From Lachnospiraceae bacterium (GTDB lineage Bacteria > Bacillota > Clostridia > Lachnospirales > Lachnospiraceae), in assembly GCA_017453065.1 (NCBI GenBank), contig JAFTKW010000013.1:1-64000 (forward strand): DNA of 64,000 nucleotides, written 5' to 3'. Below are positions 1 to 64,000 of the stretch, piece after piece (position 1 is the stretch's first letter; every line of letters begins with the position of its first letter). The translations under genes were made by a program, and so were the position numbers. Below the pieces are notes generated by a model. The model worked only from the letters and a program-made list of their open reading frames with translations. It ran no database searches and was not told the DNA's origin.

Positions 1-41
1 AAAAAGTCCGATGGACGCTAACTTGTAATGGAGGAAATATC

Positions 42-470
42 ATGAAAACATTTATGGCTAGTCCAGCTACAATCGATAGAAAATGGTATGTAGTAGACGC
101 TACAGATATGACTTTGGGACGTTTGGCTTCCGAAGTTGCTAAAGTTTTGAGAGGTAAGAACAAAGCTATCTTCACACCTCACATTGACACAGGCGATTAC
201 GTAATCGTAATCAACGCTGAAAAGATCAAAGTAACAGGTAAGAAATTGGAACAGAAAGTTTACTACCGTCACTCTGATTATGTAGGTGGTATGAAAGAGA
301 CAACTCTTAAAGAAAAATTGGCTAAGAAACCTGAAGAAGTTATCGAACTTGCAGTTAAAGGTATGCTTCCAAAAGGACCTTTGGGCAGACAGATGTATAC
401 AAAACTTCATGTTTATGCAGGTCCTGAGCACAATCATGCAGCTCAGAAACCAGAAGTATTGACATTCTAA
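42..470 (+). CDS. rplM: 50S ribosomal protein L13
   Basis: Ribosomal protein uL13, an early-assembling large-subunit protein that binds 23S rRNA. The 142-residue product has the full family length. It shows the expected N-terminal block ([16 protein letters not shown], about residues 14-29), the [16 protein letters not shown] segment and the [13 protein letters not shown] motif near residue 106. The ATG at 42 follows a GGAGG at 30-34. It is followed after 27 nt by rpsI, the near-universal rplM-rpsI pair, so both should be one transcript whose promoter lies left of the window. Codon choice is strongly biased, as in highly expressed genes. Confidence 0.98.
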
Positions 471-497
471 TGCAAGGGTCGAAAGGAGGAAAAAATA

Positions 498-893
498 ATG
501 GCTAAAGCAGCAAGATACTACGGCACAGGTAGAAGAAAAAAATCAATCGCAAGAGTTTACTTGGCTCCAGGTACAGGTAAAATCACAATCAATAAAAGAG
601 ATATCGATGAATATTTCGGTCTTGAAACATTGAAAGTTATCGTTCGTCAGCCATTGGTTGCAACAGAGAACGCTGATAAATTTGATGTTATGGTAAATGT
701 ACATGGTGGTGGTACAACAGGTCAGGCTGGTGCTATCAGACACGGTATTGCAAGAGCACTCTGCCAGGCAGATGCAGATTACAGACCAGTTCTTAAGAAG
801 GAAGGATTCCTTACTCGTGATCCTCGTATGAAAGAACGTAAGAAATACGGTCTCAAAGCAGCTAGACGTGCACCACAGTTTTCCAAGAGATAA
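498..893 (+). CDS. rpsI: 30S ribosomal protein S9
   Basis: Ribosomal protein uS9 of the small-subunit head. Its C-terminal tail reaches the P-site tRNA. The 131-residue product begins with the typical [16 protein letters not shown] segment, carries the [19 protein letters not shown] motif in the middle and ends in the conserved basic SKR tail, so it is complete. The start is set by AAGGAGG at 483-489. It is the second gene of the rplM-rpsI operon, and a strong intrinsic terminator lies 30 nt after its stop codon. Confidence 0.98.
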
Positions 894-1042
894 GATTATC
901 TGCAGAATGCAGGTATGGAAGAAGCCACGGCAAGTTTACTTGCCAGTGGCTTTTTTTATGCCTGCAATTCTATAGGAATCAAAAGAGGACCGAGGAAATC
1001 CGAAGGATTTTCGAGGTCCTCTTTTGATTCTGCAGATAATCT
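893..1042 (+). repeat. Nested palindromic intergenic sequence
   Basis: A perfect 16-bp inverted repeat (893-908 with 1027-1042, containing ATCTGCAGAT-like halves) encloses two further hairpins. One is the rpsI terminator (924-957). The other is at 977-1029: a perfect 15-bp stem (AATCAAAAGAGGACC) with a smaller stem nested inside (AAATCC-gaa-GGATTT). The left arm starts on the rpsI stop codon. The outer and second hairpins are not needed for termination and are unexplained. Confidence 0.75.
924..957 (+). terminator. Intrinsic terminator of rplM-rpsI
   Basis: GCCAC-GGCAAG pairs with CTTGCC-a-GTGGC across a four-base loop (TTTA) and is followed by seven T. It lies just after rpsI and should end the ribosomal operon. 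Confidence 0.9.
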
Positions 1043-1120
1043 AATCCTTTCCTAATTCTTTCCTTTTCCCCCTCCTTATGCTACTATGGATTTATCATAT
1101 ACATTGAAGGAGAGAATGTA

Positions 1121-2029
1121 ATGAACTGGCTAAATGCTTTTGAACTTATGTGCTACACCATAGTTGCGATTATGCTTGTAGATTTAATTCGTAAAAAAGA
1201 TTACAACAGTCTATTTACCTTTGGCTCCGCAACTATTGTTGGTTTTGTAATGGAACTATTAGCGGTGGCAGTAACAGATATATATTATTACAATCCAAAT
1301 TTTTGGTTAAACATTGGTAGTGAACCAAAACAGTTTCCTGTGTTTGGCGGTTTCATGTGGGGTGGGTTGACTGTTTGTGGAATCAAACTTGCTCAGAAAT
1401 TGAAGTTAAACAAAGTCATGACAGCTCTGTGTGCTGGAATGTTCATTGTGACAATGGATATTTTGCTGGATGTGGTTGCAATCAGACTGGATGGAGGCTT
1501 TTGGACCTGGGTTGGAAAACCTATTAACCTGGATATCACACAACATACCTTTATGAGTGTTATTTGGGTGAATTTCCTAGGCTACATGATAGAAACCCCT
1601 ACGGTGGTTTGGCTTACTTTAAATAAGCGCGAAAAAGTGGCAGAAAAGGACTGGAAAAAGCAGACAAGTTCTATGGTGCTTATAGCATTAGGAGCGATTT
1701 TGGTTACGGCGATAGGTAGCCTGATTGCGCTGGGATTAAACGCACTTACAGATGATTGGTTTGCTTGCGCTACGTTTGTAGTATTGTGGGTGTCTTTGGT
1801 GACACTTTTAGTAAAACATTGTTTGAAACAGAAATTGCGAATTGCCAAACCAGGTAGATGGAATTATCCGATGCTATTATTCTGGATGGCTATGTATGCG
1901 TATTGCATAGTAGCAATCATAGGGTTAGGAATTCATGTGGCATGCCCTTGGCTTTTGGTAGTAGGAATCATATTTGCTACGGCGACGGTTTTGTGTGCTA
2001 TGTTGGAAGATATAAGGATGAATGTGTAA
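1121..2029 (+). CDS. Multi-pass membrane protein, unknown function
   Basis: I do not recognise this protein with confidence. The 302 residues carry about eight or nine hydrophobic segments (roughly 4-22, 33-53, 72-90, 98-118, 143-165, 183-206, 214-232, 250-270, 274-294), so it is an integral membrane protein. The segment DILLDVVAIRLDGGFWTW (about 109-126), with acidic residues just before a Gly/Trp turn, is reminiscent of carotenoid-biosynthesis-type membrane proteins (CruF-like), but that is only a resemblance. The ATG at 1121 has GAAGGAGAG upstream. It is followed by an FMN split-barrel protein after 27 nt, possibly in the same transcript. Confidence 0.6.
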   Translation: MNWLNAFELMCYTIVAIMLVDLIRKKDYNSLFTFGSATIVGFVMELLAVAVTDIYYYNPNFWLNIGSEPKQFPVFGGFMWGGLTVCGIKLAQKLKLNKVMTALCAGMFIVTMDILLDVVAIRLDGGFWTWVGKPINLDITQHTFMSVIWVNFLGYMIETPTVVWLTLNKREKVAEKDWKKQTSSMVLIALGAILVTAIGSLIALGLNALTDDWFACATFVVLWVSLVTLLVKHCLKQKLRIAKPGRWNYPMLLFWMAMYAYCIVAIIGLGIHVACPWLLVVGIIFATATVLCAMLEDIRMNV

Positions 2030-2056
2030 TAAACAAGCAGAAGTTGGAGATGTTTT

Positions 2057-2512
2057 ATGGACGTATTCACAGAAAAGTACGAAGAATTTCTCCTGGAATT
2101 TACCAAGGGAAAGACCATGGTTCTTTCATCATCGAAGGACAATAAAGTGACATCCAGAATGATGAGTGTTGTGTTGATTGATGGACTTTTCTATTTTCAA
2201 ACAGACAAGACATTTAGAAAGTACGATCAACTTATCAGTAATCCGCAGGTTGCTTTGTGCGCAGACAATATTCAAATAGAAGGTGTCTGCGAAGAAATTG
2301 GCCATCCGATGGATAATGATTGGTTTTGCACCGTATACAAAGATTGTTTTGAGGGCTCATTCAATAGATATTCTTTCTTGAAAAATGAAACAGTGTTTGT
2401 TGTTAAGCCAACGTATGTAGAACGGTGGATGTATGTTGACGGAGAGCCGTTTATAGAAATTTTTAATATAGAGAAACAAGAATATGAATTAACCGAGTAT
2501 GAAGGGATATAG
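2057..2512 (+). CDS. Pyridoxamine 5'-phosphate oxidase-like flavin protein
   Basis: A 151-residue single-domain protein of the FMN-binding split-barrel type (PNPOx-like). The N-terminal half has the usual strands: TMVLSSSKDNKVTSRMMSVV, then LFYFQTDKTFRKYDQLISNPQVALC, the segment where these proteins contact FMN phosphate and stack subunits. The family includes oxidases and reductases with diverse substrates, so no exact reaction is assigned. ATG at 2057 follows GGAG at 2047. Repeat element A begins about 30 nt after its stop codon. Confidence 0.8.
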   Translation: MDVFTEKYEEFLLEFTKGKTMVLSSSKDNKVTSRMMSVVLIDGLFYFQTDKTFRKYDQLISNPQVALCADNIQIEGVCEEIGHPMDNDWFCTVYKDCFEGSFNRYSFLKNETVFVVKPTYVERWMYVDGEPFIEIFNIEKQEYELTEYEGI

Positions 2513-2686
2513 ACTTGAAGTTGGCTTGTTGGACAGATTGACAAATTTGAAGTTGTCGAGGCAGCGGAAAAAGAAGCGGCTGCGAAGCAGACAATTTTTT
2601 TTCCTGCCGAGATACCGACAAAATCGTAAAGCGCGTAGCGCGATAGGCACGAAGTGACTGGATTTTGGAGGGGAAGCACTTGCTTT

Positions 2687-2942
2687 GCGCACCAAATCCT
2701 GAAAATAGCGATTTAGTGCGCTGGGTTTCCTAACTTATGTAAACCGACTTGCGCACCAAAAATCTATAAACTCGATTTGGTGTGCAGAATAATTCAATTC
2801 TGTCGGTATATAGTCAATATCTCGTCATTTTATTGACAGTTTGGCACACCAAATCCTGGAAATAGCAATTTGGTGCGCATTTCATACAAATATAACCTCA
2901 AATTCTGCACACCAAATACGACAAATCGGCTATTTGGTGTGC
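2687..2942 (+). repeat. Array of four same-stem hairpins in element A
   Basis: Four inverted repeats of 35-36 nt at 2687-2721, 2751-2785, 2844-2878 and 2907-2942. All have stems of the form GCRCACCAAAT / ATTTGGTGYGC and different 10-12 nt loops. Gaps are 29, 58 and 28 nt. The 58-nt gap holds a different hairpin (GTCAATA/TATTGAC, 2813-2837). Loops and spacers differ between units while stems are nearly constant. Confidence 0.85.
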
Positions 2943-3120
2943 AAACCAATCTTTGAGCATAACAATTGAAGTATTATGCAAGAGTACCTAGCATACAGCT
3001 GAGCCAGGCCCAGCTCGCGTCCAGCGATGCTGACCGCTCGCTGCGTGGCTTCGTGAAAGAAATACCTCCAAAATCCAGTCACTCTGTGCCTGCCGTGCTT
3101 CGCACTTATGATTTTGTCGG

Positions 3121-3182
3121 TATCGCGCCAGGAAAAGCAAATACTTGCATAGCAAGTGCTTGCTTTTCCCTTGAGCGCGATA
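3121..3182 (+). repeat. Right-terminal double hairpin of element A
   Basis: Outer stem TATCGCGC (3121-3128) pairs perfectly with GCGCGATA (3175-3182). An inner stem of about 18 bp (GGAAAAGCAA... with ...TTGCTTTTCC, 3131-3169) sits inside it. AATCCCAATTT follows directly. Element B has the same layout with a differently spelled but equally paired outer stem. Confidence 0.8.
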
Positions 3183-3220
3183 AATCCCAATTTCATAGAA
3201 CAAAGAAAGGAAATAAGACA

Positions 3221-3838
3221 ATGAAAGTAATATTATTAAATGGTAGCCCAAAAGCAAATGGAAACACAGCGCTCTCACTTGAAGAGATGGTGAAAATATT
3301 CCAGGAAGAGAATATTGAGACAGAGATAGTGCAGGTGGGCAATCAAGCAATCCGTGGATGCTGCGCGTGCATGTACTGCGCAAAGGAAGGCAAGTGCGTC
3401 TTTGATGATTTGGTAAATGAAACTGCAACCAAACTGAAAGAGTGCGATGGCATCGTGGTAGCAAGCCCAGTCTATTATGCTTCTGCCAATAGTACACTGA
3501 CAGCTTTCTTGGATAGACTCTTTTATAGTACGAGCTTCGATAAGCGCATGAAAGTAGGAGCAAGTGTTGCAGTGGCTAGACGCGGCGGATGTTCGGCGAC
3601 CTTTGATCAGCTCAACAAATACTTTACTATCAGTGGAATGCCCGTGGCATCCAGCCAGTATTGGAACAGTGTACATGGTGGTGCACCAGGACAGGCGCAG
3701 GAGGATGCAGAGGGTCTGCAGACCATGCGTACTCTTGCGAGAAACATGAGCTTCTTGATGAAAAGCATAGTGCTTGGCAAAGAGAAGTATGGTTTACCAC
3801 AGCAGGAACCACACCAGTGGACCAACTTTATTCGATAA
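3221..3838 (+). CDS. Flavodoxin-fold NAD(P)H-dependent oxidoreductase
   Basis: A 205-residue flavodoxin-like reductase (NADPH-dependent FMN reductase / flavodoxin_2 superfamily). The N-terminal VILLNGSPKANGNTA loop binds the FMN phosphate. ASPVYYASANSTLTAFLDR (about residues 86-104) is the second flavin loop, and RRGG near 115 is typical. Cysteines in GCCACMYCAKEGKC (about 46-59) are seen in the iron-sulfur flavoprotein-like branch. I place the start at 3221, not at the in-frame ATG at 2966: AAAGAAAGG lies just upstream, the FMN motif then starts at residue 3, and the 85-residue extension would be repeat element A. Confidence 0.88.
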   Translation: MKVILLNGSPKANGNTALSLEEMVKIFQEENIETEIVQVGNQAIRGCCACMYCAKEGKCVFDDLVNETATKLKECDGIVVASPVYYASANSTLTAFLDRLFYSTSFDKRMKVGASVAVARRGGCSATFDQLNKYFTISGMPVASSQYWNSVHGGAPGQAQEDAEGLQTMRTLARNMSFLMKSIVLGKEKYGLPQQEPHQWTNFIR

Positions 3839-3840
3839 AT

Positions 3841-3869
3841 TTGCTTTTTTTCGATAAAAAGGTTACAAT
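3841..3869 (+). promoter_or_regulatory. Predicted sigma-A promoter
   Basis: TTGCTT and TACAAT separated by 17 nt, starting two nt after the reductase stop codon. It would drive the conserved hypothetical gene at 3925 and possibly the genes after it. Confidence 0.5.
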
Positions 3870-3924
3870 ATAAGTAATTATGGGGCATTTTACCCATATA
3901 GTACATGAAATAGGGTGACAGCGG

Positions 3925-4446
3925 ATGGATTCGAAATTTATAGCTTGCGTGAAACAACAGATGAATATGCATCCTTCTATGGAGCCTCAGGACATGTACA
4001 AACTTTGCTATCAGGTAGCTTTTGGCGCAGAGCATATGCTTTTGGATGAAGAGAGAGCATGGAGATATTTGCAGGCTGAATTTGAACAGGTGAAGCCAGA
4101 CTTGCATTGGCCACTGGTAGAGTGGTTAAGTGAGGGCGTTGCCAGAGTAAACCTTTCTACTTACAAGGCAAAGGGGTTGCCATTAGAACTATTGTTTGAG
4201 CTGTTCGTAGAAGGAGCAAGAGGCTTTGACGGTAGCGAAGAAGAATTAGATTTGTGTATTGGCATTGTGACAGAAATGGCTGCGAATGGAGAACTAGGAT
4301 TTCAGAAGCAGGAATGGCAAGCATTCTGCGAGGGAAGACCGTTAGGGCCAGTGCATCACAGCCAAAACTACAAATTGAAAGAAGAGCCTGCTTACAGAGT
4401 AATCCGTGGGCAGAGCGTCAGACGGATAGACGATTTAGTGGGGTAA
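3925..4446 (+). CDS. Conserved hypothetical protein
   Basis: A 173-residue, soluble, mostly helical protein that I cannot name. Visible features are the segment LCYQVAFGAEHMLLDEERAW (about 27-46), an acidic middle and a C-terminal HHSQNYKLKEEPAYRVI stretch (about 141-157). No signal peptide or membrane segment. A weak AGGGTGA precedes the ATG. A predicted promoter lies 56 nt upstream. It is followed after 57 nt by the EAL-domain gene. Confidence 0.6.
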   Translation: MDSKFIACVKQQMNMHPSMEPQDMYKLCYQVAFGAEHMLLDEERAWRYLQAEFEQVKPDLHWPLVEWLSEGVARVNLSTYKAKGLPLELLFELFVEGARGFDGSEEELDLCIGIVTEMAANGELGFQKQEWQAFCEGRPLGPVHHSQNYKLKEEPAYRVIRGQSVRRIDDLVG

Positions 4447-4503
4447 ACAAGGGACTACAAAGCAACAAGTTGACTAGATTGACACGACTCAGAAAGGGAA
4501 AAT

Positions 4504-6435
4504 ATGATAGGCTACATATACTATTATGATATCGCGTCTTTGGTTTTTTGTTCTTTTCTATTAATCTATTTTCTTTACCGCAGAAACGTTCGTAATATGC
4601 AGACTGGAATGTATGGAATTCTGCTTTCTGCAGTGTGGATTTCTACTGCGCTGAGCGTTTTGGTGGTAGTCGGATATGAGAAACTGTTTAGTGTTGGCAT
4701 TTGGCTACCTTACTGGATAGAGGCTTTATATTCCATATTTTTAGATTTGTCTATTGCGGCTTTCTACTGCTATATTATGGTGCTAACCAAGGGCAAGAAG
4801 AATCTGCATAGATGGGATGTTGCGAGAATCGTCACGCCCTATGCTATAGCAGTTATTTTGCTGATTACAAACTATTGGACCCATTTTGTGTTTGAGATTG
4901 ATCCTGTAACGGGAGTCCTTACATTTAGGACAGGCAAGTATATATTGTTTGTTCTTTCAGGGATTTATATGACAATGGGAGCAATACAGGCATATAGGAA
5001 TAGAGGAATTCTAACCAAGGGACAGAAGTGGGCAGTGGTTATTTTGTGCGCTTTGGGTTCCAATGCGATTTTCTTACAGTGTACAATCTTGCCACAGGTT
5101 CTTTTGATGCAGATTGCGGCAACTTTATCTTCTATGTCATTGTATTTTACACTGGAGAATCCAGGCGAATATAGAGACAAACTGCTGAATACATGGAATC
5201 GTTCAGGCTTTACGAGTATTACATCTTCAGAAATGGATATGAACAGAGCTTTTTCCGTATTGGCGATGCGGCTAGACGGAGTGAAATACATCAACGAGAG
5301 TCTGGGAGTAACTTTTGGAGATAAGGTCCTTAAGGAGTTCAGCGACTTCCTGTCAGAGATTTCTCCGTCCAACACGGTATTTCATATTTCAGGTATGCGA
5401 TTTGCTGTGTTGAGCAGAAAAAATAAATTTGCATTAGAACCAATTGTGGACAAACTGAGAGCTAAGTTTGATCAACCATTAGTGATAGATGGAATTTCTG
5501 TTAATTTAAAATTAACGATGTGCGTCATGAGATATCCAGAGCAAGTTTCGGGAAGACAGGATTTGATGGATATCATCAAATATGTAATGAGAGAGCAGGA
5601 CGTGGATGGTGGTAGTGTTCTGATTGAATTGACGGATGAGATATTGGAGCGCAGACATCGTGAAAATGCTGTACTTAAGGTAATTAAGGATGCAATCTTA
5701 AACGATGGTTTTGAGATGCATTACCAGCCAATTTATTCTGTAGAAAAAGGTAGATTTGCTTCTGCAGAGGCTTTGATTCGACTAAAAGAAACGTCTCTTG
5801 GCTATGTAGGGCCAGATGAGTTCATTCCATTGGCTGAGCAAAATGGAATGATTTTGGAAATTGGAAACTTTGTATTTAGGGATGTGTGCCGCTTTATGTC
5901 AGAGAATAGACTCTGGGAAAAAGGGGTAGATTATATAGAAGTAAACCTTTCTGTAATGCAGTGTATGCAGGATACGTTGCATGCAAAATTGGTTCAGATT
6001 ATGGATGAATATCAAATTCCGTACGATCGTATTAATTTAGAGATTACGGAGACGGCAGCAGTGGTTTCCAATGATGTCTTGAAGAAAAATATGGACAAAC
6101 TGGTGGACAAAGGAATTACCTTTGCGCTAGACGACTTTGGTACTGGTTATTCTAACATTTCACATATCTTCAACTACTCCTTTGATATGATCAAATTGGA
6201 TAAATCAATGGTGTGGTCATCAATGGAAAGCGACAAAGCAAAAACCATTTTGAAGCATACCATAAAGATGCTGAAAGAAATGGATATGCATATCGTGGCT
6301 GAAGGAGTAGAGACTCAGGATCAGGCAGATGCACTTGAGGCAATGGGATGTGATTACTTCCAGGGATATCTATATTCCAGACCAGTAGATGAAGAGAATT
6401 TCAAACTACTGTTGGGAATGGATTCTAAGAAATAA
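4504..6435 (+). CDS. Membrane-bound EAL phosphodiesterase with degenerate GGDEF
   Basis: A 643-residue c-di-GMP enzyme. Residues 1-215 hold about six or seven membrane helices. Residues about 250-375 form a GGDEF fold whose signature is replaced by SGMRF (about 296-300), so it is unlikely to make c-di-GMP. Residues about 390-640 form an EAL domain with the residues needed for catalysis visible: the EAL triad near 422, VNLS, EITETA, DDFGTGYSNI near 543, KLDKS, AEGVE and QGYLYSRP. The prediction is a membrane sensor that degrades c-di-GMP. AAAGGGA precedes the ATG. The aldolase gene follows after 25 nt, probably by chance of packing. Confidence 0.9.
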   Translation: MIGYIYYYDIASLVFCSFLLIYFLYRRNVRNMQTGMYGILLSAVWISTALSVLVVVGYEKLFSVGIWLPYWIEALYSIFLDLSIAAFYCYIMVLTKGKKNLHRWDVARIVTPYAIAVILLITNYWTHFVFEIDPVTGVLTFRTGKYILFVLSGIYMTMGAIQAYRNRGILTKGQKWAVVILCALGSNAIFLQCTILPQVLLMQIAATLSSMSLYFTLENPGEYRDKLLNTWNRSGFTSITSSEMDMNRAFSVLAMRLDGVKYINESLGVTFGDKVLKEFSDFLSEISPSNTVFHISGMRFAVLSRKNKFALEPIVDKLRAKFDQPLVIDGISVNLKLTMCVMRYPEQVSGRQDLMDIIKYVMREQDVDGGSVLIELTDEILERRHRENAVLKVIKDAILNDGFEMHYQPIYSVEKGRFASAEALIRLKETSLGYVGPDEFIPLAEQNGMILEIGNFVFRDVCRFMSENRLWEKGVDYIEVNLSVMQCMQDTLHAKLVQIMDEYQIPYDRINLEITETAAVVSNDVLKKNMDKLVDKGITFALDDFGTGYSNISHIFNYSFDMIKLDKSMVWSSMESDKAKTILKHTIKMLKEMDMHIVAEGVETQDQADALEAMGCDYFQGYLYSRPVDEENFKLLLGMDSKK

Positions 6436-6460
6436 ATTTGTGTTTTGAAAGAGGAATTAT

Positions 6461-7441
6461 ATGAGACAGAATAGACAAGGCAGTCTGGTGTCTTTTAGAC
6501 CAGATATTCGATTGGTAGACTGCACTATGCGAGATGGTGGCTTGGTCAACAACTTTGGATTTACAGACGAATTTGTAAAGAATTTATATGAAGCCAATCT
6601 GGCAGCAGGTGTGGACTACATGGAGTTTGGATACAAAGCTTCTACTTCGGTGTTTGATCCGACTAAATTTGGCAAGTGGAAGTTCTGTAAGGAAGAAGAT
6701 ATCAGACGTATTGTGGGTGCCAATGACACAGATATGAAAATTGCCGTCATGGCGGATGTGGGTAGAACAGATTACAAAAATGACATTCTTCCTGCCAAAG
6801 ACAGTGTCATTGATATGATTCGAGTGGCTACTTATATCAACACGATTCCTACAGCCATCGCCATGCTGGAGGATGCCAAGGAAAAGGGATATGAGACTAC
6901 GGTCAATGTCATGGCCATTTCAAAGGTGGGCGGCGATGAACTAGACGGTGGATTGGAGTTACTGGCAAATAGTAGCGTTGATGTCATTTATCTGGTAGAC
7001 AGTTTTGGCTCATTTTATCCAGAGCAGATTGAGCGCTTGATGGACAAATATTTAAATATAGCAGCAAAGTACAACAAAAAGATTGGCGTGCATGCTCACA
7101 ATAATCAGCAGCTTGCATTTGCCAATACGATAGAAGCACTTTCTTTGGGCGCAAGTTATTTGGATGCTACTGTATGCGGTATGGGACGTGGCGCAGGAAA
7201 CTGCTTTATGGAACTGCTGCTAAGTTTCCTTCGAAATCCGAAGTATGACAAGGTGCCTTTGATGAATTTCATTCAGCAGAATATGCTTAAGATGAAAGAG
7301 GAAGCAGTATGGGGATATGATATACCTTATATGCTCACTGGTATTATGAATGCACATCCATCTTCAGCAATTCAGTTTGTGAAAGAAGGCAGAACAGATT
7401 ATACTACATTTTATCATCAGTTGATGGAAGAAGGGTTTTGA
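6461..7441 (+). CDS. HMGL-type aldolase / pyruvate carboxyltransferase-like protein
   Basis: A 326-residue TIM-barrel protein of the HMG-CoA lyase-like family (homocitrate synthase, 4-hydroxy-2-oxovalerate aldolase). The metal and catalytic residues are seen in VDCTMRDGGLVNNFGF (about 19-34), in VYLVDSFGS-type strand 6 and in GVHAHNNQQLAFANT (about 206-220). No DmpF-type dehydrogenase lies next to it, so the substrate is unknown; clostridial relatives often sit in sugar or capsule clusters. GAAAGAGG lies upstream of the ATG. Two dyads and a terminator follow. Confidence 0.8.
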   Translation: MRQNRQGSLVSFRPDIRLVDCTMRDGGLVNNFGFTDEFVKNLYEANLAAGVDYMEFGYKASTSVFDPTKFGKWKFCKEEDIRRIVGANDTDMKIAVMADVGRTDYKNDILPAKDSVIDMIRVATYINTIPTAIAMLEDAKEKGYETTVNVMAISKVGGDELDGGLELLANSSVDVIYLVDSFGSFYPEQIERLMDKYLNIAAKYNKKIGVHAHNNQQLAFANTIEALSLGASYLDATVCGMGRGAGNCFMELLLSFLRNPKYDKVPLMNFIQQNMLKMKEEAVWGYDIPYMLTGIMNAHPSSAIQFVKEGRTDYTTFYHQLMEEGF

Positions 7442-7530
7442 TGCAACTGACCACAATATCTTGTGGTCGGATTAGATAAAGACACAAGAGCGTTAAAATG
7501 GTTAAAAACGTGATAAATACGCGTGTTTAG

Positions 7531-7567
7531 AGGACATTCTCCTTGAATTGGAGAGTGTTCTTTTTTT
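7531..7567 (+). terminator. Intrinsic terminator
   Basis: AGGACATTCTCC pairs with GGAGAGTGTTCT (two G-U pairs) across a 7-nt loop and is followed by seven T. It separates the aldolase gene from nrdD. A second small hairpin (GACCACAA/TTGTGGTC, 7449-7468) lies right after the aldolase stop codon. Confidence 0.85.
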
Positions 7568-7606
7568 GACAATTAGGATTTTCTTACTATATTTAGCGTT
7601 TTAGGC

Positions 7607-7634
7607 TTGAAAAAAACCCAACATATAGTATAAT
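7607..7634 (+). promoter_or_regulatory. Predicted promoter of nrdDG
   Basis: TTGAAA and TATAAT separated by 16 nt, about 42 nt upstream of the nrdD start codon. A small dyad (ACACG...CGTGT, 7641-7655) lies just downstream and could be an operator, but it does not match the NrdR box consensus. Confidence 0.65.
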
Positions 7635-7675
7635 GGAACTACACGGGACACGTGTGGATTGGGAGGGCTATACGA

Positions 7676-9832
7676 ATGAAAGTTATTAAAAGAAACGGTT
7701 CAGAAGTCGAATTTGATATTGATAAAATCCGTAACGCGATTGCAAAGGCTAATAAGGCTGCAATTAGAGAGGAATTGACTCAGACTCAGATCGATGAGAT
7801 TGCCGATTATATTAACTTCAAGTGTAGCAAGATGAATCGTGCTATCTCTGTAGAAGAAATGCAGGATATGGTAGAGAACCAGATTATGGCACAGGGTGCA
7901 TTCAACGTAGCGAGATGTTATGTAAGATATCGTTATACCAGAACCCTGGTTAGAAAGAGCAACACTACAGACGATCGTATTTTGTCTTTGATTGAATGTA
8001 ATAACGAAGAAGTTATGCAGGAGAACTCTAACAAGGATCCTATTATCAATAGTGTGCAGAGAGACTATATGGCTGGTGAGGTAAGTAAAGACTTGACCAG
8101 AAGAATGCTTCTTGCAGAGGATATCGTAAAAGCGGATCAGGAAGGCTTGATTCATTTCCATGATTCAGATTACTTCGCACAGCATATGCACAACTGTGAT
8201 TTGGTTAACCTAGAGGATATGCTTCAAAATGGCACTGTTATCAGTGAGACCTATATAGACAAGCCTCATAGTTTTTCAACTGCATGTAATATAGCTACAC
8301 AGATTATTGCACAGGTTGCAAGTAATCAGTATGGTGGACAGAGTATTTCATTAACACATCTTGCTCCATTTGTGCAGGTATCCAGAGAAAAAATCCGTAA
8401 ACAGGTGCTTGAAGATGCAGAAATCATGGGCATGACACCTACGGATGATATTATAGATAAAGTAGTAGAGAAGAGATTGCTTGCAGAAATTGAAAAGGGC
8501 GTACAGACCATTCAATATCAGGTGATCACACTTATGACTACCAATGGACAGGCTCCATTCCTTACTGTATTTATGTATTTGAATGAAGCAAAGACTCCGC
8601 AGGAAAAGAAGGACTTGGCGCTTATTATTGAAGAGATGTTGAAGCAACGTATTCAGGGCGTTAAGAATGAGAATGGTAGCTGGATTACTCCAGCATTCCC
8701 AAAATTGATTTATGTTTTGGAAGAAGACAATATCCGTGAAGGTACAGAATATTTCTATCTGACAGAGCTTGCTGCGAAATGTACAGCAAAGCGTATGGTT
8801 CCTGACTATATTTCTGAGAAGAAGATGAAGGAACTTAAAGAAGGCAACTGTTTCCCTGTTATGGGATGTAGAAGTGCTCTTTCTGCATGGAAGAATGCGG
8901 ATGGCGAGTACAAATTCTACGGAAGATTTAATCAGGGTGTTGTAACCATCAACTTGGTTGACGTGGCACTTTCTTCCGGCGGAGACATGAATAAGTTCTG
9001 GAAGATTTTTGATGAGAGACTGGACCTTTGCTATAGAGCATTGATGACACGTCACAACAGATTAAAAGGAACTTTGTCCGATGCGGCTCCAATTTTGTGG
9101 CAACATGGTGCGTTGGCAAGACTTGAAAAAGGAGAGCCAATTGACAGATTGCTCTTTGGTGGATACTCCACAATTTCTCTTGGCTATGCAGGACTTTGCG
9201 AATGTGTTAAGTATATGACTGGTAAGTCTCATACTTCCCCAGAAGCAAAACCATTTGCTCTGGAAGTAATGAAATATATGAATGATGCTTGTGATAAGTG
9301 GAAAGAAGAGACCAATATTGGATTTAGCGTATACGGATCTCCAATTGAAAGTACCACATATAAGTTTGCTAAATGCTTGCAGAGACGCTTTGGCATTATC
9401 AAGGGCGTTACAGACAAGGGTTATATTACAAACAGTTACCATGTAAATGTTACAGAACCAATTGATGCATTTACAAAACTGAAATTTGAATCTGAATTCC
9501 AGGCACTTTCTTCTGGCGGAGCTATCAGCTATGTGGAAGTACCAAATATGCAGGACAATATCCCTGCTGTTATCTCAGTGATCCAGTTCATCTATGACAA
9601 CATTATGTATGCAGAACTCAATACAAAGAGTGATTTCTGCCAGGCTTGTGGATATACTGGTGAAATCCAGATTATTGAGGAAGGTGGCAAACTGATTTGG
9701 GAATGCCCACACTGCAAGAACAGAGATCAGAAGTTGCTTAACGTAGCGAGACGTACTTGTGGATATATTGGAACACAGTTCTGGAATCAGGGACGTACCC
9801 AAGAGATTAAAGAAAGGGTGTTACATCTGTAA
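7676..9832 (+). CDS. nrdD: Anaerobic ribonucleoside-triphosphate reductase, class III
   Basis: Oxygen-sensitive glycyl-radical enzyme that reduces ribonucleoside triphosphates to dNTPs. The 718 residues comprise an N-terminal ATP-cone (KVIKRNGSEVEFDIDKI, about 2-18, to about 95), the ten-stranded barrel, a C-terminal zinc site (CQACGYTG ... CPHC) and the glycyl-radical loop RRTCGYIGTQFWNQGR near the end. I start at 7676 because GGGAGG (7661-7666) is well placed for this ATG; the in-frame ATG at 7652 would add eight residues before the ATP-cone. The stop codon abuts the nrdG start, so the two are co-translated. Confidence 0.97.
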   Translation: MKVIKRNGSEVEFDIDKIRNAIAKANKAAIREELTQTQIDEIADYINFKCSKMNRAISVEEMQDMVENQIMAQGAFNVARCYVRYRYTRTLVRKSNTTDDRILSLIECNNEEVMQENSNKDPIINSVQRDYMAGEVSKDLTRRMLLAEDIVKADQEGLIHFHDSDYFAQHMHNCDLVNLEDMLQNGTVISETYIDKPHSFSTACNIATQIIAQVASNQYGGQSISLTHLAPFVQVSREKIRKQVLEDAEIMGMTPTDDIIDKVVEKRLLAEIEKGVQTIQYQVITLMTTNGQAPFLTVFMYLNEAKTPQEKKDLALIIEEMLKQRIQGVKNENGSWITPAFPKLIYVLEEDNIREGTEYFYLTELAAKCTAKRMVPDYISEKKMKELKEGNCFPVMGCRSALSAWKNADGEYKFYGRFNQGVVTINLVDVALSSGGDMNKFWKIFDERLDLCYRALMTRHNRLKGTLSDAAPILWQHGALARLEKGEPIDRLLFGGYSTISLGYAGLCECVKYMTGKSHTSPEAKPFALEVMKYMNDACDKWKEETNIGFSVYGSPIESTTYKFAKCLQRRFGIIKGVTDKGYITNSYHVNVTEPIDAFTKLKFESEFQALSSGGAISYVEVPNMQDNIPAVISVIQFIYDNIMYAELNTKSDFCQACGYTGEIQIIEEGGKLIWECPHCKNRDQKLLNVARRTCGYIGTQFWNQGRTQEIKERVLHL

Positions 9833-10354
9833 ATGAATTACGGTGAAATTAAAAAATATGACATTGCAGATGGCGAAGGCGTAAGAGTATCCCTGTTTGT
9901 ATCAGGCTGCACGCACCACTGCAAAGGCTGCTTTAACGCAGAGACATGGGACTTTAATTTTGGAAAACCGTTTACAGAGGAAACTATTTTAGAATTATTG
10001 GAGGCACTTAAGCCAGATTATATTACTGGCTTAACCCTCCTTGGGGGAGAACCATTTGAGCCTGCGAATCAGCGGGCTCTCTTGCCTTTTGTAAAGCGAT
10101 ACAAAGAAATGTTTCCTCACAAGACCATTTGGTGCTATACGGGCTACTCTTTGGAGACAGATTTGTTGGCAGAAAGTAGAGCTAGATGTGAATGTACCGA
10201 TGAGATGCTTAGTTACATCGACGTCTTGGTAGATGGGGAGTTTGTGGAAGAACTAAAAGATATTAGACTGATATTCCGTGGATCTTCCAACCAAAGAGTG
10301 CTGCGACTTCAGGAGACTTTGTCTACTGGCCAGCCAGTATGGTGGGAAAAATAA
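9833..10354 (+). CDS. nrdG: Anaerobic NTP reductase activating protein
   Basis: Radical SAM activase that installs the glycyl radical on NrdD. The 173-residue protein has the cluster-binding CTHHCKGCF motif (C-x3-C-x2-C, about residues 26-34) and the GGEPFEPAN SAM-binding motif (about 72-80). Its ATG directly follows the nrdD stop, with no gap. The pair indicates anaerobic DNA precursor synthesis. A terminator follows after 18 nt. Confidence 0.97.
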   Translation: MNYGEIKKYDIADGEGVRVSLFVSGCTHHCKGCFNAETWDFNFGKPFTEETILELLEALKPDYITGLTLLGGEPFEPANQRALLPFVKRYKEMFPHKTIWCYTGYSLETDLLAESRARCECTDEMLSYIDVLVDGEFVEELKDIRLIFRGSSNQRVLRLQETLSTGQPVWWEK

Positions 10355-10372
10355 TCTATTTGCAACATAGCG

Positions 10373-10402
10373 AAAAAGAGTCGTAAAAGCGACTCTTTTT
10401 TT
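10373..10402 (+). terminator. Intrinsic terminator of nrdDG
   Basis: AAAAAGAGTCG pairs with CGACTCTTTTT across a 6-nt loop, with a run of T running on to 10402. Confidence 0.9.
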
Positions 10403-10415
10403 GTGATTTTATACA

Positions 10416-10444
10416 TTGGCTTTGCGTATTCCTTGGAATATAAT
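10416..10444 (+). promoter_or_regulatory. Predicted sigma-A promoter
   Basis: TTGGCT and TATAAT separated by 17 nt, 59 nt upstream of the chosen permease start codon. Confidence 0.65.
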
Positions 10445-10503
10445 AAAGCAGTTGGTTTATATATTAATGATTGATAAAGCGTACTTGCTTAGAGAGGCAG
10501 ATT

Positions 10504-11805
10504 ATGCAGTTAGTAGCTATTGTGGCAATCGTAATGTGTGTAACATTGATTGCATCTATTTTACTCAAGCCAAATGTAAATATTAAAGGGACAAACGTGG
10601 GAACATACTGGATTGTGGCATTGGCAGGAGCGTTGGCACTTCTTTTGACACGGAGTATCAGCCTTAAAGAAATTGGAGCAGGACTTGTAGCAGACACAGC
10701 AATCAATCCTTTAAAGATATTGGTGCTCTTTTTGTCTATGACAGTGTTATCTATCTTCTTGGATGAATTGGGCATGTTCCGCTATCTGGCCAATATAACC
10801 TTGAAAAAGGCGAAGGGAAGTCAGAAGACGCTGTTTTTTTATTTGTATGTGATTGTTTCTATCTTAACGGTCTTTACATCCAATGATATTATTATTCTCA
10901 CCTTTACACCGTTTATCTGCTATTTTTCAAAAAATGCAAAGATTAATCCAATGCCCTATTTGTTTACAGAATTTGTGGCTGCCAACACCTGGAGCATGGC
11001 ATTGATTATTGGAAACCCTACCAATGTTTATTTGGCTACAGCAAACAATATAAATTTCATTCAATATATGTCAGTAATGCTTCTGCCAACAGCTATGGGT
11101 GGAATCGTTGCAATGCTGGTGTTATATCTGATTTTCAGAAAGACGTTAGAACAGCCTTTGGAGCAAAGCAGTGATGAGTTTGAAATTCAGGACAAAGGAT
11201 TGCTTGCTATTGGAGTAGCACACCTTGCTGTTTGTACAGTGCTGCTGGTGATATCCTCCTATGTTGGCCTTGAAATGTGGCTGATTACTTTGTGCTTTGC
11301 GCTTAGTTTGTTCTTGGTGAGTTCTATTTACTGCTTCTTTACCAAAAAGAGTTTAGGAATCTTGTGGGCGACCTTAAAGAGAGCCCCTTGGGAACTTATT
11401 CCATTTGTAATCGCCATGTTCGTTTTCGTACTTGCCTTCGACAAGTGCCAACTGACTGATATGATTGGACATCTGCTTGAAAACGAGCATGTCATATTTC
11501 GTTATGGCATAGTATCCTTCCTGACTGCGAACCTAGTAAACAACATCCCAATGAGCGTATTGTTCAGTTCTGTTGTGCAGGAATTAGATCCACAGGTGCT
11601 GATGCAGGGAGTCTATGCAGCAATCGTAGGTTCCAATGTGGGAGCGTTCTTTACTCCAATTGGAGCGCTTGCTGGAATTATGTGGAGTGGAATTTTGAAA
11701 AAGCATGATGTGAAGATGAATTTTGCATCTTATATTAAATACGGAACTGCGATTTCTGTACCAACATTACTTATGACCTTGTTGGGATTGCAGATTGTTT
11801 TTTAA
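10504..11805 (+). CDS. ArsB/SLC13-type permease
   Basis: A 433-residue membrane transporter of the ion-transporter superfamily (ArsB, NhaD, DASS/SLC13). About 11 hydrophobic segments are visible. Two re-entrant-loop-like motifs with duplicated character are present: TSNDIIILTFTPFICYF (about 122-138) with NTWSMALIIGNPTN, and LVNNIPMSVLFSS (about 352-364) with GSNVGAFFTPIGALAGI (about 383-399). These are the substrate and cation sites in this superfamily. Substrate is unknown (organic anion, arsenite or antiport). ATG at 10504 is preferred over TTG at 10471 because AGAGAGG lies 6-7 nt upstream. Single-gene transcript with its own promoter and terminator. Confidence 0.82.
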   Translation: MQLVAIVAIVMCVTLIASILLKPNVNIKGTNVGTYWIVALAGALALLLTRSISLKEIGAGLVADTAINPLKILVLFLSMTVLSIFLDELGMFRYLANITLKKAKGSQKTLFFYLYVIVSILTVFTSNDIIILTFTPFICYFSKNAKINPMPYLFTEFVAANTWSMALIIGNPTNVYLATANNINFIQYMSVMLLPTAMGGIVAMLVLYLIFRKTLEQPLEQSSDEFEIQDKGLLAIGVAHLAVCTVLLVISSYVGLEMWLITLCFALSLFLVSSIYCFFTKKSLGILWATLKRAPWELIPFVIAMFVFVLAFDKCQLTDMIGHLLENEHVIFRYGIVSFLTANLVNNIPMSVLFSSVVQELDPQVLMQGVYAAIVGSNVGAFFTPIGALAGIMWSGILKKHDVKMNFASYIKYGTAISVPTLLMTLLGLQIVF

Positions 11806-11818
11806 TATTTCAAAGAAA

Positions 11819-11849
11819 ATGGCCGGTGGATCAAAATCCTCCGGCCATT
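11819..11849. terminator. Bidirectional terminator
   Basis: ATGGCCGG-t-GGAT pairs with ATCC-t-CCGGCCAT across a CAAA loop, flanked by A and T runs. It lies between the convergent permease and SDR genes and can serve both. Confidence 0.8.
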
Positions 11850-11899
11850 GTTATTTTTGTGTATCAGCTAGTATTAGAGAGGCTAGAGGGCCAAGTGTA

Positions 11900-12613
11900 C
11901 TAAAAACCGCCAGACATAGTGATGATTTGTCCCGTCAGGTACGCAGGCGAATTTGCAAGTTGCCAAATCATTTCGGCGGCTTCTTTGGTAGTGCCAAATC
12001 TTCCAGCTGGAATTTCGTCGATGAGAGCCTGCCTTTCGTTTGCATCCAAATGTCCATTCATATCGGTGTCAATGACTCCAAAGGCAATAGCATTGACAGC
12101 AATGTTTGATGGAGCCAATTCCTTGGCTAAAGCCTTGGTGAAGGTATTTACACCACCTTTTGACGCACTGTATGCGACCTCAAAGGAGCCCCCGTCGTTT
12201 CCCCAGATGGAGGAGATGTTGATGATTCGTCCCGCACCCTTGGAGAGCATTCCAGGAATACATAATTTGCAAGTATAAAACATGGAGCTGAGATTGGTGT
12301 TTAGTACCTGATCCCACTCTGCCACAGTCATATCCTGTAAAAGCCCATAGAAGGAAATGCCCGCGTTGTTTACCACTACATCAAGAGGAGGAAGATTCTG
12401 AAACATTTCTGCCACTTTGTCATAAGCCTTGGCATCGCACTGGAAGATATAACAAGGGGCCTTCCCCATGGCATCAATTTCGTCTTTGACTTCCTTTAAT
12501 TGATATATGGAGTTAGAACAGGTTAAGTAGGTTGTATATCCTTCTTTCGCAAACTTCAGAGCGGCTTCCTTTCCGATGCCCCTAGATGCGCCTGTGATTA
12601 ATACGGTTTTCAT
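11900..12613 (-). CDS. Short-chain dehydrogenase/reductase (FabG-like)
   Basis: A 237-residue classical SDR. Visible are the cofactor motif TGASRGIG (about 7-14), NNAG (about 86-89), the catalytic Ser in ISSIWG (about 138) and the Tyr-Lys pair in YSASKGG (about 151-157). It resembles 3-oxoacyl-ACP reductases, but no fatty-acid genes are adjacent, so the substrate is open. It reads left, convergent with the permease. AGAAGGAG lies just upstream of the ATG on the minus strand. Confidence 0.85.
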   Translation of the reverse strand: MKTVLITGASRGIGKEAALKFAKEGYTTYLTCSNSIYQLKEVKDEIDAMGKAPCYIFQCDAKAYDKVAEMFQNLPPLDVVVNNAGISFYGLLQDMTVAEWDQVLNTNLSSMFYTCKLCIPGMLSKGAGRIINISSIWGNDGGSFEVAYSASKGGVNTFTKALAKELAPSNIAVNAIAFGVIDTDMNGHLDANERQALIDEIPAGRFGTTKEAAEMIWQLANSPAYLTGQIITMSGGF

Positions 12614-12727
12614 AGTGTACTCCTTCTGATGAGCTTTTAAGTGAATTAGTTTGTTTTAATATCTAGATTGCTTTCTGAATTATATTTTAACAAAGAAAAA
12701 GACGCGTTTCAACATGGGAAAAGAACG

Positions 12728-12756
12728 TTGTGTTAGCAATGAAAAGAATATATAAT
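12728..12756 (+). promoter_or_regulatory. Predicted promoter of the methyltransferase gene
   Basis: TTGTGT and TATAAT separated by 17 nt. The transcription start would be near 12763, which leaves a normal leader only for the start codon at 12834. Confidence 0.65.
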
Positions 12757-12833
12757 CTAATAGAAAAGAGATGAAAGAATCGAAAAACTTCATTATGAAT
12801 GAGGAAAGAAACTGGAGAGGTCAGGTAAAATAT

Positions 12834-13451
12834 ATGCTTAACAATAAAGGTTTTGATTTGTGGGCAGATGATTATGATAAAAGTGTGGGGCTATCTGACG
12901 AAGATGGGACATATCCATTTGCTGGATACAAAGCGATTCTAAATGAGATATACAACCGTGTTTTGTCTGCTCCTGGGAGAAGAGTGCTAGACATTGGATT
13001 TGGGACAGGAACACTTACTACGAAATTGTATGAGCAGGGATGTGATATTTTTGGACAAGATTTTTCTGGAAGAATGATTGAACTTGCAAAGGAAAAGATG
13101 CCAACGGCAAAGTTGTTTCGGGGAGATTTTTCAGAAGGCTTGGTGGCACCTTTGATGGAGCATAAATATGATGCAATTATTGCCACCTATTCCTTACATC
13201 ATCTTACAGATGAGCAGAAGGTGAGATTTATTGCTAAGTTGCATTCCTTGTTGAATGATAGAGGCAGCATTTATATTGGCGATGTTGCATTTTTTACTCG
13301 TCAGGACATGGAAAAGTGTATGGTGGAAGCTGGCGATGAATGGGATGATGAGGAGATCTATTTTGTGTTTGAAGAAATAAGACAAGCATTCCCAAACATG
13401 GAGTTTGAACAGATGTCAAGTTGCGCAGGGCTTCTGGCTTTGCACAGATAA
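12834..13451 (+). CDS. Class I SAM-dependent methyltransferase
   Basis: A 205-residue small-molecule methyltransferase. Motif I is VLDIGFGTGTLT (about 51-62), followed by the acidic strand-2 residue in GQDFSG, then DFSEG and the ATYSLHHLTDEQK block (about 119-131). I prefer the ATG at 12834: GGAGAGG lies upstream, the promoter start point is near 12763, and clostridial relatives begin with MLNNKGFDLWADDYD-like sequence. The upstream ATG at 12771 has a poor ribosome binding site and would start almost at the transcription start. Substrate unknown. Confidence 0.82.
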   Translation: MLNNKGFDLWADDYDKSVGLSDEDGTYPFAGYKAILNEIYNRVLSAPGRRVLDIGFGTGTLTTKLYEQGCDIFGQDFSGRMIELAKEKMPTAKLFRGDFSEGLVAPLMEHKYDAIIATYSLHHLTDEQKVRFIAKLHSLLNDRGSIYIGDVAFFTRQDMEKCMVEAGDEWDDEEIYFVFEEIRQAFPNMEFEQMSSCAGLLALHR

Positions 13452-13541
13452 GTTCTGTGGCTTATGAGTGTAAGAGATTCGAAAGTTTGAATAGAGAAGG
13501 ATGGAGTTTGCAAGCAAGTTTGACGGTTAGGAGATGTTACA

Positions 13542-13868
13542 ATGGAAGTTAGTATTAGAGATTATGAAGAATATTTATATGACCATTATAAGGAACATGG
13601 GATTGATGCTAGTTTGTTTATGAAATTAGTTGAAGAAGTAGGGGAAGTAGCAGAAGTGCTAAATAAGCGTGATGGAAGAAAGGCTTCTGATAATGAAGAT
13701 TTAAAATGTCAATTAGCAAACGAATTGGTTGATGTTGTTCATTATGCTTTTGCTATCGCCTCACTAAATCAAATTGATTTGAATGAAGCTATTTTGGATA
13801 AAGACAGAATAGCATCTATTAAATACAAGCATGAATTAAACCTTGAGCAGTTTTTGCTAAGGCGATAA
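13542..13868 (+). CDS. MazG-like nucleotide pyrophosphohydrolase domain protein
   Basis: A 108-residue, all-helical protein of the MazG/dUTPase-zeta type. The metal-binding EEVGEVAE (about 27-34) and the downstream ANELVDVVHY (about 60-69) give the E-x2-E and E-x2-D pairs that bind Mg2+. It should hydrolyse a non-canonical NTP; the substrate is unknown. AGGAG lies about 10 nt upstream of the ATG. Its stop codon overlaps the first bases of repeat element B (TAAATTTGAAG), so gene and element abut exactly. Confidence 0.8.
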   Translation: MEVSIRDYEEYLYDHYKEHGIDASLFMKLVEEVGEVAEVLNKRDGRKASDNEDLKCQLANELVDVVHYAFAIASLNQIDLNEAILDKDRIASIKYKHELNLEQFLLRR

Positions 13869-13985
13869 ATTTGAAGTTATCGAGGCAGCGGAAAAAGAAG
13901 CGGCTGCGAAGCAGACATTTATTTTTCCTGCCGAGATACCGACAAAATCGTAAAGCGCGTAGTGACTGGATTTTGGAGAGGAAAA

Positions 13986-14240
13986 TTGGGCATCAGAAGA
14001 TAAATATTTCTATATCATGCCCAAAAGAGAACGAAAAACCAGTATTTTGCCAAGGCGGAAGGGGTTTTTGGGCATAGGAGAGATTAAATCTTAGCTGTAT
14101 GCCCAAAATATCAAATATTTGGGCACTGAAGGAAAAGAATTATTACTCTATGCCCAAAAAGCACATGAAACCGTGAATATATAAACTTTTTTCGGGCTTT
14201 TGGGCATGGAAGAGATGTTATTTCATACCTATGCCCAAAA
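13986..14240 (+). repeat. Array of four GGGCAT hairpins in element B
   Basis: Inverted repeats at 13986-14024, 14066-14108, 14118-14158 and 14198-14240. Each is TTGGGCA(T) paired with (A)TGCCCAA with loops of 23-27 nt. Stems are constant and loops differ. Element C carries the first unit almost unchanged plus a unit that begins like unit 2 and ends like unit 4. Confidence 0.85.
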
Positions 14241-14268
14241 CGATAGATGAAGGGGTACTAGTTACAGC

Positions 14269-14599
14269 TCTGAGCCGGGCCCAGCTCGCGTCCAGCGATG
14301 CTGACCGCTCGCTGCAAAAGCTTCGCCACATACATCTTCGCACGAATATGTCTACATGTGAGCAAACTCCCGTAAAAACACCTCCTAAGCCCATCCGCTA
14401 CGCGTATGCCGTAGCTCTGAGTGCTACTAGTGGTTCTGAGCCGGGCCCAGTTCGCGTCCAGCGATGCTGACCGCTCGCTGCGTGGCTTCGCCACATACAT
14501 CTTCGCGCGAATATGTCTACGTGTGAGCAAGCTCCCGTAAAAACACCTCCTAAGCCCATCCGCTACGCGTATGCCGTAGCACGATGTGCTACTAGTGGC
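14269..14599 (+). repeat. 166-bp tandem duplication in element B
   Basis: Two head-to-tail copies starting at 14269 and 14435, both opening TCTGAGCCGGGCCCAG and closing GTGCTACTAGTGG, with about a dozen differences. The first 55 nt of each copy match element A at 2999-3053. The copies have diverged, so the duplication is not a very recent event. Confidence 0.85.
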
Positions 14600-14607
14600 T
14601 TAGTCGG

Positions 14608-14669
14608 TGACGGGCCGCCAAAAGTAAATGCTCGCAAAGCGAGCGCTTCCTTTTGCCTACAGCCCGTCA
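14608..14669 (+). repeat. Right-terminal double hairpin of element B
   Basis: Outer stem TGACGGGC (14608-14615) pairs perfectly with GCCCGTCA (14662-14669). The inner stem runs from 14618 to about 14656 with an AAA loop (GCTCGC/GCGAGC at its tip). It is the positional counterpart of 3121-3182 in element A. Three of the eight outer pairs differ from A, and each is compensated. Confidence 0.8.
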
Positions 14670-14681
14670 AATCCCAATTTG
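14662..14681 (+). repeat. 20-bp direct repeat, left copy
   Basis: GCCCGTCAAATCCCAATTTG, identical to the copy at 15367-15386. It is the right half of element B's outer stem plus the AATCCCAATTTG end. Confidence 0.9.
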
Positions 14682-14692
14682 GAGGTGTGATT

Positions 14693-15358
14693 ATGAAGGC
14701 AATAATTTTTGATGCATTTGGAACTCTTTTTAGAGTTACAAGTGGTGGTTCCGCAAAGACAATAATGAAAAATATAACTGATTGCGGGATTGTTGTTGAC
14801 GAAAAGGCATTTCTAGAGGAATGGAAATCTTATTATAAAAATCACACATTAGGTGATTGTGAATTTATGACGGAACGCGCTATTTTTATTGCTCGAATTC
14901 AGATGTTTTATGATAGATATCATGTGGACAGGAATGCTGAACATGATGCGGATTCTTTACTGGCTGGAGCATTCGAGCGTGAAGCATATCCAGAGATTAA
15001 AACTGTATTGAATGAGCTTATGAAGAACTATTTGGTTTTCATTGGCTCCAATACGGATAATAATGTACTTGAAAGTGTAATGCAAAAAAATGGTATTACA
15101 GTTCATAAAGTATATACTTCTGAAAATTTAAAATGTTATAAGCCTGCTAGGCATTTCTTTACACAAATCCTTGATGAAAATGGTCTTTCGCCACAAGAAG
15201 TTCTTTTTGTTGGTGACTCCATAACGGATGACATTTTGGGGCCCAAAGCGATTGGAATTAAAACTGTCTGGCTTGATAGGAATGGTATTGGTGGTAATAG
15301 CGGACAAGACTATACAATTACTGATATGAATGGACTAATAGATGATGTGTTGAGATAA
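14693..15358 (+). CDS. HAD-superfamily hydrolase
   Basis: A 221-residue haloacid-dehalogenase-like phosphatase. Motif I is FDAFGTLF (about 6-13, nucleophile Asp7), motif II lies in GSNTD (about 119), motif III has the Lys in CYKPARHFF (about 147), and motif IV is GDSITDD (about 178-184). Substrate unknown. The start is 14693 with GGAGG at 14681-14685; an upstream in-frame ATG at 14513 would add 60 residues of repeat element B. The gene is bracketed by 20-bp direct repeats that end 11 nt before its start and begin 8 nt after its stop, which suggests a movable unit. Confidence 0.85.
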   Translation: MKAIIFDAFGTLFRVTSGGSAKTIMKNITDCGIVVDEKAFLEEWKSYYKNHTLGDCEFMTERAIFIARIQMFYDRYHVDRNAEHDADSLLAGAFEREAYPEIKTVLNELMKNYLVFIGSNTDNNVLESVMQKNGITVHKVYTSENLKCYKPARHFFTQILDENGLSPQEVLFVGDSITDDILGPKAIGIKTVWLDRNGIGGNSGQDYTITDMNGLIDDVLR

Positions 15359-15366
15359 GTTTTTTT

Positions 15367-15386
15367 GCCCGTCAAATCCCAATTTG
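15367..15386 (+). repeat. 20-bp direct repeat, right copy
   Basis: Exact second copy of 14662-14681, 8 nt after the HAD stop codon and about 106 nt before trxB. Only the right half of the terminal hairpin is present, with no pairing partner nearby. It is either a remnant of another element's right end or a product of cassette insertion. Confidence 0.9.
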
Positions 15387-15492
15387 TAGATATGCGTAGT
15401 GGTATTAAAATAGTAGTGCAAATAGAAAGAAAAGAATCTGCGCATATTAAGAATAAAAGAAAGTACGAATGAATAGAAAGGAATAGAAAGAT

Positions 15493-16452
15493 ATGGCATA
15501 TGATTTAATTATAGTAGGTGCTGGACCAGCGGGCATGTCTGCGGCAGTATATGGAAAAAGAGCAGGACTAGATTTGCTGGTGATAGAAAAGAATCCAATG
15601 GGTGGAGGACAGGTGCTTAATACTTATGAGGTTGACAACTATTTAGGTCTTCCAGGAATCAATGGCTTTGATATGGGAATGGCCTTTCAGAAGCATGCGA
15701 AGGATCTAGGAGTTCAGTTTGTGACTGCGACAGTAAGTGAATTAAAGCTTGCAGGTGAGATCAAGGAGGTTGTCACTAACAAAGGAACCTATGAGGCAAA
15801 GACAGTGATATTGGCTCTCGGTGCACATCATGCACATCTGGAAGTGCCAGGAGAGGAGAAATTTGCAGGAAAAGGCGTTTCCTATTGCGCTACCTGTGAT
15901 GGAGCCTTTTATCGTGGAAAGGTGGCTGCCGTAGTAGGTGGTGGAGATGTGGCTGTGGAGGATGCAATCTATTTGGCGAGATTTTGTGAGAAAGTTTATC
16001 TCATCCACCGCAGGGACTCTTTGAGAGCAGCTAAGTCTTTACAAGACAAATTGTTTGCTCTGGAAAACGTGGAAGTAATTTGGAATCATGTAGTAGAAGA
16101 GATTAAAGGAGAGATGAGCGTGCAAAGTCTGGCACTTCGTAGCACCTTAGAAGACGCAGCCCAGAAGCAGGAACAGCAAACAGCTCTTATCGCAAACGAA
16201 GACGGGGCAAGCGAACTAGTCGTAGATGGCGTGTTCATCGCTGTTGGCATCAAACCTGACACTGATATGGTCAGAGAACAGGTGGAATGTAATAGTGCAG
16301 GCTATGTGATAGCAGGTGAAGATTGTAAGACTTCCTTAGAAGGTGTATATGTAGCAGGGGATGCAAGGCAGAAACCGCTTAGACAAATTATCACTGCTGT
16401 TTCAGATGGCGCAAATGCAGCCACATATGCTAGCCTTTATTTGATGAAATGA
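15493..16452 (+). CDS. trxB: Thioredoxin-disulfide reductase-like flavoprotein
   Basis: A 319-residue FAD/NADPH enzyme that should pass electrons from NADPH to thioredoxin. FAD motif GAGPAGMSAAVYGKRAG (about 8-24), redox-active CATC in SYCATCDGAFY (about 134-144), NADPH motif VGGGDVAVEDAIYLAR (about 152-167) and the C-terminal FAD motif YVAGDARQKPLRQI (about 286-299). Length is slightly above the usual 305-315 because of a Glu/Gln-rich insert near 225. No thioredoxin gene is adjacent. AGAAAGGAATAGAAAG precedes the ATG. Confidence 0.9.
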   Translation: MAYDLIIVGAGPAGMSAAVYGKRAGLDLLVIEKNPMGGGQVLNTYEVDNYLGLPGINGFDMGMAFQKHAKDLGVQFVTATVSELKLAGEIKEVVTNKGTYEAKTVILALGAHHAHLEVPGEEKFAGKGVSYCATCDGAFYRGKVAAVVGGGDVAVEDAIYLARFCEKVYLIHRRDSLRAAKSLQDKLFALENVEVIWNHVVEEIKGEMSVQSLALRSTLEDAAQKQEQQTALIANEDGASELVVDGVFIAVGIKPDTDMVREQVECNSAGYVIAGEDCKTSLEGVYVAGDARQKPLRQIITAVSDGANAATYASLYLMK

Positions 16453-16615
16453 ATTTTTAAATTGGATTGATTAGAAAATTCATGATTTTGAAATTATTAA
16501 GTGAAAATAAAATAGGACTAAAGTACCTCTTGCTTTTTTGTGGTTGTGCAAGATTGACAAATATTTTGAGAAACTCGCAAAAACGATACAAAAAGCGCGA
16601 AAAAACGAAAAATAA

Positions 16616-16686
16616 TTATCCACATAAAAAAGTGCTAAAAACGTGATAAAATCGACTTATGCACGGAGTTATCCACATTGTCCACA
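16616..16686 (+). promoter_or_regulatory. DnaA-box cluster in AT-rich spacer
   Basis: The 446-nt spacer before hpf holds perfect DnaA boxes TTATCCACA at 16616-16624 and 16669-16677. A one-mismatch box TTGTCCACA (16678-16686) directly abuts the second, and TTATGCACG lies at 16657-16665. All are on the same strand and the surroundings are very AT-rich. No dnaA, dnaN or rpmH is near, so this is not obviously oriC. It may titrate DnaA or let DnaA regulate hpf. Nothing else is seen in the spacer except the hpf promoter. Confidence 0.7.
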
Positions 16687-16836
16687 ATTTTTTTGCTCAA
16701 AACTGCCATTTTTTTGAGTGAAAATTAGAACAGATGTTTTGTTGAGTTTTGATGAATTTACAAAAAATGGTAAAAAATTTGACTTTTTTGTTGACTTTTT
16801 TGATGTCAAAAAAGATTATTAAAAAAGTATAAATTG

Positions 16837-16866
16837 TTGCAAAATAGATGCAAAATATGATATAAT
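16837..16866 (+). promoter_or_regulatory. Predicted promoter of hpf
   Basis: TTGCAA and TATAAT separated by 18 nt, about 32 nt upstream of the start codon, in very AT-rich DNA. Confidence 0.7.
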
Positions 16867-16898
16867 GACTACACAATAAAAACGAAAGGGTGATGTAT

Positions 16899-17426
16899 AT
16901 GAAGTTTGTTATTGTAGGTAGAAACCTCGAAGTTACACCAGGATTAAAGGCAGCAGTGGAGGAGAAGATTGGAAAGCTTGAAAAGTATTTCCACCCAGAC
17001 ACCGAAGTTCACGTTACACTCAGCGTGGAGAAAGACAGACAGAAAATCGAAGTGACGATACCTGTGAAAGGAAGTATCATCCGTTCTGAACAAGTCAGCA
17101 ATGACATGTATGTATCCATTGATCTTGTAGAAGAGATTATTGAGAGACAGTTAAAGAAATATAGAACTAAGTTGATTGACAAAAAACAGGCAGCAGCTTC
17201 CTTCAGCCAAATGTTTGTAGAGAACGATTACATGGATGAAGAAGAAATCAAAATCGTTCGTACTAAGAAGTTTGATATCAAGCCTATGTATCCAGAAGAT
17301 GCTTGTATCCAGATGGAACTTTTAGGACACAGCTTCTTTGTATTCTGCAATGCAGAGACGGATCAGGTCAACGTAGTTTACAAGAGAAAGGGAGACACCT
17401 ACGGTCTCATCGAACCAGAAGTTTAA
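16899..17426 (+). CDS. hpf: Ribosome hibernation promoting factor, long form
   Basis: Long-form HPF that binds the 30S decoding region and joins ribosomes into inactive 100S dimers. The 175-residue protein has an N-terminal S30AE domain (about 1-100, starting KFVIVGRNLEVTPGLKAAVE) and a C-terminal dimerisation domain (about 115-175, VRTKKFDIKPMYPEDACIQMELLGH). Of three possible starts (GTG 16890, ATG 16893, ATG 16899) the last is best spaced from GAAAGGG at 16884-16890. It is a monocistronic unit with its own promoter and terminator, downstream of a DnaA-box cluster. Confidence 0.95.
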   Translation: MKFVIVGRNLEVTPGLKAAVEEKIGKLEKYFHPDTEVHVTLSVEKDRQKIEVTIPVKGSIIRSEQVSNDMYVSIDLVEEIIERQLKKYRTKLIDKKQAAASFSQMFVENDYMDEEEIKIVRTKKFDIKPMYPEDACIQMELLGHSFFVFCNAETDQVNVVYKRKGDTYGLIEPEV

Positions 17427-17442
17427 TTTCCTTATTATAAGA

Positions 17443-17473
17443 AGACAGGCTCAGTGTTGAGCCTGTCTTTTTT
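17443..17473 (+). terminator. Intrinsic terminator of hpf
   Basis: AGACAGGCTCA pairs with TGAGCCTGTCT across GTGT, followed by a T run. Confidence 0.92.
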
Positions 17474-17534
17474 AGTGATGGCGACAGGAAGAGGGTTATC
17501 TCACCATTCTCTGATAAATTTTTGTCAAAACACA

Positions 17535-17563
17535 TTGCAAAACCATAAATGGTATGATAAAAT
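17535..17563 (+). promoter_or_regulatory. Predicted promoter of the butyrate operon
   Basis: TTGCAA and TAAAAT separated by 17 nt, 74 nt upstream of thl. No terminator or second clear promoter is seen until after etfA, so it probably drives all six genes. Confidence 0.65.
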
Positions 17564-17637
17564 GAAAGCAATGCAATGATAAAAAAATAACAATCATTGA
17601 GAAACACGTTAATTTCAAAGTTATGGAGGAAATTCAA

Positions 17638-18822
17638 ATGTCAAGAAAAGTAGTACTTGCAGGCGCATGTCGTACCGCAATCGGAACTATGGGTGGTTCT
17701 TTAAGCACCACACCTGCTGCTGATTTGGGTGCTATCGTAATTAAGGAAGCATTAAACAGAGCTGGAGTTGCTCCAGAAGCTGTAGACCAGGTTTACATGG
17801 GATGTGTAATTCAGGCTGGTCAGGGCCAGAACGTGGCTCGTCAGGCATCTATCAAAGCAGGACTTCCTATCGAAGTTCCAGCAGTAACCATGAACGTAGT
17901 ATGTGGTTCTGGTCTTAACTGTGTTAACCAGGCTGCACAGATGATCATGGCTGGCGATGCAGACATCGTAGTAGCAGGTGGTATGGAAAACATGTCCATG
18001 GCTCCTTATGCTATGCCTCAAGCACGTTTCGGTTATAGAATGAACAATGGTACATTGGTAGATACCATGGTTAACGATGCTCTTTGGGATGCATTCAACA
18101 ACTACCACATGATTCAGACAGCAGACAATATCTGTGAAGAGTGGGGACTTACCCGCGAAGAATTGGATGCTTTCGCAGTAAAGAGTCAGCAGAAGGCAGA
18201 AGCAGCTCAGGCAGCAGGTGCGTTCGACGCTGAAATCGTTCCTGTAATGGTTAAGAAGAAAAAAGAAATGGTAGAGTTCAAAGTTGACGAAGGCCCAAGA
18301 CCTGGAACAACTATGGAAGGTCTTGCTAAACTTCGTGCTATCAACAAAGATGGTTATGTAACAGCTGGTAATGCTTCTGGTATCAATGACGGTGCAGCAG
18401 CAATCGTTGTTATGAGCGAAGAAAAAGCAAAAGAACTCGGTGTTAAGCCTATGGCTACATTCGTAGCTGGTGCTCTTGCAGGCTGCCGTCCAGAAGTTAT
18501 GGGTATCGGTCCTGTTTACTCCACAAGAAAAGTTATGGAAAAAACAGGCATGAAGATTGAAGACTTCGATATCATCGAAGCAAACGAAGCTTTCGCAGCT
18601 CAGTCCATCGCTGTTGGCAAAGATCTTGGAATCGATGTTGACAAACAGCTCAACCCTAACGGTGGTGCTATCGCACTTGGACACCCAGTTGGTGCTTCTG
18701 GATGCCGTATCCTTGTTACATTGCTTCACGAGATGCAGGCAAAGGGTGCTAAGACAGGTCTTGCAACACTCTGTATCGGTGGCGGTATGGGTTGCTCCAC
18801 AATCGTTAAGATTGAAGACTAA
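17638..18822 (+). CDS. thl: Acetyl-CoA C-acetyltransferase (thiolase)
   Basis: Condenses two acetyl-CoA to acetoacetyl-CoA, the first step of butyrate synthesis. The 394 residues include the acyl-accepting Cys89 ([13 protein letters not shown]), the His in [17 protein letters not shown] (about 340-356) and the second active-site Cys in CIGGGMGC (about 382). The start is the ATG at 17638 with GGAGG 8-9 nt upstream; an in-frame ATG at 17623 overlaps that site. Codon use is strongly biased (GCT, CGT, AAC), as in the ribosomal genes, so high expression is expected. First gene of thl-crt-hbd-bcd-etfB-etfA. Confidence 0.97.
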
Positions 18823-18875
18823 GGCTGAATCATTCCGCAAACATACTCTATATTGAATATAGGAGGAACTACACA

Positions 18876-19700
18876 ATGGAATATATTGTATATGAACAGA
18901 AGGGCCAGGTAGGTGTTATCACTATCAGCCGTGAAAAAGCACTCAATGCTTTGAATTCTCAGGTTCTTGATGAATTGAATGAGTGCCTTGATGCCGTTAA
19001 TTTAGATGAAGTTCGTGCTCTTGTACTTACAGGTGCTGGACAGAAATCCTTTGTAGCTGGTGCAGATATCGGAGAGATGAGCACACTTACAAAAGCAGAA
19101 GGCGAAGCTTTCGGCAAAAAGGGAAATGACGTATTCCGCAAGTTGGAAACATTCCCAGTTCCAGTTATCGCAGCAATCAATGGTTTTGCTCTCGGTGGTG
19201 GATGTGAAATCTCCATGAGCTGTGACATCAGAATTTGCTCTGACAACGCTGTATTTGGTCAGCCAGAGGTTGGTCTTGGAATCACACCAGGTTTCGGTGG
19301 TACACAGAGACTTGCTCGTATCGTAGGTGTTGGCATGGCTAAGCAGATGATCTACACAGGTAGAAACATCAAAGCTGCAGATGCTCTCAGAATCGGTCTT
19401 GTAAATGAAGTTTACTCTGCAGAAGTTGATGCAGAAGGTAATGTAGTTAAGACTGCTCAGGAAGTATTGCTTGCAGCAGCTGAAAAGATGGCAGTTACTA
19501 TCGCTAAGAATGCTCCAATCGCAGTTCGTAACTGCAAGAAGGCAATCAACGATGGTTTAGACCTCGATATGGATCAGGCTATCGTACTTGAAGAGAAGCT
19601 CTTCGGTGATTGCTTCGAAACAGAAGATCAGAAATATGGTATGGCTTTCTTCTTGGACAAAAACAAAGAAAAAGTAAAAGAACCATTTAAAAACTGCTAA
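18876..19700 (+). CDS. crt: 3-hydroxybutyryl-CoA dehydratase (crotonase)
   Basis: Dehydrates 3-hydroxybutyryl-CoA to crotonyl-CoA. The 274-residue crotonase fold shows the oxyanion-hole segments AGADIGEM (about 62-69) and GFALGGGCEISMSCD (about 104-118), and the catalytic Glu pair near 117 and 137 (GQPEVGLGITPGFGGTQRL). It is about ten residues longer than typical clostridial Crt because of an insert after NEVYSAEVD. AGGAGG lies 10 nt upstream. Second gene of the butyrate operon. Confidence 0.96.
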   Translation: MEYIVYEQKGQVGVITISREKALNALNSQVLDELNECLDAVNLDEVRALVLTGAGQKSFVAGADIGEMSTLTKAEGEAFGKKGNDVFRKLETFPVPVIAAINGFALGGGCEISMSCDIRICSDNAVFGQPEVGLGITPGFGGTQRLARIVGVGMAKQMIYTGRNIKAADALRIGLVNEVYSAEVDAEGNVVKTAQEVLLAAAEKMAVTIAKNAPIAVRNCKKAINDGLDLDMDQAIVLEEKLFGDCFETEDQKYGMAFFLDKNKEKVKEPFKNC

Positions 19701-19722
19701 TTAAATTTAAGGAGGAACTACA

Positions 19723-20595
19723 ATGAAAGTAGGTATTATTGGTGCCGGTACTATGGGACAGGGCATTGCAAAAGCATTTGCTCAGGTTGAAGGATATGAG
19801 GTTGCACTCTGCGATATTAAGCAGGAGTGGGCTGAAGGCGGTAAGGATAAAATCGCTAAAGGCTATGCTAAACTTGTAGAAAAAGGAAAAATGACTCAGG
19901 AAACAGCCGATGCTATCGTAGCTAAGATTACTCCTGGTTTAAAAGAAAATCTTTGCGCAGACTGCGATTTGATCGTTGAAGCAGCATTTGAAAACATGGA
20001 AGTTAAGAAGACAACTTTCGGTGAGCTTGACAAGATTTGCAAGCCTGAGTGTATCTTCGCATCCAACACTTCCAGCCTTTCTATTACAGAAATCGGTAAC
20101 GGACTTACCCGTCCAATGATTGGTATGCATTTCTTCAATCCTGCAGACCGCATGAAATTGGTTGAAGTTATCGCTGGTGTTAACACTCCTCAGGAGACTG
20201 TAGATGCTATCGTTAAGATTTCTGAAGAAATCGGCAAGACTCCTGTACAGGTTAACGAAGCTGCAGGTTTCGTTGTTAACCGTATCTTGATTCCTATGAT
20301 TAACGAAGCTGCTTTCATCAAGATGGAAGGTGTTTCTGATATCGCAGGTATCGACTCTGCTATGAAGCTTGGCGCAAATCATCCTATGGGACCTTTGGAG
20401 TTAGGTGACTTCGTAGGTTTGGATATCTGCCTTGCTATTATGGACGTTCTTTATGCAGAAACAGGTGACAGCAAGTATCGTGCATGCCCACTTATCCGTA
20501 AGATGGTTCGTGGCGGTAACCTTGGTGTTAAGAGTGGAAAGGGCTTCTACGTTTACAACGCAGACAGAACCAAGACTCCTGTTGACGCACAGTAA
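19723..20595 (+). CDS. hbd: 3-hydroxybutyryl-CoA dehydrogenase
   Basis: Reduces acetoacetyl-CoA to 3-hydroxybutyryl-CoA with NAD(P)H. The 290 residues begin with the dinucleotide motif GIIGAGTMGQGIAKAFA, followed by SNTSSLSITEI (about 118-128, substrate Ser/Asn), the catalytic His in GMHFFNPADRMKLVE (about 138) and the C-terminal helical domain with NHPMGPLELGDFVGLD. AAGGAGGA precedes the ATG by 6 nt. Third gene of the operon; it lies after crt although it acts before Crt in the pathway. Confidence 0.97.
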   Translation: MKVGIIGAGTMGQGIAKAFAQVEGYEVALCDIKQEWAEGGKDKIAKGYAKLVEKGKMTQETADAIVAKITPGLKENLCADCDLIVEAAFENMEVKKTTFGELDKICKPECIFASNTSSLSITEIGNGLTRPMIGMHFFNPADRMKLVEVIAGVNTPQETVDAIVKISEEIGKTPVQVNEAAGFVVNRILIPMINEAAFIKMEGVSDIAGIDSAMKLGANHPMGPLELGDFVGLDICLAIMDVLYAETGDSKYRACPLIRKMVRGGNLGVKSGKGFYVYNADRTKTPVDAQ

Positions 20596-20690
20596 TAATG
20601 TAAATGATTCAGAGCTGTGCGCAGAAGCGATTTTGCGGATGGCTCTGAATGCTGATATTAATAAGAAAAAATCTCGGAGGAAACAAAATC

Positions 20691-21842
20691 ATGGATTTTA
20701 CTTTAAGCAAAAAGCATGAAATGGCGCGTACTCTTTTCAAAGAGTTCGCTGAAAAAGAAGTAAAGCCTCTTGCACAAGAGGTTGACGAGACTGAAGTATT
20801 CCCTAGAGGAACAGTTGAGAAAATGGCTAAAAACGGCTTCCTTGGAATTCCAGTTCCAAAGGAGTACGGCGGACAGGGTTGTGATCCTTTGACATACGCT
20901 ATGTGTGTTGAGGAACTCTCCAAAGTTTGTGGTACTACAGGCGTTATCGTATCTGCTCATACATCCCTTTGCTGTGATCCTATCCAGACATACGGTACAG
21001 AAGAGCAGAAACAGAAATATTTGATTCCACTTGCAAAGGGTGAAAAACTCGGTGCATTTGGTCTTACAGAGCCAGGTGCTGGTACAGATGCTCAGGGTCA
21101 GCAGACCAAGGCTGTACTTGACGGAGATGAGTGGGTACTTAACGGATCCAAGATCTTCATCACAAATGGTAAAGAAGCTGACGTTTACGTTATCTTCGCC
21201 GTAACAGGCATTGTTGAGAAACGTGGCAAAAAGGTAAAAGAAATCTCTGCATTTATTGTAGAAAAAGGAACACCAGGCTTTACCTTTGGTACAAAGGAAA
21301 AGAAGATGGGTATCCGTGGTTCAGCAACATACGAACTTATCTTCACAGATTGCCGTATTCCAAAGGAAAACTTGCTCGGAGCACAGGGCAAAGGCTTTGG
21401 TATCGCTATGCACACACTTGATGGTGGACGTATTGGTATCGCAGCACAGGCTCTTGGTATTGCAGAAGGCGCTTTGGAATCTACTATCGCATACGTTCAG
21501 GAAAGAAAGCAGTTCGGTCGTTCCATCGCTGCATTCCAGAACACACAGTTCCAGCTTGCTGATATGGCTACAAAGGTAGAAGCAGCTAAATTGCTTGTTT
21601 ACAAAGCAGCTATGGCTAAAGCTACTCAGAAGACTTATTCTTTGGAAGCTGCTATGGCTAAATTGTACGCAGCAGAAGTTGCTATGGAAGTTACAACTAA
21701 GGCTGTACAGTTGCATGGTGGTTATGGTTACACCAGAGAATACGATGTAGAGCGTATGATGAGAGATGCTAAGATTACTGAAATCTACGAAGGAACTTCT
21801 GAGGTTCAGAGAATGGTTATCAGTGCTAACATCATTAAATAA
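20691..21842 (+). CDS. bcd: Butyryl-CoA dehydrogenase
   Basis: FAD enzyme that reduces crotonyl-CoA to butyryl-CoA. With EtfAB it can bifurcate electrons from NADH to crotonyl-CoA and ferredoxin in anaerobes. The 383 residues have the full acyl-CoA dehydrogenase layout, with [15 protein letters not shown] (about 124-138), FITNGKEAD, the [12 protein letters not shown] segment (about 273-284) and the catalytic Glu in [10 protein letters not shown] near 366. The start is 20691 with CGGAGG upstream; an in-frame ATG at 20649 lacks a site and adds unrelated residues. Fourth gene of the operon, after a 95-nt gap. Confidence 0.97.
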
Positions 21843-21880
21843 GCCAATTAACAATACCAATATTAAGGAGAGAATATACA

Positions 21881-22663
21881 ATGAAAATCGTTGTTTGTAT
21901 TAAACAGGTACCTGATACCAAGGGTGGCGTAAAGTTTAATCCAGATGGTACTTTGGATAGAGCTGCTATGATGACTATCATGAACCCAGACGATAAAGCT
22001 GGTTTGGAAGCAGCACTTAGATTAAAAGATAAGTATGGCGCAGAAGTAACTGTTATCACAATGGGTCTTCCTAAAGCTGAAGATGTTCTTCGTGAAGCAA
22101 TTGCTATGGGCGCTGACAAGGGTATCCTTGTAACAGATAGAGTACTTGGTGGTGCTGATACTTGGGCAACAAGCCAGACACTTGCTGGTGCTATTCGTAA
22201 CTTAGAGTATGACCTCATCATCACAGGCCGTCAGGCTATCGATGGAGATACAGCTCAGGTTGGTCCTCAGATTTCCGAACATTTGGGAATTCCAGTAATC
22301 TCCTATGCACAAAAGATTGAAATCGAAGGAAACAACGTAATTGTTGAGCGTCAGTACGATGACAGATATCATGTACTCAAAGCTCAGATGCCTTGTCTCA
22401 TCACAGCATTGGCTGAACTTAACGAGGCAAGATACATGACTCCAGGTGGAATCTTTGATGCATTCGATGCTGAGATTACTGTTTGGGGCAGAGCAAACCT
22501 TGTAGATGTAGAAGATTCCAACCTTGGTCTTAAGGGTTCACCAACACAGATCGCTAAAGCTTCTGACAAAGTTAGAAAAGGTGCTGGCGAAAAGGTTACA
22601 TTGGATCCTACAGAAGCAGTTGATTACATCGTAGGCAAGTTAAAAGAGAAACATGTTATCTAA
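21881..22663 (+). CDS. etfB: Electron transfer flavoprotein subunit beta
   Basis: Small subunit of the EtfAB complex that works with Bcd. The 260 residues begin KIVVCIKQVPDTKGGVKF and carry the ETF-beta signature region VERQYDDRYHVLKAQMPCLITAL (about 149-171; nucleotide-binding). In bifurcating Etf this subunit holds the second FAD and binds NADH. AAGGAGAG lies upstream of the ATG. Fifth gene of the operon, 38 nt after bcd. Confidence 0.96.
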   Translation: MKIVVCIKQVPDTKGGVKFNPDGTLDRAAMMTIMNPDDKAGLEAALRLKDKYGAEVTVITMGLPKAEDVLREAIAMGADKGILVTDRVLGGADTWATSQTLAGAIRNLEYDLIITGRQAIDGDTAQVGPQISEHLGIPVISYAQKIEIEGNNVIVERQYDDRYHVLKAQMPCLITALAELNEARYMTPGGIFDAFDAEITVWGRANLVDVEDSNLGLKGSPTQIAKASDKVRKGAGEKVTLDPTEAVDYIVGKLKEKHVI

Positions 22664-22682
22664 TAGAAAAGAGGTGCACAAC

Positions 22683-23723
22683 ATGAATTTAGAAGAATAT
22701 AAGGGCGTATTCGTCTTTGCCCAGCAGGTAGACAATGAGATCAGTGGCATCGCTTTGGAACTGATTGGAAAAGGTAAAGACTTAGCAAATGATTTGAATA
22801 CAGAAGTAACTGCAGTACTTATCGGTAGTGATGTAAAAGCACTTGCTGATGAGCTTGCAGCTTATGGCGCAGACAGAGTTATCGTTGTAGATGACCCTGA
22901 ACTTAAAGAATATCGTACAGAGCCTTACACACACGCATTGGCATCTGTAATCAATACTTACAAGCCAGAAATCGTATTGGTTGGTGCTACAGCTATCGGC
23001 CGTGACCTTGGTCCTAGAGTATCTGCTAGAATTCATACAGGTCTTACAGCTGACTGTACACAGCTTGAAATTGGTGATTTCCCAATCAACCCAATCCCTG
23101 GCAAAGAGCAGAAGCACAATCAGCTTCTTATGACTCGTCCAGCTTTCGGTGGAAACACAATTGCTACTATCGCTTGTCCAGAGTTCCGTCCACAGATGGC
23201 AACTGTACGTCCAGGCGTTATGCAGAAGCTTCCTAAGGATGCAAGCAAGAAGGCTGTTGTAGAAGAGTTCAATCCTGGTTTCACACCAGACAACAAGTAT
23301 GTTGAAATTCTTGAAGTTGTTAAATCTGTTGTTGATACAGTAGATATCATGGATGCAAAGATTTTGGTATCCGGTGGTCGTGGTGTAGGTAGCGCAGAAA
23401 ACTTTAAACTTCTTGAAGATTTGGCTGAAGTACTTGGCGGTACAGTAAGTTGCTCTCGTGCAGTAGTTGATGCTGGTTGGAAGTCCAAAGACCTTCAGGT
23501 TGGTCAGACAGGTAAAACTGTTCGTCCTACTCTTTACTTCGCAGTTGGTATCTCTGGTGCTATCCAGCACTTGGCTGGTATGGAAGAGTCTGATGTAATC
23601 GTAGCTATCAACAAAGATGAGACAGCTCCTATCTTTGATGTGGCTGACTACGGTATCGTAGGTGACCTCAACAAGATCCTTCCAATGCTTACAGAAACAC
23701 TGAAAGCAGAAGTTGCGAAATAA
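22683..23723 (+). CDS. etfA: Electron transfer flavoprotein subunit alpha
   Basis: FAD-binding large subunit of EtfAB. The 346 residues end with the typical FAD domain: ILVSGGRGVGSAENFKLLEDLAE, SRAVVDAGW, QVGQTGKTVRPTLYFAVGISGAIQH and INKDETAPIFDVADYGIVGD. The start is 22683 (AAAGAGG upstream); an in-frame ATG at 22653 would overlap the end of etfB. Last gene of the butyrate operon, followed by a clear terminator. Confidence 0.96.
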   Translation: MNLEEYKGVFVFAQQVDNEISGIALELIGKGKDLANDLNTEVTAVLIGSDVKALADELAAYGADRVIVVDDPELKEYRTEPYTHALASVINTYKPEIVLVGATAIGRDLGPRVSARIHTGLTADCTQLEIGDFPINPIPGKEQKHNQLLMTRPAFGGNTIATIACPEFRPQMATVRPGVMQKLPKDASKKAVVEEFNPGFTPDNKYVEILEVVKSVVDTVDIMDAKILVSGGRGVGSAENFKLLEDLAEVLGGTVSCSRAVVDAGWKSKDLQVGQTGKTVRPTLYFAVGISGAIQHLAGMEESDVIVAINKDETAPIFDVADYGIVGDLNKILPMLTETLKAEVAK

Positions 23724-23740
23724 GTAACAGATATGAATTA

Positions 23741-23780
23741 AAGGACATCTTTGGCGTTAAAAACCTAAGATGTCCTTTTT
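23741..23780 (+). terminator. Intrinsic terminator of the butyrate operon
   Basis: AAGGACATCTT pairs with AAGATGTCCTT across a 15-nt loop and is followed by T. Confidence 0.88.
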
Positions 23781-23797
23781 GTTAAGATTGTTTGCAC

Positions 23798-23826
23798 TTG
23801 TGAATATGGTGCAAAAGTGATATACT
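23798..23826 (+). promoter_or_regulatory. Predicted promoter of the ABC operon
   Basis: TTGTGA and TATACT separated by 17 nt, 33 nt upstream of the ATPase start codon. Confidence 0.55.
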
Positions 23827-23859
23827 TACTAAGTTAACCTTTGCCTTTTGGAGAATTCT

Positions 23860-24543
23860 ATGGAATTTATATCTGCGCAAAACATTCAAAGTGCATATGG
23901 CAGGCATCAAGTGCTAAGAAACGTAACTTTTTCAGTTGATAGAGGCGACTGCGTTGCGATTCTTGGTGCAAATGGTTGTGGAAAGACCACACTGCTGTCT
24001 ATTTTGGCGGGTTTGCGTATGCCCAAGGGGGGCAAGCTTTTTCTGGAAGAGCGAGCGGTAGATACTAAAGCAAAAAGAGATACATATCAGCGTCGTGTTG
24101 GCTATGTGCCTCAAGAGAGCATATTGATTCCTGAACTCACAGTATGGGACAATTTGCTGCTCTGGTATGTGGACGAACAGGCACTGCGTAAAGAACTTCA
24201 GGAAGGATTTCTGCATGAACTTGGATTGGATCAAATGCTTTCCAAGAAGGTGAATACCCTTTCTGGTGGAATGCACAAGCGTGTAAGCATAGGGGTAGCC
24301 CTTGCTAACTATCCTGAAGTGCTTATTTTGGATGAACCCAGTGCAGCTTTAGATTTACCAGGCAAAAAGGAAATGCGGGCTTATTTAGGCAAATTTAAGG
24401 CATTAGGCGGAACAATAATTCTAGCGACACATGATGAGTTGGAGCTTGATTTGTGTAACAAGTTATTCCTCTTGAAGGAAGGGGAATGTCAAGCGCTTCA
24501 ATCCAACCTCAGAGGAGAAGAATTAGCATATCAAATGCAATAA
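23860..24543 (+). CDS. ABC transporter ATP-binding protein
   Basis: Cytoplasmic ATPase of an ABC-2-type exporter. The 227 residues show Walker A GANGCGKTTLL (about 33-43), a Q-loop VGYVPQES (about 80-87), signature LSGGMHKRVS (about 137-146), Walker B VLILDEPSAALD (about 156-167) and the H-loop in ATHDELEL. The ATG at 23860 is preferred over TTG at 23848, which would overlap the GGAG site. It starts a four-gene operon with an anchored surface protein and two permeases. Substrate unknown. Confidence 0.92.
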   Translation: MEFISAQNIQSAYGRHQVLRNVTFSVDRGDCVAILGANGCGKTTLLSILAGLRMPKGGKLFLEERAVDTKAKRDTYQRRVGYVPQESILIPELTVWDNLLLWYVDEQALRKELQEGFLHELGLDQMLSKKVNTLSGGMHKRVSIGVALANYPEVLILDEPSAALDLPGKKEMRAYLGKFKALGGTIILATHDELELDLCNKLFLLKEGECQALQSNLRGEELAYQMQ

Positions 24544-24579
24544 TCAATGCTAGAAGCATTTGAGACGGAGGAGAAAAAT

Positions 24580-26376
24580 ATGGAAAATCAGAATGTAACA
24601 CCAGAAGCATCTGTAGAAGCACAGGCACCTGTAACTACAGAGACACCTGTAGCACCACAGGCTCAGGAAACAGTGGCACCACAGGCAACCCCAGCGCAGG
24701 AACCTGTAGCACCGCAAGTACAGGAGACAGTAGCACCACAGGCAACCCAAGTACAGACACCTGTAACACCACAGACAGCTGCGCAACAACCTATGTATGC
24801 ACAGCAGCCAATGTATGCAAATCCAGCAGTTCCACCAGCACCAAAGAAAAAAGGTAATGGCCTGGTTATTGGTCTTGTAATTGCTATTGTTGTATTGCTA
24901 TTGGCACTTGGAGGAGTTGTGGGTGTTGCAGCTTATAATTTGATTGCAAATTCACCAGAAGCAAGACTTGCAAAAGGCTTTGATAAGTGGAATAGCGCTG
25001 AAGCGAGCAACGAAAATTCCGTATCAGAGACACTTGGTTGGGAGAAAATCAATGAGTCCATGCTTCAGGGAGCAACTCAAAAAGATATGTCCTTTGATAT
25101 GACATTCCCTATTATGGAGTTTCCTACTATTGGATTAGATATTATGGATACATGTGACTACCCAAATCAGAAGGACTATTCTGAATGGGAAATCAGCATT
25201 GCAAATAACGAATTGATGAAGTTTGTGATTGCAGCAGATGCTGACAAACTTTACATCAGCATTCCAGCATTGTTGGAAGATACCTATAGCGTAGAGTATG
25301 AAGACTTTACCGAAAACTTCAATGATTCTGCATGGGCACAGATGCTGGGTCTTACTATCGAGCAGTCCTTGGAACTCAATCCATGGGCAGAAGTAGAAGA
25401 AGGTGATGAAACCACAGCACCTCAGTTCTCTGAAGAATTCATGGCTGACATGGAAGCAAAGATAGCTGAATTGGCTGAGAACATGACAATCGAAGAGACA
25501 GAAACAGCAATTGAAGTTACCAGAAATGGCAAGACTGTGAAATGCGATGGTATCTACGTAGTTATTCCAGAAGATGACTCAAATGATATCTTAGATATGA
25601 TTCAGGATGAACTTCGCGATGGAGATTTTGGCGAGGAAATGATTGCACAGTTAGAGAACAGCGGAGTGGAAGATGTTCAGGAAACATGGGATGCAATCGT
25701 CTCTCTTTTTGATGCAAGATATACAGATGATATCCAGATGATGTTCTATTTGGACAACAAAAACAATATCGTACATATGGCTACACCTGAGATGGCAACA
25801 ATGGACGATGGAGTAGCTGTAGGCTTTAGTTTTGACTTCTTAGGCGAACAGAACCCTACAGATGTAGTAGAAGGTCTCATCAAAGTAATAGTTGACGAAA
25901 CAGGAAATGCAATCTCCTTTGATTTTGCAATGGAGACTGAAGTAAAAGACACAAAAACTACTGTTACCCTTGATGTGAAAGCTATCATAGAAGAGGTTGG
26001 AGTAGGAACTTCCGAAGGAACTCTTGAGTACAACTATGAATGGGATAGCGAAAAAGCTGAATTTGAGATAAATGCAAATATGGAAGCAGATGGCGAAAAC
26101 CTTCTTACCTTTGAAATGGAAGGTGCCTTTGACGATATCGTAAAAGGTGAGAGCTTCGTACTTGACTTAGGTTCTCTGGATATGAGTGTGGAGGGTGAAA
26201 CTTTCATGAAGATTTCCGGAGAGATGGAAGTGAAACCATTAGAGGAGGAAGTGAAGATTCCTTCTGACTCTACAGATTTGTTGGATATGTCTGAGAGCGA
26301 TATCAACGACATGATGATGGAAATCATGGGGAATGCGGATAGTATGTCAGATGCATTAAATTCCATTTCCTACTAA
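24580..26376 (+). CDS. Membrane-anchored surface protein with Pro/Ala/Gln-rich N-terminus
   Basis: I do not recognise this 598-residue protein as a named family. Residues 1-90 are a low-complexity cytoplasmic tract of repeated PVAPQAQETVAPQAT-like units ending in two QQPMYA copies. Residues about 94-123 form one membrane helix preceded by KKKGN. The rest is a large, very acidic extracytoplasmic region of beta-like character with few Cys. The layout (short N-terminal cytoplasmic tail, one helix, large outer domain) recalls zinc-ribbon/DUF4190-type anchored proteins of Firmicutes. It sits between the ATPase and the two permeases, so it is probably a partner or substrate-binding part of the exporter. 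CGGAGGAG sets the start. Confidence 0.7.
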   Translation: MENQNVTPEASVEAQAPVTTETPVAPQAQETVAPQATPAQEPVAPQVQETVAPQATQVQTPVTPQTAAQQPMYAQQPMYANPAVPPAPKKKGNGLVIGLVIAIVVLLLALGGVVGVAAYNLIANSPEARLAKGFDKWNSAEASNENSVSETLGWEKINESMLQGATQKDMSFDMTFPIMEFPTIGLDIMDTCDYPNQKDYSEWEISIANNELMKFVIAADADKLYISIPALLEDTYSVEYEDFTENFNDSAWAQMLGLTIEQSLELNPWAEVEEGDETTAPQFSEEFMADMEAKIAELAENMTIEETETAIEVTRNGKTVKCDGIYVVIPEDDSNDILDMIQDELRDGDFGEEMIAQLENSGVEDVQETWDAIVSLFDARYTDDIQMMFYLDNKNNIVHMATPEMATMDDGVAVGFSFDFLGEQNPTDVVEGLIKVIVDETGNAISFDFAMETEVKDTKTTVTLDVKAIIEEVGVGTSEGTLEYNYEWDSEKAEFEINANMEADGENLLTFEMEGAFDDIVKGESFVLDLGSLDMSVEGETFMKISGEMEVKPLEEEVKIPSDSTDLLDMSESDINDMMMEIMGNADSMSDALNSISY

Positions 26377-26435
26377 GAGTTTTGCGAATTAGACTAAAAC
26401 AACAGTACACAATTGTGTGCAGATAGGTAACTGTT

Positions 26436-27674
26436 ATGAAAGCATACTTCGTATGGCTGAAAACTGAATTAAAGAGGGTGGCGAAAAGGCTGCCCTCTCT
26501 TTTCATAGGAGCAATAGTGCTGGCTTTGTTGGCTGGTGCTGTTGCTTTTTGTGCCTTTACTGTCATGCATATACGCGGTGAGAAACAGGAGGTTGGCGCG
26601 AGGGTGGCATTGGTATGCCCAGAGGATGAACTGACCAACTTGGCGGTTCAATTCGTGACAGGTATGGAGTCTTTGGAAGAATGGTGTAGTTTTGAAAAGT
26701 ATGATCTGGAGGAAGGGCTGGAGGCCCTGTCTCGTAGGGAGGTTGTGGCTGTAATTGAACTTCCTGAGGATGTAGTTAAATCCATCTTGGATGGAAGCAA
26801 TATTCCTGCAAAACTTTATCTGCCACAGGGTGAAGAGTTGGGCAGTACTCTGATTCAAATCATGGCGAAGGTGGGAGTTTCTCTTTTGCAGGTGGCACAG
26901 GGTGAGATCTATGCAACTACAGATTTGTACATGGAGTATCCCTTAAAACAATCCTTGAAAGAACTGTATGGAGAGATTAACCTATACAATTTGAACATAG
27001 CGCTGAATCGCGAAAGCCTTTTTAAATCCATTTCGTTGTCTGAAACGGACGGGATTAGTTTAGGGGCTTATTATGGCGGAACAGCAGTCGGTATTTTTTT
27101 GTTGCTGTTTGGACTATTATTGGCGGATATGATAGTAGAGCGTACCAAGAGAGAACAGCTACTTCATATAAGCAGAGTGACTATTCCGGCGCAACTAATC
27201 GGGCGGTTTAAAGTCTTGACTCTGGTGAGTTTCCTAATGACATTTAGCGTAGAAATTGCATTGGCATTGTGGATGAATACAGATTCAAAGGATGTAGGGG
27301 AAATTCTGACCTGGTGTGGCCGAGATTCCCTCAAACTGTTATTGGCAGTGGCATGTGTAGTGGCTTTGTATTTGCTACTAGGTACTTTGATCAAAGAAAA
27401 GATGACTTATATGTTTGTCGCAGGATTTGGCATGCTGCTCCTAGGATATATCGGTGGATATTTTGTGCCAAGCAGTTTGCTCGGGAAACAGCTCAAGGGG
27501 CTGAGTAGCTGTCTGCCAACTACTTTTGTGCACGATATTTGTAGTGGTATGCTTGTAGGAAAAGATGTAGGAAATGACTTGATGAAGCAAGGCGGATATA
27601 TATGTCTATTTGTCTGGCTTGCAATAAGCCTTACTTTGTGTATCTCTTTGAGAAAAAGGAGGTACATGAGATGA
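26436..27674 (+). CDS. ABC-2-type permease, first
   Basis: A 412-residue integral membrane protein. One helix near the N-terminus (about 20-42) is followed by a large extracytoplasmic loop (about 45-205) and about six helices in the C-terminal half. This is the usual form of ABC-2 (YhgE/NatB/DrrB-like) exporter subunits. It overlaps the next permease by ATGA, so the two are translationally coupled and probably form a heterodimer with the ATPase at 23860. Confidence 0.82.
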   Translation: MKAYFVWLKTELKRVAKRLPSLFIGAIVLALLAGAVAFCAFTVMHIRGEKQEVGARVALVCPEDELTNLAVQFVTGMESLEEWCSFEKYDLEEGLEALSRREVVAVIELPEDVVKSILDGSNIPAKLYLPQGEELGSTLIQIMAKVGVSLLQVAQGEIYATTDLYMEYPLKQSLKELYGEINLYNLNIALNRESLFKSISLSETDGISLGAYYGGTAVGIFLLLFGLLLADMIVERTKREQLLHISRVTIPAQLIGRFKVLTLVSFLMTFSVEIALALWMNTDSKDVGEILTWCGRDSLKLLLAVACVVALYLLLGTLIKEKMTYMFVAGFGMLLLGYIGGYFVPSSLLGKQLKGLSSCLPTTFVHDICSGMLVGKDVGNDLMKQGGYICLFVWLAISLTLCISLRKRRYMR

Positions 27675-28696
27675 GACAAAGAATGAAAAGTTTTGGAGTT
27701 GTTTGGCAAATTACTTTGAAGAGATTGTTTGCACGAAGAAGTTTTTGGGTGGTTTTGCTTTTGTTGCCACTTTTGATAGTGGCAATCCAGGGCTTGGAAA
27801 AAGAACAGGAACAAGGACTGCGAGCGGCTGTCTATAGTAAAGAAACTATATGGCAGGAGCATTTGACCGGGGCTGGAATCCCTTCCTTTTACTTTGTAGA
27901 TTCGCTGGAAAACCTTAAGGACGAAGTGCTCCATGGAAATGCAGAGTGTGGGTACTATATTCAGGAAGGGTTGCTACAGGCATTTGCTGAGGATGATTGG
28001 TATTGGCAGGTAGAGGTATATGAAAGCTCCAATAGTATGTTTACTAAACTGATAAATGAGGCCCTTTTTAGCCGCCTTTTTCAGGTGGTTTCTTCAGAGT
28101 GGTACCTGGACTATATGGGGAAAAAATTAGTGGAAGCTGGTGCAAGTACATCCGAGATGGAAGTTTTGGACGCTCTTTCTCAGAATATGCTAAGTGGGGA
28201 AACCTTCCAGGTGGAGACAGTTTTACTGACAAAGACAAATGAAATCCAACAGGAAAAAGAACCTGAAAACCTTCTTTCTACCCGCAGCGTTGTGGCGGCT
28301 ATGATTTATCTAGTCAGTCTACTGGCGGTGATGGACGTGGTAAGGGATAGAGAAAAGATGCATTTCCCTGTAAAGCAAAGAGTTTGGGCTGCATTTTGCA
28401 CTATATTCCATCCCACCCTGATGGTAGCCATGGTAGGTGGGATAGGTATTTTGGTGACAGAAACTGAGCGAAGGAATTGGAATGAACTTTTTGGGCTGCT
28501 AGGTCTGATTATTTTAACTACCTTGTACGGTATACTGTTATCTCTGGTGGTGAGAAGAGAGAGATGGATGTACGGAGTGATCCCCGTACTTTTTGTGGGA
28601 GCGTTGGTGTGCTGTCCAGTTTTTGTTGACCTTGGAAGCATAATACCGATTTTTCAGTGGATTGAAAAACTCTTTCCAGTGGCATTTTACTTGTAG
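27671..28696 (+). CDS. ABC-2-type permease, second
   Basis: A 341-residue membrane protein with the same plan as its neighbour: a helix at about 24-40, an outer loop to about 200, then about five helices. The start at 27671 overlaps the previous stop (ATGA) and has AGGAGG 8 nt upstream; an earlier in-frame ATG at 27602 lies inside the preceding gene. It ends the exporter operon; a predicted promoter for ptb begins four nt after its stop. Confidence 0.8.
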   Translation: MRQRMKSFGVVWQITLKRLFARRSFWVVLLLLPLLIVAIQGLEKEQEQGLRAAVYSKETIWQEHLTGAGIPSFYFVDSLENLKDEVLHGNAECGYYIQEGLLQAFAEDDWYWQVEVYESSNSMFTKLINEALFSRLFQVVSSEWYLDYMGKKLVEAGASTSEMEVLDALSQNMLSGETFQVETVLLTKTNEIQQEKEPENLLSTRSVVAAMIYLVSLLAVMDVVRDREKMHFPVKQRVWAAFCTIFHPTLMVAMVGGIGILVTETERRNWNELFGLLGLIILTTLYGILLSLVVRRERWMYGVIPVLFVGALVCCPVFVDLGSIIPIFQWIEKLFPVAFYL

Positions 28697-28699
28697 TAG

Positions 28700-28728
28700 T
28701 TGATTTTATGTATAAAGTGTGTTATTAT
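28700..28728 (+). promoter_or_regulatory. Predicted promoter of ptb-buk
   Basis: TTGATT and TATTAT separated by 17 nt, about 82 nt upstream of ptb. Confidence 0.55.
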
Positions 28729-28809
28729 TTTAACGATGCGTAAATCCCAGAAAAATAGGGGTTTTGAAATACAAGAGGTTCCATTTGGACGGACTAGAAA
28801 GGTGTAAAC

Positions 28810-29730
28810 ATGAAAAAGGGTTTTGATGAGATTATTGCAAAAGTTGGCAAGATTGGCATGAAGAAGGTTGCGGTATCTGTTGCGCAGGATTCAGAAGTGC
28901 TTGAGGCGGTTAAGGCTGCCAAAGAAAGAGGGATTGCAGATGCAATTTTGGTAGGTGATGAAGCAAAGATTAGAGCCATTGCTGCTGAAATTGGAATGAA
29001 TGTAGATGAGTTTGAAATCATTGATGAGCCAGATATGATTGAGGCTTCTTTGAAGGCGGTTAAGTTGGCTCATGATGGCAAGGCTGATATGTACATGAAG
29101 GGACTTATTGATTCCAAGAATTTCTTAAAGAGTGTTTTGGACAAAGAGGTTGGCCTTCGTACAGGTGGAGCACTTTCTCACGTTTGTGTATTTGAAGTTC
29201 CTACTATTGATCATCTGTTGTTTTTGACAGACGTTGCATTTATGACATATCCTACATTGGAGGACAAGGTAAATATCATCAAGAATACTATCCCAGTGGC
29301 AAAGGCTTGTGGCGTAGACAATCCAAAGGTAGCTCCACTTGCTGCGGTAGAGGTTGTAAACCCTAAGATGCCAGTTACAGTGGAAGCAGATGAGCTTCGC
29401 CAGATGAACGAGCGTGGTGAAATCACAGGATGTATCGTAGATGGACCGCTTTCCTTGGATTTGGCTATTGATCCAGAAGCAGCTAAGCATAAAGGTGCAA
29501 CAGACCGTAAGATTCAGGGCGATGCAGATATCCTTCTTTTCCCAGATATTCATGCAGGAAACCTTGTATATGAAGCAATGGTACATATGGTAGAAGTAAA
29601 GAATGGCTGTATTTTGACTGGTACAAAGGTTCCTGTTATTCTGACCAGCCGTTCCGATACTTTCGAGACCAAAGTAAACTCCATGGCTCTTGCTGCAGTA
29701 GTGGCAGAGGAAATGAAAAAACAGCAGTAA
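28810..29730 (+). CDS. ptb: Phosphate butyryltransferase
   Basis: Converts butyryl-CoA and phosphate to butyryl-phosphate and CoA. The 306 residues match the phosphate acetyl/butyryltransferase family: VAVSVAQDSEVLEAVKAA near the N-terminus, MYMKGLIDSKNFLKSVLD (about 97-114), AVEVVNPKMPVT (about 180), GPLSLDLAIDPEAA and the C-terminal DIHAGNLVYEAMVH and TSRSDTFETK motifs. The buk gene follows after 46 nt. Together with the thl-etfA operon about 5 kb upstream this completes butyrate synthesis by the kinase route. Branched-chain acyl-CoA cannot be excluded as a substrate. Confidence 0.93.
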   Translation: MKKGFDEIIAKVGKIGMKKVAVSVAQDSEVLEAVKAAKERGIADAILVGDEAKIRAIAAEIGMNVDEFEIIDEPDMIEASLKAVKLAHDGKADMYMKGLIDSKNFLKSVLDKEVGLRTGGALSHVCVFEVPTIDHLLFLTDVAFMTYPTLEDKVNIIKNTIPVAKACGVDNPKVAPLAAVEVVNPKMPVTVEADELRQMNERGEITGCIVDGPLSLDLAIDPEAAKHKGATDRKIQGDADILLFPDIHAGNLVYEAMVHMVEVKNGCILTGTKVPVILTSRSDTFETKVNSMALAAVVAEEMKKQQ

Positions 29731-29776
29731 TCATAAGCGAAAGATGAGATAGAAATCTTTATAGGAGGAAAGCAAA

Positions 29777-30844
29777 ATGGCTATTGTAAGTTTGATTATT
29801 AATCCAGGTTCTACATCCACCAAGATTGGTGTGTTTGAAGATGAGAATCTGTTGTTTGAAGAGACTCTTAGACATTCTACAGAGGAGATTAGTCAGTTTG
29901 GCTCTATCGTTGAGCAGAAGGATTTTCGTAAGAAGATCATTACAGATCTGCTTGAAAAGAAAAATTTTGATATGAAATCCTTTAATGTTATTGTTGGTCG
30001 TGGTGGTATGCTTAAGCCAATTCCTGGCGGCACTTATGCTGTGACAGATGAACTTTTAGAGGATCTGAAAATTGGTAAGCAGGGACAGCATGCATCCAAC
30101 TTGGGTGGTATCCTTGCAAGAGAAATCGGTGATGAACTGGGTGTTCCATCTTATATTGTTGACCCAGTAGTAGTAGACGAATTGATGCCTATAGCGAGAT
30201 ACTCTGGTGTGCCAGAGCTTCCACGTACCAGTGTTTTCCATGCATTGAACCAGAAGGCAGTTGCAAAGAGATATGCTAAGGAAACAGGCAAGGCGTATGA
30301 AAGTCTTCGTCTGATAGTTGTTCATATGGGCGGCGGTGTATCTGTAGGTGCACATTTGAATGGTCGTATTGTGGACGTATTCAATGCATTGGATGGTGAT
30401 GGCGCATTTTCTCCTGAGAGAGCAGGTGCAGTTCCATCTGGCGCACTGATTAAGATGTGTTTCTCAGGCCAGTACACAGAAAAAGAAGTGTACAGCAAGA
30501 TTGTTGGCAAGGGTGGATTTAATGCATACCTTGGCACCAACGATATGAGAGAAGTAACTAGAAGAGCAAATGAGGGCGACGAAAAAGCAATCGAAGCAAA
30601 AGCAGCATTCTTGTTCCAGGTAGCGAAGGACATCGGATCTATGGCTTGCGTATTGGATGGAAAAGTGGATCAGATTATTGTGACTGGTGGTATTGCTTAT
30701 GGCAAAGAAGTTATCGAAACCTTGAAAGAAAAAGCGGAGTGGATTGCTCCATTTACCGTATATCCAGGTGAAGATGAACTGCTTGCTTTGGCACAGGGCG
30801 CAATTAGAGTTCTGACTGGCGAAGAAGAGGCTATGCCTTACTAA
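29777..30844 (+). CDS. buk: Butyrate kinase
   Basis: Transfers phosphate from butyryl-phosphate to ADP, giving butyrate and ATP. The 355 residues carry the ASKHA-fold signatures: the N-terminal [14 protein letters not shown] (about 9-22), [16 protein letters not shown] (about 75-90), the [12 protein letters not shown] region, [18 protein letters not shown] (about 181-198) and the adenosine site [12 protein letters not shown] near 300. Ribosome binding site AGGAGG 8 nt upstream. A bidirectional terminator follows. Confidence 0.96.
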
Positions 30845-30868
30845 TAGTTTTTTACAGGCAAGTGAATT

Positions 30869-30900
30869 AAAAAGCCGTGGTTTAATAACCACGGCTTTTT
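30869..30900. terminator. Bidirectional terminator buk / araC
   Basis: AAAAAGCCGTGGTT pairs perfectly with AACCACGGCTTTTT across TAAT. It serves buk on the plus strand and the convergent araC gene, whose stop codon lies inside the stem region. Confidence 0.92.
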
Positions 30901-31721
30901 CTATATTCTCTAGGAGACATACCATATTCTTTTTTAAACAAATCTTTGAAATAGTTGCTGTCAGAAAAACCATATTCTAAAGCTATATCTGTGATAGTGC
31001 TATCGGTTGAATAAAGTGCTGTGGCAGCATTTTTCAGTCGAATGAAGTTTAGATACTCCTTGAAACCCATTCCCGTAACCTGTTTAAATTTCTTAGAAAA
31101 ATACGTTGGACTCAAGGAGGAAACACTTGCCAGTTCTTCCAGCGTCAGAGGCTTTTTGTAATTTTGATATATGTACTTGGTTGCAAGAAGAATATCGGCC
31201 TCTTTGGCGGTGGAAATATCTAGTTCTTGGCAATCCAAGATACTATGGCGCATGAAAAAGAGTAATATTTCACTTAACTGTAGAGACATAAAGTGAGGAG
31301 ACAATTCGTCAATGGAATTGCACTCTGTCTGCAGACGATTGAAAAGTCGGTTGAGTTCGTCTTGATAGATGTGTGGTACTGTTCCGACATAAGAAGTTAC
31401 ACCGTTAGGGCGAGCAGCTCTAAAAACAGAACGAATCTCTTGCTGCAAATGTTCAGGCTTGAAATAAATGAAGGTTAAATCGCAGTTGACATCTGCATAG
31501 TATTGGGAGTGGTGTAGCTCTCGAGGAGCAATCAGCAAAATATCTCCTTTGTCTAGGTTGTACAAAGTATCCTTGAGCAGAAAACGCAAGGATCCGGAAT
31601 TGACGTGGATCAGTTCATAAAATGGATGATAATGATCTGGTTGCAACTTGGAATTGAATCCACGTTTTCCGCGGGTAAATATGATAGTATCAATGTCTTT
31701 GTGTTTCATGTTGGATGTCAT
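30882..31721 (-). CDS. AraC-family transcriptional regulator
   Basis: A 279-residue DNA-binding regulator. The N-terminal half is a cupin-like sensor domain (HYHPFYELIHVNSGSLRFLL, about 26-45). The C-terminal half (about 175-279) holds two helix-turn-helix units: LTLEELASVSSLSPTYFSKKFKQ and ITDIALEYGFSDSNYFKDLFKKEYGMSPREYRK. A sugar ligand is likely by family. It reads left, downstream of uxaC and separated from it by a hairpin field, so it may have its own promoter and may control the pectin genes, but this is inference. AAGGGGAAA precedes the ATG. The stop codon lies within the buk terminator. Confidence 0.9.
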   Translation of the reverse strand: MTSNMKHKDIDTIIFTRGKRGFNSKLQPDHYHPFYELIHVNSGSLRFLLKDTLYNLDKGDILLIAPRELHHSQYYADVNCDLTFIYFKPEHLQQEIRSVFRAARPNGVTSYVGTVPHIYQDELNRLFNRLQTECNSIDELSPHFMSLQLSEILLFFMRHSILDCQELDISTAKEADILLATKYIYQNYKKPLTLEELASVSSLSPTYFSKKFKQVTGMGFKEYLNFIRLKNAATALYSTDSTITDIALEYGFSDSNYFKDLFKKEYGMSPREYRKSRGY

Positions 31722-31808
31722 AAGTTTTCCCCTTTACGAAATCGTTTTCGCTTATTTACTTAATTATAACCTAAAAATCATAAAAAAACAGTATTTTTTT
31801 GCCTTTTT

Positions 31809-31822
31809 CACAATAAATTGTG
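31809..31822. promoter_or_regulatory. Small dyad upstream of araC
   Basis: CACAAT-AA-ATTGTG is a perfect 14-bp dyad about 88 nt before the araC start codon, nested in TTGCC...GGCAA. It may be an operator of the AraC gene. Confidence 0.35.
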
Positions 31823-31925
31823 TTTATTTGGCAATTTTTATGCCGTATAATCTAATCAAGAAATGGGAAATCTGATTCCCCAAAATCTGGATACTCCTTT
31901 TTTCTTATAAAACTTCCTCAAAGTT

Positions 31926-31955
31926 GAAAACCCCTGCCAATTGGCAGGGGTTTTC
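31926..31955. terminator. GC-rich hairpin with flanking A/T runs
   Basis: GAAAACCCCTGCC pairs perfectly with GGCAGGGGTTTTC across AATT. It has the form of a bidirectional intrinsic terminator for leftward transcription from uxaC. Confidence 0.7.
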
Positions 31956-32151
31956 GCATATGTATGCAGAAAATGATTTTTTCTGCATACATATGCGAAA
32001 GAGTGTTACACACTCGCGTGTAAGGAAAATGTTGCTTTGCAACCACGCTCGGCGCAACGAGTTTGCAAGCAAACTCGTATATGCATATACGAAGTGATAT
32101 ACGTTTAGACGCACAAAGAGCCATATTGCTGAGAAGCAATATGGCTCTTTG
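31955..32151. repeat. Field of strong hairpins between araC and uxaC
   Basis: Five further palindromes follow the terminator-like stem: a perfect 19-bp stem (31955-31997, CGCATATGTATGCAG arms), GAGTGT/ACACTC (32001-32015), ACGAGTTTGC/GCAAACTCGT (32057-32078), the 16-bp palindrome CGTATATGCATATACG (32076-32091) and a perfect 17-bp stem (32114-32151, arms of CAAAGAGCCATATTGCT). The stems are unlike each other and unlike elements A-D. The whole araC-uxaC gap (31722-32204) holds only these and the araC upstream region. Confidence 0.75.
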
Positions 32152-32204
32152 CACATAATGAAAAAGGGGTCAAATAACACAACAAGAAAAACAGTTACTA
32201 AAAT

Positions 32205-33611
32205 TTAAAGGGGAAATTTAAAGTAACGTTTCGCGTTGTTGTAGGAGATGTCTGTAACGATTTCGGACAGGATATCCATATCCGCTGGGAACTCACCGTT
32301 TTCAACCCAGTTACCAATCAGGTTACACATAATACGACGGAAATATTCGTGTCTTGTGTAAGAAAGGAAGCTACGGGAGTCAGTAAGCATTCCTACAAAA
32401 CCAGAAAGATTGCCCAAGTTTGCAAGGGAAATCATCTGATCCTGCATACCTACTTTGTGGTCATTGAACCACCAAGCACTACCCTGCTGAATCTTTGCAA
32501 CTGCAGTGGAATCCTGGAAACAGCCAAGGATAGTTCCGATTGCCTGATTGTCATTTGGATTCAAGGAGTAGATTACAGTACGAGGAAGCTTGTCATCCTT
32601 AATCAAAGCGTTAAGGAAGTCAGCCATCTGGCTACTTGGTGCATAGTTGTTGATGCAGTCATAACCAGTGTCAGGGCCCAATTTCTCGTACATCAATGTA
32701 TTGTTGTCGCGTTTGCAACCATAGTGAAGCTGCATAGCCCAATCCAATTCATGGTACTGCTGTCCAACATAGAGCATGAAAGCAGTCTTAAACTTCAATT
32801 CCTCATCTTTAGTGATTTCCATGTGGTTCAATCTCTTGAGGAAGATTTCTTCGATTTCATCGTCTGTAGCAGGAACATACATTACATATTCAAGTGCATG
32901 GTCAGATACGTTACAGCCCATAGATGCAAAGAAATCCATACGAATACGAAGGGCTTCTTTTAGCGCTGCAAAGGTGTTGATTTCTACACCAGAAACAGTA
33001 GCCAATTTATCCAAATAATCTAAGTAATCAGGTTTTTCGATGTTCATTGCTTTGTCAGGACGCCAAGCTGGAAGAACCTTTACGTCGAAGCTTGTATCCT
33101 TGGCAATTTTGTCGTGCCATTCCAGAGAATCGATAGGATCGTCTGTGGTACAAATCAAAGTAACATTGGACTGCTTGATCAAATTGCGAACGCTCATGGA
33201 AGGCTCAGCCAATTTTGCATTACAAAGGTTCCAAACTTCCTCAGCAGTATTTTTGTTGAGATATCCGTTGTAGCCAAAGTAACGCTGCAATTCTAAGTGA
33301 CTCCAATGGAAGAGAGGGTTGCCGATTGCCTTGCCAACACACTCAGCCCATTTGAAGAATTTTTCTTTGTCAGATGCATCACCAGTGATGTATTTTTCTT
33401 CTACACCGCAGGAACGCATAAAACGCCATTTGTAGTGATCACCACCAAGCCAAACCTGAGTGATGTTGTCGAACTGACGGTCCTCAGCAATCTCCTTTGG
33501 GTTGATGTGGCAGTGGTAGTCCAGTACAGGAGTAACCTCTGCATAGTTGTGGAAAAGAGCTTTTGCGGTTTCGGTTTCCAATAAGAAATCCTTGTCCATG
33601 AATTGTTTCAT
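32205..33611 (-). CDS. uxaC: Glucuronate/galacturonate isomerase
   Basis: Isomerises D-glucuronate to D-fructuronate and D-galacturonate to D-tagaturonate, the first step of hexuronate breakdown. The 468 residues have the amidohydrolase-like metal site VLDYHCHINPKEIA (about 26-39), WLGGDHYKWRFMRSCGV (about 51-67) and the C-terminal SYTRHEYFRRIMCNLIGNWVENGE block, all typical of UxaC. The start is 33611 with AAGGAGG upstream; an in-frame ATG at 33647 lies within the lacI gene end. It is transcribed after lacI with a 13-nt gap, as one unit. Confidence 0.96.
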   Translation of the reverse strand: MKQFMDKDFLLETETAKALFHNYAEVTPVLDYHCHINPKEIAEDRQFDNITQVWLGGDHYKWRFMRSCGVEEKYITGDASDKEKFFKWAECVGKAIGNPLFHWSHLELQRYFGYNGYLNKNTAEEVWNLCNAKLAEPSMSVRNLIKQSNVTLICTTDDPIDSLEWHDKIAKDTSFDVKVLPAWRPDKAMNIEKPDYLDYLDKLATVSGVEINTFAALKEALRIRMDFFASMGCNVSDHALEYVMYVPATDDEIEEIFLKRLNHMEITKDEELKFKTAFMLYVGQQYHELDWAMQLHYGCKRDNNTLMYEKLGPDTGYDCINNYAPSSQMADFLNALIKDDKLPRTVIYSLNPNDNQAIGTILGCFQDSTAVAKIQQGSAWWFNDHKVGMQDQMISLANLGNLSGFVGMLTDSRSFLSYTRHEYFRRIMCNLIGNWVENGEFPADMDILSEIVTDISYNNAKRYFKFPL

Positions 33612-33624
33612 AGTGTTTTCCTCC

Positions 33625-34647
33625 TTATTTCTTTGGCGTTGTGCCACGAGTAATCAGTTCACCAGAAAAGATGGTCTTCTTTGGCATTTCGTTGCCGCCG
33701 AGAACACCCATCAATGTGACAATTAGGTGTTGGCACAAGGTCTCAAGTTTATTGTCAATAGAAGTCAACTCTGGATTGCTGCAAGTAGCCAGAAGAGAGT
33801 TGTTGTAGCCAATAACAGAGAAATCTTCTGGGATGCGTAGTCCAGCGAGCTGTGCGTATTTTAATGCGGCCATAGCCAAGTTGTCATCGGATGCGATAAC
33901 AGCATTGAACTTCAAGCCTTTCTTTTGTGCCTTTAAAAGCTGATTAGCCATTGCATGAATGTCTTCATGAGAGCCGGTATAGAACTGAATCAAGTTTCCA
34001 CTTTTCAGCAGATTGTTTTCTTCCATAGCAACGCGGTAACCGGCAAGTTTGCGTTTGCCACTGTAAGAAGTAGAGTTATAGAAGTACAAAATATCTTCTA
34101 CTCCAGAGTGTATGAGCTGTAAGGTCGCTTCATACATGGAAGTAAAATCATCAGAAACAATGCTGTATACATTAGGGGCATCTAAAGCGGCATTTAACAG
34201 CATTACAGGAACCTGAGCTGCTGCATCAACTATGTATTGATTGTCCTCTTCTTTTTCATAGATGTAGTTGGAACCTATGCAGATGACGCTGTCTACCTTT
34301 TTGGTGATAAGGAGGTTCATAGCTTTTTTCTTGGATTCCAATTCATAACCAGAGCAGCAGAGGATGCTGTCATATCCGTTTTGACGAAGTAATTGTTCAA
34401 TATTGTAGATAGCCTTGGCCAAATATAGGTCAGAAGAATCTGCACATAGTAGGCCAATGGTGTTCATGGAGTTTAAGCCCAGACCTCTTGCAAAAGCATT
34501 TGGTGTGTATTCATACTGGTGGATTACATCCAGAACTTTTTTCTTAGTTTTTTCGCTGACATTGCTACTGCCGTTGAGTACACGGGAAACAGTGGCAATG
34601 GATACTCCCGCTTTTTCGGAAATATCGTAGATAGTCATGTTAGTCAT
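33625..34647 (-). CDS. LacI-family regulator, probable hexuronate repressor
   Basis: A 340-residue repressor. The N-terminal helix-turn-helix is IYDISEKAGVSIATVSRVLNG (residues 6-26), with the hinge NAFARGL that inserts into the operator minor groove, followed by a periplasmic-binding-protein-like sensor domain. It stands between uxaC and the divergent uxaB. Palindromes of LacI type (TGTAAGC...) lie on both divergent promoters, so it probably represses itself, uxaC and uxaBA and responds to a uronate intermediate. An ATG three codons in is an alternative start; AGGGAG lies 12-13 nt upstream of the first. Confidence 0.9.
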   Translation of the reverse strand: MTNMTIYDISEKAGVSIATVSRVLNGSSNVSEKTKKKVLDVIHQYEYTPNAFARGLGLNSMNTIGLLCADSSDLYLAKAIYNIEQLLRQNGYDSILCCSGYELESKKKAMNLLITKKVDSVICIGSNYIYEKEEDNQYIVDAAAQVPVMLLNAALDAPNVYSIVSDDFTSMYEATLQLIHSGVEDILYFYNSTSYSGKRKLAGYRVAMEENNLLKSGNLIQFYTGSHEDIHAMANQLLKAQKKGLKFNAVIASDDNLAMAALKYAQLAGLRIPEDFSVIGYNNSLLATCSNPELTSIDNKLETLCQHLIVTLMGVLGGNEMPKKTIFSGELITRGTTPKK

Positions 34648-34669
34648 TAATTAATACACTCCCTATTTG

Positions 34670-34702
34670 ATTGTGATGAAAATCACAATGTAAGCAGTTT
34701 CA
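34670..34702. promoter_or_regulatory. Operator region of lacI-uxaC
   Basis: ATTGTGAT-GAAA-ATCACAAT (34670-34689) is a perfect 8-bp inverted repeat in the lacI leader. Overlapping its end is TGTAAGCAGTTTCA (34689-34702), which differs in two positions from the perfect palindrome at 34881-34894. Both lie just downstream of the expected transcription start (about 34712). Confidence 0.65.
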
Positions 34703-34718
34703 TAAAAACCTTATTTGA

Positions 34719-34747
34719 ATTATAAACTGTTATGTAAATAAATTCAA
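34719..34747 (-). promoter_or_regulatory. Predicted promoter of lacI-uxaC
   Basis: On the minus strand, TTGAAT (34747-34742) and TATAAT (34724-34719) are separated by 17 nt, with a leader of about 65 nt to the lacI start. Confidence 0.75.
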
Positions 34748-34845
34748 TAAGAAAAATGCCCTATCTTTATTATTTTCCTTTTTACAATATATACAAATGG
34801 GCATAAACACTCATTTTTGCCTAAAAAAATAATCCGCGTTGCATC

Positions 34846-34874
34846 TTGACTTGAGGCATAGATAGAGTTAAAAT
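34846..34874 (+). promoter_or_regulatory. Predicted promoter of uxaB-uxaA
   Basis: TTGACT and TAAAAT separated by 17 nt. The expected start of transcription is near 34881, inside the LacI-type palindrome. The rest of the 351-nt lacI-uxaB gap is AT-rich with no gene. Confidence 0.75.
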
Positions 34875-34880
34875 TTAGAA

Positions 34881-34894
34881 TGTAAGCACTTACA
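34881..34894. promoter_or_regulatory. LacI-type operator at the uxaB start site
   Basis: TGTAAG-CA-CTTACA, a perfect 14-bp inverted repeat of the length and form bound by LacI-family proteins, placed on the predicted transcription start. Binding here would block uxaBA. Confidence 0.75.
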
Positions 34895-34998
34895 AATGAT
34901 TGATGTCGCACATTTTATAATGTACATATTATGATTTAGTAGAAATATGAGACGCATCAAACAGTAGGTCTAGAGTGAATGAGAGTAGGAGAAAAGGA

Positions 34999-36459
34999 AT
35001 GGAACGTTTAAGCAAAAGTATAAGTGGAAAAAAGGAAAGACCTATTAAGGTCGTACAGTTTGGCGAAGGTAATTTCCTTCGTGCGTTTGTGGATTACATG
35101 ATTGATATTGCCAATGAACAGGGCAAATTTGATGGAGATATCGTACTGATCAAACCTATCGAGTTTGGTTCTTTGGATATGTTTCATGAGCAGGATTGCC
35201 AGTATACCGTATCTCTTCGCGGTATTGTTGACGGAGAGGCAAAAGTACTTAACCGTGTAGTCACCAGCGTTGCAGATGCAGTGGATGCATACGGCGAATA
35301 TGAAAAATACAATGATTTGGCAAAGATTGATACCCTTCGTTTTGTAGTATCTAACACAACAGAGGCTGGCATCGTATATGATCCAACAGACAAATTTGAA
35401 TTGAATCCACCTAAGACTTTTCCAGGTAAACTGACCAAGTTCTTATATACAAGATTCGAAACATTTAATGGAGACATGAGCAAGGGACTTGTAATGCTTC
35501 CAGTAGAACTGATTGACGACAATGGAATTATGCTGAAGAAATGCGTAATGCAGTTGATCGAACTTTGGGGCCTTTCTGAGGAGTTCAAGAATTGGGTTGA
35601 CCAGGCTTGTGTATTCACATCTACATTGGTAGACCGTATTGTAACAGGTTATCCAAGAGATGAAGTGGAATCCATTTGGGAGAGCCTTGGCTACGAAGAT
35701 AGAACTTTAGTTACAGGAGAGCCATTTGCTCTTTGGGTAATTGAGAGCTCTAAAGATATCAGCGGAGAGTTCCCACTTCCAGACGCAGGACTTCCTGTAA
35801 TCTTTACAGACAATCAGAAGCCATACAAACAGAGAAAGGTTCGTATCTTAAATGGTGCACATACTTCTTTCGTTCTCGCTTCTTATTTGGCTGGCAACGA
35901 TATCGTGCTGGAGTCCATGCAGGATGAAGTTGTTAAGAATTTCATGATGAAAACTATTTTTGACGAAGTAATTCCTACACTTACACTTCCAAAGGCAGAG
36001 CTTGAGGAATTTGCAAATGCAGTAATTACTCGTTTCAACAATCCATATGTAAAACATGCACTTCTCTCTATCTCACTGAACTCTGTTTCCAAGTGGAGAG
36101 CAAGATGCATGCCTAGCTTCTTGGGCTATGTAGAGCAGACTGGCAAACTCCCAGATCATTTGACATTCTCTATTGCAGCACTGATGGCATTCTACACAGG
36201 TACTGAGATCAGAGACAAAGCACTCATCGGACACAGAGATGGACAGGAATACAACATCATGGACGATATGGCAGTGCTGGAGTTCTTTGCCGCAAACAGC
36301 TCAAAGCCAACAACAGAGTTCGTTACCGCATATCTTTCTAACGAAGATTTCCACGGACAGGACCTTACTAAGGTAGCAGGACTGGTGGATGCAGTGGCAG
36401 CTTATTTAGATGATATTAAAGCAAATGGTATGAGGGAAGCGTTATGCAAAATTTCTTAA
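34999..36459 (+). CDS. uxaB: Tagaturonate reductase (altronate oxidoreductase)
   Basis: NADH-dependent reduction of D-tagaturonate to D-altronate. The 486 residues follow the mannitol dehydrogenase superfamily: N-terminal VVQFGEGNFLRAFVDYM (about 18-34) for NAD, FVVSNTTEAGI (about 114-124), then the C-terminal catalytic part with KVRILNGAHTSFV (about 282-294; the Lys and His/Asn are active-site residues in this superfamily). The start at 34999 follows AGGAGAAAAGG; an in-frame ATG at 34975 lacks a good site. It overlaps uxaA by 16 nt. Confidence 0.95.
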   Translation: MERLSKSISGKKERPIKVVQFGEGNFLRAFVDYMIDIANEQGKFDGDIVLIKPIEFGSLDMFHEQDCQYTVSLRGIVDGEAKVLNRVVTSVADAVDAYGEYEKYNDLAKIDTLRFVVSNTTEAGIVYDPTDKFELNPPKTFPGKLTKFLYTRFETFNGDMSKGLVMLPVELIDDNGIMLKKCVMQLIELWGLSEEFKNWVDQACVFTSTLVDRIVTGYPRDEVESIWESLGYEDRTLVTGEPFALWVIESSKDISGEFPLPDAGLPVIFTDNQKPYKQRKVRILNGAHTSFVLASYLAGNDIVLESMQDEVVKNFMMKTIFDEVIPTLTLPKAELEEFANAVITRFNNPYVKHALLSISLNSVSKWRARCMPSFLGYVEQTGKLPDHLTFSIAALMAFYTGTEIRDKALIGHRDGQEYNIMDDMAVLEFFAANSSKPTTEFVTAYLSNEDFHGQDLTKVAGLVDAVAAYLDDIKANGMREALCKIS

Positions 36460-37937
36460 GAATTCACGATAATGACAATGTTGCCGTTGCCATTGAAACC
36501 CTTGAAAAAGGCGCAAAAATACTGATTTCTGACGCGAAAGGTGACATCAGTGTCACTGCACTGGAGGAGATTCCAGCAGGCCACAAAATAGCACTGGAAG
36601 ACATGCCAGAGGGAACACCTGTTATTAAATATGGTTTCCGTATTGGCTTTACAAAAGAAGCAGTAGCAAAGGGCGCTTGGATTCATACTCACAATTTAAA
36701 GACTGGCCTTGGAGATTTGCTCACATATACATATGAGCCAACCCCTGTTGAGGAGACCACTACAGAGGATGCAACCTTTATGGGATTCTTGCGTAAGGAT
36801 GGCAAGGCTGGAGTGCGCAATGAGATTTGGGTTATTCCAACAGTAGGTTGCGTGAACAATGTGGCAACAGCTATCGCAAAGCAGGCCAATGCTTTTGTAA
36901 AAGGAAGCGTGGATGAGGTCATTGCATTCCCACATCCTTACGGCTGTTCACAGATGGGAGATGACCAGGACAATACCAGAACTATTTTGGCGGATTTGGT
37001 AAATCATCCAAATGCAGGCGGCGTTTTGGTGCTTGGACTTGGCTGCGAAAATAGCAATATCGAAGAATTGAAGAAACATATCGGCGAATATGACCCAAAT
37101 AGAGTAAAATTCCTGGTGGCACAGGAAAGCGATGATGAGATTGCAGATAGCGTAGAACTGATTAAGGAATTGATCGAGTATGCGGGTGCACAGGAAAGAC
37201 AGCCTATCAGCGTAAGTAAGCTTATCATTGGTATGAAGTGTGGCGGTAGCGATGGCTTCTCTGGTATCACAGCGAATCCATTGGTAGGCCGTTTCTCTGA
37301 TATTTTGATTTCCAAGAAGGGTACCACTATTTTGACAGAAGTACCTGAAATGTTTGGCGCAGAGACGATTTTGATGAATCGTTGTCAGACAGAAGAGTTG
37401 TTCCAGCAGACGGTAGATTTGATTAACGACTTCAAGAATTATTTCAAGAGTCACAATCAGACCATTTATGAGAATCCATCCCCAGGAAATAAGAAGGGTG
37501 GTATTTCTACACTGGAAGACAAATCTTTGGGTTGTACACAGAAGTCCGGCAGTGCTTATGTAAAAGGCGTATTGGCTTACGGTGAGACAGTGAAGACCCC
37601 TGGTCTTAACTTGCTTAGTGCTCCAGGAAATGACTTGGTTGCGGCAACCGCTTTGGCGGCTGCAGGTGCGCAGATTGTACTTTTTACCACTGGCCGAGGA
37701 ACTCCTTTTGCTTCTCCAGTACCAACGGTAAAGATTTCCACCAATTCTAGACTTGCAAATAAGAAATCCAATTGGATTGACTTCAATGCAGGCGTGTTGG
37801 TAGAAGACCAAAATATGGCAGAGACTGCTGTTGCGCTCTTTGACTATGTGGTTGAGGTTGCTTCTGGCAAGAAGGTTTGCAGTGAGGAAGCAGGCTTCCA
37901 TGATATGGCAATCTTCAAACAGGGTGTTACTTTGTAA
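36444..37937 (+). CDS. uxaA: Altronate dehydratase
   Basis: Dehydrates D-altronate to 2-keto-3-deoxygluconate. The 497-residue protein joins an N-terminal SAF domain (about 1-95, with IHTHNLKTGLGD) to the galactarate/altronate dehydratase domain: GFLRKDGKAGVRNEIWVIPTVGCVN near 113-137, HPYGCSQMGDD, LGLGCENSN, and Cys in MKCGGSDGFSGITANP (about 264-279), consistent with an iron-dependent site. It starts inside the end of uxaB, so the two are coupled. A terminator-like hairpin follows. Confidence 0.96.
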   Translation: MQNFLRIHDNDNVAVAIETLEKGAKILISDAKGDISVTALEEIPAGHKIALEDMPEGTPVIKYGFRIGFTKEAVAKGAWIHTHNLKTGLGDLLTYTYEPTPVEETTTEDATFMGFLRKDGKAGVRNEIWVIPTVGCVNNVATAIAKQANAFVKGSVDEVIAFPHPYGCSQMGDDQDNTRTILADLVNHPNAGGVLVLGLGCENSNIEELKKHIGEYDPNRVKFLVAQESDDEIADSVELIKELIEYAGAQERQPISVSKLIIGMKCGGSDGFSGITANPLVGRFSDILISKKGTTILTEVPEMFGAETILMNRCQTEELFQQTVDLINDFKNYFKSHNQTIYENPSPGNKKGGISTLEDKSLGCTQKSGSAYVKGVLAYGETVKTPGLNLLSAPGNDLVAATALAAAGAQIVLFTTGRGTPFASPVPTVKISTNSRLANKKSNWIDFNAGVLVEDQNMAETAVALFDYVVEVASGKKVCSEEAGFHDMAIFKQGVTL

Positions 37938-37964
37938 TACTTCTATTTAAGGACTTTAAATAAG

Positions 37965-38003
37965 GGCAGTTACTAGTTATAATGAAGCTAGTAACTGCCT
38001 TTT
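37965..38003 (+). terminator. Intrinsic terminator or attenuator after uxaA
   Basis: GGCAGTTACTAG pairs perfectly with CTAGTAACTGCC across 11 nt, followed by TTTT. It ends only about 6 nt before the ribosome binding site of the next gene, so it may act as an attenuator for the downstream pectin genes. Confidence 0.75.
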
Positions 38004-38018
38004 GGAATGGAGATAGAT

Positions 38019-38564
38019 ATGAACAAAGAAATGTATTTGGAATTGCAAAATGTAGATTTAAACAATGAGGAAGCTTTGACCAAGGCTGCGCTGCAGATTA
38101 AGGAATTGAGTAAAGATGCAGAGGGCGTGTTTGAATTGACCTCTTTACATCAGGATGCCTGGAAGGCTGCGGCTGTAATCTATCCTGTTTATACAAAGTA
38201 TGAGACTAGTGTAAACAAAAAGGCTGGCTACCCAGATATTATGGCCCAGATGAGAGCGCTCAAAGCCAGAGCCTATGCAGAGTTTTCCTTTAAACAGGCA
38301 GTGGATTATTTGAATGTACTGATTGGTACTATTGAAGTGATTAGCCCTGAAATCTATGAAAACTACAGAGAATTGGTAGAGGATTTTAGACAGACCATGG
38401 GCAAGGCGATAGAAGATTTTGCGTTGGTTGCAGATAAGCCTTTGGCAGGACAGACAGATCAGATGGTATGTAAGGAACTTGCAACTGTGATGGAGAGAGC
38501 CTTTGCGGAAAAGGTACTATTAAAAGAGAAATATCAGGAGCTTGCAATAGCATTGCGGGGCTAG
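38019..38564 (+). CDS. Hypothetical protein in the uronate locus
   Basis: A 181-residue soluble, helical protein with no signal peptide, not recognised as a named family. The segment VYPVYTKYETSVNKKAGYPD-like (about 51-72) resembles a motif near the N-terminus of some GH88/GH105 unsaturated glucuronyl hydrolases, but the catalytic remainder of those enzymes is absent. I take this as a weak hint only. The ATG at 38019 is preferred because GGAG (38009-38012) would lie inside a start at 38007. It shares a transcript with the GH28 gene (10 nt apart). Confidence 0.6.
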   Translation: MNKEMYLELQNVDLNNEEALTKAALQIKELSKDAEGVFELTSLHQDAWKAAAVIYPVYTKYETSVNKKAGYPDIMAQMRALKARAYAEFSFKQAVDYLNVLIGTIEVISPEIYENYRELVEDFRQTMGKAIEDFALVADKPLAGQTDQMVCKELATVMERAFAEKVLLKEKYQELAIALRG

Positions 38565-38574
38565 GAGGATAGAA

Positions 38575-40131
38575 ATGAACGTTAGACATGTGATGAATAC
38601 TGCCAGAAGCGCGGTAATTGAGATTGAAGACGGCGGCAGATATTTTACCAAGAATGCCTATGAAGTGTTGGTGAACGGAAAACTTTATGCAAATACAGAC
38701 AGAACTATTACCTCTATTTTTGGTTTAAAACCTGAGACAGACTATATGGTAGAAGTGCTGAAAGATGGAGAAAAAGTGGGACGAGTTTCCTTCCGCACAG
38801 ATTATGAGTTTGTCACTCTGGATGTAACAGAGTTTGGCGCAGTAGGCGATGGAGAGCATGATGATACACACTTTATTCAGGCGGCAATTATGGCCTGCCC
38901 AAAGGATAGCAGAGTGTATTTCCCAGCAGGTAAATACAAGATTACAAGCTTGTTTTTAAAGAGTCATGTTCGCATAGAACTTTCAGAAGGAGCGCAGCTG
39001 ATTGCAGATACAGATAGAACGCGTTTCCCTAAATTTCCAGGAATGATTCAGAGCTACGACGAGCAGAGCGAATACAATCTTGGCACATGGGAAGGCAATC
39101 CACTTCCAATGTTTTCTGGCATCATCTGCGGCTTGAATGTTGAAGATGTAGTGATTTATGGGCAGGGAATCATCAACGGCAATGCTTCCAAAGAGAATTG
39201 GTGGCACAACCCTAAGGTAATGAATATTGCATTTCGTCCTAGATTGTTCTTTATCAGTGGCTGTAAGAATGTAACCTTGCAGGGAGTTAAATTCTGTAAT
39301 TCTCCTTCCTGGACTTTGCACCCATATTTTAGCAATGATTTGAGATTTATTGCGATTACCGTGGAGAATCCTAGCGACTCTCCAAATACAGATGGCTTGG
39401 ACCCAGAATCCTGCAAAAACGTAGACATTTTGGGAGTACGTTTTTCTTTAGGCGATGATTGTATCGCTGTGAAATCTGGAAAGATTTATATGGGCAAGAA
39501 ACACAAGACTCCTTCCGAGAACATTCATATCAGACAGTGTCTGATGGAGAATGGCCATGGTGCTGTTACCCTGGGAAGTGAGATGGCTGGTGGCGTGGTG
39601 AATTTGACCGTAGAAGACTGCTATTTCCGCCATACAGACAGAGGTCTTCGCATCAAGACCAGACGTGGCAGAGGTAAGGATGCAATCCTTAGTAACATCG
39701 TATTCCGCAATCTTACTTTGGATCATGTGATGACGCCACTGGTGGTGAACTCTTTCTATTTCTGCGATCCAGATGGAAAGACGGAGTATGTGCAGTCCAG
39801 AGAGGTTTATCCAGTAGATGAGCGCACTCCACAGATTAAAAAGATGATTTTTGAAAACATGGAATGTACCAACTGTCATGTGGCAGCAGCATTCTTTGAT
39901 GGACTTCCAGAAAAGAAGATTGAAGAGATCGTTCTAAAAAATATCTCTATTTCTTATGCTGAAAATCCTAAGTTTGATGTGCCCGCTATGTCAGAAGGTG
40001 TAGACAAGAGCAGTAAGAGAGGGCTGTTTGCAAGAAATGTTGCAAGACTTTATATGGAAAACGTAACTATCCAGGGACAGGATGGTCAGGCAATGGAACT
40101 TGTCGGAGTGGACGAATTAGTGGAAAAGTAG
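38575..40131 (+). CDS. Glycoside hydrolase family 28 polygalacturonase, cytoplasmic
   Basis: Hydrolyses alpha-1,4-galacturonan links, probably an exo-acting enzyme on short oligogalacturonides. Of 518 residues, about 1-85 form a fibronectin-III-like N-terminal part and the rest is the right-handed beta-helix. All four GH28 motifs are visible: NTDGLDPES (about 267-275), GDDCIAVKSG (about 292-301), GHGAVTLGSE (about 327-336) and RGLRIKTRRGRG (about 362-373). There is no signal peptide, so it should act on imported oligomers. AGGAGG overlaps the previous stop codon. Confidence 0.95.
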   Translation: MNVRHVMNTARSAVIEIEDGGRYFTKNAYEVLVNGKLYANTDRTITSIFGLKPETDYMVEVLKDGEKVGRVSFRTDYEFVTLDVTEFGAVGDGEHDDTHFIQAAIMACPKDSRVYFPAGKYKITSLFLKSHVRIELSEGAQLIADTDRTRFPKFPGMIQSYDEQSEYNLGTWEGNPLPMFSGIICGLNVEDVVIYGQGIINGNASKENWWHNPKVMNIAFRPRLFFISGCKNVTLQGVKFCNSPSWTLHPYFSNDLRFIAITVENPSDSPNTDGLDPESCKNVDILGVRFSLGDDCIAVKSGKIYMGKKHKTPSENIHIRQCLMENGHGAVTLGSEMAGGVVNLTVEDCYFRHTDRGLRIKTRRGRGKDAILSNIVFRNLTLDHVMTPLVVNSFYFCDPDGKTEYVQSREVYPVDERTPQIKKMIFENMECTNCHVAAAFFDGLPEKKIEEIVLKNISISYAENPKFDVPAMSEGVDKSSKRGLFARNVARLYMENVTIQGQDGQAMELVGVDELVEK

Positions 40132-40270
40132 GAATTGTGTGGAACAATTGCTGAAACAGTGAAAAATAACGAGTGTACCAGAATAGGAAAAGAGTCCTAT
40201 TCAAAATGAAAGATTTGGTGCAAAAGAAAACGTTAATAAGTTTAAAGATGGATGCAAAAAGGAGAACAAT

Positions 40271-41107
40271 ATGCAGCTTGGAATTAGATTACACGATACA
40301 AAGAAGCTTCCAATAGAGGAGCGCATAAAGGATGTACATGATTTGGGATTTAAATGTGGCCATATGGCACTTTCAAAGGTAATATCTGAGTTCCCAACAG
40401 ACGACGGAGCTTTGACGCCTGGCCTTGCTATGTATTTGAAGCGTATCTTTGACAAGAATGAAGTGGATATCGCAGTGCTTGGTTGCTATTTGAATCTTGC
40501 ACATCCAGATCCAGAACAACTTGCAAAGATTACCAATCGATATAAAGCACATATTCGCTTTGCATCCTGGCTTGGTTGTGGCGTGGTAGGAACAGAGACT
40601 GGAGCACCAAATGAAAAATACGCCTTTGAACCAGCATGCCATACCGAGGAAGCACTGGAGATTTTTATCAAAGGATTGGAACCAGTGGTAAGATATGCAG
40701 AGCAGATGGGAGTAGTAGTTGCCATTGAACCAGTGTGGAGACATATAGTAAATACGCCAAAACGTGCAAGAATCGTGCTAGACCGCATTGATTCTCCAAA
40801 CTTGCAGATTATTTTGGACCCAGTGAATTTGCTGGACTACTGTAACTACAAAGATCAGGTGGAAATTGTCAGAGAGGCAATTGAACTTCTTGGTGATGAT
40901 GTGGCGATGGTTCACATCAAGGACTTTATCCCAGAAGACGGTAAACTTCGTTCTGTAGGAGCGGGCCTTGGACAAATGGATTACACAGATTTGATGAAGT
41001 TCATGAAAGAGCGCAAGCCACATATCCATGCAACTTTGGAAGACACTACACCGGAAAACAATGTACAGTGTAAGAATCATATTCTTAAACTGTACGAGGA
41101 AGCGTAA
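40271..41107 (+). CDS. Sugar phosphate isomerase/epimerase-like TIM-barrel protein
   Basis: A 278-residue member of the xylose-isomerase-like TIM-barrel (AP endonuclease 2 / IolE-like) family. Visible are the metal-ligand strands VVAIEPVWRH (about 153-162), LQIILDPVNLLD (about 177-188), MVHIKDF (about 215-221) and the late HATLEDT Glu. Its place within the uronate locus suggests a sugar or sugar-acid epimerisation, but the substrate is unknown. It has GGAGA before the ATG and 139 nt of upstream space with no clear promoter. Confidence 0.8.
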   Translation: MQLGIRLHDTKKLPIEERIKDVHDLGFKCGHMALSKVISEFPTDDGALTPGLAMYLKRIFDKNEVDIAVLGCYLNLAHPDPEQLAKITNRYKAHIRFASWLGCGVVGTETGAPNEKYAFEPACHTEEALEIFIKGLEPVVRYAEQMGVVVAIEPVWRHIVNTPKRARIVLDRIDSPNLQIILDPVNLLDYCNYKDQVEIVREAIELLGDDVAMVHIKDFIPEDGKLRSVGAGLGQMDYTDLMKFMKERKPHIHATLEDTTPENNVQCKNHILKLYEEA

Positions 41108-41165
41108 AGAGGGATTCGCGTAAGAGCAACACGATAGATTTGGGACGGGAGACTTGGAGGCATAA

Positions 41166-41930
41166 ATGGAACGCGCAAATTATCATACACACACGCCAAG
41201 ATGTATGCATGCAATTGGATCAGAGAGAGAATATGTAGAAAGTGCCATTCAGGCAGGAATCAAGATTCTTGGATTTTCAGATCATAGTCCACAACCCTAC
41301 ACGGATGGCTTTGTATCAACTATCCGCATGACTATGGAGCAGACACCTGAATATATCGAAACTCTACTGCGACTTCGCGAGGAATATGCGGGAAAAATTG
41401 ATATCAAGATTGGATTTGAAGCAGAATATATTCCGAATCTATTCGAACCATTGATGAAGGAATTGGAGAAATATCCGGTGGATTATCTCATATTGGGACA
41501 GCATTTTGTTGGCGAAGAGACCCCTTCCAAATATTCAGGAAGAATACATGATGAACCAGAATGGTTAAAAGAGTATGTGGATGTGGTGATTGAAGGACTT
41601 AAGACTGGCGCTTTTGCCTATTTGGCGCATCCAGATTTAATTCACTTTGGTGGGGATAAAGAGTATTATGCAGAGCAGATGACTAGACTTTGTGAAGCTT
41701 GTAAGAAGTTAAACATTCCACTAGAAATCAATCGTTTGGGGCTTTGCGAGGGACGACATTATCCCACGGATTTATTCTGGCAGCAGGCTGCCAAGGTGGG
41801 CAATCATGTCATCATAGGCTACGATGCCCATCAACCACAGGTGCTTTCTGACGAAGCGGGCTACCAAGCTTGCAAGGATTATGCGAAACGCTTCGGGATA
41901 GAAGTGGATGAGGGATACCGGATTTATTAA
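41166..41930 (+). CDS. PHP-domain phosphatase (histidinol-phosphatase-like)
   Basis: A 254-residue PHP metal-dependent hydrolase. Ligand motifs: NYHTHTPRCMHA (about 4-15), GFSDHSPQ (about 37-44), the Glu in IGFEAEYIP (about 83), LGQHFV (about 111-116), AYLAHPDLI and the C-terminal GYDAHQP. It resembles HisK-type histidinol phosphatases, but no his genes are near, and in this place it may act on a sugar phosphate. TTGGAGG lies 9 nt upstream. It follows the TIM-barrel gene after 58 nt. Confidence 0.82.
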   Translation: MERANYHTHTPRCMHAIGSEREYVESAIQAGIKILGFSDHSPQPYTDGFVSTIRMTMEQTPEYIETLLRLREEYAGKIDIKIGFEAEYIPNLFEPLMKELEKYPVDYLILGQHFVGEETPSKYSGRIHDEPEWLKEYVDVVIEGLKTGAFAYLAHPDLIHFGGDKEYYAEQMTRLCEACKKLNIPLEINRLGLCEGRHYPTDLFWQQAAKVGNHVIIGYDAHQPQVLSDEAGYQACKDYAKRFGIEVDEGYRIY

Positions 41931-41933
41931 CGA

Positions 41934-42019
41934 GTAAATGTAAGAATAATTATCCATCGCAGACACGCTCTCGCTACGTTTTTCAAGAGTCTGCTCAAGA
42001 TAATATTTCTTCCATTTAC
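41934..42019. terminator. Long imperfect dyad between convergent genes
   Basis: GTAAATG (41934) pairs with CATTTAC (42013-42019), GAATAATTATC with GATAATATTTC, and GCAGAC (41959-41964) with GTCTGC (41989-41994). It fills the gap between the PHP and pectinesterase genes and probably terminates both, although it lacks a strong T run. Confidence 0.55.
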
Positions 42020-42020
42020 A

Positions 42021-43061
42021 CTAAATACTCCAGTTATCCTTGCCGCTAAGTACAGCCTTACGGGTATATTTGGAGGCTTCTTCCTCAGTAAGCACATGAG
42101 AGAAGTCAGCGCGCTTAGTGGTGTCAGCGCCCTCACCTGTGCAGGCATATTCGCCGTAGTAGAAACTTTCGTGAGGTTTCTTCCAGTCCTGCCAGCCCAG
42201 TGGATGAATGTGCTTACCTATTTCACAGCGAAGGAACACGGTCTTGGCAAATTCACGCCATGGTCTTCCGAGATATACGGAAGCTTTGGGGCAGTCACTG
42301 ATGAGTTTGCAGCTTTCAAATACATATCCAAAAGGTTCGCCTTCTGGCGTAGAGGCTGCAGTAATATATCCATATATCACTTCCTCATCTGGGCTTTCTG
42401 GTGGCTTGCGGTCACCAGGTTTTTGAGAGAAAATAGTGCAGTTTTCAAAATAACAGATGGCACTTCCAAAGATAAAATCTACGTCCCCTCTTAGGAAGCA
42501 GTTTTTGTAATATTGTCTGCCCAGAATACGGGGTCTAAATTCACTAGGACCTGTAAAACCACCTGGTTTGGCAGCAGTAGGAGGTAGCGGTGCTGTGAAG
42601 AGCGTATCCTGACTGCCAAGGAAGATACAGTCCTCAAAAATGAGACGGTCTCCTTCCGCATACATAGCCAAAGCTTGTCCTACGGTATGGCCGAAACCGG
42701 CATTGTTCTGGAAAGTAATATTGCGAGCGGTAAAGTCGTGGGTGTCGATGCGCACAGAAGCAGTACGGAAGGTGCCACGTTTACTGCCATCTTCCATATC
42801 CTCATAGGCACCGAGATGGTAGGTCAAAATAGTATTTTCTGCTTTTTCGCCGATGAGTGTTACATGAGGACGATTGATGACTACCTGCTCCTCGTAGATA
42901 CCCGGAGCGATGTAGATATTCACAGGCTCTACATGGGAATCTTGAGCGGCGGGATAACTAGCTGGAGCAACTTCCTGCGCTGGTAGAGAATTAAGAGCCT
43001 GATTTAAACTGTCAAAATTAGGGTTTTCATGTGGATAGCCCACATAGAGATTGAAAGCCAT
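42021..43061 (-). CDS. Pectinesterase, carbohydrate esterase family 8, cytoplasmic
   Basis: Removes methyl esters from (oligo)galacturonate. The 346-residue beta-helix enzyme shows the family motifs: GQALAMYAEGD with catalytic Gln (about 126), the Asp in LGSQDTLF (about 148-155), the Asp in GDVDFIFG (about 193-200) and LGRPWREFA (about 264-272). There is no signal peptide, unlike most secreted CE8, so it should act on imported methylated oligomers together with the GH28 at 38575. AAAGAAAGG precedes the ATG on the minus strand. The HD-GYP gene lies 55 nt upstream on the same strand. Confidence 0.93.
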   Translation of the reverse strand: MAFNLYVGYPHENPNFDSLNQALNSLPAQEVAPASYPAAQDSHVEPVNIYIAPGIYEEQVVINRPHVTLIGEKAENTILTYHLGAYEDMEDGSKRGTFRTASVRIDTHDFTARNITFQNNAGFGHTVGQALAMYAEGDRLIFEDCIFLGSQDTLFTAPLPPTAAKPGGFTGPSEFRPRILGRQYYKNCFLRGDVDFIFGSAICYFENCTIFSQKPGDRKPPESPDEEVIYGYITAASTPEGEPFGYVFESCKLISDCPKASVYLGRPWREFAKTVFLRCEIGKHIHPLGWQDWKKPHESFYYGEYACTGEGADTTKRADFSHVLTEEEASKYTRKAVLSGKDNWSI

Positions 43062-43087
43062 AGGAAATTCCTTTCTTTACTATAATA

Positions 43088-43118
43088 AATGCATGGACTC
43101 ATTACAAATCCATGCATT
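43088..43118. terminator. Hairpin after the HD-GYP gene
   Basis: AATGCATGGA pairs perfectly with TCCATGCATT across 11 nt and includes the HD-GYP stop codon. No strong T run follows, so termination is uncertain. Confidence 0.45.
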
Positions 43119-44208
43119 AAATAAGACTAACTACTTCTAAACCTGGAAATTTGGACAAATCAATACAAGAGGTACCAATCTGCACAATAGGATGAGCCAG
43201 GTCATGCTTGTTGATAAACACAATGGTTCCTTTTTGGCCATTGCTAAGTAGGCAGGCATTGGAAACATAGGTATTTACAACTCTTTCTAGGAAGGTCATG
43301 ATCAAGTCTGGGTCATATTTCTGCAAACCTTCATGAGAGAAAACATCGATTACTTTGAAAGGACAAAGTGGACCGCGGTACACTCTGGCAGCAGTCATAG
43401 CATCGTATACATCTGCAATTGCTATCATCTTGGCATAGAAATTGATTTCTGGCCCCTTAATTTTAAGAGGATATCCGGAACCGTCACATCTTTCGTGATG
43501 CATGAGAGCAGCTTCGCATATATCATGGTCGATGTTTTGGTGAAGCAAAGTTTGATATCCCAAAACGGTATGTTTTTTGATGGTCTGGAATTCTGCTGGA
43601 GTCAGTTTGCCAGGTTTGTTGATCAACTCTTGTGGAAGATTCAATTTACCGATGTCATGGAGCAGGCCACAAGTGGAGGCAAGCTCTGTTTCGGCTTCGG
43701 AAAGATTCATCCAATGAGCCATAACGCGACAAATCAATGCTACATTAATAGAATGAGCAAAGGTAGAGTCATCGTTGTCTCGCATATTTTGTAAAAGGTC
43801 AAACATATTAGAGTCAAGAGGTGTTTCTGCCAACAGAGCAACTGTGCTCTGGTACAAGCTTTTGACATCTAAAGGAGTATTGCTGGTAACGGCTTTTCTG
43901 AGGTGATCCTTGTAGGCCTGGATACCAGTTTCGTAGTCTTTTTTAAACTGTTTGAATTCAGGAGTGGATCTGACACGCTCATAGTGAGTGGTGGGAATGT
44001 GTTCTGGTTCTGTAGGTGCTGGAGTAGCCGCTGTTTTCTTGGGTACACGAACAAGGACGTTAAAAACTCCATGAATAGAAAAAGTGGAGATGATAGCGTC
44101 CGTGAGTACTGTGCCCTTTGGTATGAGCAAACGGTTATTTAGATTGAATACATCCTCTGCTGTAATCAGGCCAGGGACCAATTGTGAGGTTAATAATCGC
44201 TTTGTCAT
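43117..44208 (-). CDS. HD-GYP domain protein, probable c-di-GMP phosphodiesterase
   Basis: A 363-residue cytoplasmic protein. Residues 1-60 form a beta-rich cap (LVPGLITAEDVFNLNNRLLIPKG), then a coiled stretch, then the HD-GYP domain with HSINVALIC, CGLLHDIGKL (HD pair), INKPGKLTPAEFQTIKKHT, MHHERCDGSGYPLKIKG (the GYP motif) and IAIADVYDAMTAARVYRG. All metal ligands expected of an active enzyme are visible. It degrades c-di-GMP or a related dinucleotide. No ribosome binding site precedes the ATG, and a consensus promoter would start transcription on the start codon, so the mRNA looks leaderless. Confidence 0.92.
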   Translation of the reverse strand: MTKRLLTSQLVPGLITAEDVFNLNNRLLIPKGTVLTDAIISTFSIHGVFNVLVRVPKKTAATPAPTEPEHIPTTHYERVRSTPEFKQFKKDYETGIQAYKDHLRKAVTSNTPLDVKSLYQSTVALLAETPLDSNMFDLLQNMRDNDDSTFAHSINVALICRVMAHWMNLSEAETELASTCGLLHDIGKLNLPQELINKPGKLTPAEFQTIKKHTVLGYQTLLHQNIDHDICEAALMHHERCDGSGYPLKIKGPEINFYAKMIAIADVYDAMTAARVYRGPLCPFKVIDVFSHEGLQKYDPDLIMTFLERVVNTYVSNACLLSNGQKGTIVFINKHDLAHPIVQIGTSCIDLSKFPGLEVVSLI

Positions 44209-44214
44209 GAGTTA

Positions 44215-44243
44215 ATTATAAATATTTCGACAAAATATGTCAA
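44215..44243 (-). promoter_or_regulatory. Perfect consensus promoter of a leaderless transcript
   Basis: On the minus strand TTGACA (44243-44238) and TATAAT (44220-44215) are separated by exactly 17 nt. Only six bases separate the -10 box from the ATG at 44208, so transcription should start at or within one base of the start codon. Confidence 0.85.
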
Positions 44244-44336
44244 TTTCAACATTTTTGGGGTTTAAGTGAGGTCTACTGTGTGATTATTCTTAACAGTTTA
44301 TTCATAAATTGTTTAGATGTAAGGGCCTGCTTTTGG

Positions 44337-44365
44337 TTGAATATGGGGGACAAATCTGTTACAAT
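44337..44365 (+). promoter_or_regulatory. Predicted promoter of secA
   Basis: TTGAAT and TACAAT separated by 17 nt, 44 nt upstream of the start codon; divergent from the HD-GYP promoter. Confidence 0.7.
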
Positions 44366-44409
44366 AAACCTTGTGCTTTTGCAAAAAAGCGAGAGAGGAA
44401 GTATTAGAA

Positions 44410-46977
44410 ATGAAATTAATTGACAAAGTGTTCGGAACACACAGCCAAAGAGAATTAAAAAGAATTATGCCTTTGGTAGATCAAATCGAGTCTTTGCGTC
44501 CAGAAATGCAGGCTCTTAGTGACGAACAGCTTAGAGGCAAAACAATAGAATTTAAGAATCGTCTTGCCAAAGGGGAAACATTGGATGATTTGTTACCAGA
44601 AGCGTACGCAGTCGTTCGTGAAGCAGCAAAGCGTGCACTTAACATGGAACATTATCGCGTGCAGTTGATTGGTGGTATTGTACTGCATCAGGGTCGTATC
44701 GCAGAGATGCGTACTGGTGAAGGTAAAACATTGGTATCTACTTTGCCAGCCTATTTGAATGCGTTGGAAGGCAAGGGCGTTCACATCGTAACCGTCAACG
44801 ACTATTTGGCACACCGTGACGCGGAGTGGATGGGCCAGGTTCATAGATTCCTGGGACTTTCTGTTGGCGTGGTACTCAATAGCATGACCTCAGACGAAAG
44901 ACGCGCCGCTTACGCTTGCGATATCACATATGTTACCAACAACGAACTTGGTTTTGACTACCTTAGAGACAACATGGTAGTTTATCGCAATCAGCTCGTT
45001 CTTCGTGATTTGCACTATGCAATCATCGACGAAGTGGACTCTGTGCTTATAGACGAAGCGAGAACCCCTCTGATTATTTCTGGTCAAAGTGGCAAGTCTA
45101 CTAAGCTTTATGAGGCTTGCGATATTTTGGCAAGACAGATGAAGCGCGGTGAAGATATGAAGGAATTGTCCAAGATGGATGCCATCATGGGCATTGAACA
45201 GCAGGAGACAGGAGACTTTATCGTAAATGAAAAAGATAAAGTAGTAAACCTGACTGCCGCTGGTGTAGAAAAAGTAGAGCGTTTCTTCTGTATTGAAAAC
45301 TATGCAGATGCAGAGAACTTGGAAATCCAGCACAACATTATCCTTGCCCTTCGTGCACACAATCTGATGTTCAGAGACAAGGACTATGTAGTCAAAGATG
45401 ATCAGGTAATGATCGTAGATGAATTTACAGGACGTATCATGCCAGGACGTCGTTACTCTGACGGTTTGCATCAGGCCATTGAAGCAAAGGAAAAAGTAAA
45501 GGTTAAGAGAGAAAGCAGAACTCTTGCAAGTATCACTTTCCAGAACTTCTTCAACTTGTTTGGCAAAAAGAGTGGTATGACTGGTACAGCTCTGACAGAG
45601 GAAAGAGAATTTAGAGATATTTATGGAATGGATGTTATTGAAATTCCTACCAATAGACCTGTGGCTCGTATCGACCATCAGGATGCTGTTTACAAGTCTC
45701 GTAAGGAAAAACTTCGTGCGATTTGTGATGCAGTAGAAGAAGCACATGCAAAGGGACAGCCTGTATTGGTTGGTACCATTACTATCGAAGCTTCCGAGGA
45801 ACTTTCTGATATGCTTCGCAGACGTGGCATTCAGCACAACGTATTGAATGCGAAGTTCCATGAGCAGGAAGCAGAAATCGTAGCAGAAGCTGGTATTCAC
45901 GGCAAAGTAACCATCGCTACCAATATGGCTGGTCGTGGTACAGATATTAAGCTTGATGAAGAAGCACTTGCAGCAGGTGGACTTAAGATTATCGGTACAG
46001 AGCGTCATGAATCTAGACGTATTGACAACCAGCTCCGTGGTCGTGCAGGTCGTCAGGGTGACGTGGGTGAATCCAAATTCTATTTGTCATTGGAAGATGA
46101 TTTGCTTAGACTCTTCGGATCTGAGCGTATGATCGCTGCATTCAATTCCATGGGTCTTCCAGAGGGACAGGAAATTGAACACAAGATGCTTTCCAATGCC
46201 ATCGAGTCTGCGCAGAAAAAGATTGAAAACAACCACTATGGTGTTCGTAAAAACTTGCTTGAGTTTGACAATGTCATGAGTGAGCAGAGAGAAATCATGT
46301 ATGCAGAGCGCCGCAGAGTACTTGACGGCGAAAGCATGAGAGACGTAGTTCTCAAGATGATTACTGATATGGTAGAGAAATGCGTAGATACCGTAATCGG
46401 AGATGATACAGAGTCTGATGATTGGGATTTGGCAGAACTTAACACCCTGCTTCTTCCAACAGTGCCACTTCAGGAAATCAAGCGTGGCCGCATCAAGACT
46501 TTAAAGAAAAATGCGCTAAAGCAGCAGCTCAAAGAAGAGGCTGTAAAGCTTTATGAGAGCAAGGAAGCAGAATTCCCAGAAGCAGAAATGATGCGTGAAA
46601 TCGAGCGCGTTATCATCCTTAAGGTAATTGACCGCAAGTGGATGAGCCACATCGACGATATGGATCAGCTTCGTCAGGGTATCGGTCTTCAAGCGTATGG
46701 TCAGAGAGATCCAGTTGTAGAATATCGTATGGCTGGTTATGATATGTTTGATGAACTCACTGAGAACATCAAAGAAGACACTGTAAAACTTCTGTTCCAT
46801 GTACAGGTACAGCAGAAGGTAGAACGTGAGCAGGTGGCGAAAGTAACTGGTACCAACAAGGACAACACCCTTGCAAAGGCTCCAGTAAAACGTTCTGCTG
46901 AGAAGGTTTATCCTAACAGCCCATGCCCATGTGGCAGCGGCAAGAAATACAAGCAGTGCTGTGGCAGAAATGTATAA
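44410..46977 (+). CDS. secA: Preprotein translocase ATPase SecA
   Basis: Motor ATPase that drives protein export through SecYEG. The 855 residues include Walker [12 protein letters not shown] (about 102-112), the [15 protein letters not shown] box (about 209-223), the preprotein cross-linking domain, NMAGRGTDI (about 511-519), RGRAGRQGD, the helical scaffold and a C-terminal zinc motif [14 protein letters not shown]. The start is 44410 with GAGAGAGG upstream; an in-frame ATG at 44371 sits next to the promoter's start point and adds residues absent from the family. It lies just before prfB, an arrangement common in Firmicutes. Confidence 0.98.
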
Positions 46978-47002
46978 ACTGCTTAGGAAAGATTAGAATT
47001 GT

Positions 47003-47031
47003 AAGGTGGCCTATGCGCCACCTTGCTTTTT
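47003..47031 (+). terminator. Intrinsic terminator after secA
   Basis: AAGGTGGC pairs with GCCACCTT across CTATGC, followed by a T-rich run. It lies about 50 nt before the prfB start, so some read-through is plausible. Confidence 0.75.
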
Positions 47032-47081
47032 CGATAGGGGAAGGAAGCCCTATAAGAATAAAAAGAAAGAAGGTGACGCAA

Positions 47082-48210
47082 GTGGTAGAACTTGACCAGA
47101 TGAAGGCCAAACTTTTGACCTACGAAACACCATTAGCGGAAGTGAGGGATTCACTTTGACCTTGCTGGAAAGAGCAAGCGTATTGAAGAGTTAGAGATGG
47201 AAATGGAGGCTCCAGGCTTTTGGGACCAGCCAGAACGTTCTAACAAACTGATGAAAGAACTTAAGAATCTTAAGGATGTAAGACAGACCTATCAGGATCT
47301 GGAAACTCAGTATGAGGATATCCTTACTTTGATTGAAATTGGCTACGAGGAGAATGATCCAGACTTGGTGGAGGAGATTTCTCAGGAACTTACCTCTTTT
47401 GAAACTGTGTTTGAAGAGATTCGTATTGGCACTCTTTTGAGCGGTGAGTATGACAAAAACAACGCCATCCTGAAACTGAATGCGGGTGCAGGTGGAACCG
47501 AGAGCTGTGACTGGTGTTCCATGCTTTATCGTATGTTCACCAGATGGGCAGAGCGCAAGGGATTCGATGTGGAAGTGCTCGACTACTTAGACGGCGACGA
47601 AGCAGGTATCAAATCCGTTACTTTCCAGGTAAATGGACTCAATGCCTACGGATACCTTAAGTCCGAAAAAGGAGTACATCGTTTGGTGCGCATTTCTCCT
47701 TTTAATGCACAGGGTAAGAGACAGACCTCCTTTGTGTCTATGGATGTAATGCCAGATATTGAAGAGGATTTGGATATCGAGATTGATGAAAAAGACTTGC
47801 GTATCGATACCTATCGAAGCAGCGGTGCAGGTGGACAGCATATCAACAAGACTTCTTCTGCTATTCGTATCACACACATTCCAACAGGAACCGTGGTACA
47901 GTGTCAGAATGAGCGTTCTCAGTTCCAGAACAAAGATAAGGCGATGCAGATGTTGAAGGCAAAACTGTTCCTTTTGAAGCAGGAAGCCAATGCAGAGAAA
48001 CTGTCTGATATCCGAGGCGAGATAAAAGATATCGCTTGGGGTAACCAGATTCGTTCTTATGTGCTTCAGCCATATACTATGGTCAAAGACCATCGTACAG
48101 GCGCAGAAAGTGGCAACACAGATGCGGTGCTTGACGGTGCACTTGACCACTTTATCAATGCCTATCTAAGATGGATTAATACAGGCCAGACAGAGGGCGA
48201 TTTAGAATAA
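47082..48210 (+). CDS. prfB: Peptide chain release factor 2 with programmed +1 frameshift
   Basis: RF2 releases nascent chains at UAA and UGA. The gene is in two frames. Frame 0 starts at GTG 47082 (AAGAAGG upstream) and runs 25 codons to an in-frame TGA at 47157. A +1 shift at CTT-T continues from GAC at 47158 to 48210, giving 375 residues. The second part holds the SPF stop-recognition tripeptide (RISPFNAQGKR) and the catalytic GGQ loop (SSGAGGQHINKTSSA). The shift site has the usual parts, so this is autoregulation, not a mutation. The GTG start rests on spacing and fit; an upstream GTG at 47073 is possible. Confidence 0.93.
47145..47160 (+). promoter_or_regulatory. prfB programmed frameshift site
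   Basis: AGGGA (47145-47149, internal Shine-Dalgarno-like), then the slippery CTT (47154-47156), the UGA stop (47157-47159) and C. This is the known RF2 recoding arrangement, with the spacer one base longer than in E. coli. Low RF2 slows termination here and favours the +1 shift. Confidence 0.93.
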
Positions 48211-48220
48211 AAAGAATTTA

Positions 48221-48257
48221 AGCGAAAAGGACCTTAAAAGAGTTCTTTTCGCTTTTT
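48221..48257 (+). terminator. Intrinsic terminator of prfB
   Basis: AGCGAAAAGGACC pairs with AGTTCTTTTCGCT (with G-U pairs) around a 7-nt loop, then a T run. Confidence 0.82.
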
Positions 48258-48315
48258 CTTTTACTATAGAAATGGTAAAATGTAAGAGTAGTTTTGTGGG
48301 AGAAAGGAAGACCAT

Positions 48316-48822
48316 ATGCAAGAAAAATTGACAGTGAATGGTATGGAGTATGCAATCGTAAAACTTCTTGGCAAAGGCAAGGGAGGGTACTCTTACCTGG
48401 CAGAAAAAGATGGGAAGAGATATGTGCTGAAACAGATTCACCATGAGCCATGTGAGTATTACACTTTTGGAGACAAGATTGCAGCGGAGAAAGGGGATTA
48501 CCAGAGACTTTTGGATGCAGGAATACGCATTCCTTTGATGCTGGATATAGATATTGCAAATGAGAGAATTATCAAAGAATACATAGATGGGCCAACCATT
48601 CAGGAGTTGGTAGAGGCTGGCCAGATGCAGGAGGATTATTTGTTGCAGGGCCGTGAAATGGCATGTAAGGCTATGGCGGCAGGATTAAACATTGACTACT
48701 ATCCAACCAACTTTGTGGTGCAGGATGATGTCATTTATTACATCGACTATGAGTGCAACGAATATATGGATGAGTGGAGTTTTGACAACTGGGGCGTAAA
48801 GTATTGGAGAAAAGAACAATGA
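48316..48822 (+). CDS. Protein-kinase-fold protein
   Basis: A 168-residue small kinase-like protein. GKGKGGYSYLAEKDGKRYVLKQ (about 19-40) gives a Gly-rich loop and the ATP-binding Lys. EYIDGPTIQELV matches the hinge, and GLNIDYYPTNFVVQDDVIYYIDYEC (about 128-152) supplies the Asp/Asn catalytic and metal-binding residues. It is shorter than full kinases and resembles RIO/lipopolysaccharide-kinase-like proteins of Firmicutes; the substrate is unknown. AGAAAGGAAG precedes the ATG. It overlaps the next gene by ATGA. Confidence 0.75.
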   Translation: MQEKLTVNGMEYAIVKLLGKGKGGYSYLAEKDGKRYVLKQIHHEPCEYYTFGDKIAAEKGDYQRLLDAGIRIPLMLDIDIANERIIKEYIDGPTIQELVEAGQMQEDYLLQGREMACKAMAAGLNIDYYPTNFVVQDDVIYYIDYECNEYMDEWSFDNWGVKYWRKEQ

Positions 48823-49631
48823 AAACATTGTATGTGTCAGATTTAGATGGAACGTTGCTTCGAAGCGATGTGACAATATCGGAGTATACCAAGCAGGTCA
48901 TCAATGAGATGACGGCGAAGGGCATGCTTTTTTCCTATGCTACAGCCAGGTCCAGGTATTCAGCCGGCAGATTGACTGAAGGGCTGGATGCCAAGATTCC
49001 CATCATTGTTTATAATGGGGCGGCAATCTTGCAGAATCATACCTATGAGGTGCTGGCACACAATGGTTTTAAAGCGCAGGACCACAAAGAGATTCTAAGT
49101 GCCCTTTTGGAAAAAGATGTTTATCCGATTGTATATGCTTATATCGACGGCAGGGAAAGAATGTCATTTCTTTATGAGAAGTGTAGCGATGCTATGAAGC
49201 GTTTTCTTGCAACTAGGCAGGGCGACGAGCGTGAGCGCGTGGTAAAGACAGAGGAAGAACTGTTTGCAGGAGATGTGTTTTACTTTACCTGTATCGATGA
49301 AGTGGACAAATTGAAGCCTTTGTATGAAAGGTTTCGAGAGAATTATCGTTGTTACTATCAGACAGACATTTATAGCAGTGATCAGTGGCTGGAGATTGTA
49401 CCCAAAGAGGTTTCCAAGGCAAATGCTATCCTGCAGCTTAAGGAAATGATGGGGATTGACCATGTGGTGGCTTTTGGCGATGCCATCAATGATAGAGAAA
49501 TGTTTCAAGTGGCGGACGAGGCCTACGCAGTAGCCAATGCGGTGGAGGAGTTAAAGGAGATTGCCACAGGCGTTATTGGAAGCAATGATGAAGATGGCGT
49601 GGCAAAGTGGCTGAGTGAGAGGGTGAAGTAG
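48819..49631 (+). CDS. Cof-type HAD phosphatase
   Basis: A 270-residue HAD hydrolase of the Cof/IIB type with a large C2 cap. Motif I is VSDLDGTLL (about 6-14), motif II the Thr in YATARSRYSAG (about 43), motif III a Lys near 195 and motif IV AFGDAINDREMF (about 213-224). Such enzymes dephosphorylate sugar phosphates or nucleotides. The ATG overlaps the preceding stop codon, and its own stop abuts the next gene, so the three are one unit. Confidence 0.88.
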   Translation: MKTLYVSDLDGTLLRSDVTISEYTKQVINEMTAKGMLFSYATARSRYSAGRLTEGLDAKIPIIVYNGAAILQNHTYEVLAHNGFKAQDHKEILSALLEKDVYPIVYAYIDGRERMSFLYEKCSDAMKRFLATRQGDERERVVKTEEELFAGDVFYFTCIDEVDKLKPLYERFRENYRCYYQTDIYSSDQWLEIVPKEVSKANAILQLKEMMGIDHVVAFGDAINDREMFQVADEAYAVANAVEELKEIATGVIGSNDEDGVAKWLSERVK

Positions 49632-50522
49632 ATGCACTATGTAACTGCAAAAGGGATTTTGTCTGCGAAAAATGGCATGAATCTTTATAGAGGCTGTAGT
49701 CACGGATGCATTTACTGCGATTCCAGGAGCAAGTGCTATCAGATGAATCATGTCTTTGAGGATATTGAAATCAAGGAAAATGCCATAGAACTTTTGGAGG
49801 GCGCATTGAAGCGCAAAAGACAGAAATGTATGATTGGGACAGGTTCTATGACAGATCCATACATTCCTTTGGAGTTGGAACTAAGGTTCGTTCGTAGGGC
49901 TTTGGAGTTAATCGACAAATATGGCTTTGGAGTAGCCTTGCAAACCAAGTCAGATAGGGTGCTCAGAGACCTTGATTTGTTGAAAAAGATTAACGACAAG
50001 ACTAAGTGCGTTGTGCAAATGACTTTAACCAATGTGGATGACAAATTGAGCCGTATATTAGAGCCCAATGTCTGCACTACTACCAGACGTTTTGAAGTGC
50101 TGAAAGAACTTCGTGATGTAGGGATTCCAACGGTAGTCTGGCTAGATCCGATACTACCTTTTATCAATGATACCAAGGAGAATGTTTCTGGGATTTTGGA
50201 CATGTGTATAGAAGCCAAGGTAAAAGGTATCATCTGCTTTGGCATAGGGATGACGCTTCGCGAGGGCAATCGAGAGTATTTTTACAAGAATTTGGATATT
50301 CATTTTCCGGGTGTAAAGGAGAAATACATTAAAGCATACGGAAATCAGTATGACATAGCAAGCCCTAACAATGAAAGTTTGATGCAAATGTTCCACCAAA
50401 GGTGTGAGGAGCATGGAATCATGCACGACAATGACCAGATATTTAAGTATTTGCACACATTTGAATCTAAGCAAGAGGCAGAGCAGCTGAGTTTGTTTGA
50501 TTTGATGGAAGTGAGGGGATAA
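49632..50522 (+). CDS. Radical SAM protein, spore-photoproduct-lyase-like family
   Basis: A 296-residue radical SAM enzyme. The cluster motif is CSHGCIYC (C-x3-C-x2-C, about 22-29), followed by GTGSMTDPYIPLE (about 73-85) and LQTKSDRVLRD (about 103-113), as in Rv2578c/SplB-related proteins. The reaction is unknown. It ends with QLSLFDLMEVR. Its ATG directly follows the HAD stop codon, and a Nudix gene starts 2 nt after its own stop. Confidence 0.85.
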   Translation: MHYVTAKGILSAKNGMNLYRGCSHGCIYCDSRSKCYQMNHVFEDIEIKENAIELLEGALKRKRQKCMIGTGSMTDPYIPLELELRFVRRALELIDKYGFGVALQTKSDRVLRDLDLLKKINDKTKCVVQMTLTNVDDKLSRILEPNVCTTTRRFEVLKELRDVGIPTVVWLDPILPFINDTKENVSGILDMCIEAKVKGIICFGIGMTLREGNREYFYKNLDIHFPGVKEKYIKAYGNQYDIASPNNESLMQMFHQRCEEHGIMHDNDQIFKYLHTFESKQEAEQLSLFDLMEVRG

Positions 50523-50523
50523 C

Positions 50524-51021
50524 ATGCAACAAGTAGCGAAAATGAGAAATATGACTGCCATTTATCTGAAATGTGATGATAAGTTGTTGCTGCTTTATAG
50601 ACAAGGTTCTGTAGTGGCAGATGAGATGTGGATTGGGGCAGCAGGTGGCCATTTTGAGCCGGAGGAATTAAATGATCCGAAGGCCTGTGTGCTGAGAGAA
50701 ATGAAAGAAGAATTGGGCTTATCAGAAGATAGCATCAAAAACCTTCAGCTTCGATATATTACTCTTCGAAATGTGAAGGGAGAAGTGAGACAAAACTTTT
50801 ATTTCTTTGCAGATTTAGAGGACGGAGAGCAGAAGGAACTGACATCCAATGAGGGCGTTCTGAAGTGGTTTACCTTGCAAGAACTTCAAGGGCTTAACAT
50901 GCCTTTTTCTGCAAGGTATATGATGGACCACTATGTAGAGAAAGGGCAGTTTGACGACAGTCTCTATGGTGGCATTTCCGATGGCAACAAAGTAGTGTTT
51001 ACAAAGATGCAGGAAGGGTAA
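50524..51021 (+). CDS. Nudix hydrolase (8-oxo-dGTP diphosphatase-like)
   Basis: A 165-residue Nudix protein with the complete box GGHFEPEELNDPKACVLREM followed by KEELGL (about residues 39-64), somewhat expanded after the first Gly pair. Such proteins hydrolyse nucleoside diphosphates linked to another moiety, often oxidised nucleotides. It is translationally coupled to the radical SAM gene (1-nt gap). Confidence 0.88.
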   Translation: MQQVAKMRNMTAIYLKCDDKLLLLYRQGSVVADEMWIGAAGGHFEPEELNDPKACVLREMKEELGLSEDSIKNLQLRYITLRNVKGEVRQNFYFFADLEDGEQKELTSNEGVLKWFTLQELQGLNMPFSARYMMDHYVEKGQFDDSLYGGISDGNKVVFTKMQEG

Positions 51022-51084
51022 TCAACGCAAGAACAGTGTGCAAAATTGCCAAGCAAAAGGCACATGAAAGGGAGAAGGATTGGA

Positions 51085-51519
51085 ATGATCGAGAGAGCAA
51101 CAAAAGCAGACGCTCTCACTTTGGCAAAACTGGCCATAAAGATGTGGGAAGATAATAGCGTCCAAGGTTTGACGGCGGATTTTGAGGATTTAATGGAAAG
51201 TGACAGGGCAGCATGCTTTATCAAATATGTCGGAGATAGGCCAGTTGGATTTGCTCAGTGTCAGCTTCGAACAGACTATGTGGAGGGCACGGAAACTTCC
51301 CCTGTGGGTTATTTGGAAGGTATCTTTGTAGAGGAGGCCTACCAGCACCAAGGCATTGCAACAAGACTTTTGCAGGAGTGCCAGAAGTGGGCCAAGGAAA
51401 TGGGCTGTAGTGAGTTTGCCAGTGACTGTGAATTGGACAACACAGATAGCCTTAAATTCCATCTGGCACTTGGATTTGAAGAAGCTGGTAGGATTATTTG
51501 TTTTAGGAAGGATATATAA
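51085..51519 (+). CDS. Aminoglycoside 6'-N-acetyltransferase-like GNAT
   Basis: A 144-residue GNAT acetyltransferase whose length and motifs fit the AAC(6')-I type: GFAQCQLRTDYVEGTETSPVGYLEGIFV (split here as about 53-80), the acetyl-CoA loop QHQGIATRLL (about 86-95), EFASDCELDN and the C-terminal GFEEAGRIICFRK. The natural role of chromosomal members is often not resistance, so activity on drugs is not assured. The start at 51085 has GAGAAGGA upstream; an in-frame ATG at 51046 lacks one. Confidence 0.82.
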   Translation: MIERATKADALTLAKLAIKMWEDNSVQGLTADFEDLMESDRAACFIKYVGDRPVGFAQCQLRTDYVEGTETSPVGYLEGIFVEEAYQHQGIATRLLQECQKWAKEMGCSEFASDCELDNTDSLKFHLALGFEEAGRIICFRKDI

Positions 51520-51522
51520 TAC

Positions 51523-52038
51523 ATGATTATTTTAATTGCTGGAGCATCCCATACTGGAAAGACTGCGCTTGCTCAAAAACTACTAGAAAAATACAAATAT
51601 CCATATTTGTCCATTGACCATTTAAAGATGGGTCTTATACGCAGTGGGAATACAGACTTGACTCCTGTAAGCAATGACGAGAGTTTGACTACATATTTGT
51701 GGCCTATTGTACGAGAGATGATTAAGACGGCTATTGAGAATGAGCAAAACTTGATTGTAGAAGGTTGTTATATTCCTTTTGATTGGGAGAAGGATTTTGA
51801 AGAGGAATATTTGAGGGAAATCAAATATTATTGTCTGGTACTTAGCGAGAACTACATCCGTAGTCATTTTGATGACATCAAAAAGTATGCAAGTGTCATA
51901 GAGGAAAGGTTGGATGATGAGTATTGCACTATGGAAGCGGTGCTGAAGGACAACACGGAAGTTTTAAAACAGTGTCAAAAATATGGAGTAAACTATATCC
52001 TTATAGATGAGAAATACCAGATTGACATAGAAGTGTAG
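51523..52038 (+). CDS. P-loop kinase-like ATPase
   Basis: A 171-residue single-domain P-loop protein. Walker A is AGASHTGKTALAQ (about 6-18), SIDHLKMGL resembles the substrate Asp of small-molecule kinases, and LIVEGCYIPFDWEKDF (about 80-95) is a Walker-B-like strand. It probably phosphorylates a small molecule, as in AAA_33/Zeta-toxin-like or phosphoglycerate kinase-like families. AGGAAGG precedes the ATG, 3 nt after the GNAT stop. Confidence 0.72.
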   Translation: MIILIAGASHTGKTALAQKLLEKYKYPYLSIDHLKMGLIRSGNTDLTPVSNDESLTTYLWPIVREMIKTAIENEQNLIVEGCYIPFDWEKDFEEEYLREIKYYCLVLSENYIRSHFDDIKKYASVIEERLDDEYCTMEAVLKDNTEVLKQCQKYGVNYILIDEKYQIDIEV

Positions 52039-52081
52039 TTGTTTTAGTGACAAATAACAGCATAAGAGATAGGGGAGAAAG

Positions 52082-52687
52082 ATGGTAATTCTAGTAATTA
52101 GACATGGTGAATCAGAAGCGGACATTTTGGATGTACATGAGGGCAGAGCAGATTTTAATCTGACGGAAAAAGGCCATGCACAGGCCCAGGCTATGGCAGA
52201 ATATGTAAAACAGCACTATAGCGTGGACAAGATATATGCCAGCACTTTGAAACGCGCTTTTCAGACAGCGACACATTTATCAGAAGAGATTGATGTGCCA
52301 ATCATTGCAGACGAACATCTGATGGAGTTTAACAATGGTCTGCTGGCTGGACTTTCTTTCCCAGAGGCAGATGAGAAATATCCTCGCGTGGAAAATCTGC
52401 CCATCCATGAATCTGTTTATGAACAGGAATCTCAATTGGAATTCAGGCATCGTGCAGAATACATACTGTCTAAAATTATTAGCGAGAATGCGCAGGATGC
52501 TACCATTGCAATTGTTTCTCATGGAGGAATGATTAATCAGCTGTACCATGCGTTCCTCAACTTGCCCATTACATCAGGAATGGTATTTGGGACGGGAGAT
52601 ACAGGAATTCATGAGTGGAGAGTGAATGAACGTGGCAGATTTGTGATTAAAGCAAATAGCACGGTGCACACAGAAATGAGTCTGTAA
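52082..52687 (+). CDS. Histidine phosphatase family protein
   Basis: A 201-residue phosphoglycerate-mutase-like phosphatase. The phospho-accepting His lies in VIRHGESEAD (about 5-14), ASTLKRAFQTATHL holds the second Arg (about 58-71), and the second catalytic His is in VSHGGMINQL (about 148-157). Substrate unknown. GGGGAGAAAG precedes the ATG. Confidence 0.9.
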   Translation: MVILVIRHGESEADILDVHEGRADFNLTEKGHAQAQAMAEYVKQHYSVDKIYASTLKRAFQTATHLSEEIDVPIIADEHLMEFNNGLLAGLSFPEADEKYPRVENLPIHESVYEQESQLEFRHRAEYILSKIISENAQDATIAIVSHGGMINQLYHAFLNLPITSGMVFGTGDTGIHEWRVNERGRFVIKANSTVHTEMSL

Positions 52688-52716
52688 GGTGTTTTTTTAG
52701 GGGGAGCGAAGAAAGC

Positions 52717-54228
52717 ATGAGAAGAAGGAGAGCAAGAAGAAATAGGAATTATAAACGAATCTTTGGTATGCTGCTAGTCGTTTTATTCTTGGCAATAGGC
52801 TTTCTTTTTCTGCGCTTGCGTAATGGAGAAAAAGTGCATCCGCAAAAAGAGTATGCGGTCAGTGAGACAGTGGCAATGTTTCGTCAGGATGATGTGCTTT
52901 GGGCAGACGACAGGATTGGCGAGTCCCAATTTACAATGAGGACATCAGGGTGTTTGGTAAGCTGTATTGCCTCTGCGGTTTCGACTCAGGGATTGGAAAT
53001 CACCCCAGGAGAATTGAACCAGATTTTTACGGCAAATAGCGTATACGATACTGAAGGGAATATACAGTGGAGGGTGATTGAGCAGATAGACGGCTTTCAG
53101 CTGGAGGTTTTTGACGGAGCGAAGGAGGCGTACCTGCAAAGTTGCTTAGAGGCTGGGAAATATCCAATCGTGCGAGTTCGTGTCAAGGGACTTGGTAATT
53201 ACCATTATGTGCTAATTGTTGGAACTGAAGATGGGGACTACATTTGCATGGACCCTTTACAGGATGAATTGACGAAACTAGCTGATTATGGTGATAGGGT
53301 TTACGCTGTGCGTTGCGTGTGGTATGGAGAGCCTGAGAGCATTTGGCAGGGGAATCAAGGCGCAGTAGAGTTGGAAAGCAAGGTGGATTCCCAGCCAGGA
53401 GTGGATGCAGAAACAGACTCAGCATCGGACGTAGAAGCAGGCGCTGCCCCAGAGGCAGAAACCTACAACTTTATTAACGCAGATGGAGATACCTTGGCAA
53501 CTCGAATTAAGACACCTGAAGGTTATAGCCGCACGGAAGCGGAGGAAGGAAGTCTGACGGAATTTCTTCGTGAGTATGCTGTGAAGCCAGATGGTAGCCC
53601 TGTAATTTTGTATGACGGGGACGAAAAATGGAATCAGGATGCTCATGTGGCAGTGTTTGAACTTCCAATCGAAGCGAAAGACTTGCAGCAGTGTGCAGAC
53701 TCCGTCATGCGAGTGTACGCAGAATATTTCTGGGCGACGGAGCAGTATGACAAAATTGAGTTTCATTTTACCAATGGATTCTTGGCTTCTTACAATAAAT
53801 GGCGAGAGGGATATCGTATTTCGGTTGATGGCAACGATGTTTCCTGGAAAAAGAGTGCTGAGTATGATGCTTCCTACGAGACCTTTGTAAAGTATTTGCG
53901 AATGGTATTCGCCTATGCGGGCACTTTGTCTATGGAACAGGAGTCTGAAAAAATAGAGGTTTCAGAAGCTTATGTGGGAGATGTTGTTTTGAAAGGCGGA
54001 AGTCCTGGACATGTGGTTTTGGTGGTCGATGTCTGTGAAAACGAGCAGGGCGAAAGGGCCTTTTTGTTGGCGCAGGGTTATATGCCAGCCCAGGAATTCC
54101 ATGTGCTCAAGAACCCGTTGCACGAGAAAGACCCATGGTACTATGAGGGAGAGATAAGTGGAGATATTGAGACTCCTGAGTATTATTTCTCGGAGGGTAG
54201 TTTCAAGAGACTTTCCTATTTGGATTAG
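52717..54228 (+). CDS. Anchored C39-like peptidase fused to DUF4846
   Basis: A 503-residue two-domain protein. A basic N-terminus (RRRRARRNRNYKR) leads to a membrane anchor (about 15-33), so the rest is outside the cell. Residues about 50-210 form a C39/papain-like domain with Cys79 (TSGCLVSC), His163 (NYHYVLIVG) and Asp179 (CMDPLQ). An Ala/Asp/Glu linker (about 215-245) joins it to a DUF4846-like domain (about 248-500) with EGSLTEFLREYAVKP, FELPIEAKDLQQCADSVMR, EYFWATEQYD and GDVVLKGGSPGHVVLVVDVC. The target is unknown. GGGGAG precedes the ATG. Confidence 0.82.
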   Translation: MRRRRARRNRNYKRIFGMLLVVLFLAIGFLFLRLRNGEKVHPQKEYAVSETVAMFRQDDVLWADDRIGESQFTMRTSGCLVSCIASAVSTQGLEITPGELNQIFTANSVYDTEGNIQWRVIEQIDGFQLEVFDGAKEAYLQSCLEAGKYPIVRVRVKGLGNYHYVLIVGTEDGDYICMDPLQDELTKLADYGDRVYAVRCVWYGEPESIWQGNQGAVELESKVDSQPGVDAETDSASDVEAGAAPEAETYNFINADGDTLATRIKTPEGYSRTEAEEGSLTEFLREYAVKPDGSPVILYDGDEKWNQDAHVAVFELPIEAKDLQQCADSVMRVYAEYFWATEQYDKIEFHFTNGFLASYNKWREGYRISVDGNDVSWKKSAEYDASYETFVKYLRMVFAYAGTLSMEQESEKIEVSEAYVGDVVLKGGSPGHVVLVVDVCENEQGERAFLLAQGYMPAQEFHVLKNPLHEKDPWYYEGEISGDIETPEYYFSEGSFKRLSYLD

Positions 54229-54273
54229 GAAGAGGTTTCGGCGAGAATTTAATTCTTAAATTAAGGGGTGGCT

Positions 54274-55071
54274 ATGAATAGTGTAAATAAGACTTTGTAT
54301 ATACCTTTGTACGGAAAGGCTTTTGTAAGTCGCAAAGGTATCATTTTGGATGATAAAAAAGCAGAAGAGATTTGGGCTGCAGAAGGATTTGATTTGAAGG
54401 GTAAGTCTAAGTCAAAATGGCTTGCATACTATATGGGAATGCGAAGCAGGGTGTTTGATGAGTGGCTGATTCAACAAATGAATCGAGATGCAGAGGCCTT
54501 AGTTCTTCATATCGGTTGCGGAATGGATAGTAGAATAGCCCGCGTCGGTAGCAGAAATCATCAGTGGTTCGACGTAGATTTCCCAGATGTGATAGAGGAG
54601 AGAAAGCGCTTCTATGAGGAAACAAACGAGTATCACATGATAGAATCGGATGCGCGAAATACAGACTGGATTAGCACCCTGCCTAAGGAAAAGAATGCTA
54701 TCATCGTCATGGAAGGCGTTAGTATGTATTTTGCCTTAGAGGAACTGAAGGGGCTTTTGAAAGCACTAAATGCACATTTTGACCACTGCATTATTTTGAT
54801 GGATTGCTATACAGAGTTTGCTGCCAAGGCATCGAAGTACAAAAATCCAATCAATGATGTTGGAGTGACGGTAGTTTATGGCATAGATGAACCAAAGGCT
54901 TTGGAAGTGGGCACAGACCTTTCCTATGTGAAGGAACATGAGATGACACCAGCTTTTTTAGTGGACGAACTGAAAGGGATGGAAAAGGTGATTTTCAAGA
55001 AATTATTTGCCGGAAAGATTGCAGACAAGATGTATAGGATGTATGAATTCCAGAGTGGAGAGAAAAGATGA
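54274..55071 (+). CDS. Leucine-carboxyl-methyltransferase-type SAM enzyme
   Basis: A 265-residue class I methyltransferase of the LCM/PpmC-like family. Motif I is VLHIGCGMDSRIARVG (about 77-92), FDVDFPDVIEERKRFY (about 98-113) follows and is typical, as are ESDARNTDWI and IVMEGVSMYFALEEL (about 145-159). Bacterial members methylate O-groups in secondary metabolism or are uncharacterised. The ATG at 54274 with AAGGGG upstream is preferred over GTG at 54268. It overlaps the next Nudix gene by ATGA. Confidence 0.83.
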   Translation: MNSVNKTLYIPLYGKAFVSRKGIILDDKKAEEIWAAEGFDLKGKSKSKWLAYYMGMRSRVFDEWLIQQMNRDAEALVLHIGCGMDSRIARVGSRNHQWFDVDFPDVIEERKRFYEETNEYHMIESDARNTDWISTLPKEKNAIIVMEGVSMYFALEELKGLLKALNAHFDHCIILMDCYTEFAAKASKYKNPINDVGVTVVYGIDEPKALEVGTDLSYVKEHEMTPAFLVDELKGMEKVIFKKLFAGKIADKMYRMYEFQSGEKR

Positions 55072-55517
55072 GTCGCACAGAAAACGTAGAATTGACAGTG
55101 CTATGTTTGATACATAGAGAGAACCAATATTTATTGCAAGACAGAGTGAAGAAGGATTGGAAGGGTTATACCTTGCCAGGTGGTCATGTGGAAAAAGACG
55201 AGTCTATCGTCGATGCTGTAGTCCGTGAAATGCAGGAGGAAACGGGACTAACCGTTTTGAATCCTAGGTTATGCGGTGTTAAGCACTTCCCAATCGAAGA
55301 TGGCAGATACATAGTCTTTTTGTTTGAGGCAGATGAGTTTGAGGGAGAAATCATATCTTCCGAAGAAGGACAGATGCACTGGGTAAACAAAAAGGAACTT
55401 TCAAACGTGAATCTGGTGAGCGATTTTCATGAGCTGATACAAGTTATGATGGATGAAAACATGTGTGAATTCCAGTATGTTATAGAGGATGGGAAATGGA
55501 AGGCTGTGCTGAAGTAA
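55068..55517 (+). CDS. Nudix hydrolase
   Basis: A 149-residue Nudix protein with a standard box, GGHVEKDESIVDAVVREM plus QEETGL (about 38-61). It resembles MutT/8-oxo-dGTP diphosphatases. It is coupled to the methyltransferase gene by an ATGA overlap. Confidence 0.9.
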   Translation: MSRTENVELTVLCLIHRENQYLLQDRVKKDWKGYTLPGGHVEKDESIVDAVVREMQEETGLTVLNPRLCGVKHFPIEDGRYIVFLFEADEFEGEIISSEEGQMHWVNKKELSNVNLVSDFHELIQVMMDENMCEFQYVIEDGKWKAVLK

Positions 55518-55532
55518 AGGGGAGAGAACTTT

Positions 55533-55799
55533 ATGAAAAAGAATCAATTAGACAGAACATGTGTGAATCTAACAGATGAGCAGAAGAAAGCGATTATGGA
55601 TCAGATACATAACTTCTTTTTGGAAGAGTATGACGAAGACCTGGGTATCATCAAACAACAGCGTATTTTTGATTTGTTTGCAGAAGAGTTGGCACCCATA
55701 GTTTACAATAAGGCTCTCGATGATGCTATGCTGTGGTACAAGAGACAGCAGGAGAATCTTGAGGCAGATTTTTATTCCTTGTACAAGGAAATGAGATGA
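55533..55799 (+). CDS. DUF2164 family protein
   Basis: An 88-residue helical protein. The layout LTDEQKKAIMDQIHNFFLEE, YDEDLGIIKQQRIFDLFAEE and YNKALDDAMLWYKRQ matches DUF2164, a small uncharacterised family. GGGGAGAG precedes the ATG. It lies 15 nt after the Nudix gene and ends the operon before a terminator. Confidence 0.82.
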   Translation: MKKNQLDRTCVNLTDEQKKAIMDQIHNFFLEEYDEDLGIIKQQRIFDLFAEELAPIVYNKALDDAMLWYKRQQENLEADFYSLYKEMR

Positions 55800-55825
55800 A
55801 TATAGAAAGAATAACATTTGCAAAT

Positions 55826-55856
55826 AAAAAAGTGGTCAGGAAACTGACCACTTTTT
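55826..55856. terminator. Bidirectional terminator
   Basis: AAAAAGTGGTCAG pairs perfectly with CTGACCACTTTTT across GAAA, with A/T runs on both sides. It serves the DUF2164 operon and the convergent Rpn-type gene. Confidence 0.92.
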
Positions 55857-55861
55857 GCTTG

Positions 55862-56653
55862 TTATTTTGATAATCCAAACTCTTTAAGAAGACGCTCTTT
55901 TGCATCCTCATCGGTTGCTGCTAACTGCGCATCTGCAATTCGGTTTGCGGAAAGCAAGCGATTAATCAATTCTTTAAAAATATCCAATTGCAACTTGCCT
56001 TCTTCTCGAATTTCTTGTTCTCTCATATGTAGAGTCATATACTCGCGCCTCCATTCTTCATTATTTCTTGCTGCTTCAAGTGCGGACTCTAAGTCTTTTG
56101 TAAATTTATCTTTGGGTTCCCCGGTGGACACATAAGATAAGAAGTTTGCTAGTTCAGTATCTATGTCATCTACAATGGAGGAAGCATTTAAAAAGACTTT
56201 TATTGTTTCATCGCCAAGCACAAGAGTTGGGTCTTCAACGCATAGATTTTTAAAGGTGTAAATATGTCGTCCTAGACCGAAAAAGTCCTCGGTACAAATG
56301 AATATTACATAACTTTTGTTAAGTTTATTATAGTTTTCGCCTTTTTCTATAAGATTCAAATCAATCATACCCTGATAATAGCGACTCCTTTTTGGAAGGT
56401 TCTTTGGATTGGTCGTTTGCATCTCAATATTGTAGACGGTATTATTTGTATCTTTTGCATATACATCCAATCTAATGCTTTTCGAATCTAGAGATAAGTC
56501 GATAGTTTTTTGCTCTTCAGGATATTCGATATGATCGATTTTTAGGTTTAGAATAACCTCTAATAATTTTTGGCATAGAGTCGCATCACGCATGACTTTT
56601 GAAAACATAAAGTCATTGGTGAATTTTAATTTTTCGTACTTTTCATCGTACAT
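55862..56653 (-). CDS. Rpn/PD-(D/E)XK nuclease family protein
   Basis: A 263-residue protein of the RpnA/transposase_31-like group. KLKFTNDFMFSKVMRD at the N-terminus, the nuclease core with DVYAKDTNNTVYNIEMQ (about 64-80; Asp and E-x-Q in place of the Lys motif) and a charged C-terminal tail that ends LLKEFGLSK are typical. Family members are DNA endonucleases linked to RecA-independent recombination or are phage-defence related. The spacer to the divergent eamA (56654-56946) holds AT-rich DNA and a predicted eamA promoter. Start: GAAAGGGAGTT precedes the ATG. Confidence 0.85.
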   Translation of the reverse strand: MYDEKYEKLKFTNDFMFSKVMRDATLCQKLLEVILNLKIDHIEYPEEQKTIDLSLDSKSIRLDVYAKDTNNTVYNIEMQTTNPKNLPKRSRYYQGMIDLNLIEKGENYNKLNKSYVIFICTEDFFGLGRHIYTFKNLCVEDPTLVLGDETIKVFLNASSIVDDIDTELANFLSYVSTGEPKDKFTKDLESALEAARNNEEWRREYMTLHMREQEIREEGKLQLDIFKELINRLLSANRIADAQLAATDEDAKERLLKEFGLSK

Positions 56654-56850
56654 AAATAACTCCCTTTCTAGTAAATAGTTTTTATGTTCGATGTGCCTAT
56701 ATCTAATTATCCAAATAAAATTATTACAGAAACTTTAGGTTTGTTTTAAGCCATTCTATATGAACATATTATGCGTTGTGGTTCTAGAAAGTCAATATGT
56801 TTTCTGAATAACACAGAGGAATTTTTAATAGCATTAATCAAGAGGAGCGC

Positions 56851-56879
56851 TTGTTGGAGTAGTGCTTGCATGATATAAT
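56851..56879 (+). promoter_or_regulatory. Predicted promoter of the EamA transporter
   Basis: TTGTTG and TATAAT separated by 17 nt, about 67 nt upstream of the start codon. Confidence 0.6.
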
Positions 56880-56946
56880 CTCATAGTGGATTGGAATCAT
56901 ATGATACCTATAAGAAGTGTATAGACAGAATGAAGGAGAACTTCGC

Positions 56947-58017
56947 ATGAAAACCAAAAACATAGCAACCCTGTTTGCCATATTGGCAGCAGCGCTATAT
57001 GCCATAAACATACCACTTTCCAAGATTTTTTTGGAACATGTAGATAGCACCATGATGGCTTCGCTTCTTTATTTGGGGGCGGGCATGGGAATGCTTCTTT
57101 ATAGTCTGGGCAAAAAAATGATCGGGAAGGGCGAAAAAAAAGAACCACTTACAAGGAAGGAACTACCCTATACGGTGGCCATGGTAGTGTTGGATATCAT
57201 AGCTCCCATCCTACTGATGATTGGTATTGGCAAAACCAACTCCGCCAACGTATCTTTGCTGAACAACTTTGAAATTGTGGCAACTTCCATTATTGCTTTG
57301 GTGGTTTTTAAGGAGATAATTTCAAAGAGACTTTGGTTTGCGATTGTGCTTGTTACAGTGGCAAGCGCTATCTTAAGCTTCGAAGGAGTTGGAGCATTTG
57401 TGTTCAACGAGGGCTCTTTGTTTGTATTAGGGGCTTGCGTTTGCTGGGGCATTGAAAATAACTGCACCAAGATGATTAGCAACAAAAGTTCTGAGGAGAT
57501 TGTTATTATTAAGGGATGTTTTTCGGGCCTTGGCAGTTTGCTAGTTGCGCTCGTTGCAGGAGAGAATATTCCAGCTGTAAAATGGATATTGGCAGTGCTT
57601 GCACTTGGATTTGTGGCTTACGGACTGAGTATCAATTTTTATATCATGGCGCAAAAACATCTGGGAGCAGCCAAGACGAGTGCATATTATTCCGTTGCGC
57701 CTTTCCTAGGGGTGGCATTTAGCATGCTTCTGTTGGGAGAGAGACCAGCTGTGCAGTTTTATATTGCGTTTGTAATCATGGTAATTAGTACTGTGCTGAT
57801 GGCGAAGGACAGTATTGAACTTCAGCACACCCACGAGCATGAGCATACACATACCCATGAACACAGACATGGAGATTTGGTACATAGCCACGAACATACT
57901 CATGTACACAGTCATTTGCATGTGCATGGGAAGGACGCAGAGGTTCATGGACATAGTCACGAGCAGGAGGAAGTGCATGGCTTAACTGAGGAACATGGAC
58001 ATAGCCACTTGCATTGA
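56947..58017 (+). CDS. EamA-family transporter with His-rich tail
   Basis: A 356-residue drug/metabolite transporter. About ten membrane helices in two EamA repeats span residues 5-283 (for example LFAILAAALYAINIPLSKIF and FLGVAFSMLLLGERPAVQFY). The last 70 residues are a soluble tail made mostly of His with Glu/Thr/Ser (repeats such as HEHTHTHEH and HSHLHVHG), a form that binds Zn2+, Ni2+ or Co2+ in metal proteins. This suggests metal export or metal sensing, but the tail is inference from composition. Start at 56947 with GAAGGAGA upstream. Confidence 0.85.
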   Translation: MKTKNIATLFAILAAALYAINIPLSKIFLEHVDSTMMASLLYLGAGMGMLLYSLGKKMIGKGEKKEPLTRKELPYTVAMVVLDIIAPILLMIGIGKTNSANVSLLNNFEIVATSIIALVVFKEIISKRLWFAIVLVTVASAILSFEGVGAFVFNEGSLFVLGACVCWGIENNCTKMISNKSSEEIVIIKGCFSGLGSLLVALVAGENIPAVKWILAVLALGFVAYGLSINFYIMAQKHLGAAKTSAYYSVAPFLGVAFSMLLLGERPAVQFYIAFVIMVISTVLMAKDSIELQHTHEHEHTHTHEHRHGDLVHSHEHTHVHSHLHVHGKDAEVHGHSHEQEEVHGLTEEHGHSHLH

Positions 58018-58077
58018 GGAAACAGGTACTTGATGATAAAAAAGATATAATCTAATTGAGCATGTGGAGGTAATGTA

Positions 58078-58431
58078 ATGGGATTGTTCGGCAGACTTAA
58101 GAAAACAAATTCGGCAGAAAAACTTCAGACTCACAATCTTGGTGGATGCATTATTACTAGATCTTTACTTGAGAAGAGATCACAGCTAAAGTGGATATTT
58201 AGAGAACAAAGCTGTAATGAGATTGACAATGGATGGAGAGCAATCGGAGATAGTGATACAGAAGAATATATTAATATCGCTGAAAATAATGTTGTAGTGG
58301 ATTTTGATAGATTGGTTGAAATTGAGCCAGCGGTATTATCTATTTATTCGCTGCCTGTTGGAACTGACTTAGAATTTGATAGAGATAGAAAAGTTTTTAT
58401 TGATACAAATACGGGGAAGGAATACCGATAA
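58078..58431 (+). CDS. DUF2185 (Imm33-like) protein
   Basis: A 117-residue protein with the DUF2185 pattern: GGCIITRSLLEKRSQLKWIF, REQSCNEIDNGWRAIGDSDT, then EYINIAENN and VLSIYSLPVGTDLEFDRD. DUF2185 domains occur in immunity proteins of contact-dependent toxin systems, but no toxin is visible here. GGAGG lies 7 nt before the ATG. The stop codon is directly followed by a left-end-like sequence of the repeat family (remnant D). Confidence 0.75.
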   Translation: MGLFGRLKKTNSAEKLQTHNLGGCIITRSLLEKRSQLKWIFREQSCNEIDNGWRAIGDSDTEEYINIAENNVVVDFDRLVEIEPAVLSIYSLPVGTDLEFDRDRKVFIDTNTGKEYR

Positions 58432-58486
58432 ACTTGAAATAGTTAAGGCAGCATTGACGCTTAGGGGAGAGTGGGCATGGAAGAGA
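58429..58486 (+). repeat. Remnant D of the structured repeat family
   Basis: TAAACTTGAAATAGTTAAGGCAGC beginning at the DUF2185 stop codon (kept to about 24 nt, written here only as a match of the left end of A and B with about five changes), then TGGGCATGGAAGAGA (58472-58486), an exact 15-nt match to unit 4 of the array in element B. Only the outer fragments remain. Confidence 0.5.
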
Positions 58487-58528
58487 GAAACTGCTTTCAA
58501 ATGTCCAGAGTGAAGGAAGGTATAACAT

Positions 58529-59473
58529 ATGAAGAAATCATATTGGAGAATAAATGTTGTTGGGCTTGTGCTTTGCGGAACGATATCTTTGGTTGCTTGT
58601 GGAAGGGAAAATATTGTTGCAGATACATCAGTTCAGACATCAGTCACAGAAAAAACGAGTGAAACGGGTAACGTGGTAGGAGATGTAGAAGAGGATGAAA
58701 AAGAGAATACCACAAGTACGGAAGCAGAGATAGTGGAAAATTACATCGACCATTATGTAGAAGAGATTCCTTGGGGGGATTTAGATAGTAACGGGGTGCC
58801 GGAGTATTTGCTTATTGAAAATGACGCCTCTTATGGTAGTTTGAGTGTTTACATGAATGAGGAACTCATATACAAGCATACGGAAGAATTATCTATTGTT
58901 GGAGTAGATGCGAAGGAATTTATTGATCTGGATAACGATGGTGAAAAGGAGATTTTTGTCAGCTTTATGCCGGCTGTTAATTCGATGCCCTTGGAAGAGT
59001 GGTTTGCTTTGAAGAAGAGCGAAAATGGCTGGAAATTGATGGAGATGCATCATAATAGTGGTGGCATGAGTGACAATGGATTTCCTATTTTTGTTACTTT
59101 ACAGGATGGTGACTTTGAGTTAGCAATCTCTTGTGAGGGTTTTGATAAGAAAATTACTTTTGATGCTACAAAATATTATGAGCAAATGAAAAACGAGCAG
59201 GAAGTCTGGGGATTTCCTGCTTATGATAGCTACATGGACAGTAATTTTCAGGTGGGCGATATAGTTGGTTATACCAGTGCCTACGGAATCTGGAATATTG
59301 AGGTGGGGGTATATGAAGATCAGAAGTGCTTGATTGCAGAGCATGGATTAAATGGCCCCACCGGTAAATATGATTTTTATGGCTGTGTATATGTGTACTT
59401 TGCTTATGATGAGAATGCAGAGATTAAGATACTAGATTTGGTGTTTAGAGAAGCAGTTGGGGAAGGCGAGTAA
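58529..59473 (+). CDS. Lipoprotein with calcium-type aspartate repeats
   Basis: A 314-residue lipoprotein. Residues 1-24 form a signal peptide with lipobox LVAC, Cys24 being lipidated. Residues 25-75 are a Ser/Thr/Glu-rich linker. The outer domain has two D-x-D-x-N/D-G motifs, GDLDSNGVPEYLLI (about 83-96) and FIDLDNDGEKEIFVSF (about 131-146), as in FG-GAP/VCBS-like calcium sites. Function unknown. It lies between repeat remnants D and C, next to a DUF2185 gene. GAAGGTATAACAT precedes the ATG; an overlapping frame at 58471 is a shadow. Confidence 0.78.
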   Translation: MKKSYWRINVVGLVLCGTISLVACGRENIVADTSVQTSVTEKTSETGNVVGDVEEDEKENTTSTEAEIVENYIDHYVEEIPWGDLDSNGVPEYLLIENDASYGSLSVYMNEELIYKHTEELSIVGVDAKEFIDLDNDGEKEIFVSFMPAVNSMPLEEWFALKKSENGWKLMEMHHNSGGMSDNGFPIFVTLQDGDFELAISCEGFDKKITFDATKYYEQMKNEQEVWGFPAYDSYMDSNFQVGDIVGYTSAYGIWNIEVGVYEDQKCLIAEHGLNGPTGKYDFYGCVYVYFAYDENAEIKILDLVFREAVGEGE

Positions 59474-59483
59474 ATCTGGAGTT

Positions 59484-59700
59484 GGAGGATTGGGCATCAG
59501 AAGATAAATATTTATATGTCATGCCCAAAAGAGATCAAAAAATTAGTATTTTGTCAAGGCTAAAAGGGTTTTTGGGCATGGAAAAGATGTTATTTCATAC
59601 CTATGCCCAAAATGATAGATGAAGGGGCGCTAGTCCCAGTTCTGAACCAGGCCCAGCACCATCTGAGCCATGCCCAGCAGAGCCCCATTTTTAGGAGAGG
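59484..59700 (+). repeat. Degraded structured repeat element C
   Basis: A shortened copy of element B. GGAGG-ATTGGGCAT opens hairpin 1 (59490-59528), nearly identical to 13986-14024. One further hairpin follows, of TTTTGGGCAT/ATGCCCAAAA type (about 59570-59613). It begins like unit 2 and ends like unit 4 of B, so units 2-4 have collapsed into one. The junction (GATGAAGGGGCGCTAGTCCCAG and TCTGAACCAGGCCCAG) matches B, but the core and right hairpin are lost. Confidence 0.78.
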
Positions 59701-59707
59701 AAAAACA

Positions 59708-60127
59708 ATGATCGAAATCAGATATGTGCAAATGAAGGACAAGGACTTTTGGTTTAGCTTGGACAAGCATTTGCCTGAAAGAGAATTTATAAGTAAAGTG
59801 AATGAACAAAGAGGCTATGTTCTGTTGGTGGAGGGGAATCCAGTTGGATTGCTACGATACAATCTTTTTTGGGACAATACCCCTTTTTGTACCATGCTTT
59901 TTGTAGACTGGGAGCAGCATGGCAAGGGCTATGGAAGAATGCTGATAGAGCATTGGGAAAAAGACATGAAAGCCCAAGGGTACGGCATGCTACTTACATC
60001 AACACAGGTGGATGAGGATGCCCAGCATTTTTATAGGAAGTTAGGCTACAAAGATTGCGGTGGATTTACCGTAGATATACCAGGCTATGAACAGCCCATG
60101 GAACTGTTCCTTAGCAAGGGAATTTAA
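59708..60127 (+). CDS. GNAT-family acetyltransferase
   Basis: A 139-residue acetyltransferase. The acetyl-CoA loop is QHGKGYGRMLIEHWEKD (about 72-88), followed by STQVDEDAQHFYRKLGYKDCGGF, the usual C-terminal GNAT block. Substrate unknown. The ATG at 59708 has TTAGGAGAGG upstream. An in-frame ATG at 59603 would add 35 residues that are translated repeat element C, as for the genes after elements A and B. The next gene follows after 14 nt. Confidence 0.87.
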   Translation: MIEIRYVQMKDKDFWFSLDKHLPEREFISKVNEQRGYVLLVEGNPVGLLRYNLFWDNTPFCTMLFVDWEQHGKGYGRMLIEHWEKDMKAQGYGMLLTSTQVDEDAQHFYRKLGYKDCGGFTVDIPGYEQPMELFLSKGI

Positions 60128-60141
60128 TTTTAGGAGAAATC

Positions 60142-60630
60142 ATGAAAAAAGCAATAGTCATTGGTTGCCCTGGCTCAGGGAAAACAACTTTTTCGGAAAA
60201 ATTACATAACTGTACAGGATTACCACTGTTTTATTTAGATGCGATATGGCACAAGCCAGACAGGACTCATATTTCGAGGGAGGAATTTGACCAAAGACTG
60301 GCGGAAATAGGTGAACTAGAAGAATGGATTATTGATGGCAACTACAGCAGAACTATTGAAGTCAGACTTAAGATGTGTGACACGGTTTTCCTATTTGACT
60401 TGCCTACAGAAGTGTGTTTGCAGGGCGCAACGGAGAGACTGGGCAAGACACGCTACGATATGCCCTGGATAGATACCGCTTTAGATCCAAAGTTTAAAGA
60501 GGAGATAGTGTCTTTCAGAGAGACGGTTTTGCCGACTATATATGAATTGATTGAGAAGTACAAAGATGGTAGGAAGATTGTAATCTTTAACTCAAGAGAA
60601 CAGGCAGATGAATATTTAGAGCAACTATAA
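60142..60630 (+). CDS. Adenylate-kinase-like P-loop protein (FlaR/topology modulation type)
   Basis: A 162-residue P-loop protein. Walker A is IGCPGSGKTTFSEKL (about 7-21), followed by LFYLDAIWHKPDRTHIS (about 29-45), which is typical of the group named DNA topology modulation protein FlaR, and WIIDGNYSRTIEVRL (about 63-77). The biochemical role of the family is poorly known; it is probably a small-molecule kinase. TTAGGAGA precedes the ATG. Confidence 0.85.
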   Translation: MKKAIVIGCPGSGKTTFSEKLHNCTGLPLFYLDAIWHKPDRTHISREEFDQRLAEIGELEEWIIDGNYSRTIEVRLKMCDTVFLFDLPTEVCLQGATERLGKTRYDMPWIDTALDPKFKEEIVSFRETVLPTIYELIEKYKDGRKIVIFNSREQADEYLEQL

Positions 60631-60662
60631 AAATACCCCTGACCAACTGGTCGGGGGTATTT
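60631..60662. terminator. Terminator-like hairpin
   Basis: AAATACCCC-t-GACCA pairs with TGGTC-g-GGGGTATTT. It starts right after the stop codon and may also serve the convergent DUF975 gene. Confidence 0.75.
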
Positions 60663-60724
60663 GTGTGATAGGAATATTTGATTATTGAAATAAACTCTGA
60701 AATTCACGCAGGAGTATGCATGGT

Positions 60725-61474
60725 CTACGCCTGCAAATCTACATTTGCGCCGGGCTTCGCAGGATTCATCAAATCCAAATAGAAGTTGGTGGAAGCCATA
60801 TGCATATATGGCATAAGCCAAAGTAATCCGATTCCACAAGTCAGGAAAGAGAGGAGAATCAATGGAAGGAAGCTGAATTCCAGGTGAAGGAGTCTCCACA
60901 TATTTCCTTTCATGATTTGCATGCTCCTACTAAATACCTGCTTTACGGTGTAATTTGGAAAATCCAACAGTAAATAGTATACCTGACCAAATAACAAACT
61001 TACATAAATATAAATTACCATCACTACCAGCATAATAGGTAAGCCTGCAAGTAGGTACTTGATATCCAAAGTGCTTAAATACATTTCCAAAGGAATCTCA
61101 CTGGAAAGCTGATAGACAAGGGAAATGCCTGTCATAATTAGGGAAACAATCAAATGTTTTTCCAAATTGTTTTTGAACCCGTAGAACAAATCCTGCAAGG
61201 TTGGGATTTGACCACAGGCAATCTTTAAGAAATAAAGAACCACACCAACCTGTAAAACCTGGATAAAGGTGCTGACGATAAAGGTAACTGCCAAGCGAAT
61301 GATGTAGGTTGCTAAGGAACTGGCAGCAGGAACGAACATTGCAAGTACGGTACTAGCGCCAAGGCTAATCGCATCTAGGATTACCAAAAGCAGGATGGCT
61401 CCGCCGTATTTGCCAGTAAGCTGCATGCGAGCCTTGGTTTTAAGTTGTGCACTGGTTTGATATATAGGTTTCAT
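60725..61474 (-). CDS. DUF975 family membrane protein
   Basis: A 249-residue membrane protein of DUF975. It begins with a short cytoplasmic QLKTKARMQLTGKYGGAILL stretch, has about five hydrophobic segments, DLFYGFKNN in the loop typical of the family and a C-terminal FSRSMQIMKGNMWRLLHLEFSF region. Function unknown. The ATG at 61474 (GGAGAG upstream on the minus strand) is preferred to an in-frame TTG four codons earlier, which overlaps that site. Confidence 0.82.
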   Translation of the reverse strand: MKPIYQTSAQLKTKARMQLTGKYGGAILLLVILDAISLGASTVLAMFVPAASSLATYIIRLAVTFIVSTFIQVLQVGVVLYFLKIACGQIPTLQDLFYGFKNNLEKHLIVSLIMTGISLVYQLSSEIPLEMYLSTLDIKYLLAGLPIMLVVMVIYIYVSLLFGQVYYLLLDFPNYTVKQVFSRSMQIMKGNMWRLLHLEFSFLPLILLSFLTCGIGLLWLMPYMHMASTNFYLDLMNPAKPGANVDLQA

Positions 61475-61522
61475 AGTACTCTCCAATCTAAAGCGTTAAT
61501 CACAAATTGATATTCCTGCATT

Positions 61523-61927
61523 TTAATACAGTTGATCCATCATCTGGTCGTAGTCAATACCAAGGGACTTGAAATATTCTTCGTACTCAGGACCATATAT
61601 AGATTCCATCATGTAGTCCATAGCTTGCTCCTCGGTCATGTTAATCATCTGATTGTAATCTATAGAGTTAAACATGGTAAACAGCGTAGTCACATAGACA
61701 AAGATGGTGAGAGCAAGGCCACTTACCAGACCGATGCTTGATAGGGTGCATCCAAGCTTGGCGCTTGGGTCCATCTTTTTGCCGTTTCTAGAAAGCACTG
61801 AAAAAAGAATACCAAGTGCGCCTAGAGGAATAGAAAAAATACCTGTGCACATGGTAAGTAAGGAAGAGGCTCCTAGGATGCAGGAAGCACTAGAGAATTT
61901 ACTTGGTTGTCTGTAACGATAGTCCAT
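61523..61927 (-). CDS. Small membrane protein, DUF4190-like
   Basis: A 134-residue protein with two membrane segments (about 15-45 and 60-87), a conserved-looking SRNGKKMDPSAKLGCTLSSIGLVSG between them and an acidic Tyr/Met-rich C-terminal tail. The N-terminal part resembles DUF4190 proteins. Function unknown. It lies 48 nt upstream of DUF975 on the same strand, so the two are probably co-transcribed. AAAGGAGT precedes the ATG. Confidence 0.7.
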   Translation of the reverse strand: MDYRYRQPSKFSSASCILGASSLLTMCTGIFSIPLGALGILFSVLSRNGKKMDPSAKLGCTLSSIGLVSGLALTIFVYVTTLFTMFNSIDYNQMINMTEEQAMDYMMESIYGPEYEEYFKSLGIDYDQMMDQLY

Positions 61928-61993
61928 TTATTTGTACTCCTTTAAAGGGCTAAAATTTCATATGATTTCTTAGTGTATCATGTTTTGTTACAA

Positions 61994-62022
61994 TTTACAA
62001 ACACGGGTTTTTTCAGTATAAT
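61994..62022 (+). promoter_or_regulatory. Predicted promoter of tex
   Basis: TTTACA and TATAAT separated by 17 nt, about 72 nt upstream of the tex start codon. Confidence 0.6.
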
Positions 62023-62094
62023 ATATATGTTAGAGTGCCCGACTATATGGGCATTTAAAAACTAGATTTTTAAGCTACCGGAGGAATGATTTTT

Positions 62095-64000
62095 ATGGAT
62101 ATCATCAAGAAAATAACGGAAGAGTTAGCCGTACAAAAATGGCAGGTGGAAGCAGCTGTCAAATTGATCGACGAAGGAAACACAATTCCTTTTATTTCCC
62201 GTTATCGTAAGGAAGTTACAGGCTCCCTGAATGATGAGCAGCTTCGTAATCTCCATGAGCGTTTGACTTATTTGCGCAACCTGGAGGAAAAGAAGGAGCA
62301 GGTATTAAAAAGTATTGAAGAGCAGGGCCAGCTTACCGAAGAGCTGAAGGCTCGTATTTTGGCTGCTGAGACATTGGTGGTGGTAGAGGACCTTTATCGT
62401 CCTTACAGACCAAAACGTAAGACCAGAGCAAGCGTTGCCAAGGAAAAAGGCTTGGATGGCTTGGCTCGGTATATCCTTGCGCAGGATGCAACTGCACCAC
62501 TTGCAGAGGAAGCAGCTAAATACTTATCTGAAGAAAAAGAAGTAAAGACAGTAGAAGAGGCACTTCAGGGTGCTAAAGATATTATCGCTGAAAGCATCTC
62601 TGATGAGGCTGATTATAGAATATATATCCGTAAGGCTACTATGGAGGAAGGAAGTCTTACTTCTGTTGCCAAGGATGAAAAACAGCAGTCCGTTTACGAG
62701 ATGTACTACAACTATGAAGAGCCACTTAAGAAAGTGGCAGGACACAGAACCTTGGCTCTTAACCGTGGTGAAAATGAAAAGATTTTGACCGTAAAGGTAG
62801 TTGCGCCAGTAGACCGTATTCTTACCTATCTTTGCAAGATGGTCATCAAGTCTGACAATGAATACACCACTCCAGTACTTCAGGAAGTGGTACAGGACAG
62901 TTACGAGAGATTGATTGCACCAGCAATTGAAAGAGAAATCCGCAACGAGCTTACTGAAAAGGCTGAGGATGGAGCGATTTCTGTATTTGGTAAGAACTTA
63001 GAGCAGCTTTTGATGCAGCCTCCAATTGCAGGCAAAGTAGTGCTTGGATGGGACCCAGCGTTCCGTACTGGTTGTAAATTGGCAGTAGTAGATTCCACAG
63101 GTAAGGTGTTGGATACAAAGGTTATTTACCCAACCGCACCACAGAACAAGGTGGAGGAAGCCAAGGCAGAACTGAAGAAACTGATCAAGAAATACGACAT
63201 TTCTTTGATTTCTGTAGGAAACGGTACTGCTTCCAGAGAATCAGAGCAGGTGATTGTAGAACTGATTAAAGAGTTAGACAGACCTATGCAGTATGTCATT
63301 GTAAATGAAGCAGGTGCGTCTGTTTATTCTGCAAGTAAATTGGCTACAGAAGAGTTTCCTAACTTTGACGTTGGACAGAGAAGTGCGGCGTCCATCGCAC
63401 GTAGATTGCAGGATCCATTGGCAGAACTTGTAAAGATTGATCCTAAGTCTATTGGCGTTGGTCAGTACCAGCATGATATGAACCAGAAAAAGTTGAGCGA
63501 AGCTCTCAGTGGCGTAGTAGAAGACTGTGTAAACAAAGTAGGTGTGGATTTGAACACTGCTTCCGCATCTCTGTTGGAATATATCTCTGGTATTACCAAA
63601 GTGATTGCCAAGAATATCGTAGAGTATAGAGAGACCAACGGTCGTTTTGTAAATAGAAGTCAGCTTCTTAAGGTCGCAAAGTTAGGACCTAAAGCGTACG
63701 AACAGTGTGCAGGTTTCCTTCGCATCTTGGATGGAGACAATCCGCTGGATGCCACCAGTGTTCATCCTGAGTCCTACGAGGCGGCTATGCAGCTTCTGGA
63801 CAAGCTTGGCCTAACTATGGATGATGTGCGTGCAGCACAGAAACAGGCGGCCAAGGACCGTGCGGAAGGCAAGAAGACTCCTTCCCAGCCAAAGACTCAG
63901 CCAAAGAAACAGCAGCCTAAACAGAAGCAGGTACAGGTGCGCAATACGGGAACTGCAATGGGTAAAGCATTGGCGGCAGCTCTTTTGGCAGACCCAGTGG
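62095..64000 (+). CDS. tex: RNA-binding transcription accessory protein Tex, partial
   Basis: Tex binds nucleic acid and affects transcription of selected genes. The first 635 residues are present and the C-terminal part runs off the window. Visible: N-terminal IPFISRYRKEVTGSLNDEQLR (split, about 23-43), YRPYRPKRKTRA (about 102-113), the YqgF-like domain VLGWDPAFRTGCKLAVVD (about 319-336), the helix-hairpin-helix part DLNTASASLLEYISGITKVI (about 485-504) and a Lys/Gln/Pro-rich linker (about 585-622). The S1 domain expected after this point is beyond the end. CGGAGGAAT precedes the ATG. Confidence 0.95.
   Translation, partial: MDIIKKITEELAVQKWQVEAAVKLIDEGNTIPFISRYRKEVTGSLNDEQLRNLHERLTYLRNLEEKKEQVLKSIEEQGQLTEELKARILAAETLVVVEDLYRPYRPKRKTRASVAKEKGLDGLARYILAQDATAPLAEEAAKYLSEEKEVKTVEEALQGAKDIIAESISDEADYRIYIRKATMEEGSLTSVAKDEKQQSVYEMYYNYEEPLKKVAGHRTLALNRGENEKILTVKVVAPVDRILTYLCKMVIKSDNEYTTPVLQEVVQDSYERLIAPAIEREIRNELTEKAEDGAISVFGKNLEQLLMQPPIAGKVVLGWDPAFRTGCKLAVVDSTGKVLDTKVIYPTAPQNKVEEAKAELKKLIKKYDISLISVGNGTASRESEQVIVELIKELDRPMQYVIVNEAGASVYSASKLATEEFPNFDVGQRSAASIARRLQDPLAELVKIDPKSIGVGQYQHDMNQKKLSEALSGVVEDCVNKVGVDLNTASASLLEYISGITKVIAKNIVEYRETNGRFVNRSQLLKVAKLGPKAYEQCAGFLRILDGDNPLDATSVHPESYEAAMQLLDKLGLTMDDVRAAQKQAAKDRAEGKKTPSQPKTQPKKQQPKQKQVQVRNTGTAMGKALAAALLADPV

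Follow-up and report, generated by a model that had tools for sequence, protein, structure and literature searches.

A small folded repeat unit builds two composite elements in a Lachnospiraceae genome and may move as single-stranded DNA

Elements A (2543–3193, + strand) and B (13867–14681, + strand) of the window, the 64,000-nt stretch of DNA analyzed here, lie where the preliminary description placed them, and they are larger structures than first noticed, built from a small folded repeat unit. Each comprises two inverted ~120-nt units around a hairpin array; the right-terminal hairpin on which the earlier account centred is half of such a two-hairpin unit, and an inverted second copy stands at the left end of both elements. 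We interpret A and B, with somewhat less than even confidence, as composites of a non-autonomous mobile repeat family whose working part would be the ~120-nt unit, folding as single-stranded DNA and using IS608-like guide pairing. The unit occurs in most sampled genomes of this group, sits on −10 boxes, stop codons, and terminators, and alters the edges of many host genes. It has no Rfam model, and neither its core motif nor any description of these repeats was found in the open-licence PMC papers searched, in agreement with the earlier remark that no named element with this layout is known.

Organization of elements A and B

In element A, a + unit and an inverted (−) unit enclose a palindrome array and a GC-rich module. 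The left unit (2554–2672, + strand; E 6.5e-20 with the covariance model R1) carries hairpin 1 with tandem GA, followed by hairpin 2, a three-way junction. Four palindromes with CACCAAAT-type stems (2687–2943, + strand), recognized by a perfect-stem scan and by eye, precede the GC-rich module (3001–3044, + strand), which is common to B. The right unit (3064–3182, − strand) holds the terminal hairpin noted earlier and matches R1 at E 9.8e-26, being itself a member of the set used to build that model, which was derived from 11 units, among them the two of A and one from another family of the order. The sequence AATCCCAATTT forms the outer right end (3183–3193, + strand).

Element B, a composite resembling A, runs at its left end into the stop codon (13866–13868) of the upstream ORF. 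Hairpin 2 is shortened in the left unit (13878–13980, + strand; R1 match E 7.6e-14). The palindrome array (13986–14240, + strand) has TTGGGCAT-type stems at 13986–14024, 14066–14108, 14118–14158, and 14199–14240; the first two come from the scan, which in both arrays reports perfect stems of 7+ only, and the remainder were read by eye. Two copies of the GC-rich module (14272–14315 and 14438–14481, both + strand) are followed by the inverted right unit (14545–14669, − strand; R1 match E 1.3e-14) and by the outer right end, again AATCCCAATTT (14670–14680, + strand).

The right-terminal outer stem pairs TATCGCGC (3121–3128) with GCGCGATA (3175–3182) in A and TGACGGGC (14608–14615) with GCCCGTCA (14662–14669) in B. 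As previously described, three of the eight pairs differ between the two elements, every change is matched on the opposite arm, and AATCCCAATTT then follows. The hairpin 2 stems of the right units differ as well, with CTAAGCC/GGCTTAG in B versus CAAAATC/GATTTTG in A. A and B do not qualify as intrinsic terminators (GC stem plus T-run): scoring picked up no more than the inner stem of hairpin 1, with two sites in each element, against 0.9 expected in A and 1.0 in B. No tRNA-like gene was found in the window, and no Rfam family matched it at the gathering score; in six loci compared with Rfam at E ≤ 1, only TwoAYGGAY exceeded its cut-off, outside the unit.

Pairing is preserved across copies

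Across the family, hairpin 1 comprises an outer stem and an inner stem with a near-invariant core, AAGCG..CATTT, mostly closed by a GAA triloop, and hairpin 2 forms a three-way junction over tandem GA/GA. Most units were found via an exact core pattern, so the conservation of the core partly reflects the choice of the set, whereas that of the stems and flanks does not. Stem sequences vary between copies while pairing is preserved. In an alignment of 50 units made from sequence only, 94.2% of cells were paired, a value that none of 500 shuffles reached (mean 79.9%, sd 0.6), and 41–47% remained paired when partners were slid by 1–3 columns. In the same alignment, 23 of 28 pairs showed change on both sides, and the covariation score was 0.373, compared to 0.127 after shuffling and 0.05–0.08 after sliding. 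Covariation was also present on the model-fitted alignment, where 241 of 246 cells of the outer four pairs were paired, versus 177 of 193 in the sequence-only alignment. Compensatory change thus extends far beyond two copies and the structured-repeat family is real; the outcome that had been named as refuting it, an alignment of more copies with no covariation, did not occur.

Of 63 hairpin 1 loops, 55 are C(GAA)G. Loops of this type are described as extraordinarily stable in DNA (PMC6582339), which counts for a DNA rather than an RNA fold.

The paired changes were earlier taken to argue for selection on a folded RNA or single-stranded DNA. The changes themselves hold up, but selection is not their sole reading, as the outer stem extends into host sequence in single-unit copies. 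In 33 of 153 units this stem opens with the four bases that end an exact TATAAT box, and in 26 of these 33 the partner arm is the exact complement of those bases. A −10 box (TATAAT) is not transcribed from its own promoter; a stem that uses its bases fits DNA-level pairing with the insertion site, or templating from it. Both outer-stem arms are internal in A and B, so this argument has no bearing on their transcripts.

Distribution and copy number

A covariance model search found the unit in at least 78 of 101 same-genus genomes, with up to tens of matches per genome among the candidates scored; these counts are lower bounds, drawn from at most 12–35 candidates per genome under strict filters, and are also inflated where a match is the weaker opposite strand of one hairpin. 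Two further families of the order also contain units (loci L029 and L032), the culturable commensal Butyribacter intestini has one at locus L146 (record LLKB01000005), and units occupy unrelated loci. The genome that carries A and B has nine unit matches at E ≤ 0.001. It holds one more intact composite (L041), a minimal form of ~85 bp (L044), and copies that are rearranged. Another genome (G091) holds 14 further units at different loci with differing stems. Terminal inverted repeats, a classical MITE trait, are present as inverted units in A, B, and L041 and absent from single-unit copies.

Element B had no match in a plasmid collection. Two inverted units enclosing a gene were sought in 20 regions scanned with R1, and no pair of full inverted units was detected. 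At one locus (L346), a partial inverted hairpin 2 lies ~500 nt away.

Units are anchored on one side at host motifs

We analyzed unit boundaries in a set of 153 units from many species, obtained from 203 cmsearch hits, of which 128 were kept as long enough, rightly oriented, and distinct, together with 35 units read from loci, minus duplicates and units with <130 nt upstream; tandem neighbours and orthologues were counted separately. On the 5′ side, 130 of 153 units abut a stop codon, a terminator, or a −10 box, the box being accepted with one mismatch at most or as an exact reversed match; on the 3′ side, any such feature borders 28 of 147. An exact TATAAT stands at the boundary of 58 units (13 of 1793 controls), an enrichment partly built into the boundary since the model's unit start includes TAAT. 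Stop codons were found there in 44 of 153 units versus 85 of 1793 controls, and terminators in 11 of 153 versus 11 of 1793. A TTGACA-like box at the usual distance, within two mismatches, accompanied 19 of 42 boxes compared to 15% of 294 controls, which argues that the boundary boxes belong to promoters. A same-strand gene starts within 400 nt downstream of 105 of the 153 units, versus 52 in the opposite direction.

The boundary is repeated behind the unit in 16 of 150 cases (control 40 of 1500), and no fixed-length target duplication was seen among these 150 units. All four units in A and B lack such a host motif at the boundary, their ends being internal to the larger element, and this lowers our confidence in the mobile-DNA reading.

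A candidate guide and sites lacking the unit

Behind hairpin 1 stands a tetranucleotide that in many units is complementary to the site. Directly before NYGA, the complement of the unit's own first four bases was present in 92 of 153 units, as against 16 of 1530 comparisons with the first four bases of another unit; the exact complement is missing from the other 61. The first four bases are TAAT in 48 units, TATC in 13, TAAC in 13, and TATA in nine, among others, and GTAG in two of 153. In the units of A and B, no guide pairing with the host site was found.

Nine relatives have a clearly orthologous promoter without the unit; this comparison covered 29 loci, of which one had no anchor, nine had no alignable promoter, nine were clear, and 10 were weak. 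In a first comparison of 10 loci, five were not orientable and two more lacked an alignable promoter. Several further locus pairs aligned by chance only. The rpsM–rpsK junction also indicates unit gain (26 loci, 10 not anchored). At one further locus (L080, genome G003), hardly any flank match was found among 99 genomes. In relatives, the flanks of A align no earlier than the first bases of the downstream gene (66–74% identity), so that the empty site of A is not readable.

Possible mechanisms

In the reading we tentatively favour, the unit would move as a folded single DNA strand and insert on the 3′ side of a short target that has become single-stranded, such as within a transcription bubble. 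This target may be recognised through pairing with the tetranucleotide, a guide by analogy with IS608, and a mobilising enzyme would be supplied in trans. Tandem copies could then collapse by slippage between repeated small hairpins, leaving A and B as paired inverted units that carry a palindrome array. A and B themselves may move like single units, to judge from the kinship of the unit. Covariation, dispersal, the one-sided boundary, the guide complement, unit gain, and the DNA-type loop count for the mobile-DNA reading; the lack of an enzyme found, the boundary result for A and B, the 61 units without a complement, the smaller share of paired outer cells in the sequence-only alignment, the TAAT built into the unit start, the absence of a fixed duplication, and the bias toward positions upstream of genes count against it. 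More speculatively, and improbably in our estimate, the units may transpose without any recognised transposase: the guide of the folded strand would pair with an exposed −10 box, or with the T-tract at which a polymerase has paused, and the strand would insert directly behind it, giving the host gene a structured leader; new site classes would arise as copies acquire or evolve new guides.

The gene bias is what a cis-acting RNA leader would produce, that is, a 5′-UTR module folding in mRNA and controlling decay or translation, with paired changes reflecting selection on the RNA fold and the −10 position marking the 5′ end of the transcript. Units directly behind promoters, and units retained at orthologous loci with stem changes (L154/L178, L104/L187, and L113/L197), point the same way. 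We nevertheless regard this explanation as unlikely, since the outermost pairs of 33 units use −10 box bases untranscribed from that promoter, 11 units lie directly behind terminators, the loops are of DNA type, and there is no Rfam match. Copying of host sequence in inverted form by template switching or quasi-palindrome correction, with changes in one arm written into the other, would yield covariation without selection or a guide. At rpsM–rpsK, the 3′ end of rpsM is tandemly repeated in five of 16 readable relatives (L368, L376, L377, L380, and L385), together with a small hairpin that pairs rpsM sequence with an inverted copy of itself. The arm TTGTC of A is matched by GACAA in the flank of A itself; in B and the other copies inspected by eye, this arm is TTATC or CTATC. 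The conserved core, the loops, the GA/GA motif, and the one-sided anchoring at functional sites need more than arm correction, and we give this account a low probability.

We rate as equally improbable a REP-like or IS200/IS605-derived repeat mobilised by a Y1 (HUH) transposase, the enzyme either having later disappeared from many genomes or acting from a rare donor. The strand-folding hairpins, the constant orientation, and the short target kept on the 5′ side resemble IS608 (PMC5934647), and Y1 genes (PF01797) occur in 20 of 61 genomes. However, none was found in the genome carrying A and B or in the high-copy genomes G018, G036, G074, G076, and G004, and no unit lies within the 22 Y1 loci, which rules out a Y1 transposase as an obligate partner; the GTAG or CGTC tag is lacking, and the guide is 3′ of the hairpin rather than on its 5′ side. 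A recurrent mobile gene beside the units was sought among 761 ORFs of 100+ aa (L100–L218), where none of the 14 largest clusters appeared mobile by eye and the largest encodes ABC ATPases (16 loci).

If the guide reading is true, the unit would represent another natural DNA–DNA pairing that chooses an insertion site, and would point to a new enzyme. Either way, the covariance model can be used to annotate gut genomes.

Comparison with known systems

Group IIC introns insert directly behind intrinsic terminators, at a site chosen by pairing. The unit resembles them in lying directly behind terminators and in its putative site pairing, but it has no Rfam group II match, is far too short, and also occurs at −10 boxes and stop codons. 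We know of no sequence common to the unit and the bcr1-like structured repeats of Firmicutes. Those repeats, listed for Bacillus in PMC2267715, are like the unit intergenic, structured, non-coding, and present in many copies.

REP sequences are small dispersed palindromic repeats, some families of which have no dedicated transposase (PMC3733652). Like the GTAG and CGTC families, the unit is a dispersed small palindromic repeat with many copies; unlike them, it has no GTAG/CGTC tag at the hairpin foot and no RAYT association in the Y1 search, measures ~120 nt versus 20–40, is fixed at functional sites, and has freely varying stems. In contrast to IS200/IS605 elements, no TnpA was found in or near the unit; compared to IS608, its guide stands behind rather than before the hairpin, and its second structure is a three-way junction. 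In IS608, base pairing with a guide inside the element selects the left-flank tetranucleotide (PMC5934647). The unit would share with IS608/IS200/IS605 ends hairpins in single-stranded DNA and, if its complement acts as a guide, a site tetranucleotide that is paired internally.

Architecture of the repeat unit

Elements A (2543–3193) and B (13867–14681) lie where the preliminary description placed them and have the layout it gave. Folding of A's ends showed that the right-terminal hairpin reported there is half of a larger module, a two-hairpin unit of ∼120 nt; A's right end, folded as the minus strand, and its left end, folded as the plus strand, share this layout. In A, hairpin 1 consists of a long inner stem with a triloop, enclosed by an outer stem, and hairpin 2 is a three-way junction (CC-GA-CAAAATC, two small hairpins, GATTTTG-GA-GG). 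Both elements are composites, with a plus unit on the left, a minus unit on the right and a palindrome array between them (palindrome search and inspection by eye), each unit starting 11 nt inside the element. The outer end of B overlaps the stop codon (13866–13868) of the upstream ORF, which is not so for A.

The same genome (G000, in which the window is contig C10:1–64000) holds nine unit matches at E ≤ 0.001 to R1, a covariance model of the unit built from 11 sequences. Among the copies in this genome are a third intact composite (L041, contig C16; one plus and one minus unit) and a minimal form of ∼85 bp (L044); several others are rearranged. A GC-rich module (GAGCCRGGCCCAG.TCGCGTCCAGCGATGCTGACCGCTCGCTGC) occurs once in A (3001–3044) and twice in B (14272–14315 and 14438–14481), and is present in loci L042 and L047. 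At L353 (G000:C44:79793–79917 plus ∼400 nt behind), a single unit lies directly 3′ of a T-run. Behind it, palindromes with TTGGGCAC stems repeat in tandem (5.8 copies, period 52 bp), forming an array that resembles the one in B.

Covariation and nature of the fold

In a model-fitted alignment (A4; 69 rows, 63 distinct), 42 of 46 pairs changed on both sides, with a score of 0.484 against 0.151 for shuffled and 0.04–0.07 for slid alignments. Because the fitted alignment leans on structure, the count was repeated on a sequence-only alignment of 50 units with 28 placeable pairs. Both sides changed in 23 of these 28, so the compensatory change first proposed from A and B alone extends to further copies; 94.2% of cells were paired (79.9% shuffled), the score was 0.373 (0.127 shuffled, 0.05–0.08 slid), and on each of the five measures all 500 shuffles fell short of the observed value. 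In this alignment both sides changed in every one of the 13 pairs of helices 1 and 3, while the inner core was nearly invariant, with a G·U pair in 49 of 50 units. The outer four pairs were paired in 241/246 cells of the fitted and 177/193 of the sequence-only alignment. Between A (CAAAATC/GATTTTG) and B (CTAAGCC/GGCTTAG) the right-side hairpin 2 stem changed as a whole, and 14 further units in G091, compared by eye, have different stems and the same layout. At L212 (7690–8000), a unit behind a terminator, orthologous to that of L153, carries ∼32 extra nt in the right arm of its outer stem, containing the hairpin GGAAATC TGC GATTTCC.

The loop of hairpin 1 is C(GAA)G in 55 of 63 distinct units, and each of the two small hairpins of hairpin 2 has a GNA triloop closed by C-G or G-C in 30 of 59; the right units of A and B have TAT and TTT in place of the GNA triloops. 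As RNA, the heptamer d(GCGAAGC) is far less stable than as DNA. Extraordinary stability of the DNA form is described in a passage of PMC6582339 citing Hirao 1994. The loop types thus favour a DNA fold without proving one.

Sites at unit boundaries and their complement within the unit

We compared 153 distinct units having ≥130 nt upstream with 1793 shifted windows. An exact TATAAT lay at the 5′ boundary of 58 units (13 windows) and one within a single mismatch at 100 (152 windows), although part of this count is built in because many units begin with TAAT. A TTGACA-like box (≤2 mismatches, usual distance) preceded 19 of 42 such TATAAT boxes, against 15% of 294 controls. Stop codons of ORFs of 60+ codons fell within 6 nt of the boundary in 44 units (85 windows), and terminator hairpins with a T-tract directly before it in 11 (11 windows). 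These classes overlap because TATAAT contains TAA; 24 units lack an exact TATAAT and sit on a stop codon that ends an ORF with 100+ codons, and 10 have the exact reversed box ATTATA at their 5′ end. Any boundary feature was found on the 5′ side of 130/153 units; for the 3′ side, examined on the opposite strand, the figure was 28/147. The four units of A and B were all negative. A same-strand gene start followed within 400 nt in 105 of 153 units (52 in the other direction); units that have inserted may also serve as 5′ leaders, which would agree with the mobile-repeat reading.

Units with the 5′ end on a reversed -10 box (ATTATACCAT) were seen at L100, L107, L131, L133, L177, L195 and L203, some in tandem with the ATTATACCAT string between them. 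At L352 (G032:C9), several tandem copies of the 3′ part of hairpin 2 alone (∼54 nt each) lie between the unit at 2022–2136 and the next gene.

In 92 of 153 units, the NYGA at the start of hairpin 2 is immediately preceded by the exact complement of that unit's first four bases, compared with 16 of 1530 trials using another unit's four bases. An exact TATAAT supplies its TAAT as the first four bases of 33 units; at the partner position 26 of these have exact ATTA and four have GTTA (one G·T pair), in two the ATTA is followed by an altered NYGA, and the last, L215, fits none of these. ATTA occupies this position in 2 of 105 units not starting with TAAT. Transcription starts ∼6–9 nt behind a -10 box, and therefore the outermost pairs of these 33 units cannot form in the RNA of that promoter. 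The bases behind the -10 boxes show no conservation.

Gain of units at orthologous loci

The gene beside one unit (L070, in G091) has matches in dozens of genomes. Of 29 other loci returned and examined, 28 could be anchored, and the unit pattern was absent from all 28 (500 nt checked). Nine have a clearly orthologous promoter with TATAAT (six) or TATACT (three) followed by unrelated bases; the -10 box therefore predates the unit at L070. One of the nine (L260, in G068) has a different small hairpin directly 3′ of the box and, on the opposite strand, a unit-like match of 54 bases. In the same intergenic region G032 carries a unit, at the divergent promoter.

Between rpsM and rpsK, G102 (L344) has a unit on the stop codon of rpsM, as does G099 (L086), judged by its flank. 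L344 has units directly on the stop codons of both rpsM (1467–1590) and rpsK (2024–2144), within one ribosomal protein operon. Among 16 readable relatives, one has a collapsed form (L361, in G032) and 15 have no unit. In 5 of the 16 (L368, L376, L377, L380 and L385) the 3′ end of rpsM, with its stop codon, is present in tandem copies, together with a small hairpin built from rpsM sequence and an inverted copy of it with a loop of 3–4 nt; a template-switching process in this bacterial group could also make paired arms.

Distribution and the search for an enzyme

R1 matched 78 of 101 same-genus genomes (E ≤ 0.01; at most 29 matches per genome) and 41 of the 48 of good quality, a few matches being the weaker opposite strand of one hairpin. 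In a phylum sample of 299 genomes, with 12 candidates scored per genome, matches were confined to the source genome and two others of its family; a DNA search found clear two-hairpin units in two genomes from other families of the order (L029, L032). An exact 23-base core pattern returned at least 119 stretches in named assemblies. Among the matches listed (80 titles), the family is Lachnospiraceae wherever given or implied by genus, the remaining titles reading only Clostridiales, Eubacteriales, Clostridia, Clostridium, Bacillota or bacterium. No paper of the PMC literature searched contained the core strings, and an Rfam model search matched no family to the units. A TwoAYGGAY RNA (RF01731, 97.5 bits) lies at L061 1093–1258 (minus strand), ∼240 nt upstream of a G032 unit.

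Some findings tell against a simple mobile-repeat account. Y1 transposases were detected in 20 of 61 genomes, with none in the source genome or in the high-copy genomes G018, G036, G074, G076 and G004, and none of the 22 Y1 loci carried a unit. No fixed target duplication was seen in 150 units. The boundary sequence recurred behind the unit at ≥11/14 in 16 of these 150 (against 40/1500), and by eye many units are followed by a decayed second copy.

Relation to known systems

Insertion of IS608 takes place 3′ of a tetranucleotide, which is retained in the left flank and selected by pairing with an element-internal guide; a changed guide redirects the element to a different target (PMC5934647). 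Single-unit copies have a like relation of site to element; unlike IS608, their complement lies on the hairpin's other side and they lack TnpA. The GTAG or CGTC tags of REP families (noted in a section of PMC3733652) were not seen here. Since HUH relatives with atypical secondary structures exist, according to part of PMC6006769, an unrecognised HUH enzyme is possible for these repeats. We place the family outside both IS200/IS605 and REP, as one that would work like a strand-folding mobile repeat with guide–target pairing.
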